Virus record (IMG/VR): IMGVR_UViG_3300035698_021381
Coordinates: 1-52,497 of that record
Source of the DNA: a virus
Length of the DNA stretch: 52,497 nt
Reading direction: 5' to 3' (one strand)
Part shown: piece after piece, positions 1 to 52,497 of the stretch
Numbering within the stretch: the first letter of the stretch is position 1
How the letters are laid out: the number at the start of each line of letters is the position of its first letter
The notes under the pieces: generated by a model
The model's database searches: none
What the model saw: only the letters and a program-made list of their open reading frames with translations
Told to the model about the DNA's origin: nothing
Program-made: the position numbers and the translations under genes

Positions 1-97
1 AAATTTAGTAAAAGTTCTAGCACTTATTTATAACAATGTTTGGGTTAATATTTTAGTATTAACTTACTGCCACAACTTTATTATCCAGGCGTTAGTA

Positions 98-852
98 ATG
101 GGTAGATCCATTTTAATAAGCCAGGCAGTTTTTTAGGGTATGTAGATTTAGTTAAATCTGTTCAAAATTCTGAAGGTTTTGTTAGAGATATTGATTATAA
201 AACGATAGAAGGTTCAGATTTAATTAATTTAAAAATACTATTGAGCGAACGTAGTATTACTACTATCGCACCAAACTTAAATAAAATAGTAGTTTTAACT
301 GAATCTGGTTTTAATTATTTATTGTTAAATAGTCGAAAACCAGGAGCAAAGAAAATTAGAATTTGGATAACAAAAGATGTGATGCCTAGTATATTTAAAA
401 CGGGTTCTTACTCACTAAGTTCTGACACTAATAACACAATGTTACCCACAGAAGAAGCGAGTAGGATACTAAAATCTTATTGTGATGTGGCAGATATTTT
501 AGAAATACCAAAACATATAGGGCAACAAGAAGCTATAAAAGATGTCAAAAGAATAACTAATATTGATTATAGCAATTATCTTTTAAAAGCCCCAGCACAA
601 AATAGTATTAAAATAGAAGACGAAATGTTGGAACCAAAAGATTTGGGTGCTAAGTTTGGAATATCAGCAATAAAGGTTAATAGAATTCTTCACACTCAAA
701 GATATCAATATAAAGAAGGTAAATATTGGGTACCTACAGATTTAGGCAGTTCTTTTTGTACTAAACACGCTTGGAATAAAAAGAATAAAACCGGATATAA
801 TTGGAAGTGGAATGTTAAATTATTTAGTGATATTATGGAAGAGATGGGGTAG
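98..852 (+). pseudogene. Bro-N domain antirepressor-like gene, frameshifted near its start
   Basis: The frame from about 106 to 852 encodes the second half of a Bro-N domain: a VVLTESGFNYLLL segment, then NSRKPGAKKIRIW and DVMPSIFKTGSYS, the usual ending of this DNA-binding domain in phage antirepressors. The C-terminal part (about 90 residues) is unlike it and unrecognised. No ATG, GTG or TTG lies in this frame between 106 and 240; the TTG at 241 would cut into the domain. An ATG at 98 lies one frame away, and one extra T in the T6 run at 129-134 would join it to the domain. I therefore read this as a gene broken by a 1-base loss, real or from sequencing. The domain family is clear; the role (phage regulation) is inferred. 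Confidence 0.65.
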
Positions 853-894
853 TATTAATAATGAAATTTAGCATAAGAATTATGACTGGATATC

Positions 895-1143
895 ATGAAC
901 ATAGATTATGAAATGCTAATCATACATCCACAACTAACAAAACCATTTAAAAATAATGAGGATATAATTATTTTAGTTAAACCTGGATCATTACATTATT
1001 TACTAGAAAAAAAATTAGAGATTGAAAAGTGAAGATGTTTTTATGTATATTCCCTGGTTAAAAATTATAAAATTATATTAACCAGCGACATTGCTAATAA
1101 GGTTTTAAAAAATAAGGTTAAAGTATGTAGGTTTATTTACTAA
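895..1143 (+). pseudogene. Small hypothetical gene with one in-frame TGA
   Basis: The frame runs from ATG 895 to TAA 1141 (82 sense codons) and is open except for TGA at 1030-1032. Composition is protein-like on both sides (before: IIILVKPGSLHYLLEKK; after: RCFYVYSLVKNYKIILTSDI). There is no in-frame ATG soon after the TGA and no good ribosome site before 895. Either a nonsense mutation killed the gene or the TGA is read through. Product not recognised. Confidence 0.4.
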
Positions 1144-1144
1144 A

Positions 1145-1156
1145 GCTGCTCGCAGC
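1145..1156 (+). terminator. GC-rich hairpin upstream of the first promoter module
   Basis: GCTGC and GCAGC pair around a 2-nt loop just after the TAA at 1141, followed by GTATCACAAAATTTTC. A hairpin in the same place (2839-2852) precedes the second promoter module, which argues for a purpose, perhaps insulating the promoter from upstream transcription. It lacks a clean T-run, so terminator activity is uncertain. Confidence 0.3.
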
Positions 1157-1184
1157 GTATCACAAAATTTTCTTAAAATTTTGC

Positions 1185-1212
1185 TTGACATTTATAAAAT
1201 GTCTGTTATAAT
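1185..1212 (+). promoter_or_regulatory. Consensus sigma70 promoter, 16-bp spacer
   Basis: TTGACA (1185-1190) and TATAAT (1207-1212) match both consensus hexamers with a 16-bp spacer. An A/T-rich stretch (AAAATTTTCTTAAAATTTTG) lies just upstream and could act as an UP element. It drives the RNA region 1219-1466 and probably the zinc-ribbon gene at 1527. Confidence 0.85.
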
Positions 1213-1218
1213 AAGAAC

Positions 1219-1466
1219 AATGTTGTACTAAATTTTTAAAAATCCTGAATTATCCTACTAACTCAGGTATACATTTTAAAATGGCTTTGTTATTGACATA
1301 TTTAATTTAAAAATCCTGAGTTACTGATAATAATCCAGGTATGCTTGAAACTCGCTCTGTTGATCTTGTTGGCACAAGATTACAGGATTCCTTTTTTAGT
1401 CCTTTCCAAAATTTAATAAATATTTACGTAAAACTCTGTTAATATTAATATTGCAGAGTTTTTTTA
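1219..1466 (+). ncRNA. Structured noncoding leader or small RNA between promoter and terminator
   Basis: About 250 nt without a credible gene lie between a consensus promoter and a strong terminator. Two related segments begin AAAAATCCTGA (about 1248 and 1309), each followed some 20 nt later by CAGGTAT, so each can form a CCTG/CAGG hairpin. The second AATCCTG (about 1311) can instead pair with CAGGATT (1383-1389), enclosing a 7-bp hairpin ATCTTGT/ACAAGAT, and is followed by CCTTTTTT. Two mutually exclusive folds with a T-run suggest a switch or attenuator. No known RNA family is recognised. Confidence 0.4.
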
Positions 1467-1467
1467 T
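1431..1467 (+). terminator. Rho-independent terminator
   Basis: AAACTCTG and CAGAGTTT form a perfect 8-bp stem around an A/T loop and run directly into TTTTTT. It closes the RNA begun at 1185, about 60 nt before the gene at 1527. Confidence 0.75.
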
Positions 1468-1479
1468 GTATTAGTTAAA

Positions 1480-1512
1480 GCACTCTTGTGCAATATTGAC
1501 ATTCTCATGTCA
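1480..1512 (+). promoter_or_regulatory. Two tetraloop hairpins in the 5' UTR of the zinc-ribbon gene
   Basis: GCAC-TCTT-GTGC (1480-1491) and TGACAT-TCTC-ATGTCA (1497-1512) are perfect short hairpins side by side, the second ending two bases before the ribosome site CTGGAG. A TCTT loop also closes the hairpin at 2839-2852. They could be a protein-binding or translational control site for the 1527 gene. Confidence 0.4.
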
Positions 1513-1526
1513 CCTGGAGAAATATA

Positions 1527-2795
1527 ATGAAAAACAAAAATAAAAATGAGCTTAGTGATAACGATGAAATTAGTTTTTATACTACTAAGGTTCCTGGTTC
1601 TATGTATATAAGTGAAGACCTAATCAAAGAAATAACTAAAAATGGATCAAATTTTTGTACTGATCAAGAGATATTAGATTTTGCAAAAAACTTGAGGAAA
1701 GCTAGAGAAAAACATATTCTTTCTTGGTGTAAGGATAACTTTGAGATTAATCTAGATTGTTTTTATGTACCAAGCAAGATGACTGATTTATTTAGCTCTG
1801 TTTCTATACCGGATGAGGTTTTTCAAAAAACCATGGAAGGAAAAATGCTAGTGTGTGCAACAGAGGAAGATGCGCGGAAGTTTGCTCATGAGATTTGTAT
1901 TGGTGAAACCTTGCATGAATTAAGATACCCAGAAGAATTATTTTATGGCAAAGTGAATATGAAAACTCTTGATAAGTATAAAGCTCAAATTATAAAAGAG
2001 TCTGAAAAGACACCTGAGACGGTGGTTAAAAGATCTGACTATAAGATTAAAGAAGAGGTGAATACATCGTATGTTTCTAAACCAGATTATGAAGAAACTT
2101 TACAGGACACATTTATACAAGACCTAGGCAAGATCCCCGTTGCAAAATTCTATTGTCATTATTGCGGTGGAAGAATAAAGTACAAGGTTAGAAATTTCAC
2201 AGGATTATTTCAGATGTTTCATACTCATTGCAAAAGTTGTACAGCCAAGTATATGATTTCCTGTGAAAAACACGAGGTGTTTAGTAAGTTTTCCCATGTT
2301 AAAATATATTACTATGAAAGAGTTGTAAAACCTTCTGTTAAAATTAATGAAAGTTTTAAATCTAAGTTTCCTAAAGTTACCCCAACTGGTAAGATAATGT
2401 GTGTTCCCAAGAGCAAAATTTTTAAAAGGCGAATTAAGACTTTCATACAGAATTTGTATAAAAATTCTTATGTTGGGTTTGAATGTGAAACTTGTAAAAA
2501 TAAAATAAGAGATACATATTCTAATTTTGACAAAAGAGTGTACGGGTGTAAACATTGTGATACACAATACCATGTGGATTTTATTATAAAAAAAAATGAG
2601 CCGTCAATAATAAACATATATTGTTATAAAAAAGTTCCAGAAAAAGTTTTAGTAAAAGAATTAGATAAGAATGTTGATGCGAAACTAAATCACGCTTTAT
2701 GTTATGCTCTTGCGGCAGGTGAGATTATAAAAAAAGAGTTGAGAAAAGATCTTGCGGAGGATAAGATTAAGGAAAATCTTGGTAAGAAATGTTAG
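1527..2795 (+). CDS. Hypothetical protein with two zinc-ribbon motifs
   Basis: A 422-residue protein, unrecognised as a whole. Two CxxC...CxxC pairs are visible: YCHYCGG with HCKSC at about residues 209-235, and FECETCKNK with GCKHCDTQ at about 320-342. Each is typical of a zinc ribbon and the two regions resemble each other, so they may be an internal duplication. No catalytic motif or membrane segment is seen. CTGGAG lies 7 nt before the ATG. The gene stands alone behind a promoter, terminator and two hairpins. A nucleic-acid-binding regulatory role is possible but only inferred from the ribbons. Confidence 0.8.
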   Translation: MKNKNKNELSDNDEISFYTTKVPGSMYISEDLIKEITKNGSNFCTDQEILDFAKNLRKAREKHILSWCKDNFEINLDCFYVPSKMTDLFSSVSIPDEVFQKTMEGKMLVCATEEDARKFAHEICIGETLHELRYPEELFYGKVNMKTLDKYKAQIIKESEKTPETVVKRSDYKIKEEVNTSYVSKPDYEETLQDTFIQDLGKIPVAKFYCHYCGGRIKYKVRNFTGLFQMFHTHCKSCTAKYMISCEKHEVFSKFSHVKIYYYERVVKPSVKINESFKSKFPKVTPTGKIMCVPKSKIFKRRIKTFIQNLYKNSYVGFECETCKNKIRDTYSNFDKRVYGCKHCDTQYHVDFIIKKNEPSIINIYCYKKVPEKVLVKELDKNVDAKLNHALCYALAAGEIIKKELRKDLAEDKIKENLGKKC

Positions 2796-2838
2796 CTAAA
2801 AGAATAACAAAATAATATAAGGCTATTCTTTTACTTAA

Positions 2839-2914
2839 GGTGTTCTTACACCGTATTGAAAATTTTCTTAAATTTTTACTTTTTACTTGACTTCTATAAA
2901 ATATCTGTTATAAT
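2839..2914 (+). promoter_or_regulatory. Second hairpin plus sigma70 promoter module
   Basis: The hairpin GGTGT-TCTT-ACACC (2839-2852) is followed by GTAT, an AAAATTTTCTTAAATTTTT stretch, then TTGACT (2887-2892), a 16-bp spacer and TATAAT (2909-2914). Order and sequence parallel the module at 1145-1212, including the shared spacer end TCTGT, so the two are duplicates. Transcription would start just before the tRNA-like element at 2928. Confidence 0.8.
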
Positions 2915-2927
2915 ATAGAAATAGAAC

Positions 2928-2988
2928 TGTGGGATAATAGAGACTGGTGACATTGTATACAATGGAAGGTTCGATTCCTTCTCCCACG
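2928..2988 (+). tRNA. Compact tRNA-like RNA (acceptor and T arm, abnormal centre)
   Basis: GTGGGA (2929-2934) pairs with TCCCAC (2982-2987), extended by a T-G pair. The T arm is perfect: GAAGG, loop TTCGATT, CCTTC (2965-2981). The centre is only 30 nt and contains the palindrome CATTGTATACAATG instead of a normal D arm plus a 5-bp/7-nt anticodon arm, so no anticodon can be read. No CCA is encoded. It lies directly behind a promoter. It may be a degenerate tRNA or a tRNA mimic. Confidence 0.45.
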
Positions 2989-3000
2989 TTAACAAAAATT

Positions 3001-3110
3001 GTTTTGCTTTTTTGATTTCTTTCTTTCTTTCTTTCTTTGTTTTGTTTTTTGATTTCTTTCTTTATTTCTTTGTTTTGTTTTTTATTGATTTCTTTCTTTG
3101 ACTTTTATTC
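3001..3110 (+). repeat. Polypyrimidine TTTC-rich tandem repeat
   Basis: Three imperfect units of 28-38 nt start with GTTTTG at 3001, 3039 and 3072, each followed by a T-run, GATTTC and several CTTT copies. The complementary strand is almost pure purine. Units differ mainly in the number of TTTC copies, as expected from slippage. Noncoding in all frames; function unknown. Confidence 0.85.
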
Positions 3111-3158
3111 TTCATCTCAAGCGAGTGGAATTTTATTGGCAGAAAACTGCTTGCTGGT

Positions 3159-3207
3159 ACGGAGTGTATAAAATGGTATACAAACTAGGTTCGAATCCTA
3201 GCTCCGT
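3159..3207 (+). tRNA. Very short tRNA-like RNA (49 nt)
   Basis: ACGGAG (3159-3164) pairs with CTCCGT (3202-3207), and a perfect T arm CTAGG-TTCGAAT-CCTAG occupies 3185-3201. Only 20 nt remain in the middle, forming TGTATA/TATACA with a 6-nt loop. There is no D arm and no readable anticodon, so it cannot be an ordinary decoding tRNA. The acceptor plus T-arm domain could still be seen by RNase P, RNase Z, the CCA enzyme or EF-Tu. Its partner at 2928 has the same design. Confidence 0.4.
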
Positions 3208-3224
3208 CTTTATATATGGTTGCA

Positions 3225-3334
3225 GTAGCTGGTTAACCTGATAAGACATACGCAAAAGCTTATTCTAATAGTGAGTATAAATAACCTTGTGGTTATTTAA
3301 AAACAGCTACATCACTTAGAGTAAGCTTTTTTAT
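3225..3334 (+). ncRNA. Candidate pseudoknot RNA ending in a terminator-like stem
   Basis: Three helices are visible. A: GTAGCTG (3225-3231) with CAGCTAC (3304-3310). B: 3254-3268 (AAAAGCTTATTCTAA) with 3316-3330, 15 bp with one G-U pair. C: AAATAACC-ttgt-GGTTATTT (3279-3298), nested in B. The strand order A5', B5', A3', B3' makes A and B cross, which is a pseudoknot. B runs into TTTTTTATTT like an intrinsic terminator with a very large loop, so helix A could modulate termination. No known riboswitch or ribozyme is recognised. It starts 18 nt after the tRNA-like element and is probably on the same transcript. Confidence 0.55.
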
Positions 3335-3339
3335 TTAAT

Positions 3340-3486
3340 TAAAAACTTTAATATTAATAAGGTTTAAAAGGTTAAATAAACTATAGACTTCTAATCTTTT
3401 CCAAGAAAGGCTTCCACTAAAAATGTTTTTAGAAAATATAACAGAAAAAGAAAAAGTTTAGGCATGTCTTTTGAAAGGGTTTTATT
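3340..3486. other. AT-rich gap with no recognised feature
   Basis: I see no convincing gene, promoter or stable hairpin here. A short frame from ATG 3465 overlaps the gene at 3487 and looks spurious. Confidence 0.5.
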
Positions 3487-3699
3487 ATGTGTAATGATGC
3501 GTTTTTTACCACAGTTGTTATTTGTATATGATCATCACCTGTTATAGGCGTAAGTATAATAGGTAATATCCAAATAAAGAAATTAGAAGCACAAGTAAAA
3601 ATCTTAGAGAAAACTAATGTAGATCTTGCGATAGAGGTTAAGGTTTTAAGATCTGAGAATAGCGTATTAAAGCTTGTTAAAGATTTTAAGAAAAAATAA
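3487..3699 (+). pseudogene. Small membrane-anchored coiled-coil gene with one in-frame TGA
   Basis: From ATG 3487 to TAA 3697 the frame is open except for TGA at 3529-3531. The start encodes a membrane segment (FFTTVVICI, then SSPVIGVSIIG after the TGA), and the rest is a Lys/Glu/Leu coiled coil (KKLEAQVKILEKTN, VKVLRSENSVLKLV). The TGA falls inside the membrane segment. Translation could not restart before the helix without losing the anchor. A mutated gene or readthrough are both possible. Small anchored coiled coils occur in many phages (spanins, superinfection proteins), but nothing here picks one. Confidence 0.5.
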
Positions 3700-3710
3700 A
3701 GGGTTACTTT

Positions 3711-3944
3711 ATGGACGGAGTTGAATCAAGTTTTGTTTTAGGCGATGTTAAGGTTAATTTTAAATATGGGTGTTTTGGGTCAGAATTGTCATTTGGTTTG
3801 GCTGGGAACTACGAGTATGACGCGAGGTTGTACCCTCAAAGTGGAGAAGATCAAAACAAGATCAGAAAAAGGCTTAAATCGTTTTCTAAGAAAGAACTTA
3901 TAGAGTTTATGATAGAGTTTTTAGTAAATTTTGAGGAGGATTAA
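3711..3944 (+). CDS. Hypothetical protein (77 aa)
   Basis: Short soluble protein, not recognised. The first half is Gly/Phe/Val-rich and beta-like (VKVNFKYGCFGSELSFG), the second half a charged helix (KKELIEFMIEFLVNFEE). AAAGGG precedes the ATG. Its stop is 1 nt before the start of the next gene, whose ribosome site lies inside this gene, so the two are probably translationally coupled. Confidence 0.7.
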   Translation: MDGVESSFVLGDVKVNFKYGCFGSELSFGLAGNYEYDARLYPQSGEDQNKIRKRLKSFSKKELIEFMIEFLVNFEED

Positions 3945-3945
3945 T

Positions 3946-4281
3946 ATGAAGATAACCTTACAAAATAACTCAGAAGATTTAGAGAGTTTTAAGTTCGCTC
4001 ATATTAATAATGAGTTAACTAAATTAGAGTTAAAGTTTAAAAATTCAGACATAAGGGATAGCATACATAATTTCATTGCTCAAAATCCTAATGATGTAGA
4101 TATTGAAGTCTTTGGTAAGGGTACTAATGTTAGCCATACCTTTAAAAAGGCAGCAACAAATTATTGTTTTTGCGAGGCTGATAGCGCTATTGGAGCGGAT
4201 ACATCTGTCCTTGTACTTCTTATTGATGATATTGACACAGAGGCCTGCGAGTTAAAGAAAGGTAAAGCCTCAGATAAATAA
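3946..4281 (+). CDS. Hypothetical protein (111 aa)
   Basis: The start at ATG 3946 is chosen because GAGGAGG ends 9 nt before it; a TTG at 3931 overlaps that ribosome site. The opening MKITLQNNSEDL resembles that of the 8110 gene (MKILLENKSKDL), so the two may be distant paralogs. Acidic and soluble, with no known motif. Function unknown. Confidence 0.75.
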   Translation: MKITLQNNSEDLESFKFAHINNELTKLELKFKNSDIRDSIHNFIAQNPNDVDIEVFGKGTNVSHTFKKAATNYCFCEADSAIGADTSVLVLLIDDIDTEACELKKGKASDK

Positions 4282-4372
4282 TTTAGATTCGATTGTTTAC
4301 AATACTTTAAAAGCCCATCATGAGAGTTGTTTAGAACGCTTGAATAAATTTTATGAAATGAAAGAGGCTTAA
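4274..4372 (+). CDS. Possible tiny gene with a non-standard ATA start
   Basis: The frame reads x-NNLDSIVYNTLKAHHES and continues to TAA 4370 (about 32 codons), protein-like in composition. The only start-like codon is ATA at 4274, where ATG would be expected, overlapping the end of the preceding gene. It could be a start-codon mutation or chance. Confidence 0.2.
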   Translation: MNNLDSIVYNTLKAHHESCLERLNKFYEMKEA

Positions 4373-4374
4373 TA

Positions 4375-4641
4375 ATGAAAGAATTTTTTGCAGTTATTTT
4401 ATTTATTGTTATGATAATAGGTTTTATATTTTTAGTAGTGGCAATAAATAGCAGTTATAACTATAACCAAAGTACAATTGTTGCAATAGATCTTGATGAG
4501 ATCCATAGTATACCAGATAGCACTAGTTTATATTATAAAAACATAAAAATAGGTTTTGTTATAAACTCTTGTTTTGCAGAGAAGATAGGCTGTGAGAATA
4601 ATAAGATAACTGTTTATTTAAAATTATATTCAGGAGTTTAA
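4375..4641 (+). CDS. Small membrane protein, paralog of the 4715 gene
   Basis: 88 residues: an N-terminal membrane helix (about 4-24, FFAVILFIVMIIGFIFLVVA) and a ~60-residue outer domain with STSLYYKNIKIGFV and EKIGCENNKITVYLKL. The second gene downstream has the same plan with IYYLGKRLGRV and EKIGYVNNRVQVVCLF, so the two are duplicates. The YYKNIKIGFV stretch is faintly like the core of MCE/MlaD lipid-binding domains, but that is a weak likeness. Probably an envelope protein made in the infected cell; role unknown. Confidence 0.7.
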   Translation: MKEFFAVILFIVMIIGFIFLVVAINSSYNYNQSTIVAIDLDEIHSIPDSTSLYYKNIKIGFVINSCFAEKIGCENNKITVYLKLYSGV

Positions 4642-4714
4642 CTAAATTCTTTGAAAAAGTTTGGGTTAGTGTTTATAAAACCTGATCGAGTTAACTTAGT
4701 GGAGGTTAAGTGAG

Positions 4715-5068
4715 ATGAGTGACGATATAAAGGACAACATAATATCAATAATAGTAATAAGTTCAATATTTGCTAGCATACTGTCACTAATATATTATGA
4801 TGTTTTTGGTAGGTTTAATGAGATAACCTTAGATTATAATTCAAAAATATCTATTATTGAACGAGAGGATATTTATTATCTTGGCAAACGGTTGGGTAGG
4901 GTTTATTATACCAAGCTTTTAGAAAAAATTGGATATGTCAATAATAGGGTTCAGGTTGTATGTTTATTTAAATCTAATATAGAATTTAGTACATTGAGGA
5001 CATATCATCTGTCTAGAGATAAAAAGAACAAGCTGGTCTTGGTAGTGAATGAAAATACTAAAAATTGA
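4715..5068 (+). CDS. Small membrane protein, paralog of the 4375 gene
   Basis: 117 residues: a membrane helix at about residues 8-29 (IISIIVISSIFASILSLIYY), a domain matching the 4375 product (IYYLGKRLGRVYYTKLLEKIG), and a basic C-terminal tail the paralog lacks. GGAGGTTAAG precedes the ATG. The last 20 nt overlap the Cys-containing gene at 5049 in another frame, an operon-style overlap. Confidence 0.7.
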   Translation: MSDDIKDNIISIIVISSIFASILSLIYYDVFGRFNEITLDYNSKISIIEREDIYYLGKRLGRVYYTKLLEKIGYVNNRVQVVCLFKSNIEFSTLRTYHLSRDKKNKLVLVVNENTKN

Positions 5069-5213
5069 AATTAATATTTGCCAAGCTTGTTTAAATGGTC
5101 TTGGTAAAGAATGTCATACTCCAAGCTGTGCATTTTATATGCAAGATGTGAGACCACCAATTGATAAAGGATTGTATACTGTTTTGGAAGAATATTATGA
5201 CAAAACAGTATAA
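5049..5213 (+). CDS. Tiny Cys-containing protein (54 aa)
   Basis: Reads MKILKIEINICQACLNG, then KECHTPSCAFYMQD, ending EEYYDKTV. The CxxC and CxxxxC arrangement (four Cys and one His within about 16 residues) suggests a single small zinc site. It overlaps the end of the preceding gene by 20 nt with a start inside it. No other domain. Possibly an adaptor or inhibitor; unrecognised. Confidence 0.6.
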   Translation: MKILKIEINICQACLNGLGKECHTPSCAFYMQDVRPPIDKGLYTVLEEYYDKTV

Positions 5214-5268
5214 CAAAACATTTTAAAAAAACTAAAGAAGAACTCTTACTGTTGAAGGAGAAATAAAA

Positions 5269-5598
5269 ATGTCAGATTTAAATGAGTTAAGATTTAAAAA
5301 AGAACTTAATGAGAGGTTAGACGAGATTAATGAGAGGTTTGAAAAACTTGTGAAAAGTCTGTCTTCAAGGTTTGAGTATATTGATCATAAGATTCAACAT
5401 CTCGGAGATAGTGTAAATAGTAATACCGAGTTTTCAAATACAAATTTTAAAAAGGTGCAGGTTTCTTATGAAAAACTGGCTACTACTTTTAGAGATCTTA
5501 TAGAGAATAATATAGAGGTTCGTGAAAAGTATATTCTAGACAACGGTGAAAAAGATAAGGGAGATATTAAGAATGATGATAACACTAAAAATTCATAG
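5269..5598 (+). CDS. Coiled-coil hypothetical protein (109 aa)
   Basis: Residues 1-60 are charged heptads (LNERLDEINERFEKLVKSLSSRF), a probable coiled coil; residues 60-109 are polar. No membrane segment or motif. AAGGAGAAATAAAA precedes the ATG. Its 3' end overlaps the next gene by 26 nt. Function unknown. Confidence 0.7.
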   Translation: MSDLNELRFKKELNERLDEINERFEKLVKSLSSRFEYIDHKIQHLGDSVNSNTEFSNTNFKKVQVSYEKLATTFRDLIENNIEVREKYILDNGEKDKGDIKNDDNTKNS

Positions 5599-6019
5599 TG
5601 TAATAGATGTTATAACAAATTCTTCTACAGAAATATTTATAGTTTATGAAAATAGTGTTAAAGATATAAATGAACTTTTACAAGAGATTTTAACCTTGTT
5701 AAATATAAAAAACAAAGTTTCCGATTTATTTGAGGTTAAAGGCGGTTATAACCAGGACCTTTACTATAATTATATTGAAGATGAGGAATTAGAGGGGTGT
5801 GAAGAGTTATTAGATGGGGACGCCCTTAAAGATCTTTTAGAAAATGTAGCCTTGGGAAGAATAGATAAACTTGAATGGATGTTCGATGCTGAGGAATCCG
5901 AAGATAACTTGAGATATTCAGAAATAAGTATTATTCCAAAAGATAAAAAATATAATAAACTTTGTGAAAAGATAAAATGCTTATTACATAATCTTAATAC
6001 AGAGGAATATTGTGGTTAA
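5573..6019 (+). CDS. DVITNSS-family protein, copy 1
   Basis: First of five tandem paralogs (5573, 6030, 7192, 8526, 9103). Each begins with a short K-x-H-S strand and the invariant DVITNSS[TN] (here KIHSVIDVITNSSTEIF), has a W-M/F block in mid-protein (LEWMFDAEES) and ends with KDKKYNKLCEKIKCLL. The start at ATG 5573 (or 5576) fits GGGAG just upstream and the length of the paralogs; a GTG at 5546 is further out. Function unknown; variation around a fixed N-terminal motif suggests a common fold with diversified surface. I believe similar NSS motifs occur in other large phages, but cannot check. Confidence 0.7.
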   Translation: MMITLKIHSVIDVITNSSTEIFIVYENSVKDINELLQEILTLLNIKNKVSDLFEVKGGYNQDLYYNYIEDEELEGCEELLDGDALKDLLENVALGRIDKLEWMFDAEESEDNLRYSEISIIPKDKKYNKLCEKIKCLLHNLNTEEYCG

Positions 6020-6029
6020 GGAGTTTCGC

Positions 6030-6472
6030 ATGAGACTTATAATTAAAATTTATAGTTTAGTAGACGTCATAACAAATTCATCAACAGTTATATATATACA
6101 ACTTTTAATAATTGTATTGAACCTTTGAAAGAATTTTTGCAGTCTTTTTTAGAAGCCACTGGATCTGATAAGTCACAGGATGAGGTTTTTACTGTTAGCT
6201 TGGTGTTAGATTCTGATGAGTACGAGGATTATCTTGATTGCAACTATGAGGAAGACGAAATTCAAGATCTCTTAAGCTTTTTAGAAATTAGTGAGTTTAT
6301 TGATAAGATTAAGCAAGGGTTTATGAAAAAACCTAACTGGATGATAAAAGCTGAGAAAGAGAGTAACGGTGATGAGTTGGTTGTATCTTGTAAAGATGAA
6401 AAGTACAAAGAATTATTTGAAAATCTAACTTCAGTTTTTGTTAAAGTTTCTGCAAAAGAGAGTTATATATAA
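6030..6472 (+). pseudogene. DVITNSS-family protein, copy 2, frameshifted
   Basis: ATG 6030 opens with IKIYSLVDVITNSSTVIY and stops at a TGA (6126-6128), while the rest (NNCIEPLKEFLQSF, KKPNWMIKAEKE, KDEKYKELFENL) continues one frame back to 6472. One added base near 6088-6098, for example in GTTATAT, restores a full-length paralog. The TTG at 6125 would start after the conserved motif and is not a credible start. Probably a broken copy, or a 1-base sequencing loss. Confidence 0.65.
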
Positions 6473-6490
6473 CTAGAAAGGGTCTTTTTT

Positions 6491-6724
6491 ATGGTTAATA
6501 TGGACAATATTCAAGATATAATATTTGAAAAACATTTGGGGGTGCCCCCAACAATAAAAATGCTAATATTAGAAGCTGTAGATGTTTTATTAACAGAGAT
6601 GAAAAAATTAAACGCAAACTTAGAAAATTTAAACAAAAACATGAACAAGCCTCAGTTTTTGCCAGATACATTAGGAAAAACTGAGGATGATTATAATGAA
6701 TATCTTAGAGAAACTAATGAATAA
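6491..6724 (+). CDS. Hypothetical coiled-coil protein (77 aa)
   Basis: A helical middle (EAVDVLLTEMKKLNANLENL) suggests a short coiled coil. AAAGGG lies upstream of the ATG. No motif recognised. It sits between members of the DVITNSS family. Confidence 0.6.
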   Translation: MVNMDNIQDIIFEKHLGVPPTIKMLILEAVDVLLTEMKKLNANLENLNKNMNKPQFLPDTLGKTEDDYNEYLRETNE

Positions 6725-6746
6725 AACTTAGAAAAAGGAATTTGAA

Positions 6747-7202
6747 ATGGGTAATACAAAAATAGAATTTAGAGTTGTGGATATTAAGCTGGTTGAGGAA
6801 GAGCAAATATATAATGTATCAGGCAAGTTGTCTGCTATAGATTTTGACCACACCCTTCATTGTGTGTTGGAGGGTAATGAACTTACTTTTATTAAGCATG
6901 TTAGGACCCCTTATAGATCGTATGATGAGAAATTATTTACATCTGTATTAGAAGCTACTGATAATGTGTTAATACAAGAGGGTTTGGTGTCAGCTTCAGG
7001 TCAAAACTTTATTGACAAAATAAAAAATATGAGGGATTTTAATATAAATCCTAGTCTTAAGGTTGTCATTGATGTAGATGTTAAAAATGCGTTCTTACAT
7101 CTCGTAGATAGATTAGATGATATAAATGAATTGGGAATTTTTATGAAATGTGAATTAGATAAGTTTAATGGTCTTATGAAGGAGGATTGTGATGGAGTTT
7201 AA
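6747..7202 (+). CDS. Hypothetical protein (151 aa)
   Basis: Mixed alpha/beta composition with alternating hydrophobic strands (KIEFRVVDIKLVEEEQIYNV). AAAAAGGAA lies just before the ATG. No motif or membrane helix seen. Its last 11 nt overlap the start of the next DVITNSS copy, whose GGAGG lies inside this gene, so translation is probably coupled. Confidence 0.7.
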   Translation: MGNTKIEFRVVDIKLVEEEQIYNVSGKLSAIDFDHTLHCVLEGNELTFIKHVRTPYRSYDEKLFTSVLEATDNVLIQEGLVSASGQNFIDKIKNMRDFNINPSLKVVIDVDVKNAFLHLVDRLDDINELGIFMKCELDKFNGLMKEDCDGV

Positions 7203-7773
7203 AAGTCATAGTTCGGTTGACGTTATAACAAATTCATCTACTGTAATATTTACATATACAGATAACTCTGTTGAACCAGCTAAAGAGTTAATTAACTCTT
7301 TTTTAAAACTTTATTGTGTAACCGCTAGAGCCGAAGACATCTTCAAGTTTATAGTTTTGTGTGAGGAGCCTGAAAATTACTATCTATATCTAAATGAGGA
7401 TGTATTAGAGCCTTTATATACTGATTATGAGATGAAAGACATGAGTAGGTATGAAAACATTTTAATAAATTATGACGAGTTTTTAAAAAGAAGTGGTATC
7501 AAAAACAAGGAACAGTTCAAGTTCATGTTTAATTTTAAAACAATTTTTAGTTTAAACAGGCATGTCGAGGCATTGTACAAAGATATATCAGAAGGCGTAG
7601 AAGAAAAGCCAGCTTGGTTTAAAGTAGTTGAAGAGTCAGAAACCTGGCATGAGTATTATAGGCCTCCAACAAGATTATTTATAGTTCCTAAAGATGATAG
7701 GTATAAAGAGATAGCTAAAAAACTAGAAAAGTTTTTATATAGTACTAGTTCAGAAGCAACTAATGGATGGTAA
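7192..7773 (+). CDS. DVITNSS-family protein, copy 3
   Basis: Intact 193-residue member: KSHSSVDVITNSSTVIFTYT at the start, SVEPAKELINSFLK, then EEKPAWFKVVEESE around residues 140-153, and PKDDRYKEIAKKLEKFLYS at the end. ATG 7192 is chosen over GTG 7189 because GGAGG (7181-7185) is 6 nt away. About 45 residues longer than copy 1, through an acidic insertion in the middle. Unknown function. Confidence 0.75.
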   Translation: MEFKSHSSVDVITNSSTVIFTYTDNSVEPAKELINSFLKLYCVTARAEDIFKFIVLCEEPENYYLYLNEDVLEPLYTDYEMKDMSRYENILINYDEFLKRSGIKNKEQFKFMFNFKTIFSLNRHVEALYKDISEGVEEKPAWFKVVEESETWHEYYRPPTRLFIVPKDDRYKEIAKKLEKFLYSTSSEATNGW

Positions 7774-7794
7774 ATAAAAGGGATCTAATATAAT

Positions 7795-8070
7795 ATGGAT
7801 AAAAAATTAACAGAATATACAGAGGAAGAGTTAGAGAATGAGTTAAAGCTAAGGAAGAATGATAATAACTTTCCTAAAAAACTTGATAAATATGATTTAA
7901 AAGATTTGGAAGAGATTTGTAAAGAGTATTTAAATAAAGTTAGAAAGGGTATTGTTATAGGTAATGAATCAAATTATTATATAGTTGAATGTGCAATTGA
8001 AACTATTTATGGTGAAAAGATTTGGGATTGGATTAATCTAATTCAATCCCAATGTAATGGGCAAGAATAA
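7795..8070 (+). CDS. Hypothetical protein (91 aa)
   Basis: Highly charged N-terminal helix (KLTEYTEEELENELKLRKND), then LEEICKEYLNKVRKG and a Trp-rich end (GEKIWDWINLIQSQ). The ribosome site is weak (AAAGGGATC about 14 nt before the ATG). No motif recognised. Confidence 0.6.
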   Translation: MDKKLTEYTEEELENELKLRKNDNNFPKKLDKYDLKDLEEICKEYLNKVRKGIVIGNESNYYIVECAIETIYGEKIWDWINLIQSQCNGQE

Positions 8071-8109
8071 ATTTTAAATAAAAAGGAAAGAAACTATTAA
8101 GAAACTATT

Positions 8110-8529
8110 ATGAAAATATTATTAGAAAATAAGTCGAAAGACCTAATGGGTTATGGGTATGACTTTAGTAGAGGAATAAAAACTGTTTTTTGTGGATTAG
8201 AAGCACACTTAGAATATACTGGAGAGTCTAAAGGAGAATTAAAATTAAGGTTAAACGATGATAACGCTATAGCATTGTGTACAGCATACTTCACATATGT
8301 CGTCTCAAAGCCTTTAGAGATAGAAATAATAGATAAACAGTTTAAAAAGAAATTAATTTTCTATTGTGATGAGTGTTTGCGAATGATTAACCCAGAGGAG
8401 GTTAGATTAAAATTTAATAAAATAAAGATGGTGGACTTTCTTGATGGCCATAAAAACTCTAGAAAAGATGAGTTAAATAGAAAAGAATTATTAGAAGGTT
8501 TAAAAATGATCATGGAGGGTATAGCATGA
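8110..8529 (+). CDS. Hypothetical protein (139 aa)
   Basis: The N-terminus MKILLENKSKDL resembles the 3946 product. One CxxC (FYCDECLRM) lies about two thirds along. It ends in a helix (KELLEGLKMIMEG). Its TGA overlaps the ATG of the next gene (ATGA), so the two are coupled. Function unknown. Confidence 0.7.
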   Translation: MKILLENKSKDLMGYGYDFSRGIKTVFCGLEAHLEYTGESKGELKLRLNDDNAIALCTAYFTYVVSKPLEIEIIDKQFKKKLIFYCDECLRMINPEEVRLKFNKIKMVDFLDGHKNSRKDELNRKELLEGLKMIMEGIA

Positions 8530-9092
8530 TATTTAAAATCCACAGTTTTATAGACGTTATAACAAATTCTTCAACAGAGATATTTAATTACTGTTCGGGC
8601 AGTGTAGAACCAGCTAAGCTTCTTCTTAATGAGATAATTAAAGTCTTTGGTTATGATGGTGATTATACAAAATATTTCTATGTTTATGCCACTATTGATG
8701 GTTGGGATGTTAATACTGGCCCTATTGCGTATGAAGAAGGATATATAAATTATATTCATGATAATTTATATTGTTTATATGATGATTATAGCCACTTCAA
8801 TGAGGATTCTGGATTAGAATACAGGGCTACAAGCGATATAAATTTTATCTTTTGTGTGAGCAACTGGGATGAAACATTACAACGTTTACATAAAGATCTG
8901 CGTAAAGTTAAACTAGGTTTAATAGAAAAGCCTGAGTGGATGGAAGTGGTAGAAAATTTGATAATTAATGAAGATGAGGATCCAAGAAGTATAAATTTAG
9001 CAATAGAAGCGAAAGATAAGAAGTTTGAACCTCTTTGTAAAAAACTAAAACAGTTTTTATATAGCATTGATAAAAATACTGTACAGATGTAA
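8526..9092 (+). CDS. DVITNSS-family protein, copy 4
   Basis: Intact 188-residue member: KIHSFIDVITNSSTEIF at residues 4-20, SVEPAKLLLNEIIK, IEKPEWMEVVENL near residue 140, and AKDKKFEPLCKKLKQFLYS at the C-terminus. It starts inside the previous gene (ATGA overlap). The central domain is the most variable part compared with copies 1, 3 and 5. Confidence 0.75.
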   Translation: MIFKIHSFIDVITNSSTEIFNYCSGSVEPAKLLLNEIIKVFGYDGDYTKYFYVYATIDGWDVNTGPIAYEEGYINYIHDNLYCLYDDYSHFNEDSGLEYRATSDINFIFCVSNWDETLQRLHKDLRKVKLGLIEKPEWMEVVENLIINEDEDPRSINLAIEAKDKKFEPLCKKLKQFLYSIDKNTVQM

Positions 9093-9102
9093 GGATAAAA
9101 TC

Positions 9103-9698
9103 ATGATATATTCTGAAATAAAGTTTCACAGTTTTATAGACGTTATAACAAATTCTTCTAATGAGATATTTACATTTTCAGGTAATTGTGTTAAACCTGC
9201 TAAAGAGCTTTTGAAAAGTATTTTTAAAAGTGTAGACCTAAACTAGATGTAGATAAAGATATAGTGGTGTCCTGTTTATTTTCAGATTTAATTTCGTATA
9301 CAGATATGATTTGGAGATATATTTATAATTACACAGATCTTGAGAAGATACTTCAGGGTAAAGAACGAAAATGGATAAGTAAGCGTAATGTTAAAATTGC
9401 TAGAAATGCCATTTTAAAAAATAAAAAAGGTTTTTCAATATTCTTTGAAAAGAAAAACTGGGATTATGAAGACGTGAAAGATTACATCTCTGACGTTTGC
9501 CAGTATGTTATCAAAGGTGCTTTTGATAAGCCTTCCTGGATGAAGATATTAGAGGATAATGTGTTTGACGAATATTATTCTAATCCAGAGTCTACTTGTA
9601 TACGTTTATATTCTGTAAAATCAGAACACCAGGAAATATTAGACAAGGTTGTAAAATTATTATATTCTACAAAGCATGTAACTTTTTTTTGTGGGTAG
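9103..9698 (+). pseudogene. DVITNSS-family protein, copy 5, frameshifted
   Basis: ATG 9103 encodes KFHSFIDVITNSSNEIFTFS and NCVKPAKELLKSIF, then meets TAG at 9244-9246. The rest (DKPSWMKILEDN, HQEILDKVVKLLYST) continues one frame back to 9698. The change must lie between about 9229 and 9245; adding one C or A in GACCTAAAC restores a full paralog. No canonical -1 slippery heptamer is present, so a mutation or base-call loss is more likely than programmed frameshifting. Confidence 0.65.
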
Positions 9699-9740
9699 CA
9701 TAACCCTATTAAAAAACAATGAGGTTTTAAAAGAAATGTC

Positions 9741-9769
9741 TTGACAAGGGTTGTTAATTTTGTTATAAT
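9741..9769 (+). promoter_or_regulatory. Consensus sigma70 promoter of the RNA cluster
   Basis: TTGACA (9741-9746), 17-bp spacer, TATAAT (9764-9769). The first RNA element starts 12 nt downstream. Confidence 0.85.
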
Positions 9770-9780
9770 GGGGGTATAAT

Positions 9781-9843
9781 TCCAGGTGGTGTAATCAGAA
9801 GCGTAATAGGATTTGGTCCTATTGGTACGAGTCTTGTCCTGGA
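9781..9843 (+). tRNA. Degenerate tRNA-Gln(UUG)-like RNA
   Basis: TCCAGG pairs with CCTGGA (6 bp). A good anticodon arm ATAGG-ATTTGGT-CCTAT gives anticodon TTG (Gln) at loop positions 34-36. The D region GGTGTAATCAGAAGC is short and lacks the usual GG. A T-loop-like TACGAGT is present, but its stem is poor. Total 63 nt against about 72 for a normal tRNA-Gln, with no CCA. It may be a worn tRNA or one with unusual arms; the promoter and position argue that it is transcribed. Confidence 0.45.
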
Positions 9844-9853
9844 AATATTTTTT

Positions 9854-9967
9854 GAGAATAGTAAATAGGTTGCCTGTCACTACATGGAAGCCCGATTCAT
9901 TTTAGGCGAAGGATGACTTCGAATATATTCCTTACATAGACAGCATAGTTCGACTCTATGTATTCTC
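9854..9967 (+). tRNA. Long tRNA-like RNA (114 nt) with acceptor and T arm
   Basis: GAGAATA (9854-9860) pairs perfectly with TATTCTC (9961-9967). The T arm CATAG-TTCGACT-CTATG (9944-9960) is perfect. Instead of normal D and anticodon arms the middle holds about 83 nt with CTGTC/GACAG and an inner hairpin CGAAG-GATGA-CTTCG. The layout (tRNA-like ends, long replaced centre) recalls the tRNA-like domain of tmRNA, though far shorter and without a visible tag frame. It could also be a tRNA with an insertion. No anticodon assigned. Confidence 0.45.
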
Positions 9968-9977
9968 TTTTCGGCTA

Positions 9978-10092
9978 TTAGCGTGGTCGTGAAATAAAGT
10001 GTGTGTGTAAATCATATTCAGATTTTGATTTGAAAAGAGGTTTGGTCTCCAAAAATGGTAAGAGGGTTCTTTACACATTTAACCCACGCTAA
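9978..10092 (+). ncRNA. Structured RNA closed by a 9-bp stem
   Basis: TTAGCGTGG (9978-9986) pairs with CCACGCTAA (10084-10092). Inside, TGTGTAAA (10004-10011) pairs with TTTACACA (10070-10077), and smaller hairpins such as TTTGG-TCT-CCAAA fill the centre. This nested rod is followed by a weak terminator and then the radical SAM gene. It could be a riboswitch or leader for that gene, or a separate small RNA. No known family recognised. Confidence 0.5.
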
Positions 10093-10105
10093 TCTTATTA
10101 TGGTG

Positions 10106-10121
10106 AGGCTAAGCCTTTTTT
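10106..10121 (+). terminator. Probable weak intrinsic terminator
   Basis: AGGC-TAA-GCCT followed by a T-run. The stem is short (4 bp), so partial readthrough into the gene at 10141 is likely. It sits 14 nt after the structured RNA. Confidence 0.45.
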
Positions 10122-10140
10122 ATGTATAAAGGAAAAAATT

Positions 10141-10998
10141 ATGAAATGTAGATGTTTTCCTGATAAAAATTACAAATCTTTCTTTTTCAATGGCAAAACG
10201 ATAAGAATAGCTTTAGATCCTAAAAAAGAAATTTCTGAGTTAGATTATCCTGAGTTTTATGATGTGAAGATAACTAATAAATGTGATGGAAAATGTCCTT
10301 ATTGTTATATGGATTCAAAACCCAACAAGAATCATGTAGAAGATCTTGTTGAGAAAATAAAAAGTTTCTTTGGTAAATTTGATGATAACCAGAAGCCTTT
10401 TCAGGTGGCTTACGGAGGAGGTGAGCCAACAGAGCATCCTGATTTTGAGGAATGCTTACGCGCCTCCCATGAGTTAGACATTGTTCCTAATTACACCACT
10501 AACGGAATGTTTATACGATATGGTGAGGATAAAGTAAGATCTATTATAGAAGCTACGGAAAAGTATAGCCAAGGTGTTGCTATAAGTTGTCATCCGCATT
10601 TAGTAGAATACTGGACTAAAGCAGCAAAGCTTTTTGTAGATAAGAAGGTCAAATTAAACTTTCATATTATAATATCTGATAAAGAGTCTTGCGATGATTT
10701 TAGAAAGATTTATAACACCTGGCACAAAGATGTTGATTATTTCGTGTTATTACCTTACAGTGATCAAGGTCGTGGTGATGCTAAAGAGAATGAATTAGAT
10801 TGGGATTATCTATGCTCAATTATGCCAGACAATGTCCAACAAGTAGCCTTCGGAGCAAATTTTTATCCTTTTCTTTGTAAGGATAGGAATAAATTTAAGG
10901 TTAGCTTGTATGAGCCAGAGAGTATGTCAAAGTACCTAGATATGACGAATATGAAACTTTATAATAGTAGTTTTAGTGTTGAGGAAGAGGAAAAATGA
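10141..10998 (+). CDS. Radical SAM enzyme
   Basis: 285 residues. The [4Fe-4S] motif CxxxCxxC is C48-DGK-C52-PY-C55, followed by the SAM-binding YGGGEPTEHPDF near residue 90 and the usual alternating strands of a partial TIM barrel. A short CRC near the N-terminus may be structural. The substrate cannot be read; it lacks an obvious SPASM or twitch Cys cluster. It ends in an ATGA overlap with a zinc-ribbon gene, so the two are coupled and may work together. It is not NrdG, which is encoded separately at 20708. The gene follows the RNA cluster and may share its promoter. Radical SAM enzymes modify RNA, proteins or nucleotides; which applies here is unknown. Confidence 0.85.
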   Translation: MKCRCFPDKNYKSFFFNGKTIRIALDPKKEISELDYPEFYDVKITNKCDGKCPYCYMDSKPNKNHVEDLVEKIKSFFGKFDDNQKPFQVAYGGGEPTEHPDFEECLRASHELDIVPNYTTNGMFIRYGEDKVRSIIEATEKYSQGVAISCHPHLVEYWTKAAKLFVDKKVKLNFHIIISDKESCDDFRKIYNTWHKDVDYFVLLPYSDQGRGDAKENELDWDYLCSIMPDNVQQVAFGANFYPFLCKDRNKFKVSLYEPESMSKYLDMTNMKLYNSSFSVEEEEK

Positions 10999-11264
10999 AG
11001 CTATCCTTTGGCCCTAAATATTGTGAAAAATGTGGTGATTTTTCTACTGTTGACTTCTATTGCATCATTTGTAAAAATGATAAACCTAGTTTTTATACGT
11101 TAGAAGATGATAAACGTTTAAAATGTTCTGTTTGTGGATCTGAATATGAACTTCTAAACAACGTTCAGTATGCCACTATCACTATGCAGGCAAATTGGAA
11201 ACTTATATCTATAAAACAATTTGGGTCTAAAAAGGAGATTGATAATGTTAACGATAATCATTGA
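10995..11264 (+). CDS. Zinc-ribbon protein (89 aa) coupled to the radical SAM gene
   Basis: Three CxxC pairs: KYCEKCGD, YCIICKND and KCSVCGSE within the first 55 residues, enough for at least one zinc ribbon plus an extra pair. It starts inside the stop of the radical SAM gene (ATGA). The C-terminus is basic and polar. It may be a partner or substrate adaptor of that enzyme; this is inferred from position only. Confidence 0.75.
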   Translation: MKLSFGPKYCEKCGDFSTVDFYCIICKNDKPSFYTLEDDKRLKCSVCGSEYELLNNVQYATITMQANWKLISIKQFGSKKEIDNVNDNH

Positions 11265-11454
11265 TATATTTATTATGGTTTCAATACTTTGTGCATTTTT
11301 CACAGCGGCGTACGTATGTAAAAAGATTATGGAAAATCTTTATTTTGACATTTTAGCCTATGCTTTAATAATAACGTTTTTGTTATTAGAATTATCATTT
11401 GTTTTTTTAAAATTTGTGCCAGACGTTATAATATATTATAAGTCTTTGTTTTAA
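11245..11454 (+). CDS. Tiny two-helix membrane protein
   Basis: 69 residues from ATG 11245 (AAAGGAG 7 nt upstream; an in-frame TTG at 11221 has no such site). Two membrane helices (IIIDIFIMVSILCAFFTAAY and ILAYALIITFLLLELSFVFL) and the ending PDVIIYYKSLF. The next gene ends PDIITYYKTFI, so the two are paralogs. It overlaps the end of the zinc-ribbon gene. Role unknown; an envelope protein or holin-like function is possible. Confidence 0.65.
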   Translation: MLTIIIDIFIMVSILCAFFTAAYVCKKIMENLYFDILAYALIITFLLLELSFVFLKFVPDVIIYYKSLF

Positions 11455-11466
11455 GGGTTTTGAAAA

Positions 11467-11697
11467 ATGTGGGCATTGATTTTAGATTTATTACTTTTAG
11501 TTATGGGAATACCTCTAGTTGTGCTTATTTTGATAGGTTTTATGAATATGATGATATATAAATTCATGAAGGGAACAACGATTAATGATGACCTGTTGTC
11601 ACTAATCTTTGTAATAGTTATAATTTTCGGAGGAATCATTTTTGTTATTGTTATATTAATCCCCGACATCATTACTTATTACAAAACTTTTATATAG
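11467..11697 (+). CDS. Tiny two-helix membrane protein, paralog of the 11245 gene
   Basis: 76 residues: two hydrophobic segments (about 4-26 and 44-66) separated by a short polar loop, with C-terminal PDIITYYKTFI matching its neighbour. Follows 12 nt after it. Duplication of small membrane genes is a recurring pattern in this phage. Confidence 0.65.
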   Translation: MWALILDLLLLVMGIPLVVLILIGFMNMMIYKFMKGTTINDDLLSLIFVIVIIFGGIIFVIVILIPDIITYYKTFI

Positions 11698-11711
11698 TCT
11701 TGGAGATAAAT

Positions 11712-11822
11712 ATGATTAGTATTTTGACCGACCTATTATTTTTGTTTATACTTTTTATAATGGCAACTATAGTTTTATATCTTAAAACTAAAAAAACTTA
11801 TAAGGACTCTTTAGATGATTAA
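11712..11822 (+). CDS. Single-helix membrane microprotein (36 aa)
   Basis: MISILTDLLFLFILFIMATI, then a charged tail (KTKKTYKDSLDD). GGAGATAAAT precedes the ATG. The microprotein at 21873 (MILTIIFIFLILF) has the same plan. Third in a run of membrane genes. Confidence 0.55.
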   Translation: MISILTDLLFLFILFIMATIVLYLKTKKTYKDSLDD

Positions 11823-11878
11823 TAAGCTAGATGTTAAATATGAAGGTTAATAAATATAAATTATAGAGGGTATATTAC

Positions 11879-12445
11879 ATGAGCTACTTAATTAGATCTA
11901 GTATAAAACAGGCTATAGCTGAAGGAAGAATTATTATAGATCCTTATGAGGACAGTCTTGTAAGTGTAAACAGTGTTGATGTTAGGTTAGGAGATCATCT
12001 CAAGGTTTATAAGCATAAAACTTTAGATATGAAAGGTGAAAATCCAACAAAAACAATTAAGATTCCAAAAACAGGATTTTGGATGTTACCACAACATTTT
12101 TATTTAGGAATCACTTTAGAACGAATAGCTACAGATTATTTTATACCAACTTTAGATGGGAAGAGTACAACAGCAAGGTTAAATGTAGGCATTCATGTTA
12201 CAGCAGGTCGTGGTGACATCGGGTGGGATGGTAACTTCACCTTAGAGATGTACGTTGTAGCCCACGATATAAAAATATATCCTGGAATGTTAATTGGACA
12301 AGTCTTTTTTGAGACTCCAGATAAGCAACCTTTACCAGAGGATTTATATTCTGGTAAATACCAAGGTTCAAGCGTTATAGTAGAAGGTCTTGCTTATAAA
12401 GATTTTAAGAAGTCAGAAAGGGTAAATAATGAAAAAGGAAATTAA
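11879..12445 (+). CDS. dcd: dCTP deaminase (Dcd/dUTPase superfamily)
   Basis: 188 residues, the normal length. Family signatures appear in order: NSVDVRLGD (residues 29-37), DGKSTTARLNVGIHVTAG near 98-115, then GDIGWDGNFTLEM with the catalytic-type Glu, and YSGKYQGS near the C-terminus, which in this family closes over the nucleotide. It deaminates dCTP to dUTP; some members also hydrolyse to dUMP, which then feeds thymidylate synthase. That fits ThyX 5 kb downstream. GAGGGTATATTAC precedes the ATG. Bifunctionality cannot be judged. Confidence 0.92.
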   Translation: MSYLIRSSIKQAIAEGRIIIDPYEDSLVSVNSVDVRLGDHLKVYKHKTLDMKGENPTKTIKIPKTGFWMLPQHFYLGITLERIATDYFIPTLDGKSTTARLNVGIHVTAGRGDIGWDGNFTLEMYVVAHDIKIYPGMLIGQVFFETPDKQPLPEDLYSGKYQGSSVIVEGLAYKDFKKSERVNNEKGN

Positions 12446-12542
12446 AGCTGAAATAAGAGATCTTTCTGAAAATATAAAATATTACATGGAACAAGAAAAA
12501 CTTAATAAAATTCTAACAAATATTATTAACGGTGAACCCTAA
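12429..12542 (+). CDS. Tiny charged protein (37 aa)
   Basis: MKKEIKAEIRDLSENIKYY, then EQEKLNKILTNIINGEP: a single charged helix. It overlaps the end of dcd by 17 nt with AGAAAGGGTAA as ribosome site, and ends 2 nt before the next gene. Function unknown. Confidence 0.5.
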   Translation: MKKEIKAEIRDLSENIKYYMEQEKLNKILTNIINGEP

Positions 12543-12544
12543 TA

Positions 12545-12988
12545 ATGTATAGGACAATATCGCGTCCTAACAACACAATAAAAGATTTAAAGAAGACCTT
12601 GTCTTTTGCTAAAAAGAATCTTTATATAACAGTTTATTCTTGCGGAGAGTTCGTTATGTATAGAACTCCTGAGGAATATGTAAACTCAAATTATAAAGAA
12701 CTTAACAGGTTTTTAGATGTTAAAACATTGAATATTGACATCATTGAAAAGAACATGGTTTTATCAGGTTCAATAAGGTGTTCTATGCCTATTACTGTCA
12801 AAGATTTTTTGTTGGTTTTAAATAATTATGATGACAGTCTTATTGTGGATGTTAATAACCCTTTGATGAGTTCTTTGTTTGAAACTATGATGGAGGTTTA
12901 TGATTCAGATGATTTTAGTATTCTTTCAGAACAAGATAAATTATTCTTAACGGAAAGAGGCAGATCTAAGATTTTAGTGATTCATTAA
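12545..12988 (+). CDS. Hypothetical protein (147 aa)
   Basis: Soluble alpha/beta protein with no recognised motif (SGSIRCSMPITVKDFLLVL). It follows the microprotein by 2 nt, so probably coupled. Confidence 0.65.
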   Translation: MYRTISRPNNTIKDLKKTLSFAKKNLYITVYSCGEFVMYRTPEEYVNSNYKELNRFLDVKTLNIDIIEKNMVLSGSIRCSMPITVKDFLLVLNNYDDSLIVDVNNPLMSSLFETMMEVYDSDDFSILSEQDKLFLTERGRSKILVIH

Positions 12989-12995
12989 AAAGGGA

Positions 12996-13337
12996 ATGAT
13001 AAAAGCCATGAAAAACAAATTTAATTTAGAACTTCTCAACAGATTTATTAAGATGTATTTAATAGATTATAATAAGTCCTATCCAATAACTATATTAGAA
13101 GAGAGTGAAAGTATATATATAGTAATAGAGGCTGAATTTTATGTTTGTAATTTTTATTTTTATTTTAAAAATGAAATTTTGGCGTGTGATTATAGCATAG
13201 AATCCATGGATACAACTAGTTATTGTATAACTTATAAACATAGATTTAAAAAAGATTATATTAAAAATTTTATAAGTGTTTCGAAGGATTTGATTGAAAA
13301 TTTGCATACTATTAAAAAAAATATTAAAGGGGTGTAA
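12996..13337 (+). CDS. Hypothetical protein (113 aa)
   Basis: Aromatic, beta-rich (YIVIEAEFYVCNFYFYFK) with a helical end. Either ATG 12996 or ATG 13008 could be the start; AAAAAGGGA is very close to the first and 12 nt from the second. No motif. Function unknown. Confidence 0.6.
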   Translation: MIKAMKNKFNLELLNRFIKMYLIDYNKSYPITILEESESIYIVIEAEFYVCNFYFYFKNEILACDYSIESMDTTSYCITYKHRFKKDYIKNFISVSKDLIENLHTIKKNIKGV

Positions 13338-13340
13338 ATA

Positions 13341-13555
13341 ATGTTTGGAATGATGAATGGATTACTGATCAAAATGATAAAACAACTATTATTAATGTTA
13401 TAGCACAGTCTTATAACAACAAACGTTTGTTGTTTTCAACTGATCTGTTAGAAAGATTAGAAAAAATAAAACCTGCTAATAAAGATTTATCAGAGTTTGT
13501 GTCAGATATTTTAGAAGATTATGTGGAAGATATACAAGCTGATAAGGATATATAA
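13341..13555 (+). pseudogene. Small gene frameshifted at its third codon
   Basis: ATG 13341 soon runs into TAG, but one frame back a clean frame reads WNDEWITDQNDKTTIINVIA, then LLERLEKIKPANKDLSEFVS and on to TAA 13553. It has no start codon of its own. One extra T in ATGTTTGG joins the two (M-F-W-N-D-E-W). About 71 residues, acidic, unrecognised. Confidence 0.55.
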
Positions 13556-13614
13556 AAAGCGAATAAAGATATATGTTGGATAGGCATGACTGGTGTAAAA
13601 CAGAAGGGTGGATT

Positions 13615-13998
13615 ATGAGTTCTGATGAACAAAAAACATTAAAATTGCTAAGTTTATTTTTTAGACATACGGCAGAGGAGTATGATTTTAATACGGTTAT
13701 AGTTAAAAATTATAAGGGATATGTTAAGTTATATATAAAAGAACTACAATATGATCTGTTTATAAAATTTAGTATTGTAGGAAAAACATTTAATTATGAA
13801 TCTATCTTATTTGATGGTGAGGATGATAATGTTGGAGAGTTTGTCATAAGAGAGAAAATAAAATTTGAAACTGATCCTTATTTTTCTTTTATTAATATTT
13901 TAGACGAAACTTTAAAAAGGTATTCTTTAATATTAGATGAGAATCTTGTTGGTGGCGTTATTAAGGCCATAGGATCTTCACTTTACGGGAAGGAGTGA
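13615..13998 (+). CDS. Hypothetical protein (127 aa)
   Basis: ATG 13615 is chosen because GAAGGGTGG lies just upstream; the in-frame ATG at 13573 lacks a ribosome site. Composition resembles the 12996 product (alternating aromatic strands, helical end), but I cannot show homology. Function unknown. Confidence 0.6.
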   Translation: MSSDEQKTLKLLSLFFRHTAEEYDFNTVIVKNYKGYVKLYIKELQYDLFIKFSIVGKTFNYESILFDGEDDNVGEFVIREKIKFETDPYFSFINILDETLKRYSLILDENLVGGVIKAIGSSLYGKE

Positions 13999-14021
13999 AC
14001 ACCATACTGGATGATGGTGTT
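13998..14021 (+). promoter_or_regulatory. Perfect 8-bp intergenic hairpin
   Basis: AACACCAT-ACTGGATG-ATGGTGTT starts at the last base of the preceding TGA and ends just before the AAAGGA ribosome site of the 14036 gene. There is no T-run, so it is not an intrinsic terminator. It may be an mRNA stabiliser, processing site or translational control element. Confidence 0.45.
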
Positions 14022-14035
14022 ATAAAGGATAAATT

Positions 14036-14557
14036 ATGTTAATCAAAAAAGCTTTTATACCAGTTGACGTTAAGTCTTTAAACGAATTTTTATTTAGCAC
14101 TACTGTAGCTGTTGCTAGTGCGGCTAAGAAAAGGAAATTTTCTTGTAATTTTAAATATATGAATTATTCTAAAAAGTGGGAAAAGGAATTAGCTATTTTT
14201 TTTCCAAAGAAAGAGGAACGAGAAAAGAAGTATTACGTTTTAAAGATTTTGAGATTATATAATACTAAAAAGGTAGGTAAAAAGAAAGGTTCAAGAAACT
14301 TTGACTTTATGAATCTAATGGGTGGATTAAAACCTGTACCAGATTATCTAAAACGATCTAACTGGTTGTATGAAGATAGCCCTGCTTGGTTCTTTATGGT
14401 CCCTTTTCAGCGTAAGATCGAAGAAGGTGAAGAGCCAGGAACCATTTTAGAATTATATGATAACAAAAAAGATGTGTTAGCTCTTCTTTTTGATAAAATG
14501 TTTAATGAGTTAGGCTTGGAAACAGAAGCTAAAAAGTATTTGAAAAACAACGATTAA
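14036..14557 (+). CDS. Hypothetical protein (173 aa)
   Basis: Basic protein (KKEEREKKYYVLK, KKVGKKKGSRNF) with an aromatic patch SNWLYEDSPAWFFMV. No known motif. AAAGGATAAATT precedes the ATG. The SPAWF piece is reminiscent of the KPAWF block of the DVITNSS family, but nothing else matches. Confidence 0.65.
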   Translation: MLIKKAFIPVDVKSLNEFLFSTTVAVASAAKKRKFSCNFKYMNYSKKWEKELAIFFPKKEEREKKYYVLKILRLYNTKKVGKKKGSRNFDFMNLMGGLKPVPDYLKRSNWLYEDSPAWFFMVPFQRKIEEGEEPGTILELYDNKKDVLALLFDKMFNELGLETEAKKYLKNND

Positions 14558-14576
14558 ATTTTAAAGGACAAATAAC

Positions 14577-15215
14577 ATGAACTTTAATAAAATTGGGGGT
14601 GTGTTTAAAAACATGAGAGAACACGCCACAAACATTGCGAAAGATTTGTCACAAGAAACTAAGGCAATAAAGAATCAAGAGCTTAATAAAATTAAAAAGC
14701 AGAGTCCCGAATTATATGGCCTTGTAAAGGAGGAAATGGAAGATATAAAGGTTGATGATTCTGATTCGAATCAAGAAAAAAGTTTTTTGACAATAGGAGA
14801 TAATGATCCTATTGAGGTGTTTGACTTTAAGTTCTCATCCAACAATAAAAATACAGAAGAACAAAGTGAGATAAAAATGTATAATGGTTTCTTTGAAAAA
14901 ACCATTAAAAGCCTGGGAGAGAAATATGAATTATTACACATAGATAATGATAAGTTAGCTATAGAAATTAAAATAGACTGCGACAGATTCAAAGAGAATT
15001 ATGTTGAGGTTGGAGTACTAAAGCATCTTATTAAGTTTCCCAAGAACTATCAATATAAAATTTGGAAAAGATTAATGTTCTATAGCACGACGGGTTTCCC
15101 GTGTCAGCGAATAACAGTAGGCTTTTATGAAACAATGCTGAAACTTATAATATCTGATGAAAAGATACCATTGGAAGTATATAAAGATTTTGTTGATATT
15201 GTGTTGAAACAATAG
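14577..15215 (+). CDS. Hypothetical protein (212 aa)
   Basis: Polar N-terminal 70 residues (low-complexity Lys/Glu/Asp) followed by a compact alpha/beta region (YELLHIDNDKLAIEIKI, FPCQRITVGFYETMLKLI). Begins a run of four genes of unknown function up to thyX with short gaps. No motif recognised. Confidence 0.65.
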   Translation: MNFNKIGGVFKNMREHATNIAKDLSQETKAIKNQELNKIKKQSPELYGLVKEEMEDIKVDDSDSNQEKSFLTIGDNDPIEVFDFKFSSNNKNTEEQSEIKMYNGFFEKTIKSLGEKYELLHIDNDKLAIEIKIDCDRFKENYVEVGVLKHLIKFPKNYQYKIWKRLMFYSTTGFPCQRITVGFYETMLKLIISDEKIPLEVYKDFVDIVLKQ

Positions 15216-15228
15216 AAAGGTTTTAATT

Positions 15229-15939
15229 ATGATTTTACTACCCGATGGAGAAAACTGGTATTTAAATTTTAAAGAACAATTGGTTGAGTTTTTAGAATTA
15301 GAATTAAAAAAGGTTAAGCTTAATCTTGATAAATATAAAGAAGTAACTTCAAACGAGTTATATAATAAGATTTGGTCAAAGACTTTTATTAAACTTTGTA
15401 AAGAAGATGAAGAGTATGAAATAGTAGAGGATTCTCTTATTAAGGAGGAAATGAATAATCAAAGTAAACGTGACGATTTATTTGTAATGGCGAATATGTC
15501 GCAATACAACATTAATAAAATTTTGAGATTGGTTGATGAGGATAATGAAGTACAAGATTTGCTTAGCACATTTATAAGAATAATAGAAGAAAACACAGTG
15601 AACAAAAAAACATATCATCCTCTTTTGTGTACAACAATGGTACAAAAATTAGAGTGTCTACGTAAAGGAGGAAAAGATGTTTATAATATAATAGATCAAG
15701 AGATAGAGGTTGAATTAATAAAGTTTAATATAAAATCTCAGGATTTAATCTGTAGTAAACTGTTATTATCTAAAACTATGTTTTACGCATTTAAAGATTT
15801 TAGAGCTGTAATAACGGACATGTTAATTAATCATGATATAAAATTATATTCTATTGATAACCAAGAGGTTTTAGATGTTGGTTTTAGTAGGACTAAAAAT
15901 AAGATATATTTGATTATAGAATTTAATGCTCAAAAATGA
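15229..15939 (+). CDS. Hypothetical protein (236 aa), possible paralog of the 15986 and 16481 products
   Basis: Helical throughout. Its C-terminus (MFYAFKDFRAVITDML, then DVGFSRTKNKIYLIIEF) lines up loosely with the ends of the next two proteins (DIAIGSENNNLYFIV and DISKGSSRIFIAY): a D-[VI]-x-x-[GS] turn followed by two strands. Suggests a small local gene family of unknown role. Confidence 0.65.
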   Translation: MILLPDGENWYLNFKEQLVEFLELELKKVKLNLDKYKEVTSNELYNKIWSKTFIKLCKEDEEYEIVEDSLIKEEMNNQSKRDDLFVMANMSQYNINKILRLVDEDNEVQDLLSTFIRIIEENTVNKKTYHPLLCTTMVQKLECLRKGGKDVYNIIDQEIEVELIKFNIKSQDLICSKLLLSKTMFYAFKDFRAVITDMLINHDIKLYSIDNQEVLDVGFSRTKNKIYLIIEFNAQK

Positions 15940-15985
15940 AGTGATACAAAATATTAAACGTAATTTAGGGTAGGAGGTAAAAAAA

Positions 15986-16477
15986 ATGGCATCAGCAAAT
16001 TGGAACGAGGAGTGTTATGAATATGAAGGATCTTGCAATAAAAATACGCATATAAATAATATAAAAATTTTTACAAGATTTTATGAGTTAACAAATAAAT
16101 TAAAAGCAGAGCTTAATAATATCATAAAAGAAATTGAATATGAAGTTTTAAAGTTGGATGATAAACAAGAACATATGATATGTAATACTACTTGCAAAAT
16201 AAACCCTTATATATTAAAAGAGATTCAGGTTTTGGTAGATTACAGAATTATTTCAGAGCTATCTAAGTTAGATAAGCAGTCTCAAGAAGTTATCTGGATA
16301 AATTTATTTAAGGGCAATGAAATATTAATAAAAGATTATGATAAATTTTTGATAGCATTAAGAGTCTGGTTCACGAAGACAACAGAAGTCGTAAAACTCT
16401 CATCTGGTGAGATTGTATCTGATATTGCTATTGGTAGTGAAAATAACAATTTGTATTTCATTGTAAAGAAAGGTTGA
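15986..16477 (+). CDS. Hypothetical protein (163 aa)
   Basis: GGAGG lies 8 nt before the ATG. Four Cys in the first 70 residues (ECYEYEGSCN, MICNTTC) but no clear zinc pattern. The C-terminal piece resembles those of its neighbours. Its TGA stop is followed after one codon by the ATG of the next gene in the same frame, so any readthrough would make a 458-residue fusion. Confidence 0.65.
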   Translation: MASANWNEECYEYEGSCNKNTHINNIKIFTRFYELTNKLKAELNNIIKEIEYEVLKLDDKQEHMICNTTCKINPYILKEIQVLVDYRIISELSKLDKQSQEVIWINLFKGNEILIKDYDKFLIALRVWFTKTTEVVKLSSGEIVSDIAIGSENNNLYFIVKKG

Positions 16478-16480
16478 ATT

Positions 16481-17362
16481 ATGGAAAATTTTATAGGATG
16501 TAAAGGTATTAATTCAGAATTATGTAAAGATTGTGAATTTAAAATACCAGTTGGTGAGATTGATAAAAATAAAAAAGACGAGTTGGGTGTCATAGCAATT
16601 AATTTTGCATTGTGTTCCAACAAATCACTAAAAAATTCTAATCTTAACAAGAGCGATTTTATCAAGAATATCAAAAAATTTAATGAAACAAAATCTAGAT
16701 ATTTTATGTATAAGCTTTTTTTGAATCTTCAATCAGAACTAAAAGATTTGTACGTCTACTCATTATTAGATACCCCAATTAGATATTGGGATGTTCGAAA
16801 GATACTAGCTGAAATAAGTGTAGATCAAATATTTAAAGATCTAGACTCAGGTAAGTTAAAACGAGAAGATTTATATGAGACTGAAGAAGAAACTTATAAA
16901 AAACCTAAAGTAAAAGATGTTACTAAAAAGGATCTACAAGCTTTATCCAGAGATGAGATATTTAAATTATTCTTTAACTCTAAAGAAAGAAACAAAGGTA
17001 TTATCTTCAGTTACGCATACAACGCCTTTATGAGCTCTTCTAAAAAAGAACCAAGTGTTATTCTAGGGTTGTTAAAATCTAAAATTGACCCAGATGTAAT
17101 AAAGATTTTAGATATGTTTAATAAAGAAACTCAAGAAATAATATTTGAAAGTTTTGTTACAGAAGTATTTGAGTATTCTACAAAGTTTCAATTAAAACAA
17201 TTTATAGACTTGTTGAAAAAACAGTTAGGCGAGGAAAAAAGCTTAATGTTTAAAAACGGATCAAAACTAGTTGATATTTCAAAGGGGAGTAGTAGAATAT
17301 TTATTGCATATAAAACTAAAGGTATTGGTATAGTTCAAGATTATATATCTTTAGGGGAATAA
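16481..17362 (+). CDS. Hypothetical protein (293 aa)
   Basis: N-terminal Cys cluster GCKGINSELCKDCEF (C, C, C in 14 residues) suggests a metal site. Rest helical, with a C-terminal DISKGSSRIFIAY resembling the two upstream genes. AAAGAAAGG precedes the ATG, which is in frame with the previous gene. Ends 1 nt before thyX. Unknown function. Confidence 0.65.
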   Translation: MENFIGCKGINSELCKDCEFKIPVGEIDKNKKDELGVIAINFALCSNKSLKNSNLNKSDFIKNIKKFNETKSRYFMYKLFLNLQSELKDLYVYSLLDTPIRYWDVRKILAEISVDQIFKDLDSGKLKREDLYETEEETYKKPKVKDVTKKDLQALSRDEIFKLFFNSKERNKGIIFSYAYNAFMSSSKKEPSVILGLLKSKIDPDVIKILDMFNKETQEIIFESFVTEVFEYSTKFQLKQFIDLLKKQLGEEKSLMFKNGSKLVDISKGSSRIFIAYKTKGIGIVQDYISLGE

Positions 17363-17363
17363 A

Positions 17364-18224
17364 ATGCATAAAACAGATAAAAAAACGGGAATAAAGTATT
17401 ATACAGATTGTGAAATTTATAATACTGGTATGTTAGAGCCTCAAGAAGGTCTAATAAAATATTTACGAGAATATCATGAGAATGACATATCTAAAGAAAA
17501 TATGGATGGTGTTATGACGCGAGTAGATATAGGTGACCCCTTTTTAGTACCAGAGCTAGCAGCTAGAACATGCTATTATAGCCTAGATAAGATGAATTGC
17601 AAAAGCAAAAGTTTTGTACAAAAGTTATTAAAATCTGGGCATGAGGCTGTGGGTAGATTCATGGTATATAGTTTTATGATAAGGGGCGTGGCCAGAACAG
17701 TTATGGATCAAATAATGCGCCATCCATTTTTTGCAGAGTTGGCGTTTTCAACTAGATACAACACCAAGTTTTGTTACGTAATTCCTCCAAAGTACAAAGA
17801 TGAAAAAGATATAAATAGAGTATTATGTAAGTATAAACAAAATTTGAAAAATTATGAGGAAGAGCGTAAGTTCCTTGGCAAAGAGATGGCAAGAGGACAG
17901 CTTGCTTTGAATATAGAATCTCCATTCAATATGATAGGTAACGTTAATGCCTGGAGAAACTTGTTCCGCCGTAGGCTCCCAAAGGATGTATCACCAGAAA
18001 CAAGATCATTGGTTTTGAAAATATACCACTGGTTTGTTGAAAATTATCCAGAACTCCTAGTCGAAGAAAATGGAGAAAGTATTCTTTTCAATGTTTACGC
18101 AAAGTCTGATGAGGATAATATAATTTCCTGGTTAGGTAAGAATAAGCACGAGGTTTTAGCAGAATATATTGACACTGTTATGTATGAATCTAAATCAAAA
18201 GACAAACAATCTAACATCATTTAA
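17364..18224 (+). CDS. thyX: Flavin-dependent thymidylate synthase
   Basis: 286 residues. The ThyX signature is present in divergent form: QIMRHPFFAELAFSTRY for the usual RHRxxSxxxxSxRY, preceded by GHEAVGRFMVYSFMIRGVAR (the conserved His and the I-x-G-x-[SA]-R block), and followed by ARGQLALNIESPFNM and NVNAWRNLFRRR, which match the C-terminal substrate-binding region. Converts dUMP to dTMP using FAD and methylene-tetrahydrofolate. About 40 residues longer than typical at the N-terminus. It starts 1 nt after the previous gene. With dcd it forms a route from dCTP to dTMP. Confidence 0.92.
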   Translation: MHKTDKKTGIKYYTDCEIYNTGMLEPQEGLIKYLREYHENDISKENMDGVMTRVDIGDPFLVPELAARTCYYSLDKMNCKSKSFVQKLLKSGHEAVGRFMVYSFMIRGVARTVMDQIMRHPFFAELAFSTRYNTKFCYVIPPKYKDEKDINRVLCKYKQNLKNYEEERKFLGKEMARGQLALNIESPFNMIGNVNAWRNLFRRRLPKDVSPETRSLVLKIYHWFVENYPELLVEENGESILFNVYAKSDEDNIISWLGKNKHEVLAEYIDTVMYESKSKDKQSNII

Positions 18225-18242
18225 TAAAAGGAGATTTTTGAT

Positions 18243-18409
18243 ATGTTACTAGAAAAAAATAAACCTTAGATGTTAAAAATTTAGACCTCCATATTAAAAT
18301 TAGAAACGATCAACTATTAAAGTATCATAATAGTGTTGGCCTAAAATTGGATAAAGACTTTATTTATTACGAGGGTTTTGAAATTTTATTGGGTTTAGAC
18401 TGGATTTAA
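18243..18409 (+). pseudogene. Small gene frameshifted after codon 7
   Basis: ATG 18243, behind AAAAGGAG, reads MLLEKNKP then TAG. One frame back the sequence continues TLDVKNLDLHIKIRNDQLLK to TAA 18407. Adding one A to the AAA of AATAAACC joins the parts (LEKNKTLDVKN). About 55 residues, unrecognised. Lies between thyX and the nrdD promoter. Confidence 0.6.
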
Positions 18410-18420
18410 TAAAAATTTAT

Positions 18421-18448
18421 TTGACTTCTGCAAAATACTTAGTATAAT
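18421..18448 (+). promoter_or_regulatory. Sigma70 promoter of the nrdDG operon
   Basis: TTGACT (18421-18426), 16-bp spacer, TATAAT (18443-18448). Start and spacer (TTGACTTCT...AAAATA) resemble the module at 2887. An 80-nt leader with a terminator follows before nrdD. Confidence 0.82.
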
Positions 18449-18490
18449 AGATCTTGTAAAACAACTCAGTAAACTCCGTAGTTATAATTT

Positions 18491-18518
18491 GCCCTGGGTG
18501 CGATCCTGGGGCTTTTTT
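18491..18518 (+). terminator. Leader terminator upstream of nrdD
   Basis: GCCCTGG (18491-18497) pairs with CTGGGGC (18506-18512), with two G-U pairs and an 8-nt loop, then TTTTTT. It lies between the promoter and nrdD on the same transcript, so nrdDG expression would require readthrough. An attenuator is the simplest reading; a short separate RNA is the alternative. I see no obvious antiterminator partner. Confidence 0.65.
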
Positions 18519-18536
18519 ATCTTTAAAAGGTTTTAT

Positions 18537-20711
18537 ATGAAAACTAATACAAAATTTATAGACATGTTAAATAAATATAAAATAAAGAAACGTGATAAAA
18601 GCATAGTGAAATTTGATATAAAGAAAATATATAACTCTATTTTTAATGCATTTGGTGCTACGAAAGAATTAGAAGAAGACAAATTTCAAAAGCTTAAAAG
18701 TAAAGATAATAGTACTGATGTTAGTAAAGAAAATGTATCTTATTGGGTATCAAACGATGTGATTGATAAAATAATTAGTTTAGATATAAAATACGATGTT
18801 CTTGATATAGAAATGATACAAGATTTAATAGAAGATGTATTATTATTTTCAGCATTTAAAAAAACAGCTAAAGCGTTTATAAGATATAGAGAAGACAGAA
18901 AAAGAACTCGTGAAACGGTCAATGAATATCAAATAGATTTGGTGGATAGTTATATTGATAAACTGGATTGGAAAGTTAAAGAAAATAGTAACACGGGTTT
19001 CTCTTTACAAGGATTAAATAATTATATTTTTTCTAAAACTAGTAAAACGTACTGGTTAAGCAAAATTCATACTAAAGAAAGTAGAGGAGCGCATTTAAAC
19101 TGTGATTTACATATTCACGACCTATCACTGTTAGCAAATTATTGTAATGGGTGGGATTTATATGATCTATTGCAAGTTGGTTTTGGCGGTGTTAAGAATA
19201 AAATCCAATGCGGAGCACCTAAACATTTTAGATCAGCATTAGGTCAAACATATAATTTTATTTATACTATACAAGGAGAGTCTTCTGGTGCTCAAGCCGT
19301 ATCTAACATAGACACTCTATTAGCGCCGTTTATTTATTATGATAAGCTAACGTACGCTGAAGTTAAACAATCTATGGAGGAATTCATATATAATCTTAAT
19401 GTTCCAACAAGGGTTTCAGGACAAACTCCCTTTTCTAATATAACATTGGATTTAAAAATTCCAAAATATTTTGAAGAACAGTCAGTATTAGTAGGTGGTA
19501 AGTTAAAGGATAAAACATATAAAGATTTTAGTAAAGAACAAGATATGTTTAATAAAGCTTTTTTTGAGGTTATGATAGAAGGAGACTATGCTGGAAAACC
19601 CTTTGTTTTTCCAATACCAACTTGCAATATTACAAAAGACTTTGATTGGGATAATCCTTTACTTGAAAGCTTGTGGAAACTTACTGAAAAATTTGGTTCA
19701 TTATATTTTGCAAATTTTGTTAATTCTGATATGGATCCAGAAGACGCTAGGTCAATGTGTTGTCGTTTGAGGATCAAAAATAACCAAATTAAAAATAAAA
19801 TTGGTGGTATTTTTGGAGCAGCACCATTAACAGGTTCAATAAACGTAATAACTATTAATTTACCGAGGATAGGAATTTTAGCAACATCAGAACAAGAATT
19901 TTTTAAGATATTAGATGAGAATTTAGAAATATCTAAAAACGTTTCAGAAAGAAAACGTAAAGTTCTAGAACAGTTAGCAGATTTAAATTTTTATCCATAT
20001 ACATCGTATTATTTAAGGAAGGTTAAAGAAAGATCTGGTAAATATTTTGATAATCACTTTTCAACAATTGGTATAGTTGGTGGGAACGAATGTTGCTTAA
20101 ACTTCCTAGGTAAAAACATTGCAGATGAAGAATCACAATCGTTTATCCATAAGATTATGGATTATATTTTGAAAAGAACTAATCAATATACCGTAGAAAC
20201 AGGAAACAATTATAATTTAGAAGCTTCACCATCAGAATCAGCATGTTATAGATTAGCTAAAAAAGATAAAGAATTATATCCAGATGCGTATTGCGCAACA
20301 GGCAAATTAAAAGATGTAGAATATCCGTATTATACTAATTCAACGCATTTTCCAGTAGATCATACTAATAGTATAATAGAAGCTCTTTCTCATCAAGATC
20401 AGTTTCAGAGTAAGTATAGCGGTGGAACGGTTCTTCACTTATTCCTTGGTGAGAAGACTTATGATTCCAATAATTTATCATTATTAATTAAACAAATATG
20501 TAAAAATTATAAGTTGCCGTATTTCACTTTAACACCAACATTTAGTATTTGTGATAAATGTGGATATCATGCTGGAGAGTATACTGTCTGTCCAGATTGT
20601 AATTCTGAATGTCAAATTTATTCTAGAGTAGTGGGATATTTAAGCCCTTTATCGAACTGGAATGATGGTAAGAAGACTGAGTTTGAATATAGAAAGGCTT
20701 TTAAAATATGA
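18537..20711 (+). CDS. nrdD: Anaerobic (class III) ribonucleoside-triphosphate reductase
   Basis: 724 residues from ATG 18537 (AAAAGG upstream); an upstream in-frame CTG/ATG-less extension would cross the leader terminator. N-terminal ATP-cone (KKRDKSIVKFDIKKIYNSIF, allosteric). The body carries family blocks such as NIDTLLAPFIYYD and NVPTRVSGQTPFSN, and a Cys pair MCCRLR. The C-terminus has the zinc site CDKCGYH...CPDCNSEC and the glycyl-radical motif RVVGYLS (Gly near residue 700). Reduces NTPs to dNTPs without oxygen, and needs NrdG, the next gene, to install the radical. It supplies DNA precursors for phage replication in an anaerobic host. Confidence 0.96.
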   Translation: MKTNTKFIDMLNKYKIKKRDKSIVKFDIKKIYNSIFNAFGATKELEEDKFQKLKSKDNSTDVSKENVSYWVSNDVIDKIISLDIKYDVLDIEMIQDLIEDVLLFSAFKKTAKAFIRYREDRKRTRETVNEYQIDLVDSYIDKLDWKVKENSNTGFSLQGLNNYIFSKTSKTYWLSKIHTKESRGAHLNCDLHIHDLSLLANYCNGWDLYDLLQVGFGGVKNKIQCGAPKHFRSALGQTYNFIYTIQGESSGAQAVSNIDTLLAPFIYYDKLTYAEVKQSMEEFIYNLNVPTRVSGQTPFSNITLDLKIPKYFEEQSVLVGGKLKDKTYKDFSKEQDMFNKAFFEVMIEGDYAGKPFVFPIPTCNITKDFDWDNPLLESLWKLTEKFGSLYFANFVNSDMDPEDARSMCCRLRIKNNQIKNKIGGIFGAAPLTGSINVITINLPRIGILATSEQEFFKILDENLEISKNVSERKRKVLEQLADLNFYPYTSYYLRKVKERSGKYFDNHFSTIGIVGGNECCLNFLGKNIADEESQSFIHKIMDYILKRTNQYTVETGNNYNLEASPSESACYRLAKKDKELYPDAYCATGKLKDVEYPYYTNSTHFPVDHTNSIIEALSHQDQFQSKYSGGTVLHLFLGEKTYDSNNLSLLIKQICKNYKLPYFTLTPTFSICDKCGYHAGEYTVCPDCNSECQIYSRVVGYLSPLSNWNDGKKTEFEYRKAFKI

Positions 20712-21430
20712 TATCTTGTGCATCAATACGGGATGTATCTTTAATTGATTATCCTGGTAAAGTAGCTAGTGTAATGTTCTTATCAGGATGTAACTTTAGA
20801 TGTCCTTTTTGTTATAATACTGAATTAGTAAAGAATAAATCTAAAAGGTTTTATACAGAAGAATTTATATTTAAAAAGTTAGAACGAAATATGCAATTAA
20901 TAAATGCTTTAGTAATAACAGGTGGTGAGCCTACTATTCATAAAGATCTACCAAGGTTCATAAAAAAGGTTAAAGAAAAATTTGATTTAAAAATTAAATT
21001 AGATACCAATGGGACTAATCCTAAAATGCTAGAGCATTTATTAGTTTCTGACTTAGTAGACTATATAGCCCTGGATATTAAAACATCATTTAGAAATTAT
21101 AATAAGTTAGCTGGAGTAGATATAAATAAGAATTTAATAGAATGTTCTATAGATATGATAATAGAGTCTGATATAGATCATGAATTTAGAACTACAGTAG
21201 TTAAAGAGCTTATTAATGTAGATGATATAAGTTCTATATTAGATTCTATTAGAGGAGCTAATAAATACGTTATACAAGAGTTTAGACAAGATCTTGGTGA
21301 GATGATTAATCCAGAACTTAAAAAAGCTGAATATAAATTTAATGAAGGTGAGAAAATAGTGTTTGACAAGAGTGTGTGCGAGCTTTTGCAAGGTCAAAAA
21401 TTGTTGGACTTGAAATTAGAGTTTAGGTAA
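20708..21430 (+). CDS. nrdG: Anaerobic ribonucleotide reductase activating enzyme (radical SAM)
   Basis: 240 residues. Cluster motif C28-NFR-C32-PF-C35, preceded by SLIDYPGKVASVMFLSGC typical of NrdG-type activases, then ITGGEPTIHKDL and LDTNGTNP for SAM binding. It uses SAM and reduced flavodoxin or ferredoxin to form the glycyl radical of NrdD. Longer than E. coli NrdG and closer to the ~230-residue variant. ATGA overlap with nrdD. The end of the gene is part of a terminator shared with the opposing gene. Confidence 0.93.
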   Translation: MISCASIRDVSLIDYPGKVASVMFLSGCNFRCPFCYNTELVKNKSKRFYTEEFIFKKLERNMQLINALVITGGEPTIHKDLPRFIKKVKEKFDLKIKLDTNGTNPKMLEHLLVSDLVDYIALDIKTSFRNYNKLAGVDINKNLIECSIDMIIESDIDHEFRTTVVKELINVDDISSILDSIRGANKYVIQEFRQDLGEMINPELKKAEYKFNEGEKIVFDKSVCELLQGQKLLDLKLEFR

Positions 21431-21450
21431 ATCTAAACTCTAATTTTTTT
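21413..21450. terminator. Bidirectional terminator between convergent genes
   Basis: AAATTAGAGTTTAG (21413-21426) and CTAAACTCTAATTT (21433-21446) make a perfect 14-bp stem with a 6-nt loop, flanked by T-runs usable in both directions. It overlaps the last codons of nrdG and of the minus-strand gene. Confidence 0.85.
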
Positions 21451-21780
21451 AGTATTTAAATAGTTTTTCATTAGTTTTTTATGGTTTTCTAAATTAGATA
21501 TTCCAAATAAATCTTTACTTTTTTGATCAGATAATGTTTTTAATTTTTGAGACATTAGATTCCAATTTTTCCAAATTCTAAGTTGTTCGTTTAGAGACGG
21601 TTCTTTATGAATTAATTCTATTTGTTTTGATGCTCTCCATTTATGTAAAGGATCATTTGATAATTGAGTGAATATATCTTCGCCATAATTTTTTTTTATT
21701 TGTTCTAATGTATGTGGAGGATCATATTTTTCTAATCCTTTTTTTATTTCAAGTTTAATAAAATTTAATACGTTATTCAT
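21433..21780 (-). CDS. Hypothetical helical protein (115 aa)
   Basis: Convergent with nrdG. The composition is that of a real protein (DPLHKWRASKQIELIHKEP, LRIWKNWNLMSQKLKTLS), helical and basic. Reading towards the start, AAGGGAAAAC lies upstream of the ATG as a ribosome site. Ends at the shared terminator. No motif; the Trp/Lys-rich helices might bind nucleic acid, which is a guess. Confidence 0.6.
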   Translation of the reverse strand: MNNVLNFIKLEIKKGLEKYDPPHTLEQIKKNYGEDIFTQLSNDPLHKWRASKQIELIHKEPSLNEQLRIWKNWNLMSQKLKTLSDQKSKDLFGISNLENHKKLMKNYLNTKKIRV

Positions 21781-21872
21781 TTAGATGTTTTCCCTTAAAG
21801 GATGAATTCAATTAATAACAAGTATATTGGTATATAATAGTTTAATTATATTTTAAAGTAAAGGATATAATT

Positions 21873-21962
21873 ATGATTTTGACGATTATATTTATATTTT
21901 TAATTCTTTTTGCAACGATACTTGTATTATTTACAAGTAATGAAACGTTAGTTAAAAAGTAA
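21873..21962 (+). CDS. Single-helix membrane microprotein (29 aa)
   Basis: MILTIIFIFLILFATILVLF followed by a short polar tail. AAAGGATATAATT gives a clear ribosome site. Resembles the microprotein at 11712. A TATAAT at about 21834 may belong to a weak promoter, but no good -35 is seen. Confidence 0.45.
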   Translation: MILTIIFIFLILFATILVLFTSNETLVKK

Positions 21963-21988
21963 CAACTTTAGAATCACATTGTGATGAT

Positions 21989-22177
21989 ATGAGGATAGAT
22001 TTAGGATATAAAACTCTTGAAGATTATTTAAACTGGTATGGGTTAGAACCTCCTTTTGCAAGGGGTAAGAAAGTTGATTTATATAATATAATTACTGAAA
22101 AAGATATAAAACAATATGAGCTAGGACAATGGAAACATATTCAAGAAAATTTAGAAGTGTTGAGTTGTATAGGATAA
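21989..22177 (+). CDS. Hypothetical protein (62 aa)
   Basis: Short soluble protein (KTLEDYLNWYGLEPPFARGK). TGATATGAGG upstream is a weak ribosome site. No motif recognised. Confidence 0.55.
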   Translation: MRIDLGYKTLEDYLNWYGLEPPFARGKKVDLYNIITEKDIKQYELGQWKHIQENLEVLSCIG

Positions 22178-22198
22178 TATTTTTATAAAGGATAAATT

Positions 22199-22477
22199 AT
22201 GATTAATATCAATATGGGATTTGATAAGAACGGTGATTGTACGTATTATCAATCGTCTGAAAAACTTGATAAAGATATTGTGAAATATTCATATTATAGT
22301 AAAGAATTAGAATTTATTAATTCGTATAAAAAACAAGATGAATCTTCAAAACTTAGAGTAACAGTAAAAGATAAATCTGAGTTAGAATTAGAAAATACTA
22401 ATTCTACTCCTGTTTTGATAAATGAAGATTTGTTATGTGAAATAATTGAAGACTATAAAAATATAATTCTAGTATAA
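22199..22477 (+). CDS. Hypothetical protein (92 aa)
   Basis: AAAGGATAAATT precedes the ATG. Polar protein with no motif (CTYYQSSEKLDKDIVKYSYY). Ends just before a strong terminator shared with the convergent gene. Confidence 0.6.
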   Translation: MININMGFDKNGDCTYYQSSEKLDKDIVKYSYYSKELEFINSYKKQDESSKLRVTVKDKSELELENTNSTPVLINEDLLCEIIEDYKNIILV

Positions 22478-22500
22478 TAATTTATAAAAATTAACTTACA

Positions 22501-22525
22501 AAGGGTGTTGCTAAGCAACACCCTT
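22501..22525. terminator. Strong hairpin terminator between convergent genes
   Basis: AAGGGTGTTGC-TAA-GCAACACCCTT, a perfect 11-bp stem, lies between the end of the 22199 gene and the end of the minus-strand 22530 gene. T-runs are modest on either side. Confidence 0.75.
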
Positions 22526-22529
22526 ACCC

Positions 22530-23582
22530 TTAAAAGTCGAAATCCAACCTGTCTTTCCCCTCAGCAGAGTCATAATTTTTTTTAGCTAATATTTTTTCAA
22601 ATAAAGCTAACGGTATGTTATTTGATGCTGAAAAAAACACAAGCCTATTTCCCAAAAATTTCTTTTTAATAAGGTATGATGATTGTACATCTTTAAGTGA
22701 AAATTCTATTTTCAAACCATCTTTAGAACTTGGATACTTTATATATAATTCTATTTTATTATCAGAAAATATATTACTCTTAGAATAGTCTATTTTCCAG
22801 TTTGTTATTTTTTTTCCTTTAACATAATACCCATCCCCCTTTTCTATAATTGTTATCTTTTTATGGTCTGTAAAAATTAAGCTTTCTCCACAAGCCTTGT
22901 AGATAGAATCCACATAATTTTCATCATTCTTGACGCACTTTAAAAAATCATCAGGAAAACCTAGCAGATTACCTATTCTAAACATTCCTTTATCATTAAC
23001 AAACACATTATTAGTTGATTTAGGATCACGGCAGGTGTGTATGTCACCGTGTATAGGTTTTAAATTTGGATAAAAGCTTTTATAAAATTCTAACCAAAAG
23101 AAATTTGAAAAAAAATCAATTTTTGCTTGATTTTCCTTAACCTTGTTTGTTATCATAGTAAATAAGGCTTTATAAAATTTTACATCTTCTATGTATTGTA
23201 TTTCGTTGTCTAACACGTAGATATTTCCGTCATCATCAACATTTCCCTTATTTGGGACTCTTTGCTTATGACCCAAGATTTTTATTCCTATCAAATTGCT
23301 TGTGAAGTCTAGAATTTTAAAGTCTATCTTAGATTTAGTTCTTAACAATATATAACCGGGCTTATTAAAATTAAGCACTGAAGTGGGACTAATATTATTT
23401 TTTCTTATAATAGCTGTGTTACTAGGTATTCTTATTTTTTTAGAATTTAGATTAGTGGGGAAACATATTTCTATAGCTATTAAATTATTCACGTTTCCCG
23501 TCATTATAAATGAATTTCGGGAATTTTTTCTGTCTTTTACTATTTTTAATTTTCTATAATAATTATAATCGTAATTAACCAT
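22530..23582 (-). CDS. Hypothetical protein (350 aa)
   Basis: Largest minus-strand gene. Beta-rich N-terminus (FKILDFTSNLIGIKILGHKQ), an aromatic helix region (NFFWLEFYKSFYPN) and the short segment GDIHTCRDPKSTNN with a Cys/His pair. No recognised family. AAAGGA precedes its start. Its start codon is 17 bp from that of the divergent 23600 gene and the ribosome sites interleave, so at least one promoter must lie inside the neighbouring coding region. Confidence 0.7.
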   Translation of the reverse strand: MVNYDYNYYRKLKIVKDRKNSRNSFIMTGNVNNLIAIEICFPTNLNSKKIRIPSNTAIIRKNNISPTSVLNFNKPGYILLRTKSKIDFKILDFTSNLIGIKILGHKQRVPNKGNVDDDGNIYVLDNEIQYIEDVKFYKALFTMITNKVKENQAKIDFFSNFFWLEFYKSFYPNLKPIHGDIHTCRDPKSTNNVFVNDKGMFRIGNLLGFPDDFLKCVKNDENYVDSIYKACGESLIFTDHKKITIIEKGDGYYVKGKKITNWKIDYSKSNIFSDNKIELYIKYPSSKDGLKIEFSLKDVQSSYLIKKKFLGNRLVFFSASNNIPLALFEKILAKKNYDSAEGKDRLDFDF

Positions 23583-23599
23583 AGGAAGGTCCTTTAATT

Positions 23600-24448
23600 A
23601 TGCATAAATATATTTATGGTGATCATATAAAATGTAATACGTTTTTTAAAGAGAATACAAACATTGAAATAAAAAGTTTAGATTGTGTGTCAGTTAATGT
23701 AGAAGAGGTTAAATTTTGTATCATTTATACTGAGACTAAACAAGAACAAAACTCTTATAAAATAGTTATAAGAAAAATGGTGAGAAATTTACCAGAAATT
23801 ATAGCAGATTATGAAAAAGAAGGTTATGAGTTTGTAAAAAACTTTTTATATAGAAAACGAGATAATGTTTTTTCTGGGATTTTAGTTAAAAAGTCAATAT
23901 CTAACAATTTAAAAAGCGTCTGTGATTATACTAAAGATTTAGGCAAATTGCAAGATAAAATAGAAAAAATTGAAAAAAAAATATTATTCGATTCTAAATT
24001 AGAAGGTGAAATAGAACAACTTGAGGAAAAAGTTCTTTCTAACCGTGAAATTAAAAAATTATGTGGTGAATATTTTCAGGTTTTTGATAATAAGCAAAAC
24101 ATTGTTCTTAATGAGGTAGAAAAAAAAGTATTCAAACTTTTAGAAAAATTTGATGATGAACGAAGATACCTCAATGATGGCTTATTAAGTGATAATATAG
24201 ACCCTTCTTATATTGATAAATTACAGCTTAAAAAGAATATAGATGATTCTATACCAGAGTCTATACCAAATTATATACAAACCCCTGTTTTAGTTTCTAC
24301 AGAAGTGCCCAATATTATAATTGATAACCCTATTATTGAGGTTATTTCTGAAAAGATCGAGGAAAAGATCGAGGAAAAGATCGAGGAAAAGATCGAGATA
24401 AAGGTAGAAAAAAAGAAACGTAGTCGTCGTAAAAAGAAAAAGGAATAG
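23600..24448 (+). CDS. Hypothetical coiled-coil protein with repeat tail (282 aa)
   Basis: Residues 110-190 are coiled-coil-like (LQDKIEKIEKKI, GEIEQLEEKVLSN). The C-terminus has four IEEK units from a 12-bp direct repeat (GATCGAGGAAAA) at about 24355-24400 and ends in a strongly basic tail (KKKRSRRKKKKE). It begins the rightward run to the portal. The basic tail suggests nucleic-acid or acidic-partner binding. Position before portal could suit a terminase-associated protein, but no such motif is seen. Confidence 0.6.
   Translation: MHKYIYGDHIKCNTFFKENTNIEIKSLDCVSVNVEEVKFCIIYTETKQEQNSYKIVIRKMVRNLPEIIADYEKEGYEFVKNFLYRKRDNVFSGILVKKSISNNLKSVCDYTKDLGKLQDKIEKIEKKILFDSKLEGEIEQLEEKVLSNREIKKLCGEYFQVFDNKQNIVLNEVEKKVFKLLEKFDDERRYLNDGLLSDNIDPSYIDKLQLKKNIDDSIPESIPNYIQTPVLVSTEVPNIIIDNPIIEVISEKIEEKIEEKIEEKIEIKVEKKKRSRRKKKKE
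24355..24402 (+). repeat. 12-bp in-gene direct repeat, about four copies
   Basis: The unit GATCGAGGAAAA is repeated head to tail and encodes IEEK. Copies are nearly identical at the DNA level, so copy number is probably unstable. Confidence 0.85.
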
Positions 24449-24456
24449 TTATAAAT

Positions 24457-24861
24457 ATGAATATGCAACAATTTTTACAATTATCTAATAAAATGGGTGT
24501 ACGACCAGAAATTTTGTATAGTCGAATGCGCCAACAAGAAAGAGATAAACAACGAGAAATGAGGCAACGTCAAGTGACAGACTTGTTAAGACGTTACGTT
24601 AAATATCAAGCGCAAGGGCAAACCCAACCTGTACAAAATGATAAAAATAATAATAAAGTTGTGAATAAACCTAAAAAAAAGGTTATAAACAAGGTTGTAG
24701 ACAATAAGAGGGTTAAATCTCTTCAAAAATTACCACGTTCACAAAAATCAAATATTATAAAAGATGTTGTTAATAATTATAAAAAATATTCTACTATAGG
24801 TTCTGATGTATATAACTTGATAGAATCTTCAAGTGCTTATGGTAAACCTACTGGAATCTAA
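24457..24861 (+). CDS. Hypothetical basic protein (134 aa)
   Basis: Gln/Arg-rich start (SRMRQQERDKQREMRQRQ), a linker of Lys/Asn/Val repeats (NKPKKKVINKVVDNK) and a helical end. Strongly basic and probably partly disordered. It sits 10 nt before the fibre-like gene. Possibly a DNA-binding or internal head protein; not recognised. Confidence 0.6.
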   Translation: MNMQQFLQLSNKMGVRPEILYSRMRQQERDKQREMRQRQVTDLLRRYVKYQAQGQTQPVQNDKNNNKVVNKPKKKVINKVVDNKRVKSLQKLPRSQKSNIIKDVVNNYKKYSTIGSDVYNLIESSSAYGKPTGI

Positions 24862-24870
24862 GGACATTTT

Positions 24871-26163
24871 ATGGCAAAAATATATCAAGAATTGCTAGGT
24901 AGACCTCGTGCAACGTTAGATAGTACTACAGACGATTTTAATCCAACAGCTCATCAAAGCACTCATGTTAAGGCTGGCGCAGATGAGCTTGATGGAGATA
25001 TTATAGGCATTGATTTTACTCCAGCTAACTACACTCCAACAGTAGTACCAGCAGAAGTAACTAACGTTGATGAGTTGACAGCTCATCTTGCTGGTGTTGA
25101 CGATGCAATAGGAACAAAATCTGTTATAGCACATGAGGCTTCTCATGTTAGAGGTGGGGCTGCTGAGATTGATGGAGACACGATAGACATTGATTTTACG
25201 CCTTCAAATTATACCCCTAGTATAGTACCGGCTGAGGTAACTAACGTTGATGAGTTGACGGCCCATCTTGCTGGTGCTGACACCGCAATAGGAACTAAAT
25301 CTGTTATAGCACATGAGGCTTCTCATGTTAGAGGTGGGGCTGCTGAGATTGATGCTGATTTATTAGATGTAACATATACTCCGTCTAACTATACCCCAAC
25401 AGTAGCACCAGCTGAGGTTACGCATGTTGATGAGCTTACTGCTCATCTTGCTGGTGTAGATGCGGCCATAATTAATCCAGCAAGTTTAACTGTGGAAAAC
25501 GGTGTCACATTAAATAACAGTGGTGGAGATAATGATGTTTTAATAAAAGGTGACACACAAAATTTATTTAAAACTGATGCTGGAAATGAAGAAATCTATA
25601 TTGGAGATGGTGGAACTACTAATTATGTGAAGATTAAATCTGACGGTGAGATAGAACTAAATGGGACAGCTAGAGTTATTAGGTATGACTGGAAAGATGC
25701 TGGATCAATAGGTTCTGCTGGTACACAACCAGCTAGTTTGACCGTTAATACCAATGGTTTTGCAGTTTTAGAATTTGTAGATAATTCTGAAAAGTCATGT
25801 CAGTTTAATTTAAAAGTGCCATCAACTTATGATACTTCTGCTGTGATTAGTGTATGTATTAGTTGGTCTAGTCCAGCAACAAGTTTAAATTGTGATTGGG
25901 AATTGCTTTATTTTGGCTCAGAAATAAATGAGTCTACTGAACAGGCTGGTGCACCAGCGCAAAGTTACGAAACCTCTTCTGCTACGGCTAACGGCATTGT
26001 TGAAAGCAATTTAACTTTGGCAGGTATTACAAATTCTCATGTGTGTGTTCATTGTATTTTAACTAGAGATGGTGATGATGGTAGTGACACATTAGGAGAT
26101 GTGGCTCATATACATGGTGTTACATTAAAATATACTTCTAATAAATTAGGGCAGGCTACATAA
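24871..26163 (+). CDS. Fibre-like virion protein with three 60-residue repeats
   Basis: 430 residues. Residues 27-200 are three tandem 60-residue repeats: AHxxxHVxGGAxEIDGD, then FTPxNYTPxxxPAEVTxVDE and LTAHLAGxDxAIG. H-A-S-H-x-x-GG-A-[DE] segments are common in phage tail fibre and collar proteins. The C-terminal 230 residues are beta-rich (INESTEQAGAPAQSYETS) and include GDVAHIHGVTLKY. Probably a trimeric fibre or head-fibre protein. Its last base is shared with the portal start. It lacks the LxKxA motif of the later virion proteins. Confidence 0.65.
   Translation: MAKIYQELLGRPRATLDSTTDDFNPTAHQSTHVKAGADELDGDIIGIDFTPANYTPTVVPAEVTNVDELTAHLAGVDDAIGTKSVIAHEASHVRGGAAEIDGDTIDIDFTPSNYTPSIVPAEVTNVDELTAHLAGADTAIGTKSVIAHEASHVRGGAAEIDADLLDVTYTPSNYTPTVAPAEVTHVDELTAHLAGVDAAIINPASLTVENGVTLNNSGGDNDVLIKGDTQNLFKTDAGNEEIYIGDGGTTNYVKIKSDGEIELNGTARVIRYDWKDAGSIGSAGTQPASLTVNTNGFAVLEFVDNSEKSCQFNLKVPSTYDTSAVISVCISWSSPATSLNCDWELLYFGSEINESTEQAGAPAQSYETSSATANGIVESNLTLAGITNSHVCVHCILTRDGDDGSDTLGDVAHIHGVTLKYTSNKLGQAT
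24931..25470 (+). repeat. Three tandem 180-bp repeats inside the fibre gene
   Basis: Units of 180 bp; units 2 and 3 share long identical stretches (for example GTTATAGCACATGAGGCTTC), while the edges differ more. Recent duplication or gene conversion is likely. Confidence 0.85.
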
Positions 26164-27905
26164 TGACACAAGATTATAAATATTTGCATCAAAATAAATT
26201 CCCTAATCCATTTTATGACATAGCTAGTACTTATATACCACCAGATATTAAAAAAACATTTGAACTTTGTGAGCATATTTATGTTAATGGTGGTATAATA
26301 CGTGGTGCTACATCAAGGTTAGTAAATTATTTTATTCAGAAAATAGAATATGGCGAGGAAACAAAAACTACAGAAAAGCTTAAGGAGTTTTTAGAAAAAA
26401 AATTAAAAGTTAGAAGCCATTTGTCAAAACTTGGTATAAATTATGTTGTTTATGGTAATGGTATTATAACAATGTATTTTCCTTTTACTAGATATTTAGA
26501 ATGTCCAAGTTGTGTTTTTAGAGTTAATTTATCTAATTTCAAATTAGATTACAAATATAATAAAGGAAAATTTGTAGGGGATTGTCCTAATTGTAATGCT
26601 AAAAATGTAACATTTAAGTTAATAGATCTTGACTTAAGAAACGAAGATAAAATTAAAGTTAAACATTTAAATGTGCATGATATTAACATTAAGAAAAATC
26701 CAGTTTCTGAAGAACATATATATTATTGGGATTTACCTGAAAGTTTAAGAGCTGGTGTTAAAGTAGACAAAGATGATTTTTATATAAAATCTACGAGAGA
26801 AGAAATGTTGTCTGCGATATCTAAAGATCAAGCTTTTCAAATTGACCCTAAATATGTATTTCATTTAAGCACATCTATAATATCAGGTTTTGAGGACAAA
26901 TGTGTTTGGGGATTGCCTTTATATTTAAACATAATAAAATTAAATTTTTATCAAGCTATTTTAAGAAGAGCTAACGAGGCTATTTCTATGGACTATTTAA
27001 TACCGTTGAGAGTTATCTCTCCAGGTCAAACTAGTTCTAGTGGTGATCCATTGTTACAGTTTTCTTTGAATAATTTTGCATCTAAGGTTGAAAGTGCAAT
27101 ATCTCATCATAGGAATGATCCTGCGGATTATCACGTATTCCCATTCCCAATAAATTATAATGCCTATGGTGCTGAAAAAAAAGCGTTGGATGTTACTCCA
27201 GAAATAAGATCTGTTATAGAGGAACAGTTGCACTCGTTAAATTACCCATCTGAAATTTTTTATAATACTTTGAATATTCAAGCGATGCCTCCAGCACTGA
27301 GATTATTTGAACAAACCTGGTGCGATTTAGTTGACGGATTAAACAACGCTCTCCAATGGATTGCTGATAACGCTTGCGATTTTATGGGATGGGATCGTCA
27401 ACAGGTGTCTATAACCAAAGTTACTTTGGCTGAAGACATTGAGAAACGACAAGTTATGTTAAATTTGGCCTCAGCACAACAAACATCTATGATAGATGCT
27501 CTAAAGCTTTATGGTATGGATTTTAAAGATCAAAATAAAAAATTGTTAGAACAACAAAAGATCTTAATGGATTTACAAAAAGATTTTCAATCGGATATGG
27601 AATCAGCAGTACAAATGGGTATAGAAAATCCAGCACAGGGAGCCAACTCAATTACAGATATAAATCAACAGGCTATGCAAATAGCAGCTCAGCTTTTAGA
27701 TATGCCTCAAGAGAGAAGGACTGCAGAAATGAGAAATTTGAAAAATACAGACCCTAACCTACATGCTATTGTTAAGCAGAATATGGAAAACACAAGGCAA
27801 ACTTCTAGAACAGAACATGGGTATGAGACTTTGTCTGCAGCAGGTATGACGGGCCATGAGCAAGCGCCCGAGCGCCCGAATAAAAAAACCCTAGTTTTTA
27901 ACTAG
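26163..27905 (+). CDS. Portal protein, with an inserted zinc ribbon
   Basis: 580 residues, a usual portal length. Portal-like features: an N-terminal region on crossing pairs (IIRGATSRLVNYFIQKIEYG), GINYVVYGNGIITMYFPF, then WGLPLYLNIIKLNFYQAILR, the late segment LNYPSEIFYNTLN, and a Gln-rich helical C-terminus. CPSC (about residue 117) and CPNC (about 143) form a zinc-ribbon insertion. The portal is the dodecameric DNA gate at one head vertex. No terminase gene is visible in this window. A strong terminator overlaps the last codons. Confidence 0.7.
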   Translation: MTQDYKYLHQNKFPNPFYDIASTYIPPDIKKTFELCEHIYVNGGIIRGATSRLVNYFIQKIEYGEETKTTEKLKEFLEKKLKVRSHLSKLGINYVVYGNGIITMYFPFTRYLECPSCVFRVNLSNFKLDYKYNKGKFVGDCPNCNAKNVTFKLIDLDLRNEDKIKVKHLNVHDINIKKNPVSEEHIYYWDLPESLRAGVKVDKDDFYIKSTREEMLSAISKDQAFQIDPKYVFHLSTSIISGFEDKCVWGLPLYLNIIKLNFYQAILRRANEAISMDYLIPLRVISPGQTSSSGDPLLQFSLNNFASKVESAISHHRNDPADYHVFPFPINYNAYGAEKKALDVTPEIRSVIEEQLHSLNYPSEIFYNTLNIQAMPPALRLFEQTWCDLVDGLNNALQWIADNACDFMGWDRQQVSITKVTLAEDIEKRQVMLNLASAQQTSMIDALKLYGMDFKDQNKKLLEQQKILMDLQKDFQSDMESAVQMGIENPAQGANSITDINQQAMQIAAQLLDMPQERRTAEMRNLKNTDPNLHAIVKQNMENTRQTSRTEHGYETLSAAGMTGHEQAPERPNKKTLVFN

Positions 27906-27917
27906 GGTTTTTTTTAA
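27883..27917. terminator. Bidirectional terminator after the portal gene
   Basis: AAAAAACCCTAGTT-TTT-AACTAGGGTTTTTT, a 14-bp perfect stem with T-runs on both strands. Serves the portal gene and the convergent 27898 gene, and overlaps both coding ends. Confidence 0.9.
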
Positions 27918-28122
27918 TACGTACATAAATCTCATTAACTTGAGTTCTAATTTGATTAAAATCTTTTTTTAAAGGGCAGGTATCATTTTCAAAAGCCTTG
28001 CAGGGGTTATTTTTTTTATCTTCTATTTTATCTTTAATCATTAAGGTTAACAGCTTAAATAAACCAGCGCATATAAAAGATGCTAGTGCAAAAGCAGCGC
28101 AATCACCTGTTGTTAAGTCCAT
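27898..28122 (-). CDS. Small membrane protein (74 aa), minus strand
   Basis: N-terminal helix DCAAFALASFICAGLFKLL (residues 7-26), then a charged stalk with two Cys (NPCKAF, DTCPLKK) and a helical end. AAGGAGATATAA lies before the ATG, an excellent ribosome site. Second gene of a two-gene leftward cassette inside the rightward structural region. Holin, spanin or exclusion roles are possible. Confidence 0.7.
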   Translation of the reverse strand: MDLTTGDCAAFALASFICAGLFKLLTLMIKDKIEDKKNNPCKAFENDTCPLKKDFNQIRTQVNEIYVRIKKNPS

Positions 28123-28132
28123 TTATATCTCC

Positions 28133-28297
28133 TTAAAGGTTAGATTTTTGTGATTTATACAAAAGGCAATGTTTAGATAAGGAAAAAATGTTGATTTTTT
28201 TTCGTTGTATATATAATATAATATGACAAATTAAATCCATTAGTTTGGTTGTGACCATGCTAATAGATATTAGTAATATAATATCTATAAGTGACAT
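28133..28297 (-). CDS. Tiny membrane protein (54 aa), minus strand
   Basis: MSLIDIILLISISMVTTKLM and ICHIILYIQRKK give one long or two short hydrophobic segments, with a basic tail. AGGAGAAATTTAA precedes the ATG on the minus strand. Its stop overlaps the leader of the 27898 gene, so the two are co-transcribed. Confidence 0.6.
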   Translation of the reverse strand: MSLIDIILLISISMVTTKLMDLICHIILYIQRKKINIFSLSKHCLLYKSQKSNL

Positions 28298-28387
28298 TTA
28301 AATTTCTCCTATATAGGTTATGATTATTTTGAATTGTGAACAATATAATATTATATTACCATATTTATTAATAAATCCAATAAAAAC

Positions 28388-28415
28388 TTGACAAAAATAA
28401 ATATGAATTTATAAT
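28388..28415 (+). promoter_or_regulatory. Sigma70 promoter of the virion operon
   Basis: TTGACA (28388-28393), 16-bp spacer, TATAAT (28410-28415). The start codon at 28438 is only about 15 nt past the expected start site, leaving room just for the ribosome site AGGAAAGG. The 90 bases upstream (28298-28387) hold no gene; they are AT-rich with several TATAAT-like strings that could serve the leftward cassette. Confidence 0.85.
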
Positions 28416-28437
28416 ATGATTATAGGAAAGGATAAAT

Positions 28438-28779
28438 ATGAATAATAAACTAAAATTTATTAGGTCTGGATTCAATGCTGGTTTTACTGGTTTACAAAAA
28501 ACAGCTTTTAATGCTTTTGGTATGGATATTAATCCAAAGGATGTGTTGAAGTATACAGTGCCGGGCTTGTTAGCTGGAGTAGGCGGAACTATGGGGTATA
28601 ACGCTCTGACAAGCTCCGCAGATACTAACGTAGCTCAAGAACCACAGAAATCTCCATTTATAAAGGATAACGATGCTGTTGAGAACCCACAACAAGGTGA
28701 GGACCAACAACAAGATCTAATGAGACGAAGGATGGCTATGCAACGTTTGTACTTATTAAAAAGGCAAGGGGTTTTATAA
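28438..28779 (+). CDS. Virion-block protein with LxKxA motif and membrane segment
   Basis: 113 residues. N-terminus FIRSGFNAGFTG then L19-Q-K-T-A23, the recurring motif of this block. A Gly/Ala membrane-like segment follows (YTVPGLLAGVGGTMGYNAL, residues 41-60), then a Gln/Asp-rich tail and MRRRMAMQRLYLLKRQG. First gene after the promoter. Likely an internal head or ejected protein; function unknown. Confidence 0.7.
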   Translation: MNNKLKFIRSGFNAGFTGLQKTAFNAFGMDINPKDVLKYTVPGLLAGVGGTMGYNALTSSADTNVAQEPQKSPFIKDNDAVENPQQGEDQQQDLMRRRMAMQRLYLLKRQGVL

Positions 28780-28782
28780 AAC

Positions 28783-29298
28783 ATGGGTACTTTTAAATGT
28801 TCTAAAATAGAAATATCGGATACTGCTTCTACTGGGTTACACGGTGTTAATAAGGATTATGGGGATTCCACTTATATTTTTGGACCTAAAACCTATGAAT
28901 TTATAAAAGATAATGGTGTGGCAGTAGGACAAACTGAGTTAGCCATGTATGAACAAACAGGTCAATTTCAATATATAATTATACCTAGCAATTGTAGTGG
29001 TTATCTTATTGGGGCTCAACTTTTAATAGGAGGCGTTGTGACTCTGGGCCAAATAGATATAACTTTTCGTAGAACTAGAGCTGCTACACCTGCGACAATA
29101 ACCCAAACGGATTTAAATTTACAATTAACCACGAGTGATTATGATGACGCGTTTATTGCTACAGGCACCACAGGTTTTGATGCTGCGGCATTAGATAAAT
29201 TTGTCCCGTTAATTACAACAGACGGATCGTTTGCACCTGTAGATAAAGATATAAAGGTTATAATGTGGTTTTATTTAAAAGGCTATAATAATAGTTAA
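28783..29298 (+). CDS. Beta-rich virion protein (171 aa)
   Basis: Predominantly beta (FQYIIIPSNCSGYLIGAQLL, DIKVIMWFYLKGYN), Thr/Gly-rich, typical of exterior virion proteins such as decoration or fibre-tip domains. No LxKxA motif. It sits between tagged proteins and the fibre-like 29476 product. Confidence 0.6.
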   Translation: MGTFKCSKIEISDTASTGLHGVNKDYGDSTYIFGPKTYEFIKDNGVAVGQTELAMYEQTGQFQYIIIPSNCSGYLIGAQLLIGGVVTLGQIDITFRRTRAATPATITQTDLNLQLTTSDYDDAFIATGTTGFDAAALDKFVPLITTDGSFAPVDKDIKVIMWFYLKGYNNS

Positions 29299-29309
29299 TG
29301 GGGTGATTA

Positions 29310-29465
29310 ATGCTAAACACTAAGCAAAAAGAGTTTTTAAAAAAACTTGCAGAAAAAAAACATAAAGATGATTCTGCTCAAAAAATGGAAGAGCTTCAGA
29401 AAAAAGCTTTTATTTTGGGGCAAGAAGATTTTTATAAAATACTTAATAATATTTCACATAAATAA
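29310..29465 (+). CDS. Tiny helical protein with LxKxA motif (51 aa)
   Basis: Charged helix (QKEFLKKLAEKKHKDD) then L29-Q-K-K-A33 and FILGQEDFYKILNNI. GGGGTGATTA precedes the ATG. A longer frame overlapping it from a TTG at 29347 is the out-of-frame extension of the next gene and is not used. Confidence 0.55.
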   Translation: MLNTKQKEFLKKLAEKKHKDDSAQKMEELQKKAFILGQEDFYKILNNISHK

Positions 29466-29475
29466 AGAGGGAACA

Positions 29476-30828
29476 ATGGGACTTTTTATAATAGATGGAA
29501 TTTGTCAAGATAAATCTGGTGAGGATTTGAATCTAATATCCTTAAATTCTGGCACAGTTTTACATTCTAAAGATGCTGATTTAGAACTTAGAGATGATTC
29601 TGATAATTTAATTTTGAAAAATTTAAATTATAACTTGACACAATCTGGATATGTAATTTGTAATAATTTAAATTCAGATATTATTGAAAATAAAAACAAA
29701 CTCGTATTAGGTTCCGACTCTATAAAAACTGGTGACAACACACAATCCACAATTATGGCATTGAAGGCTACCAATGCGTCTGATATAGGTACATTAAGTA
29801 CTGTAGCAGTTGATAGTAAAATTAATATAGATGGTGATCCTGGTGCTTTAGGTGTTAGTTCTGGCGATATAGTTTATGTGTTTAATACACAAAATAATAA
29901 TGGATTTTATGAGGTTGCTACAGTAAACGCAGATAATATTATAATTGATGGGACACCTACTATAACTTTACCAGACATGAAAAGTGCAGTTACTGATGAG
30001 ACTGTATCAGGCGGCTTGGTTGTGATATCACCAGGTTACCTAAACTTCAATGGTTCTAAATGGTCATTTGGGATAATAACAGATTCTACTACTTTAACGT
30101 CCTTGTTGTTGCCAGGCATATCAGCTTCAAATTTAACTACAGATTTTTCAGACGCTGTTCCTAACTTACAAGCATACGGAAGTAGTATTACAAATTCAGG
30201 CTCATATTACATTGGTTTTAATCACACGGGTTTAATAAATATAACTACAAACACAGTGCAAGAAGCTTTAGAAGAGTTAGATGGGGTTTGTAGGGGAAAA
30301 GCGGCACCAGCGTTTGTTTTTGGAGAAACTAATACTATTGGTGCAGCAAACACTTTTGTGCCTGTGGATTCTACGGTAGCCATATTTAAAAACTCAGCTG
30401 TTACAGATTTAACATTCGGTGCTACAGCAGCTAAAGGTGCAGAGCTCTTTGCTGCAAGGCATGATCATATTCATGGTGTGGCAGTGGCAGCACCATCAGA
30501 TATTAGTAATACTAATGTTGTTGGTGTTGGAGTTAGTTTTGTAAGAAATGATCATGCCCACAAGTTGGACTCTGCAGATAGTAAGGTGTTAAAGTCTGGT
30601 ACACAAGCTATAGGAAATGCCACTGACCTTGTGGCGGTAGTCTTTTCTACAGCTTTTCCTACGGCTATTCTAGGTATTACTTATTCTTTAGAAAATATAA
30701 CTGATGCCACACCAGCAACATATGGTATGATTACTACTGTTAAAGCTGTTACTGGATTTACTGTAAAATTGTCAGAGGATACAGATTCTGCTAATTATGT
30801 TTTAAGTTATGTGGTCACTGGAAATTAA
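29476..30828 (+). CDS. Fibre-like virion protein (450 aa)
   Basis: The start is ATG 29476, with GAGGGAAC just upstream. Beta-rich and Thr/Ser/Asn-rich throughout. Near the C-terminal third are AARHDHIHGVAV and FVRNDHAHKLD, His-rich turns common in phage tail fibres, and a late globular domain (TYGMITTVKAVTGFTVKLS). Together with the 24871 product it is a candidate for host binding or head fibres. No LxKxA motif. Confidence 0.6.
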   Translation: MGLFIIDGICQDKSGEDLNLISLNSGTVLHSKDADLELRDDSDNLILKNLNYNLTQSGYVICNNLNSDIIENKNKLVLGSDSIKTGDNTQSTIMALKATNASDIGTLSTVAVDSKINIDGDPGALGVSSGDIVYVFNTQNNNGFYEVATVNADNIIIDGTPTITLPDMKSAVTDETVSGGLVVISPGYLNFNGSKWSFGIITDSTTLTSLLLPGISASNLTTDFSDAVPNLQAYGSSITNSGSYYIGFNHTGLINITTNTVQEALEELDGVCRGKAAPAFVFGETNTIGAANTFVPVDSTVAIFKNSAVTDLTFGATAAKGAELFAARHDHIHGVAVAAPSDISNTNVVGVGVSFVRNDHAHKLDSADSKVLKSGTQAIGNATDLVAVVFSTAFPTAILGITYSLENITDATPATYGMITTVKAVTGFTVKLSEDTDSANYVLSYVVTGN

Positions 30829-30841
30829 GGGATTTGAGAAC

Positions 30842-31180
30842 ATGAAAGAATATTTACTTTTGGGTGATGACAAATTGGGAATGTCAGCTTATAAGAATTC
30901 TATTTCTAAAACTGCTGAAGAAGCATATTTAAATTATGTAAACTTTACGACATATAAAAAGAATTTGCTAAAAACTTTAGAAGAAGAAGAACAAAAATTT
31001 AATGTTCAAGATAATGAGTTTAGAAAAAAAATAGATGCTCTAAGAGAAATCTATATAAAAAATGTTCATAGTTTGAGAGAAAAACTTTTACCAGAAAATG
31101 TAAAAAATTCTTGTATAAAATATGATGATATCAATTTTAAATTTGTTTGTAATGAGAATTCAGATGAACAAGATAAGTAA
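30842..31180 (+). CDS. Helical virion-block protein with motif (112 aa)
   Basis: I21-S-K-T-A25 then a long coiled-coil region (TLEEEEQKFNVQDNEFRKKI). Start ATG 30842; an earlier GTG at 30809 overlaps the fibre gene and lacks a ribosome site. Its 3' end overlaps the next gene by 17 nt. Possible inner-head protein. Confidence 0.65.
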   Translation: MKEYLLLGDDKLGMSAYKNSISKTAEEAYLNYVNFTTYKKNLLKTLEEEEQKFNVQDNEFRKKIDALREIYIKNVHSLREKLLPENVKNSCIKYDDINFKFVCNENSDEQDK

Positions 31181-31622
31181 GTTTATTGAATTTGGGTTTT
31201 CTAAAGGTGCTAAGCTAAAACTTCCTGATGGTTTATTAAGGTTGTTTGAAAATACTAGTTCTGATTTTAAAACTTTAAAAAAAATTGACACATATTTAAA
31301 TAATAATACTGTGTCTGCAACAATATCTAAAATAAAAAATGATCCAATGATTTTACCAGATAAGAAAAAAGCTTTGATTGATGCTTTGTTGGGTAAGAGT
31401 CCAGCTCCGTCATCTGATAGAGATTACGGTGTTGGTACAACGTTGGGTGGTTTAGGTATAGGTGGAGCTTTATCTTATTATTTAACTCAAGGTGTGGAGA
31501 ATAAGGTTTTACGAGGTCTCTTATTAGGGGCTGGAACTTTAGGGTCAGGTTACCTGGGAAACTTGTTGTCTAATCAGGACAGTGTAACACCAATTGATCA
31601 AGGTGAACAGAGAGGATATTAA
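31164..31622 (+). CDS. Glycine-zipper virion-block protein (152 aa)
   Basis: ATG 31164 chosen because it gives the family-type N-terminus KFIEFGFSKGAKLKL (motif F12-S-K-G-A16); an upstream TTG/ATG at 31122 would overlap the previous gene fully. The C-terminal half is a Gly-rich membrane-like segment (LGGLGIGGALSYYL, GLLLGAGTLGSGYLG). Probably membrane-active after ejection, or packed in the head. Not recognised. Confidence 0.65.
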   Translation: MNKISKFIEFGFSKGAKLKLPDGLLRLFENTSSDFKTLKKIDTYLNNNTVSATISKIKNDPMILPDKKKALIDALLGKSPAPSSDRDYGVGTTLGGLGIGGALSYYLTQGVENKVLRGLLLGAGTLGSGYLGNLLSNQDSVTPIDQGEQRGY

Positions 31623-31625
31623 ATT

Positions 31626-31997
31626 ATGTTGAATGTTACAGATGAGTTAATGGCTAAATATATATTTATGAAATCTGGGTATGACAGTTCGGGTGCTGAT
31701 CAGTTAGAAAAAGATGCTTCTGTTTTGTCAACCTTGGGTAGTGTTGGTATGGGTGCTGGCAAAGCTATTGTAAATACCGCACCAGCATTGATTAATGTTT
31801 TTAAAGGAGTAGCTGATGCACTTTTAACCGGTATACCAGCGTTAGCATTTTTAGGCGGTGCTGTACCAGGTGGTCTAACATGGTTAGCCCAACGTGGAGA
31901 TAAACTTCAAAATTTAAAACAAGACAAGAAACTTAAGTCTCTAAATGAGCAATTGAGAAAATTGAAAGATGAGGATAGAAATGGATATACTGGGTAA
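31626..31997 (+). CDS. Glycine-zipper virion-block protein (123 aa)
   Basis: N-terminus with L27-E-K-D-A31, then GSVGMGAGKAIVN and a hydrophobic stretch ALLTGIPALAFLGGAVPGG (residues 66-84), and a charged helical end. The next gene starts inside it. Same plan as several neighbours: short helix, motif, glycine-rich membrane segment. Confidence 0.65.
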   Translation: MLNVTDELMAKYIFMKSGYDSSGADQLEKDASVLSTLGSVGMGAGKAIVNTAPALINVFKGVADALLTGIPALAFLGGAVPGGLTWLAQRGDKLQNLKQDKKLKSLNEQLRKLKDEDRNGYTG

Positions 31998-32319
31998 AAA
32001 TTTGGTAGATGAGCTAAATGCCACCAATTATAAGGAAGAAGAGCACAAAAGCTTTATGAAAACTATCAAGGGTACGTTGTCAGAGGATGAGTTTTATTAC
32101 AAATCTTATTCTGGAATATTTGATTTAGATGCTAAACCTGATAAGGAAAAATTTCATAAAATTTTAGATTTGTGTTTAGATGACCCTATTGTCAATAGAA
32201 TTTTAGAACGAGATTCTTTTTGGACCCCCAGTGGATCTAAATTAATGTATATGCTATGGGTGGAAAGACTGGAGAAAGTTAAAAAGGAGGATTTGTTAGA
32301 TGACAACGATGAATCTTAA
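31981..32319 (+). CDS. Hypothetical soluble protein (112 aa)
   Basis: ATG 31981 preceded by GAGGATAGAA. Charged and helical (YKEEEHKSFMKTIKG) with WTPSGSKLMYMLWVERLEK at the end. No motif and no membrane segment, unlike its neighbours, so it may be an assembly helper or chaperone rather than a virion part. Overlaps the genes on both sides. Confidence 0.65.
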   Translation: MDILGKNLVDELNATNYKEEEHKSFMKTIKGTLSEDEFYYKSYSGIFDLDAKPDKEKFHKILDLCLDDPIVNRILERDSFWTPSGSKLMYMLWVERLEKVKKEDLLDDNDES

Positions 32320-32770
32320 TAAGTTAGCCTCGATTACTAGCGCGGAGTTAAATAAGTCAGGTATGACAAAAAATGCTTCTGGCATGTTAGACATACTATT
32401 AAATAAGGAGGTTTTAAAAAATCTTGGGCAGGGCATGTTAACTGGTGGGGCAGGTTATCTTGGTCTTATGGGTTTATCTAACGCTTTAGAAGGCATAGGC
32501 TCTAATATTCTTAAAAGGCCAGAAATGCCAAAATATATAAATGTTGATATTAATAAAGAAGAAGAGCAAGAAAAAAAAGCGGAGTTAGGAGATGTGGGTA
32601 ATCTTGCTGCTTGGGGTGCTGGCGTTCCTCTTGGTGCATTTGGTGCCTATAAAGTTTTAGATTATCTGGATGATTCTAATAGAGACATAGAGCTTGTAAA
32701 TAAGTTAAAAGAGTTAGAAAAGTTGTATGAAAAAAAATTAGATACAAAAAAAAGGATAAATAATGTTTAA
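32300..32770 (+). CDS. Virion-block protein with two LxKxA-like motifs (156 aa)
   Basis: L6-N-K-L-A10 and M22-T-K-N-A26. Two hydrophobic Gly-rich segments follow (GQGMLTGGAGYLGLMGL; LAAWGAGVPLGAFGAYK). GGAGG lies 9 nt before the ATG, inside the previous gene. Ends with a charged coiled-coil tail. Unknown function. Confidence 0.65.
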   Translation: MTTMNLNKLASITSAELNKSGMTKNASGMLDILLNKEVLKNLGQGMLTGGAGYLGLMGLSNALEGIGSNILKRPEMPKYINVDINKEEEQEKKAELGDVGNLAAWGAGVPLGAFGAYKVLDYLDDSNRDIELVNKLKELEKLYEKKLDTKKRINNV

Positions 32771-33359
32771 AACCGCTTTTCAAGAACTAATGAATAAAGA
32801 GAAGATTTATGATAAGAATGTTAGTGATTTAGAAAAGCAATCTATGATAGATAGTTATTATGATGGTTTTTCTAAAGCTGCCAAATCATATTATAAAAAT
32901 AATTTTGATAAAAAACACTTTGTAAAATCAGCAACAACGGGTTTAGATTTACTTTTTTCAGTGTATGGGGCTGCGGTACCGCTAGGTTTTTTATCAACTT
33001 ACTACGGTCTTAAAAATTATTATCCTATACCAGAGCAAGATACTGAAGGTGATTTACCAGAATTAAGAATAATTGATCACGCTAAGAAAAAAAAACAAAC
33101 AGAGATTTTAAATAAAATGTCCTGTTTAAAAAAACAGTCTAATAACTGGTTAGAAAACATTTGGGATAGTACAAAAACTTTAGGTCAAATATTAGTAGCA
33201 CCTTTTAGTGATATACCAAGCTCTGAATTAACACCCTATATAATTTCTGGCTTAGGAGGAATAGGTGTGGCCAGTACGTTGCCTAAGATTTATAATTTAA
33301 TTAAACATAAATATAAAGAAAAGAAGCTTAAAGATGAACAAGTTAAGTCAGGTTCGTAG
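32763..33359 (+). CDS. Virion-block protein with two membrane-like segments (198 aa)
   Basis: F36-S-K-A-A40 within YYDGFSKAAKSYYK, and L23-E-K-Q-S27. Hydrophobic regions at about residues 61-82 (LFSVYGAAVPLGFLSTYYGL) and 160-178 (YIISGLGGIGVASTLPKI). Overlaps both neighbours. Possible internal or ejected membrane protein. Confidence 0.65.
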   Translation: MFKTAFQELMNKEKIYDKNVSDLEKQSMIDSYYDGFSKAAKSYYKNNFDKKHFVKSATTGLDLLFSVYGAAVPLGFLSTYYGLKNYYPIPEQDTEGDLPELRIIDHAKKKKQTEILNKMSCLKKQSNNWLENIWDSTKTLGQILVAPFSDIPSSELTPYIISGLGGIGVASTLPKIYNLIKHKYKEKKLKDEQVKSGS

Positions 33360-33768
33360 ATTAGGTTTTAATGCTGGGTTAAGAAAATATGCTGGGTTAG
33401 GTGGGGCAATAGGTCAGGCTCTCGGTTATGCTGGAGGCAGTTCTCTATTTAGCCAAAATAATGCTAAAAGTTGGAGTGATTCTCTTACTAAGTATATATC
33501 TAACGCCAAATCTAGTGGTGATATACCTTCAGCCAAGCAATTAGCTACTAATATCTTTGACGGTAATCCGGCATGGGGTGGTGAGAATAAAAAGAGTTTT
33601 TTTAATACTGGGGGTATAAAAGGTCAGATATCTCAGCTTGGTAATGAGGCGAAACCATATTATTATGGTACTATGTTTGCAAAACCTATGATTAGTAATA
33701 TTCTAAACACCTTCGGCAGTGGGAATGATAGTGGTAACAGTAGCAGTAATTCCTATAGGAGGTATTGA
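33334..33768 (+). CDS. Tandem virion paralog A (144 aa)
   Basis: First of three tandem paralogs (33334, 33768, 34270). Begins VRRLGFNAGLRKYAG (motif L16-R-K-Y-A20) and ends with PYYYGTMFAKPMISNIL followed by a Ser/Gly/Asn tail. The other two share LGFxxGL, a Q-S-[EQ]-Q segment and PYYxGxMAGQPxI. Middle is Gly-rich (GLGGAIGQALGYAGG). Unknown function. Confidence 0.65.
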   Translation: MNKLSQVRRLGFNAGLRKYAGLGGAIGQALGYAGGSSLFSQNNAKSWSDSLTKYISNAKSSGDIPSAKQLATNIFDGNPAWGGENKKSFFNTGGIKGQISQLGNEAKPYYYGTMFAKPMISNILNTFGSGNDSGNSSSNSYRRY

Positions 33769-34280
33769 TGAAAAATACTGAGATAAATTATGAAATAATT
33801 AAGCTAGGCTTTTCGAATGGGTTAGAGAAAAGATCAGAAAAAAGATTTGGTTTGAGTGAATTTTTTGCACCAGAATCTAAAAACATAAACGTGTCTAACC
33901 AGAAGATTAAAGAATTTCAAAGTCAACAAAAGGGTCCAATAAAACCACTTAAAGCTCCTGAGCCAGGTTTTTATGATAATATTTGGGGAGGTTTTAAATC
34001 AGAAGCTTTACCAGAAACCATGGACAGCCTTGGAAAAATTTATACAAACATTGAAAGGCGTTTTACTAAAGATATAGAGTCAGCAGCTAGCAGCCTTGGT
34101 AGCTCAGCTAAAAAAAATATAGCCCCTTATTATATGGGTTTTATGGCCGGGCAACCCGCTATTCAAAGTCTAACAAATTCTTTATTTAAGCCTAGTTCAG
34201 GCTCTGGACAAAATTCTACTCAAGGTGAATATACAAATCCTTATCAAGGCATTTCTAAGGGGTTTAAACGTGGGACATAA
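33768..34280 (+). CDS. Tandem virion paralog B (170 aa)
   Basis: ATG 33768 chosen for AGGAGG 5 nt upstream (a TTG at 33765 is too close). IIKLGFSNGLEKRSEKR carries the motif L19-E-K-R-S23; then IKEFQSQQKGP and, near the end, APYYMGFMAGQPAIQSL, both shared with paralog C. Ser-rich tail. The gene overlaps the next one. Confidence 0.65.
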   Translation: MKNTEINYEIIKLGFSNGLEKRSEKRFGLSEFFAPESKNINVSNQKIKEFQSQQKGPIKPLKAPEPGFYDNIWGGFKSEALPETMDSLGKIYTNIERRFTKDIESAASSLGSSAKKNIAPYYMGFMAGQPAIQSLTNSLFKPSSGSGQNSTQGEYTNPYQGISKGFKRGT

Positions 34281-34791
34281 TATCAATGTTGTACAACTTG
34301 GATTTCAGAAAGGTTTGGACAACGGTTTTGAGAAAAATTCTGGAATAGGCCGTATGTTAGGCACAAATGAGTTGCTGCAACCCCAACCCCATAATGTTGG
34401 AGTTTCTAGTGAAAATATGGCTAAATTTCAAAGTGAGCAGAGTGGGTTATCAACCAATAAAGGTTTCGCTAACTCAGCTGGCAAAAGTCTAGGTAAAGCT
34501 TTTAAAAAAAATATTTTACCAGAGCTTAGCAAAACCATGGAGAGTCAACTTTCAACGTATAGCTCAGATTTTATTGAGGAACTTAAGACGAAATTTGAGG
34601 GTTTTGGTCAAAAGGTTAAACAAGATGTTTCACCTTACTATCTTGGCATGATGGCCGGTCAGCCTTTGATATCGAGTATGCTAAGTTCTTCTAACAAAAG
34701 TTCTGGTAAGTCTAGTGTTGGGCCTAGTGTGTTAAATAACGCTAAGTATTTAAAATCAACGTACGCTGATAATTTTAAAAGAGGGTTTTAA
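34270..34791 (+). CDS. Tandem virion paralog C (173 aa)
   Basis: GTG start at 34270 with AAGGGG upstream, giving GHNINVVQLGFQKGLDNGFE and motif F20-E-K-N-S24. NMAKFQSEQSG and SPYYLGMMAGQPLISSM match paralog B. The overlap start inside paralog B and the GTG codon suggest reduced or coupled expression. Confidence 0.6.
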   Translation: MGHNINVVQLGFQKGLDNGFEKNSGIGRMLGTNELLQPQPHNVGVSSENMAKFQSEQSGLSTNKGFANSAGKSLGKAFKKNILPELSKTMESQLSTYSSDFIEELKTKFEGFGQKVKQDVSPYYLGMMAGQPLISSMLSSSNKSSGKSSVGPSVLNNAKYLKSTYADNFKRGF

Positions 34792-34793
34792 TT

Positions 34794-35195
34794 ATGTTTG
34801 AAAAAGTAAGTTTGGCTACTCTTATGGATATAGTTCTGGAAAAGAACGCTTTTGTTTCTAAGTATGATGTGATAGGCCCTATTATAGGCTCTATAATAGG
34901 TAGTACCATGGCTAACCCTGGCATGGGCTGGGAAGGAGCAGGTGTGGGAGCTGTTAAAGGATTAGGTATTGATTTAGGCGCTGTGATAGGAGGCGATTTA
35001 GGTAAAGGCATAGGGGACATAGGTGGAAAAATTTCTGACTCCTTAAATAAAAGAAAGCATGTTGAAGGTGGCTGGCCTGCTATAGGTGGGGGTTTAACTG
35101 GATTAGGTATAGGTGCCTATGCAGGATATAGAACATCTAACGCTTTAATAAAACTGTTAATAGGCCAAGGTAAGTATGATCAAATTTTTGATTAA
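34794..35195 (+). CDS. Glycine-zipper virion-block protein (133 aa)
   Basis: Motif L15-E-K-N-A19, then an extended Gly/Ile zipper (IGPIIGSIIGSTMANPGMG, GLGIDLGAVIGGDLGKG) and GGLTGLGIGAYAGYRTSNAL. The pattern (GxxxG repeats) is that of membrane-inserting or self-assembling helices. Last gene before the RNA polymerase fusion, 11 nt away. Confidence 0.65.
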   Translation: MFEKVSLATLMDIVLEKNAFVSKYDVIGPIIGSIIGSTMANPGMGWEGAGVGAVKGLGIDLGAVIGGDLGKGIGDIGGKISDSLNKRKHVEGGWPAIGGGLTGLGIGAYAGYRTSNALIKLLIGQGKYDQIFD

Positions 35196-35206
35196 GGTTT
35201 ATAATT

Positions 35207-38200
35207 ATGAAACTTAGGGATTTTGATGACATTCCGCAAATAAGAAAAAATATTTATAGCTCTGTAGAAGAAGGTTTTGAAGGTCGTGAATTTGAAGGTA
35301 AATATGTTAAACTTAGAATAAAAGATCCAAAAGTTATACATAAAGAGTATACAAAAAAGGATGAAAAAAACGCAAAATTAAATGATTTGAGTTTAACGGT
35401 TCCTGTAAAAGGTACAATTGAGCTACTGGATAAGAATACTAACGAGGTCATGCAAAAGCGTAAGATGACTTTGGGTAGGTTACCCTATATGACTAATAAA
35501 TTTGGAACCTTTATCTCAAATGGCACAGATTTTGCTGTAGCCAATCAAATGAGGTTATTACCTGGGACGTATACTAGAGTTAAGCAAGATGGTAATATAG
35601 AAACCCAGTTTAATGTGCAGGGTGCCATGGGATTTAGATTAGGTTTAAACCCAGAAAAAAACACTTTTCATATACAAGCGGGCAATAACAAACTACCGTT
35701 ATATCCCTTCCTAAAACACACTGGCATTTCAGATGAAGAGTTAGACGAAGTCTGGGGTAGTGAGCTATTAAATAAAAATAAAAGTGATAGTACTGTGCCT
35801 GTATCAAGGTTATATAAGAAGCTTAAAGGTTATAATGCTAAAGATGATATACCGTTATCTGAACAAAGCTATGAGATTTTAGAAGAGTTTAAAAAATTAA
35901 AAATGGATCCTAAAGTTAATATGTTAAATTTAGGCAAACCTTATGATCAAGTTGAACCAAGAACATTATTAGACTCTAGTAAAAAGATTTTGGATGTGTT
36001 CCAAGGAAAAAAAAAGCCTGATGATAGAGACTCTTTGGTATATAAAAGTTTTCATGGAGTGGAAGACTTTATAAAAGAGCGCATCAATAAAGATGCTGGC
36101 CGAATAGGTAAAGCTTTAGCATATAAAATGGATACTAAAAAAGATTTAAGTAAGGTTCCATCTGGATATTTTAATTCTTATTTGCAACAATTATTAAAAG
36201 GTGATAGTCGGGCATTCCCAGTTTCAGAAATAAATCCTCTTGAACCATACGAAATGCTTTTTAAAAATATAGTTACGGGTGAAGGTGGAATAGGAAATCT
36301 AGATATGGTTACTATGGACTCTAGAAATGTACACCCTTCTCAATTTGGATTTATAGATCCTGTTCGTGGACCAGAGTCCGATAGAATGGGTATAGATACT
36401 AGAATGGCAATAGGTACTAAAAAAGGTGATGACAAAAAAATCTATGCTCCTTTTATCAATAATAAAACTAATAAGGTTGAATATTTAAATCCACAAGAAT
36501 CATATAGTAAAAAAATAGGGTTTCCTTTACATAATACTAAATATAAAAAAAAATTATATTATTTTGAAGATGGTGATTTTAAATCAACAAAAAATAAAAA
36601 AGATTTTGATTATGTGATACCAGATATGAAATATATGTGGGGTATGTACAGTAATCTTGTTCCCGGTAAAAACGGTGTTCAAAATAACAGACTTATGATG
36701 GCCGGGAAAGCTTTATCAGACACTCTTCCTTTTGTAGAGGCTGAAGCTCCAATCGTTAGAAACAAAATGGCTGAGAATGAAGATTTTGAGACATTTTATG
36801 GGAATAAGGTGTTATCTGAAACTACGCCTATAAAAGGTGTGGTCAAAACTCTTGATAAAGATTTTATAACCATAACAGGTGAAGATGGCAAAGACATTGA
36901 TATTGATTTATTTAATGAGTATCCTTTATCTAGAAAAACTGGACTACAAAACACGGCGGTTATAAAAGTTGGGGATTCTGTAAGTAAAGGTCAAGTTATA
37001 GCCAAAAGTAATTTTACAGATGATAATGGCACCTTATCTGTAGGTAAGCATTTTAACACCGCTTATCTTCCATTTAGAGGGATGACTTTTGAAGATGCTA
37101 TAGTTATATCTGAAGATGCATCTAAAAAACTTACATCAGAGCAAGTGATTAAATTTGAATTACCTTTGGACAACACTACTCAAATAACTAAAAACAACTA
37201 CATGGGTCAATTTCCAACAATATATGATAAAGAACAGTTTAGCACTGTTGAGTCCACAGGCATTAGAAAAAAAGGGGCTACTGTCAAAAAAGGTGACCCT
37301 TTAATTTTAGGAATAAAGGAAAAAACCTTATCTAGTACTGATTTAGCTTTTGGAAAATTACATAAAAATTTAGAAAATAAATTTGATGACGTTACGATAG
37401 AATGGGATCATGAAGAACCTGGAGAGGTCATGGAAACTATTATCACGGGTAAAAAAGCTAAGGTTATTATAAAAACTAAAACTCCTGCAAAAGTGGGAGA
37501 CAAATTGTCAGGAAGATATGGTAATAAAGGTGTTATATCTGCTATTTTTCCTAGAAAAGAAATGCCTCTGATATCTAGGACTGGTGAACATCTAGACATG
37601 ATTGTTAATAATGTTGGCACAGTGAGTAGACAAAATCCATTTCATGTACTAGAAGGATTACTTGGTAAAATAGGTAAAGAAAAAAATAAAATTTATAGAG
37701 TACCTGGTTTTTCTCAAGGTAATTTAAACGATTTTGTTGCTAAGGAGTTGAAAACAAATAATTTACCAGGTCAAGAAAAATTAATAGACCCTGAGTTAGG
37801 CGAGCTAAAATCTTTAGTTACATATCCTTACGTTTATAAATTAAGTAAGATGTCAGAAACCACTTTAGGTTCCAGAGGTCTTGGTGCGTATACATCAGAT
37901 ATGCAACCTTTAAAAGGGACGTTACATGGCGCCTCAGCAGGAACTATAGATTTGGGTTTAGATGGTCTTCCTCTTAAGCTTAAGAAAGCAGAAGGTGGGG
38001 CAGTTAGGATTGGGGCTGACTTATTACCCCAATTATTATCACACGGGGCTCGCCACAATTTAAAAGAAATTTCTACAGTAAAAGGTCAGAAAAATGACGA
38101 ATATTGGAGAGCTTTAAAATTAGGTTATCCTTTGCCTACTCCTGAGACACCGTTTGTGTATAAAAAATTTGAATCTATGCTAAAAGCTTCTGGTGTAGAT

Positions 38201-39646
38201 GTGAATAAGACTGGGGGCATAATCAATATTTCTCCCATAACGAATACTGATATAGATAAACTCTCAAATGGACCAGTTAGGAATTCAAGATTTATCAGAG
38301 CTAAAGATTTACAACCTGAAAAAGGTGGTCTTTTTGATTTTGGTATAACAGGTGGTCCTCATGGTGAGAAATGGTCACACATAGATTTGGCTGGGCAATT
38401 TCCTAACCCAGCAATGGAAGATTCTATAAAAACTATTTTAGATCTTAAAACCAAAGACTATTATGATGTTATATCAGGTAAAAAAACATTAAAAGATGCT
38501 CAAGAAGGTTTTATAAAAAGTTCAAGTTTCACAGATATGAAAACGGCTTTGGATAGTATTGATGTAGATTCAGAAATAAATAATCTCAAATCTCAAATAC
38601 CGACATTAAAAAAAACTTATAAAAATCACGCAATAAAAAAATTAAAATATTTAATAGGCATTAAAAATTCTGGGAAAGATCTTGGTGATCTGATGCTAAC
38701 AAAATTTCCAGTGATACCTCCAATATTTAGACCCGTTGTTATGATGCCTGATAAAGAAGGTGCTATTGTATCGGACGCCAACAAGTTGTATAGGGACTTA
38801 TTTTATGCAAATGATGTTTTAAAAGATTTAAAATCTGAAAACTTATCTGAAATAGATCTTGTTGATGAGAAGTTAAATGTGTATAATAGTATGAAAGCTG
38901 TGTCAGGATTAAGTGACCCTATAAGTGTTAAAAATAAAGAAACAGATGTTAAAGGTTTTATAAAAAAAATTACTGGAAAACAACCTAAAACTGGTTATTT
39001 TTTTGAAAAAGTTTTATCTAAAGCTCAAGACTTATCAGGTAGAGGTGTTGTTATTCCTGACTCAAGATTGGAGCTTGATCAAATTGGTATTCCAGAGGAT
39101 AAAGCTTGGAAAGAATATGAACCTTTCATAGTTAGAGACCTTGTTACTAAACGAGGAATACCAGCTTTAGATGCAGATAAACTTATTAAGGCTCGTGACA
39201 TTTTAGCTAAGTCCTCATTAGATAATGTTATGAAAGAAATCCCTATGATACTTAATAGGGCACCTTCTCTACATAGATATTCAATAATGGCGTTTAACCC
39301 TAAAATAAATGATCATGACGCTATTTCGGTTTCACCACCTATAGTAGGGCCATATGGTATGGATTTTGATGGTGACACGGCTCAAACATTTGTACCAGGG
39401 AGTTTGATATCTGCGCGTGAAGCAAAAGATAAAATGTTTCCTACTAAAAATTTATTTTCTATTAAAACATATAATGCTCACTATTTACCTCCGCATACAG
39501 ATATATTAGGTCTCTATGGGGCCACATCTAAAAAAGCTAAGGGCACAGCTATTAAGTATACCTCCTTAGTAGATGTAAAAAAAGATTTAGAATCTGGAAA
39601 AATAAATTATGATACAAACATAGATTTTGACGTGGAAAGGTTATAA
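35207..39646 (+). CDS. RNA polymerase: beta fused to N-terminal half of beta-prime
   Basis: 1479 residues. Beta features in order: LGRLPYMTNKFGTFISNGTD (residues 90-110), HFNTAYLPFRGMTFEDAIVI near 617, GDKLSGRYGNKGVISAIFP near 765 and EMP following. Beta-prime features then appear in the same chain: GLFDFGITGGPHGEKW, LNRAPSLHRYSIMAF, and the catalytic YGMDFDGDTAQTF with DFDGD at 1386-1390, which holds the metal-binding Asp residues. It ends 90 residues later. The rest of beta-prime is at 41099. The beta-prime N-terminal zinc finger is not seen. The location among tagged virion proteins suggests a virion polymerase, as in phiKZ-type phages; a late polymerase is the alternative. No alpha, omega or sigma gene is visible. 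Confidence 0.92.
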   Translation: MKLRDFDDIPQIRKNIYSSVEEGFEGREFEGKYVKLRIKDPKVIHKEYTKKDEKNAKLNDLSLTVPVKGTIELLDKNTNEVMQKRKMTLGRLPYMTNKFGTFISNGTDFAVANQMRLLPGTYTRVKQDGNIETQFNVQGAMGFRLGLNPEKNTFHIQAGNNKLPLYPFLKHTGISDEELDEVWGSELLNKNKSDSTVPVSRLYKKLKGYNAKDDIPLSEQSYEILEEFKKLKMDPKVNMLNLGKPYDQVEPRTLLDSSKKILDVFQGKKKPDDRDSLVYKSFHGVEDFIKERINKDAGRIGKALAYKMDTKKDLSKVPSGYFNSYLQQLLKGDSRAFPVSEINPLEPYEMLFKNIVTGEGGIGNLDMVTMDSRNVHPSQFGFIDPVRGPESDRMGIDTRMAIGTKKGDDKKIYAPFINNKTNKVEYLNPQESYSKKIGFPLHNTKYKKKLYYFEDGDFKSTKNKKDFDYVIPDMKYMWGMYSNLVPGKNGVQNNRLMMAGKALSDTLPFVEAEAPIVRNKMAENEDFETFYGNKVLSETTPIKGVVKTLDKDFITITGEDGKDIDIDLFNEYPLSRKTGLQNTAVIKVGDSVSKGQVIAKSNFTDDNGTLSVGKHFNTAYLPFRGMTFEDAIVISEDASKKLTSEQVIKFELPLDNTTQITKNNYMGQFPTIYDKEQFSTVESTGIRKKGATVKKGDPLILGIKEKTLSSTDLAFGKLHKNLENKFDDVTIEWDHEEPGEVMETIITGKKAKVIIKTKTPAKVGDKLSGRYGNKGVISAIFPRKEMPLISRTGEHLDMIVNNVGTVSRQNPFHVLEGLLGKIGKEKNKIYRVPGFSQGNLNDFVAKELKTNNLPGQEKLIDPELGELKSLVTYPYVYKLSKMSETTLGSRGLGAYTSDMQPLKGTLHGASAGTIDLGLDGLPLKLKKAEGGAVRIGADLLPQLLSHGARHNLKEISTVKGQKNDEYWRALKLGYPLPTPETPFVYKKFESMLKASGVDVNKTGGIINISPITNTDIDKLSNGPVRNSRFIRAKDLQPEKGGLFDFGITGGPHGEKWSHIDLAGQFPNPAMEDSIKTILDLKTKDYYDVISGKKTLKDAQEGFIKSSSFTDMKTALDSIDVDSEINNLKSQIPTLKKTYKNHAIKKLKYLIGIKNSGKDLGDLMLTKFPVIPPIFRPVVMMPDKEGAIVSDANKLYRDLFYANDVLKDLKSENLSEIDLVDEKLNVYNSMKAVSGLSDPISVKNKETDVKGFIKKITGKQPKTGYFFEKVLSKAQDLSGRGVVIPDSRLELDQIGIPEDKAWKEYEPFIVRDLVTKRGIPALDADKLIKARDILAKSSLDNVMKEIPMILNRAPSLHRYSIMAFNPKINDHDAISVSPPIVGPYGMDFDGDTAQTFVPGSLISAREAKDKMFPTKNLFSIKTYNAHYLPPHTDILGLYGATSKKAKGTAIKYTSLVDVKKDLESGKINYDTNIDFDVERL

Positions 39647-39648
39647 TA

Positions 39649-40452
39649 ATGAGTATAACGAGTAACGCAGTTGATTTTATAGCTGACAATTGGAAACCTT
39701 TGGCTTTCACAACGGTTGGTCTTATTGCTACAAAAATTGGCAAAGACTATCTATTAAATAGCATTAATAAAAATATGAAGAATCCTAGTTTTAATATAAC
39801 TAATACAAACGATATTATAAAAGAAATTAAGAATGATGCCGGGTTAAACGAGGTTCCACATTCTAAATCTAGTATTTTAAATAACGCTTTTTATATTGCT
39901 CCAAATACTATTCCTGATTCTGAAATAGGATCTTGGAAAGAATTGTCTCAGAATAAGCTGTTGTCAGACAACGTGGCAGATAAAGAAGAAGGTTTAGTTA
40001 TTAATAAAATTATTGATTATTCTAAGAATAAAAAGGGTGGTATATTGATAGGTGACAGATTTAATAATCCGTATGTAGTAGCACATGAACTGGGACATGC
40101 TAAGATTGAAAATGAAGGTGGAGTATATAAATTTTTGCAAGATTATTCAAGACCAACCAGAAACGTGGGGATAGGTGTGTTAATGGGGAGCATAGTTCCA
40201 GTTTTAACAGGGCATCACGATTTCGCAAAAGCTATGTTTGGTGCTGGTGGATTATTAATGAGTACTGGAGCAGTAGGTAAAGCTGCATATGAACATAAAG
40301 CCAACAGTATTGCTGAAGACTTATTAAAGAGCAAGGTTATTCAAAAAAAAGCTAAAGATTTAGGTGTGGATACTTTAACAAAATCTTGGGGTGTTTATCT
40401 TACACAAGGTATTAAAGACACATTACCTTTGGCAACATCCATAATTTTTTAA
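39649..40452 (+). CDS. Membrane-associated M48-like metallopeptidase
   Basis: 267 residues. HELGH at 146-150 is the zinc-binding, catalytic HExxH, and YEHKANSIAEDLL (Glu215) looks like the third ligand in the E-x-x-A-[DN] arrangement of M48-type gluzincins. One hydrophobic segment precedes it (about 17-30) and one or two lie between the ligands (GVLMGSIVPVL, GAGGLLMSTGAVG), also M48-like. It starts 2 nt after the polymerase fusion and separates the two polymerase genes. Possible jobs: processing virion proteins or opening the host envelope or membrane proteins at entry. Its place in the virion is inferred. Confidence 0.75.
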   Translation: MSITSNAVDFIADNWKPLAFTTVGLIATKIGKDYLLNSINKNMKNPSFNITNTNDIIKEIKNDAGLNEVPHSKSSILNNAFYIAPNTIPDSEIGSWKELSQNKLLSDNVADKEEGLVINKIIDYSKNKKGGILIGDRFNNPYVVAHELGHAKIENEGGVYKFLQDYSRPTRNVGIGVLMGSIVPVLTGHHDFAKAMFGAGGLLMSTGAVGKAAYEHKANSIAEDLLKSKVIQKKAKDLGVDTLTKSWGVYLTQGIKDTLPLATSIIF

Positions 40453-40463
40453 AAGGATTTAAT

Positions 40464-40895
40464 ATGAGTTTAAACAAAGAATTACTAAATGTTGTTAAAC
40501 GACAATTAGAGTTTGGAAAAATAGCCTATGTACCTCCAACAGGTAGTATGGGTATGCCTCCTGGAGGTGGTATGGGTATGCCTCCTGGAGGTGGTATGGG
40601 TATGCCTCCTGGAGTGGCTCCACCTATGGACTCAGGAATACCACCAGGCATGGACCCAGCTATGTTATCCGAAGACATTGATACATCTGGAGCATCAGAA
40701 GAATTACAAAAAAAGACAACGGATAATTTAGAAAATATCAAAAACAGGTTATCTAATTTAGAAGATAAAAATAAAATAATGATTGATAAACTAGATTTAT
40801 TATTATCAGAAGTTGAAAATGATGTTGAAAAATTAGGATCTGATAATAGAAAACAAACTTTATTATGGTCTTTGAAACAATTAGTTGAAAGTTAA
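40464..40895 (+). CDS. Virion-block protein with Pro/Gly/Met repeat (143 aa)
   Basis: N-terminal motif F17-G-K-I-A21, then three near-identical MGMPPGGG units (24-bp DNA repeat at about 40549-40614), a Pro-rich linker (DSGIPPGMDPAML) and a coiled coil (LENIKNRLSNLEDKNKI). AAAAGGATTT precedes the ATG. A flexible linker joining an N-terminal tag to a coiled-coil oligomer. Unknown function. Confidence 0.65.
   Translation: MSLNKELLNVVKRQLEFGKIAYVPPTGSMGMPPGGGMGMPPGGGMGMPPGVAPPMDSGIPPGMDPAMLSEDIDTSGASEELQKKTTDNLENIKNRLSNLEDKNKIMIDKLDLLLSEVENDVEKLGSDNRKQTLLWSLKQLVES
40549..40614 (+). repeat. 24-bp tandem repeat, about three copies
   Basis: GGTATGCCTCCTGGAGGTGG recurs three times, the last copy partial, encoding MGMPPGGG. 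Copies are almost identical, so recent slippage is likely. Confidence 0.85.
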
Positions 40896-40898
40896 ATC

Positions 40899-41036
40899 AT
40901 GATAAAATATAATATACCTAAAGAAGATTTTACTATTGTTTTAAAAAAAAATAGTGGTAAAATAATTTTAGAAGATGAAGAATTAGATTGTGTTTTAAAA
41001 AAAGAACACGAAAAAAAGGACATTTTAAAAAAATAA
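40899..41036 (+). CDS. Tiny charged protein (45 aa)
   Basis: IPKEDFTIVLKKNSGKIILE followed by a Lys/Glu tail. L15-K-K-N-S19 fits the block motif. A terminator overlaps its end. Small size makes the call tentative; AAAGTTAAATC is a poor ribosome site. Confidence 0.45.
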   Translation: MIKYNIPKEDFTIVLKKNSGKIILEDEELDCVLKKEHEKKDILKK

Positions 41037-41057
41037 GCTTTTGGAGCTTATTTTTTT
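41027..41057 (+). terminator. Intrinsic terminator between the two polymerase genes
   Basis: AAATAAGCT and AGCTTATTT form a 9-bp stem with a 5-nt loop, flanked by an A-run before and T7 after. It lies between the beta/beta-prime fusion and the beta-prime C-terminal gene, so the second polymerase gene needs readthrough or its own promoter; none is evident in the 40 bases between. Confidence 0.75.
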
Positions 41058-41098
41058 AAAACCTTAAATGTTTTTTAAAACAACATAGAAAGTAACAT

Positions 41099-42907
41099 AT
41101 GCAAACTACAGTTGGCCAAGTTCTGGTAAATGCAGGCTTACCAAAATCAATTAGAGATTATACTAGAATTTTAGATAAAAAACAAGTGGGTAATGTTTTG
41201 CAACAAGTTGCTACAGATTATCCAAATGAGTATAAGAATGTGTTGAAAAATTTTAATTATGTTGGCGAAAGAGCATCATATTTAAATGATAGTGAATTTG
41301 ACATTAAAGATTTTTACTCTCCGATAGAGACTGATTCTTTAATTGATTCTGCTTTTAATAGCCTGTCAACCAATCCTTCAGATGAAGAATACATAAAAAC
41401 TTTTACAGCGGTACAAAAAGATATCGAGAGTAAAACATTAAAAGAAGCTTTAAAACAAGATAACTCTTTTGCTAAACAGGTTGCCTCTGGAGCAAGAGGT
41501 AAAGGTTTTCAGCTTGCTGCAACAATAAGCACACCTGTTTCATATGCTGATAATTTTGGTAAACCTATACAAGTACCAATAAGGCATTCTTATTCTGAGG
41601 GGTTAGACCCAGCTGAATATATCGCTTCTACATTTGGAGGTCGTAAAGGTTACTTAGGGGTTAAATTTGGAACACCTAAAGGTGGATATTTTGGAAAACA
41701 ATTAAGTTATGTGGCAGGGGATGCTGTTATAACAAAAGATGATTGCGGCACCAATAATGGAATTAGTGAGCCTCTTGATGATTCAGATAATATAGGTCGA
41801 TTCTTAGCTAAACCTTCTAAACATTACCCTGCTGGAACACAGCTTACAAATGAGAGTATTTCAGATTTGAAAAAGAAAGGTGTTACCCATGTTATTATAC
41901 GTTCACCTATAACTTGTAATGAGAATGTGGGTTTATGTCAAAAATGTAGAGGCCTTATAGAAAATGGGCAATTACCTCCATTGGGGGATAATGTTGGTGC
42001 TAATACAGCTGCGGCACTTTCAGAAGAAAGTATACAAGCTGCTATGGAATCTAAGCATACTGGTGGAGAAATAAGTGCTGTTGGTGAAGGCGATGGGTTT
42101 GAATTAATACAACAACTTGTTAAGGTGCCAACCACTTTTAAAGGTGGTGCTGTAGTATCAGAAGAAGACGGAAGGGTATCAAGTATTAAGAACGCAGCAA
42201 GTGGAGGTTACAATATCTTTGTTAATGATAAAATGCATTATTCTTTACCTAATTTTAAACTTGTTGTGAAACGAGGTTCTATTGTTGAGAAAGGTTCCCC
42301 TTTAACTGAGGGCATAATCAATCCAGCTGATATAGTTAGACTTAAAGGTTTAGGTGAAGGACGTTTATTTTTTAAAGACGCTATACAAGATAGATTCAAA
42401 AAATCTGGATTACGTTCTAATAAAATTCATTTTGAAACTCTTGCTAAAAAATTAGTAAATTTATATAGGGTTAAAGATAATAAGTTTTTAGGAGATAGTG
42501 TTCCTGGTGATATAGTTAGCGCCCCACACATAGAAAAATATTATAAACCTACAGATGTTGTTAGCATGAATATAGAAAATGCAAATACTAAATTTTTAGC
42601 AGAGAACACTTTGCATTATACTTCTGGCACTCAAATTAGACCTAGCACTATTAATTTATTAAAAAATAACGGTATTAATGAGGTTAGGGTTACAGATTTA
42701 GAACCCCCGTTTGAACCTGTTATGGTGCGCATAGACGATGTTCCCAAATATAAAGATGATTTCTTTACACAATTATATGGAACGCAGCTTAAAAGAAGAA
42801 TATTAGATGGTGCGGCTTATGGAGCAAAATCTAAAGAGCATAGTACTAGTTTTGTGACGTCATATATTACAGGTCAAGATTTTAAAACTCAAGGAGTAAA
42901 TTATTAA
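41099..42907 (+). CDS. RNA polymerase beta-prime, C-terminal half
   Basis: 602 residues. It opens TTVGQVLVNAGLP, matching the RpoC segment that follows the active-site region, so it continues where the fusion stops. Four Cys for the second beta-prime zinc site: DDCGT (about 216), ITCNE (272), GLCQKC (280, 283). The trigger-loop/bridge region AALSEESIQAAMESKHTGG (about 305-323) corresponds to the bacterial GEPGTQLTMRTFHTGG. ATG 41099 has a weak ribosome site (GAAAGTAAC). It must assemble with the 35207 product to form an active enzyme. Confidence 0.92.
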   Translation: MQTTVGQVLVNAGLPKSIRDYTRILDKKQVGNVLQQVATDYPNEYKNVLKNFNYVGERASYLNDSEFDIKDFYSPIETDSLIDSAFNSLSTNPSDEEYIKTFTAVQKDIESKTLKEALKQDNSFAKQVASGARGKGFQLAATISTPVSYADNFGKPIQVPIRHSYSEGLDPAEYIASTFGGRKGYLGVKFGTPKGGYFGKQLSYVAGDAVITKDDCGTNNGISEPLDDSDNIGRFLAKPSKHYPAGTQLTNESISDLKKKGVTHVIIRSPITCNENVGLCQKCRGLIENGQLPPLGDNVGANTAAALSEESIQAAMESKHTGGEISAVGEGDGFELIQQLVKVPTTFKGGAVVSEEDGRVSSIKNAASGGYNIFVNDKMHYSLPNFKLVVKRGSIVEKGSPLTEGIINPADIVRLKGLGEGRLFFKDAIQDRFKKSGLRSNKIHFETLAKKLVNLYRVKDNKFLGDSVPGDIVSAPHIEKYYKPTDVVSMNIENANTKFLAENTLHYTSGTQIRPSTINLLKNNGINEVRVTDLEPPFEPVMVRIDDVPKYKDDFFTQLYGTQLKRRILDGAAYGAKSKEHSTSFVTSYITGQDFKTQGVNY

Positions 42908-43476
42908 TGAATAATAATGATTTATTAAAGATGTTAGTTAAAGCCGTTGGAATACCAGCAGGCTCATATGCAGGATATAAAGCCTCAGATAGATATGGTA
43001 ATTCTAACGTTTCTGGTAATGTGGTTGGTAATACTTTTGGGGCTAGCTCAGGTGCTATGATATCTAATTATTTAATAGATAAATTATTTGCTAAAAGTTC
43101 TGCTACCACCTCAACTTTTGAAAAAACAGCAGAGGAATCTAGTAATGCTGAACTTTTAGCGACAATAGCAGGGTTAGGAACATCAACTCTAGTTGGTGGT
43201 ATTATAGGTGACGCGCTTTATGGTGGTGCTGATCAATATGGCAATTCTCAATCGGGAGCACTTTATGGTGCAATGCAAGGTTTAGGTATTCCTGGATCAG
43301 CATTGTTAGCACATAAATTAGGTAAAAACTTAATAAACTCAAAGTCAGATTTGGTGAATGCCAGCGTAGCTGGTGGTGGGGCTGTAGCAGGTAAAAATTT
43401 TATTGATTTGTTATGGGGTAAAGATGTACCCAAAAAAACAAAAGATTATTATTATTTAAACAGAGGGAATATTTAA
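42907..43476 (+). CDS. Glycine-rich virion-block membrane-like protein (189 aa)
   Basis: Two similar Gly/Ser-rich hydrophobic halves: AVGIPAGSYAGYKASDRYGN with GNTFGASSGAMISNYLID, and GLGTSTLVGGIIGDALYGG with GAMQGLGIPGSALLAHKL. Between them TFEKTAEES gives F71-E-K-T-A75. The first base is shared with the stop of the polymerase gene. Looks like an internal duplication separated by the motif, as if a polyprotein cut in two. Function unknown. Confidence 0.65.
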   Translation: MNNNDLLKMLVKAVGIPAGSYAGYKASDRYGNSNVSGNVVGNTFGASSGAMISNYLIDKLFAKSSATTSTFEKTAEESSNAELLATIAGLGTSTLVGGIIGDALYGGADQYGNSQSGALYGAMQGLGIPGSALLAHKLGKNLINSKSDLVNASVAGGGAVAGKNFIDLLWGKDVPKKTKDYYYLNRGNI

Positions 43477-45426
43477 ATGGCTAAAAATGTAGAATTTGAA
43501 AGAGAGTTTGCAAATATAGCTGAAACCTTTTTACAAAAAGAAATACCAAGTATAACAAAATATAATATAGGTTTTGAGGTTGTTGATGTTAATGATGCAG
43601 CTAATAAAGCTATAGGAATGTTCATTGTCAGAATTTCTGGAGAGTATTATATAGTGCCCGTTATTTTTAATCAAGGTCAGGTTAAACCTTTAATTATGAT
43701 ATTTAGTTTAAAAGGTAACAACGCTTATTATTTAGATGATGATTGGGTGTCTTATTTTGAAAATAAAAATAAAACCATATCTGGTAAAGGCGTGGATAAA
43801 ATAGAAGTGGATAAAAGCACAAATAATTTTAATATCCAAAATATGATGAACGCGCCCTTAGAATTTAATAAAACTTCTGAGTCAAATTTAACTTCATTTT
43901 TAAAAACAGCCAGTGTAAAAGTTAAAAAAACTTTTTTAACTTTGTTAAAAGAAAGCAAATCGTTTTCTAATGAGGTTATGAAAAATTATGACTTTGAAAT
44001 TATTAAGTCAGCATGTTTAAACGTAAAACATTTAACTAAAGTTTCTAAGGATCGTACAACAACCCTTATTGAGAGTTTAGATGAAGCTTTAAATAATAAT
44101 CTATGTGAGACAGATGTTAAAGATTTTAATAAAAAAGGTTTTTTAATAAAAGTAAATAATGAGGATGAGTTAAAATCAAATAGTGTATATAGTTTAGAAG
44201 TCGGTAACCCAGACTCAACTAGTGTCTATTCCGTAGTTACGGATGAGGGAGTTAAAGACTGCGTCATAGAACCTAGACCTATTAGATTTAATACCTTTAA
44301 GTATAATGATCCATCACAACCTGAGAATCGTGAGTTTAATAAAGATAAAGATCGAAATTTACAGGTGGCCTTGATAATAGATTTAAAAAATAAAGCTGTG
44401 AATACTGATAAGTATGTTTCATATTTGGGTGTTAATAAACCATTAGATTCAAGAGAACAATATAATAGTTTTCTAGAAACCACCAGGTTTAGAGAGATCA
44501 CCAATTTAAAAAAAGATGAGAGTTATGTATTGTATAATATAAAAGATTGTGCTGAAAGCAAATTCTCAATGCCATTTAGAGTTAATGGTATAGTTAAAGG
44601 TCAGGATGGCAACATATATTATAAAATAAACCCTTTGTATCCTTCTTCAATAAACACTATTATAGTTAAGACTGACGGAGTCCTTCAACAAAATCAGGAT
44701 AGTATGTATGTGCCTAAAAACAATTTTAAGTGTTTAAAAGTTAACACTAATAAAAAAATTAATATTTTAGAAGAAAGTTCTGTAAAACTTGCGTGGTATT
44801 CAAAACATGATTGTTATAAAATTTCACCCACAAGAGTTGTTTTTAAAAATGAAAAATATTTAAACAAGTTTGCTTCTAGGGCAGATTGTGAATTTTATTT
44901 AGTATCTAAATTAAAAATGACTAAGCTTGCCGCTGAGAAGGTTGTGAATTCTAATACAAATTTTTATATGGAAAAGCAAGCTATGCCTACAGGAATAGGT
45001 GACGCAAATTATAATTTTAATTATAATATTGAAGAGGATTCTAAGAGTGACAAATCAGTGGCCGGTTTGGAAAGTAATTTATATAGCCCAGACACGTCTT
45101 TAACTGAGTATGATGCTGTGATAAGTGACATTAATAAGGCCGTTCAGTATTCTGAAAATGGAATGAAAGATGTTTTTGATAAATCGGTGTTAGGTATTCT
45201 AAGTAAGATGGGTGACATACATTCTGAAATTAAAAAACATGTGCCATCATTTATGAGCTGTTTAGATAATTTAGCTAGAGAGTTATTCTTGTTTTGGTAT
45301 AAAGGTGATCAGTTGAAAGATAAGTTTACATTAGAAGAATATTCTGAAATTGAAAATATGCTTAGGGATGCGTTTCAGTTTTTGGGAAAAATAGTATTAA
45401 CATACAAAAAGAAATATATCATATAA
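43477..45426 (+). CDS. Large hypothetical virion-block protein (649 aa)
   Basis: Alpha/beta N-terminal domain (YNIGFEVVDVNDAANKAIGM, FIVRISGEYYIVPVIF), then SFLKTASVKVKK with F141-L-K-T-A145, a beta-rich centre and a helical C-terminus (ENMLRDAFQFLGKIVLTYKK). Directly after the 42907 gene with no gap. No family recognised; size and position suggest a structural or ejected protein. Confidence 0.65.
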   Translation: MAKNVEFEREFANIAETFLQKEIPSITKYNIGFEVVDVNDAANKAIGMFIVRISGEYYIVPVIFNQGQVKPLIMIFSLKGNNAYYLDDDWVSYFENKNKTISGKGVDKIEVDKSTNNFNIQNMMNAPLEFNKTSESNLTSFLKTASVKVKKTFLTLLKESKSFSNEVMKNYDFEIIKSACLNVKHLTKVSKDRTTTLIESLDEALNNNLCETDVKDFNKKGFLIKVNNEDELKSNSVYSLEVGNPDSTSVYSVVTDEGVKDCVIEPRPIRFNTFKYNDPSQPENREFNKDKDRNLQVALIIDLKNKAVNTDKYVSYLGVNKPLDSREQYNSFLETTRFREITNLKKDESYVLYNIKDCAESKFSMPFRVNGIVKGQDGNIYYKINPLYPSSINTIIVKTDGVLQQNQDSMYVPKNNFKCLKVNTNKKINILEESSVKLAWYSKHDCYKISPTRVVFKNEKYLNKFASRADCEFYLVSKLKMTKLAAEKVVNSNTNFYMEKQAMPTGIGDANYNFNYNIEEDSKSDKSVAGLESNLYSPDTSLTEYDAVISDINKAVQYSENGMKDVFDKSVLGILSKMGDIHSEIKKHVPSFMSCLDNLARELFLFWYKGDQLKDKFTLEEYSEIENMLRDAFQFLGKIVLTYKKKYII

Positions 45427-45441
45427 AAGAGGTTGCTTATT

Positions 45442-46059
45442 ATGGGAATGTTATCACATGATCCTTTATGGAGACTTAAATCTTTATATAAAACTAGAAG
45501 TAAAGATATTTATATAAAAGATTTTGTCTCTTATGAAAAAACAAAAAAACCAGACTTTATACAAGATGTAATTCAAATAAGTACTGACCCCACATTGAAA
45601 TTATTTATGGAAAGTATGCTTTTAGCTGATTGTAGTATCGAAGATATTAGGGAGTATTTTGGATGTGAACCAAAAATAATAGAATATTATAAAAAGATTT
45701 ATTTTGATATTGATCCCATTAAAATAAGTAAAATAAAATTACTTCAAACAGCAAGATGTGGTTTGCCAAATGAAGTGGAGCTTAAAGTTTGTTCTGTAAG
45801 GTTTGGTATACCATTTATAAAATGGTATATAGGTTTAGAAAATAATTTAGATTCAGAACACATTAAAAAAATTAAAAAAAGATTGCAATCAGCATTACTT
45901 ATTAAATCGTTAGAACATGAAATCGGAAATCTTAACGACTATCTTAAAATTCAAAAATTAATAAATGATATTGATAAAAATGAGAAAGATGATACTAATA
46001 ATAATGAATATGACGAAATCATGGGTCAATTTAGTAAAGTTTTAACTAAGGGAAAATAA
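45442..46059 (+). CDS. Hypothetical helical protein (205 aa)
   Basis: ATG 45442 chosen with AAGAGG upstream; a TTG at 45433 is less likely. LADCSIEDIREYFGCEPKII resembles a helix-turn-helix, and SKIKLLQTARCGLPNEVELK follows. Charged coiled-coil end. It could be a terminase small subunit-like or DNA-contacting protein, but the HTH is the only support. Confidence 0.55.
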   Translation: MGMLSHDPLWRLKSLYKTRSKDIYIKDFVSYEKTKKPDFIQDVIQISTDPTLKLFMESMLLADCSIEDIREYFGCEPKIIEYYKKIYFDIDPIKISKIKLLQTARCGLPNEVELKVCSVRFGIPFIKWYIGLENNLDSEHIKKIKKRLQSALLIKSLEHEIGNLNDYLKIQKLINDIDKNEKDDTNNNEYDEIMGQFSKVLTKGK

Positions 46060-46061
46060 GC

Positions 46062-47477
46062 ATGAATGTATATTCTAAGCTTGAAGAAATAACTAATTAT
46101 ATAAAAAAAGATATGTCAGATGGTGTTGATATAAATACTGCTGTTAAGAATAGAACAAAAGGTCAAAACAATGAGTTAATTAAGAGAGCCATTGAGGAGA
46201 TTAACACAGATATCTCTTTAGAAAACATTCTTCACGGCGATGATAAAGCTAAAGAATTTGATTTAGCTGACCCTAAAACTGTATTTGGAGATCACCTATC
46301 TGAAACCTTCGATAAATCTGATATAGAAGCATCTAATATTAAACAGGCGGCGCTTGACACTGATGAGTTTTACACAAGAAAGATTAAAGAAAAAACCAGC
46401 GCGTTTAGTTTACCATGTGGAGAGTATAAGGGTTTAGAACCAACAAAAGATTTATACTGGAAAAAGTATAGCTCTGATAAAGAGACTAACAAAAGAACTT
46501 TAGAAAAAATAAATAGTCTTTATGTGGATTGTAAAAAGAACATAATAAACCTTTCATTAAACCTTAAAAAGCATTTAGAAAAAAACAGTTCAGGTGAAAA
46601 TGAAGAGTTCTTTTCTAAGCTTAATACAAAATATGACAAATCTAATTCAGATGCTAATAAGGCTTTGAGTATGATTTGTAAACTATCTGGTAAAAACCCT
46701 GGGAAGTTTGAAAAGTTTGCCGGGTTTTTTGACGAGGATGAGGACGTTATTTATTTTGATGATTTGGTGTATAACGTTGGGGCTTTACGCAAGTTGGGGG
46801 CTTCGGGGTACAAAAAACAGTTTAAAAAACTTGACAGGGCTGAGGAAGCAAAATTTAAAGGTCTTAGTAAAGGTTTGGATATAATTAAACAAAACTTACC
46901 AGAAAAAAGATATTTAGAGCAAGTAAGTAGAGTTAAATCCCAATATGATAAATCAAACCTTGCTAAAAAAGACTTAGCTAAATCTGAAAAAAAAAAGAAG
47001 TATAACGAGAAGGCTTGGGCAAATGCTGAGAAAACCTTTGCTGACGGAACAGACCTAATAACAGGTATACCTGGTCAGATTCGTTCAGGGTTAGAAAATG
47101 TTATGCTTAAGATGAAGCCTCTTTTACCAGATGCTGCTGCTAGGGAACGGGCTTTAGAAGACATGAAAAAAGACCTTGTTACTCAGGAAGACACTGGCAA
47201 AAATATCGTTGATAAATTTAAACAAAAATATGTGTTTTTGGATCTAGCACATAACGATGAAATATTAAAAGATCAAGATGTATCCACCCTAAGTGTAATA
47301 TTTCAAACCATAGCCTCTTTAGCACCAAGAGTTGCAGCTAACAAGGAACTAATGCGTTCAGTTATGAGAAGGATGTCTTCTCAGGTATATCCTACTGTGG
47401 ATGAGCACTATGTTTTGCAGCTTAAAAAAATGGACGGCGTCTTGGGGGGAATACCTAAAGATCAAATTAAACTTTAA
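46062..47477 (+). CDS. Hypothetical helical protein (471 aa)
   Basis: Lys/Glu-rich helices throughout (ITNYIKKDMSDGVDINTAV, LNLKKHLEKNSSGENEEFF), no membrane segment and no clear zinc motif. Starts 2 nt after the previous gene. SNIKQAALD near residue 94 is a variant of the block motif without the central Lys spacing. Probably structural; not recognised. Confidence 0.6.
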   Translation: MNVYSKLEEITNYIKKDMSDGVDINTAVKNRTKGQNNELIKRAIEEINTDISLENILHGDDKAKEFDLADPKTVFGDHLSETFDKSDIEASNIKQAALDTDEFYTRKIKEKTSAFSLPCGEYKGLEPTKDLYWKKYSSDKETNKRTLEKINSLYVDCKKNIINLSLNLKKHLEKNSSGENEEFFSKLNTKYDKSNSDANKALSMICKLSGKNPGKFEKFAGFFDEDEDVIYFDDLVYNVGALRKLGASGYKKQFKKLDRAEEAKFKGLSKGLDIIKQNLPEKRYLEQVSRVKSQYDKSNLAKKDLAKSEKKKKYNEKAWANAEKTFADGTDLITGIPGQIRSGLENVMLKMKPLLPDAAARERALEDMKKDLVTQEDTGKNIVDKFKQKYVFLDLAHNDEILKDQDVSTLSVIFQTIASLAPRVAANKELMRSVMRRMSSQVYPTVDEHYVLQLKKMDGVLGGIPKDQIKL

Positions 47478-47491
47478 AAAAGGAATAAAAA

Positions 47492-47953
47492 ATGTTTAAT
47501 ACAAACTCAAAAGAGTTACAGAATCTACAAAAAATAGCTAGTAAGATTTTATATAGTAGGGGTCTTGTGAAGGAGGCCTCAAGCATAGATCATGTCAACA
47601 GATTTTTAATAGATCTAAAAATGAGTGAAAATCTTGATAAAACAGCAGGAAGTTTTTTAAAAACTCTTCAACCTACTTGGGATAAATTTTATAAGTCTTA
47701 TCAAGAAAACCCACAATTATATAATATGCTAGGTTCAGGTCTCTTAGGCATGGGTGTTGGTGGTTTAGCTGGTAATTCCAGGACAGCCGTCTTAGGCGGG
47801 TTAGCTGGTCTCGGCGCAGGCTGGGGAGCTGGTGATATTTGGGGTAACAAAAAAAAACCTAATAATCTTTTAAGTGGTTTTAACGACAAAGCCGCTAAGT
47901 ATTTTAAAAGTATAGATGAACAGAAACAATTATCTCTCCCAAAACCTAAATAA
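47492..47953 (+). CDS. Virion-block protein with three LxKxA motifs (153 aa)
   Basis: L12-Q-K-I-A16, L25-V-K-E-A29 and L48-D-K-T-A52, then a glycine zipper (MLGSGLLGMGVGGLAGN, GGLAGLGAGWGAGDIWG) and a short polar tail. Last gene of the first virion block; the 180 bases after it hold a promoter and palindromes. Confidence 0.65.
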   Translation: MFNTNSKELQNLQKIASKILYSRGLVKEASSIDHVNRFLIDLKMSENLDKTAGSFLKTLQPTWDKFYKSYQENPQLYNMLGSGLLGMGVGGLAGNSRTAVLGGLAGLGAGWGAGDIWGNKKKPNNLLSGFNDKAAKYFKSIDEQKQLSLPKPK

Positions 47954-48014
47954 GATTTGTTTTTAGCCGTCAAGAAAAAAATTAAAAAAAATTAAAAAAA
48001 AATCTTTTTTAGTA

Positions 48015-48042
48015 TTGATTTATATTTTTTTAATGTTATTAT
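48015..48042 (+). promoter_or_regulatory. Probable promoter of the capsid block
   Basis: TTGATT (48015-48020), 16-bp spacer, TATTAT (48037-48042). Weaker than the other promoters but with the same 16-bp spacer. The leader to 48133 contains AACGCT-AAA-AGCGTT and the palindrome AAAATTTTGATCAAAATTTT, either of which could be an operator or a stability element. Confidence 0.5.
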
Positions 48043-48132
48043 CAAGTTCATCAAGATAAAAAATAAAAATAAAACGCTAAAAGCGTTGTAAATAAAATTT
48101 TGATCAAAATTTTTAATTAGGAAAAATTATTT

Positions 48133-48792
48133 ATGAACACTTATCAAGAATTGTTGTTACGAGAGCTACAAAAACAAGCTGCTGCTGGGATGCTTCCTAC
48201 TCAGGTTCCTGCTACAGGACTACAGAAGCAAGCTGCTGTGCAAGTTTTACAGAAACGTGCTGCGTTGCAAGAATTACAGAAGCGTGCGGCTGTGCAGGTT
48301 TTACGGAAACATGCTGCTGCACAAGAGATGCAGAAACGTGCTGCGCTGCAAGAGCTACAAAAACGTGCGGCTGTGCAGGTTTTACAGAAACAGGCTGCTG
48401 GCGCCACTGATGCGGAAGAATTGTTAAAAGCGTATGTAACAAAGAGTAATCACCTTAGATACCAAGAACCTATTATAGAAGAATCACCTGAACAAGCCAC
48501 CGCGATGAATGAATATGACAAACGCAACCAAGTTAGTAAAATTGATAAAATTTTATCAGGCATGGGGTTAAACTCTTCTAATAATTACGGGCTTCAAAAT
48601 CCAGATTATCTATCCGCAGGACAAGGTGCGTTAGCCGGTGGTGGACTTGGTGCACTAGGTGGTGGTCTAGGAAGTTATCTAGGATTAGTCCCTGGTATGC
48701 AAGAAGGCGACTTATCTGACGCTGCAATTTCAGCCCTCCTTGGTGGAGCTGGTGGAGCTGGTTTGGGAGCAGGTTTAGGCGGTATTATATAA
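48133..48792 (+). CDS. Virion-block protein with eight LQKxAA repeats (219 aa)
   Basis: The motif occurs at residues 12-17 (LQKQAA) and then seven times with an exact 9-residue period from 30 to 89 (LQKQAAVQV, LQKRAALQE, LRKHAAAQE, MQKRAALQE and similar). A polar linker follows, then a glycine-zipper C-terminus (GALAGGGLGALGGGLGSYLG, ALLGGAGGAGLGAGLGG). Long frames on the other strand here are by-products of the repeat. If the motif is a protease site, the N-terminus would be cut into 9-residue peptides. It stands directly before the maturation protease. Confidence 0.7.
   Translation: MNTYQELLLRELQKQAAAGMLPTQVPATGLQKQAAVQVLQKRAALQELQKRAAVQVLRKHAAAQEMQKRAALQELQKRAAVQVLQKQAAGATDAEELLKAYVTKSNHLRYQEPIIEESPEQATAMNEYDKRNQVSKIDKILSGMGLNSSNNYGLQNPDYLSAGQGALAGGGLGALGGGLGSYLGLVPGMQEGDLSDAAISALLGGAGGAGLGAGLGGII
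48220..48399 (+). repeat. 27-bp tandem repeat encoding LQKxAA units
   Basis: About seven units of 27 bp; alternating units (GCGTTGCAAGAATTACAGAA type and GCTGTGCAGGTTTTACAGAA type) suggest an original 54-bp duplication that then expanded. GC content is higher than in the surroundings. Confidence 0.85.
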
Positions 48793-48801
48793 AGGATACT
48801 C

Positions 48802-50280
48802 ATGTATAAATTAATATCCAATACGTTTGACTTTAAGACTAATAGCATAACTAAACTTTCATATGATAATGTGCTTAAAAAGACTGCCTCTACAGAGAGC
48901 ACTCTGATGCAAGATTATATTAAGAACACTTTAAAAAAAGAAGAGGGTAAAACTAAGTTTCACGCATTATTTCTAGGTGCTGGAGAATATTACGGTTGTA
49001 ATAGAAACGGTGATTATTTTAAAGAGGCCGACCTTAAGAGAACTTATAAAACCTTCGAAAAATTTGGGCATGTTTTTAAAAACCATGTTAATAAGGACCC
49101 TAATGAGTCCTTTGGGACAATTGAATATGTGATTTATAACGATAAGATGCATCGTGTTGAGGGTATTATCTCACTAGACAATGATAAGAATAAAGACGTA
49201 TTGGATGATTATGACGCAGGGAAAAGTATACCTGTAAGCATGGGAGCTAAACTGAAATTCGACATTTGTTCTATTTGCGGTAATGAAGCTAAGAACCTGG
49301 ATAAATATTGCACACACTTGAAAAACGAGATGTGCGATATTTATCCAGACGGTCGAATGGTTTACGCTATTAATCCAGACCCAGTCTTCTTTGACATTTC
49401 AGTCGTCTGGAGACCTGCTGACCCAACCGCATATTTTTTTAGTAAAATAGCTGGAGAAAGAACTAAAAAAAAGAACCTGAGTGTTTTTTGGGGAGAATAT
49501 TACCAAGATGTTTTTAATAAAAGATTTGAAAAAATTGGTATGAATACTGAAAACATTGAAAAAAAAGCTTTAATACAAAAGCTTTCAGAATTAGAAAAAC
49601 ATATTGAGGGTGTCATTGTTGACAAACTTACAGATGATGACTTAGAAAATGAGGATGCCTTACTAAAAGATGTGAGTGTTCCTTTAATGAAACGAGTTGC
49701 GTCTACCACAGATCTGCCGGAGCTACTTCTGGAAAAACTAAAAAAGTTTCCATTGGAAACTGTGCTAAAAAAATGCACGGGTAGCAAGATCTTATTAAAG
49801 TTGAAAGAGTTTCTAAGTTTATTAGATCAAGAAGATTCTTTTCAAGAGGTTCAAAAAGTTTTACCAAGTTCTTTCACTAGACTGCTTGAGGCCTTTGGGA
49901 ACGAAGGATCTAAAGAAGAATTTGATTTAGATTTTGGAGAAGAGGCTGATGATGAAACATCTATTCTATCTATTAAAGACCTGTTGAAAGGTTTTTGTAA
50001 CCATAGAATGTTGGACGATTCATTTTTTACTCGAGGTGGTAGAAACATTTCACTAAGAAGTAACCCCCCAGTAAAAATAAGATTAATTATTGGTCCTGAT
50101 AGTATGGGGATTAGTAAATCTAAAAATTTTAGTAAAGTTATTATAAAGAGCTCTAAGGAACAGTTAGTGTTTACAAAATTGGCTAACATATACAACTTGT
50201 ATAAGTTATCATTTTGTAAAAAAGTTAAAAATAAATCTGCCATAATGTATGCAGTGTTAGATAATTATATAAAACAGTAA
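48802..50280 (+). CDS. Prohead maturation protease with zinc-site insertion
   Basis: 492 residues. N-terminal motif L25-K-K-T-A29. The protease core follows: GRNGDY-like CNRNGDYF, TFEKFGHVFKNHVNKDP with His95, and KSIPVSMGAKL with Ser146, matching the His and Ser blocks of HK97/herpes assemblin-type phage proteases; then FFDISVVWRPADPTAYFF, typical of large-phage proheads. Cys/His residues CSICGN...YCTHLKNEMC (157-178) form a probable zinc site. The C-terminal 270 residues are acidic and helical and may act in scaffolding. Cleaves scaffold and head proteins during head maturation. Confidence 0.8.
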   Translation: MYKLISNTFDFKTNSITKLSYDNVLKKTASTESTLMQDYIKNTLKKEEGKTKFHALFLGAGEYYGCNRNGDYFKEADLKRTYKTFEKFGHVFKNHVNKDPNESFGTIEYVIYNDKMHRVEGIISLDNDKNKDVLDDYDAGKSIPVSMGAKLKFDICSICGNEAKNLDKYCTHLKNEMCDIYPDGRMVYAINPDPVFFDISVVWRPADPTAYFFSKIAGERTKKKNLSVFWGEYYQDVFNKRFEKIGMNTENIEKKALIQKLSELEKHIEGVIVDKLTDDDLENEDALLKDVSVPLMKRVASTTDLPELLLEKLKKFPLETVLKKCTGSKILLKLKEFLSLLDQEDSFQEVQKVLPSSFTRLLEAFGNEGSKEEFDLDFGEEADDETSILSIKDLLKGFCNHRMLDDSFFTRGGRNISLRSNPPVKIRLIIGPDSMGISKSKNFSKVIIKSSKEQLVFTKLANIYNLYKLSFCKKVKNKSAIMYAVLDNYIKQ

Positions 50281-50297
50281 AGTAGAAGGAGATGTAC

Positions 50298-50987
50298 ATG
50301 GGACGACCAACTAACTTTGATAAGTTCAAAACTGAGGTTAACTCTATGTTAGGATGTCTTAATAAAACAGCTAGTGATATAGAATTTGAAGACGTTAGCA
50401 AAGTTAAAGCCACAGCGGAAGGCAAAAGCATCGAAAAAAAACAAAGCCCAACTGAGGAAGAACTTGAAAAGAAAAAGATCTTAGTAGATCCAGAAGCACC
50501 AATTCCAAGCAAAGACTCTAAACCAAATGAAGAAGAGTATAAAATCGCATCAAAAAAGGCCAACGCCTTATTAAAAAAACTTTCAGAAGAATTAACTAAA
50601 GAAGATAAAGATATAAAAGAAGAAGAGGATTCTGAAAAAGAAGAATCTGAGGGTGAAAAAGAAGATGCTCTGAATGAAGATGAGGTAGATGAAATGCTAG
50701 ATTATTCTGAAAAAGAAGCACTGTTTAGATTAAATAATGGTAAAAGTGTCCCACTAAAAGACAAGGTTGCATATCTTATGGCAAAAGAAGCTGGTGAATC
50801 TTACGCTAAACAAAAACAAGTTGAAGATGCAACTACTCTGGCAGAAATTCAAAAACAGGCCGCTTTACAAGGATCATATCAAGGACAAGATAACTTATCA
50901 AAACAAGCAGCTTTAAACACATTACTATATGACCCAAGACATAACCCTTACTTAGGACAAAACCTGGGCCAAAGCCTAAATTTTTAA
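50298..50987 (+). CDS. Acidic scaffold-like protein (229 aa) with LxKxA motifs
   Basis: Start is ATG 50298: AGAAGGAG touches the in-frame ATG at 50292 but is 6 nt from 50298. Very acidic centre (KEEEDSEKEESEGEKEDALN), coiled-coil potential, and motif copies at L21-N-K-T-A25 and near the C-terminus (EIQKQAALQ and NLSKQAALN). Position between protease and capsid, charge and helical nature all fit a scaffold cut by the protease. The C-terminal YDPRHNPYLGQNLGQSL may bind the capsid protein. Confidence 0.7.
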   Translation: MGRPTNFDKFKTEVNSMLGCLNKTASDIEFEDVSKVKATAEGKSIEKKQSPTEEELEKKKILVDPEAPIPSKDSKPNEEEYKIASKKANALLKKLSEELTKEDKDIKEEEDSEKEESEGEKEDALNEDEVDEMLDYSEKEALFRLNNGKSVPLKDKVAYLMAKEAGESYAKQKQVEDATTLAEIQKQAALQGSYQGQDNLSKQAALNTLLYDPRHNPYLGQNLGQSLNF

Positions 50988-51007
50988 CGAAGGAGGCTAC
51001 ACAAAAA

Positions 51008-51331
51008 ATGGCCGCTGACCTTATTCAAGTTAGACCAATATTAGGTAGCCTCCTAAATGATAAAATTGTGACAAATGATGAAAAAGATGCCATTTTAAAT
51101 TTTTTAGGTAATTCTCCAGATTTAGATGTGGGGACTATAGCTAGTGCGTCTAATTTAGCTAGTAATAATAATGCTGTTTTAGAAGAATTATCTAATAATT
51201 TATTTCAAAAGCATACTTCGCCTCCAACAGGACTAGAACCCACTGATATAGCTGTAAAATCTGTGACAAATAGAACACAATTTGAAGATGAGAATCTAAA
51301 TTTAATTAATACCATAATGGGTGGGGGTTAA
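51008..51331 (+). CDS. Hypothetical head-region protein (107 aa)
   Basis: GAAGGAGG precedes the ATG. Soluble, helical start (LLNDKIVTNDEKDAILNFLG) and polar, Asn-rich middle. No LxKxA motif. Ends 2 nt before the next gene. Location among capsid genes suggests a head component. Confidence 0.6.
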   Translation: MAADLIQVRPILGSLLNDKIVTNDEKDAILNFLGNSPDLDVGTIASASNLASNNNAVLEELSNNLFQKHTSPPTGLEPTDIAVKSVTNRTQFEDENLNLINTIMGGG

Positions 51332-51333
51332 AT

Positions 51334-51699
51334 ATGAAAAAAAGTTTAATATCAGATATAGTCCAATACATAGATTTTACAAATGACCTTATTGAAAAGA
51401 ATGCTCAGTTTAGAAAAGAGGTTGCTACTTTTAAGGCTAACCTTGCTGCTAAAGATCAAGTATATAAAGAAAAGTTAGCTCAAGCTTTAGACTCGCTGAG
51501 TAAAAAGTCTTTGATTCCGTCATCTTATAAAGATGACTTTTATGAATTATATAAAGATCATCCTGAAAAAGTAGCAGAGTTTATGTCACGTATTGAAAAT
51601 AATATACCAACAATAACTAAAACTGGATCAGGAACAAATAAAATTTTATCAAAAACAAAAAGTGATCCAATTTTAGATTTTTGTAGGGATTACATATAG
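51334..51699 (+). CDS. Helical head-region protein with motif (121 aa)
   Basis: I20-E-K-N-A24 within YIDFTNDLIEKNAQFRKE, then a coiled coil (KANLAAKDQVYKEKLAQAL) and PEKVAEFMSRIENN. Possible internal head or scaffold partner. Confidence 0.6.
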   Translation: MKKSLISDIVQYIDFTNDLIEKNAQFRKEVATFKANLAAKDQVYKEKLAQALDSLSKKSLIPSSYKDDFYELYKDHPEKVAEFMSRIENNIPTITKTGSGTNKILSKTKSDPILDFCRDYI

Positions 51700-51726
51700 A
51701 AATAAAACTTATAGGAGAAACGAATT

Positions 51727-52158
51727 ATGGCTTTTGATTTATATAAAGGCTGGCCTGAAAGAGGCACTATTGATGACAATATACAACCTAAAGACGCTGA
51801 AGCAATCGTCGCAGGTATGTTTACCGCTGTAGACAGTAATGGGTTGCTAGTTAAAGCTTTATATACACATGACGCTCCAATTTATGTCGCTATGAAAAAC
51901 CAAAGTGATAAAGATGTTATTACTGCTGATAGTATGCCAGTATTTTGTTCAAATGGTATATTCTTATCTGACCAATATGATAGCACTAGCCTAGTTTATA
52001 GGAGTGCAATAAAAGTAGACTCCGCGCACGCGGGTAAAGGAAAATTGTGGACATCCGGTGATACAGAAGAAGTTGTAGCGTATTACTTAGGAACTGTCAC
52101 AGGTAGGGAAGACTCAGATGGTAACGATATCACCTATGGTAAATTTCAAATGGTTTAA
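51727..52158 (+). CDS. Probable capsid decoration protein (143 aa)
   Basis: Begins MAFDLYKGWPERGTID and continues with beta-rich, Gly/Ser/Asp-rich segments (AGMFTAVDSNGLLVKALY, IYVAMKNQSDKDVITADS). Size, lack of the LxKxA motif and position just before the capsid gene fit a head stabilisation or decoration protein. GGAGAAACGAATT precedes the ATG. Assignment rests on context and composition. Confidence 0.55.
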   Translation: MAFDLYKGWPERGTIDDNIQPKDAEAIVAGMFTAVDSNGLLVKALYTHDAPIYVAMKNQSDKDVITADSMPVFCSNGIFLSDQYDSTSLVYRSAIKVDSAHAGKGKLWTSGDTEEVVAYYLGTVTGREDSDGNDITYGKFQMV

Positions 52159-52178
52159 GTTTTTAAAGGAGACATAAA

Positions 52179-52497
52179 TGAAGTACGATGATTCTATACC
52201 AGCTAGCATTCTTAATACTGCTTTTATAGAAAAGATAGAGAATGGTTTTATTAAAGAAGCTGCCCAAAGCGGTAGTGATGTAATTAGAAAAGAAATTCAT
52301 GAAGGATCTTTTCTAACAAAAATTTTACCAGAAGAACCTATCACAGCAGGCGAATTAGATAAAGATGAAGACCTAGATATTTTGAAAAAAATTGTAGAAA
52401 GAGAACCTAAGGGTGCAGCTACATGGGCATCATTTGACGGTTTACCAGCGCAAAGATTTTTAACACAAGGTTCAGGCGTTATATATTTTGCACAAAT
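52179..52497 (+). CDS. Probable major capsid protein, truncated by the window edge
   Basis: ATG 52179, with AAAGGAG upstream; 106 residues visible. F24-I-K-E-A28 lies in IENGFIKEAAQSG, the same place as in other tagged proteins, which fits an N-terminal propeptide removed by the protease. Next come SFLTKILPEEPITAGEL, LDILKKIVEREPKGAATWAS and GSGVIYFAQ, a layout seen at the N-termini of HK97-fold capsid proteins of large phages. The rest lies outside the window. Confidence 0.6.

Follow-up and report, generated by a model that had tools for sequence, protein, structure and literature searches.

The window, i.e. the whole stretch of DNA that was analysed, coincides with an IMG/VR virus record of 52,497 bases. 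Almost all of its genes lie on the + strand, as do the promoter, folds, linker and helices described below. It encodes a split multisubunit RNA polymerase (35207–39646 and 41099–42907) and a portal-like protein (26163–27905), both distantly related (approximately 25–33% identity) to those of Salmonella phage Arash and of Vibrio phages D69, D148 and D181. In relatives L013 and L014 and in Vibrio phages D181 and D148 the RNA polymerase beta gene was found to be broken by insertions of approximately 1 kb; in D181 and D148 the annotation places a homing endonuclease there. The element under study was located in a noncoding gap, with the upstream same-strand gene ending at 2795 and small downstream genes starting at approximately 3487 or 3711. 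The small reading frame 3487–3699 (70 amino acids) has an N-terminus that appears hydrophobic by eye and one in-frame TGA at codon 15, although TGA serves the phage as a stop elsewhere; a changed genetic code (TGA = Trp) was rejected, as TGA ends 8 of 59 long open reading frames. Three paralogous small proteins (5546–6019, 7189–7773 and 8526–9092) share the motif HSxxDVITNSST.

Within the gap, a near-consensus sigma-70-type promoter (TTGACT-16-TATAAT, 11 of 12 matches, with a TG ahead of the second hexamer) was predicted at 2887–2914, with a start near 2921. The 28-base motif around this promoter recurred at 1185–1212 and nowhere else in the window (0.01 expected by chance). Downstream of the predicted start follow approximately six bases, a first tRNA-like fold, a pyrimidine-rich repeat, a second tRNA-like fold and a candidate terminator. 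Fold 1 (2928–2988) consists of a 7-bp acceptor stem (U-G, then six Watson-Crick pairs), a T arm (GAAGG-TTCGATT-CCTTC) and a short hairpin (CATTG-TATA-CAATG) in the place of the anticodon arm. Fold 2 (3158–3208; fold energy z −2.8) has a 6-bp acceptor stem (ACGGAG/CTCCGT), a T arm (CTAGG-TTCGAAT-CCTAG) and a hairpin (TGTATA-AAATGG-TATACA) replacing both the D and the anticodon arms. The linker between the folds (2995–3112, repeat family D1) is a T/C-rich low-complexity stretch with TTTC-type repeats; part of it could pair with the region where the gene at 1527 starts, which may be mere low complexity.

Both folds combine an acceptor stem with a T arm carrying a TTCRA loop, and neither has an anticodon arm with a 7-nt loop. 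ARAGORN called neither of them as a tRNA, and both stayed below the Rfam cut-offs, with fold 1 scoring 20.2 bits against tRNA-Sec and fold 2 scoring 16.8 bits against tRNA, each over its whole length. When the window was scanned for this architecture (acceptor stem plus T arm, no anticodon arm), exactly two instances were detected versus none in 60 shuffled windows. Applied to relatives (1.35 Mb, for the most part lacking clear tRNAs), the same scan returned three isolated matches, one of which (in L203) had GC-rich stems, and no paired arrangement as in the window. In 0.33 Mb of relatives' tRNA regions it returned mainly ordinary tRNA spacings and five short matches that are at least partly sub-registers of full tRNAs.

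The 3′ part of the gap had been described in the earlier note as a candidate pseudoknot RNA with a built-in terminator, made of three helices and a T6 tract, and the geometry of these parts was reproduced base for base. The first, crossing helix pairs GTAGCTG (3225–3231) with CAGCTAC (3304–3310) by seven of seven Watson-Crick pairs, of which four are G-C (stacking −13.2 kcal/mol). It crosses a 15-bp stem in which the 5′ strand AAAAGCTTATTCTAA (3254–3268) is paired at all 15 positions, with one G-U, to 3316–3330; this stem was also recovered independently (as I15), and only 3 of its 15 pairs are G-C. The 3′ strand merges into the T6 tract (3327–3332), four Ts of which are already paired within the stem with A3254–3257, and terminators of the A-tract/stem/T-tract type likewise have their T tract partly inside the stem. 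The stem encloses an apical hairpin (3279–3298), AAATAACC-TTGT-GGTTATTT, with 8 bp (3279–3286 with 3291–3298) and the loop TTGT. Two further pairings were found. A weak local hairpin at 3218–3238 (−3.4 kcal/mol) spans 3225–3231 of the crossing helix. An 8-bp nested extension of the stem, absent from the earlier list, has its 5′ strand at 3270–3277 and comprises 5 bp (3270–3274/3312–3316) and 3 bp (3275–3277/3308–3310) with A3311 bulged; it occupies three bases of the crossing helix (3308–3310).

These sequence elements are observed directly, and so is their non-random character. The fold energy of 3215–3335 was −34.0 kcal/mol versus −21.1 ± 3.2 kcal/mol for shuffled sequences (z −4.1; 0 of 200 shuffles reached it), owing to the nested pairs of the long stem and inner hairpin and not to the crossing helix. 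The strength of the latter was matched by 150 of 2000 shuffles (7.5%) when the whole loop was allowed and by 17 of 2000 (0.85%) when the unpaired loop alone was counted. All three helices had been proposed to be unlikely by chance; this holds for the long stem and the inner hairpin, while the 7-bp helix is marginal. Among the six stems of at least 13 bp in the window, only that at 3254–3330 is crossed by a helix of 7 bp or more, and one such combination was also found in 149 shuffled windows; since the spot had been picked beforehand by a reader, these statistics are post hoc and overstate the significance.

The element at 3254–3332 is probably an unusually long intrinsic (Rho-independent) terminator, which would end a dedicated noncoding transcript of approximately 410 nt with two tRNA-like folds, started near 2921 from the strong sigma-70-type promoter. 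A stable stem is followed directly by a T tract, and the long stem, the T tract and the position at the 3′ end of a noncoding gap with a predicted promoter all support the terminator part of the earlier proposal. The predicted structure would have an A-tract/stem/T-tract base with a stem of 14–15 bp, to which the extension adds 8 bp, and the 8-bp hairpin as its cap. The stem would close while RNA polymerase copies the T tract, so that the transcript is released; the RNA would thereby acquire a defined 3′ end that resists exonucleases, and the downstream genes would be insulated. Against a terminator stand the loop, which is large for an intrinsic terminator, and the G-C-poor stem, and a simple terminator scan with a loop limit of 3–8 did not list 3254–3332. 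Known intrinsic terminators with A-tract and T-tract share with it the GC-closed stem base at the A/T boundary, the stem running into T6 and the location at the 3′ end of a noncoding unit, whereas the stem at 3254–3330 is longer and more AU-rich, is capped by a second hairpin and possibly has a crossing helix upstream. Taken alone, such a terminator is ordinary; the noncoding unit that it would end is not. We infer that the promoter is used, that transcription terminates at the T tract and that the tRNA-like parts may be processed by tRNA enzymes.

Whether the crossing helix makes the 3′ end a pseudoknot was weighed by energy, as a helix that has been read by eye should be compared with its nested competitor before a pseudoknot is named. 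The two crossing helices have the geometry of an H-type pseudoknot with sterically sufficient loops (22, 35 and 5 nt), and such a pseudoknot could be functional: in the finished noncoding RNA the 7-bp helix would form together with the apical hairpin and the terminator stem, capping the 3′ end as a module for binding or stability. The full complementarity and stacking energy of the helix, as well as the low chance frequencies given above, speak for it. However, the nested minimum free energy of 3210–3335 was −35.3 kcal/mol versus approximately −25.9 kcal/mol for the pseudoknot, the latter a rough estimate calculated with Dirks-Pierce-type penalties and rough parameters, and with this rough penalty the nested fold is ahead by roughly 4–9 kcal/mol. 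If the 5 bp at 3270–3274/3312–3316 were retained alongside the pseudoknot, approximately −5.6 kcal/mol would be gained, but one nucleotide would then have to span the 7-bp helix, which is doubtful. Both strands of the helix also have local competitors (3218–3238 and 3275–3277). As the nested fold has the lower energy, the crossing fold is not the predicted ground state; of the pseudoknot proposal the crossing geometry stands, and the helix is possibly, at best, a transient structure, for example during transcription, or a minor tertiary contact. A functional pseudoknot cap is accordingly considered unlikely.

The earlier note had further suggested that formation of the first helix before the terminator stem decides termination, as in an attenuator. 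Transcription reaches 3304–3310 before 3316–3330, so the crossing helix could indeed form first. The two helices, however, have no base in common, so that they are not mutually exclusive and the 7-bp helix is not an antiterminator; competition is limited to the three apical pairs of the extension, and no antiterminator pairing with 3254–3268 or 3316–3330 was found. The RNA upstream is tRNA-like and not a known aptamer (no match in Rfam). Such a switch is therefore highly improbable, and the anatomy of the element does not support it. In class I preQ1 riboswitches the pseudoknot excludes the terminator through shared bases, whereas the helices at 3225–3330 share none, and no riboswitch of Rfam matched. 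A pseudoknot helix close to a terminator stem is nonetheless a likeness to preQ1 riboswitches, which are pseudoknots controlling gene expression (review PMC11625349).

With the terminator reading retained, the tRNA-like folds upstream could be decayed tRNA genes, processing signals or decoys. Phage tRNA operons such as that of Salmonella phage Arash likewise have tRNA T arms and acceptor stems within a phage noncoding region, but the folds of the window have no anticodon arm, no encoded CCA and no ARAGORN call. They may be remnants of phage tRNA genes that have lost their anticodon arms, with the terminator as the leftover end of a decaying operon. This is compatible with the terminator reading and is in keeping with ordinary tRNA genes above the Rfam cut-off in 27 of 48 RNA polymerase-related records and in phage Arash, and we regard it as a possible, though not the expected, origin. 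Against it, both folds have kept perfect T-arm pairing, acceptor stems of 6–7 bp and a well-paired hairpin replacing the anticodon arm, and no clear intermediate was seen in the relatives' tRNA regions. That the same half was spared twice with its pairing intact argues mildly against random decay. A different comparison is offered by tmRNA, in which the upper half of the tRNA structure is present (PMC3985003). The tRNA-like domain of tmRNA resembles the folds in having an acceptor stem, a T arm and a helix replacing the anticodon arm; unlike in tmRNA, neither a tag reading frame nor tmRNA pseudoknots were found in the phage unit, and the folds matched no tmRNA model in ARAGORN or Rfam.

Placed on one phage transcript with its own promoter, two tRNA-like folds that lack the anticodon arm could also serve as decoys or processing signals. 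Phage-encoded tRNAs reportedly counteract antiphage defence (PMC11555353), and one defence nuclease reportedly cleaves the tails of tRNAs (PMC12851939). As a hypothesis only, and one we hold to be rather improbable, an RNA of approximately 410 nt with two anticodon-less tRNA mimics, a pyrimidine-rich linker and a pseudoknotted 3′ cap might act as a decoy that diverts enzymes which bind or cut tRNAs (host defence nucleases, RNase P/Z, EF-Tu).

Relatives of the unit were searched for at the DNA, protein and structure levels. Rfam, at cut-off and with permissive settings, contained no family for the terminator/pseudoknot element, and DNA similarity to phages and to 21 RNA polymerase-related records was limited to weak, short matches. 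No relatives of the flanking proteins (1527–2795 and 8526–9092) were found, and an exact 29-mer from the 5′ part of the element had no match. A gapped pattern for the crossing helix matched two sequences, nearly identical to each other, in an unrelated context with a different fold. The gapped pattern for fold 2 had no match in viral contigs, and those for folds 1 and 2 had none in genome contigs. The promoter motif occurred in eight stretches of viral contigs; these carried no tRNA-like folds and showed no detectable similarity to the window at the DNA level. Thus no homologue of the element, the flanking proteins or the tRNA-like folds was present in the searched collections, which may omit records very close to the window.

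Within the window itself, the gap 1033–1526 contains the same promoter motif as that at 2887–2914 and an A-tract/T-tract hairpin terminator at approximately 1432–1462, and from this pattern a noncoding unit of like layout (approximately 1219–1462) may precede the gene at 1527. Its matching design counts in favour of the terminator and transcript proposed for 3254–3332. In this second unit (approximately 1185–1470) a duplicated hairpin (CCTGAATTA.../CCTGAGTTA...) was observed at approximately 1243 and 1314.
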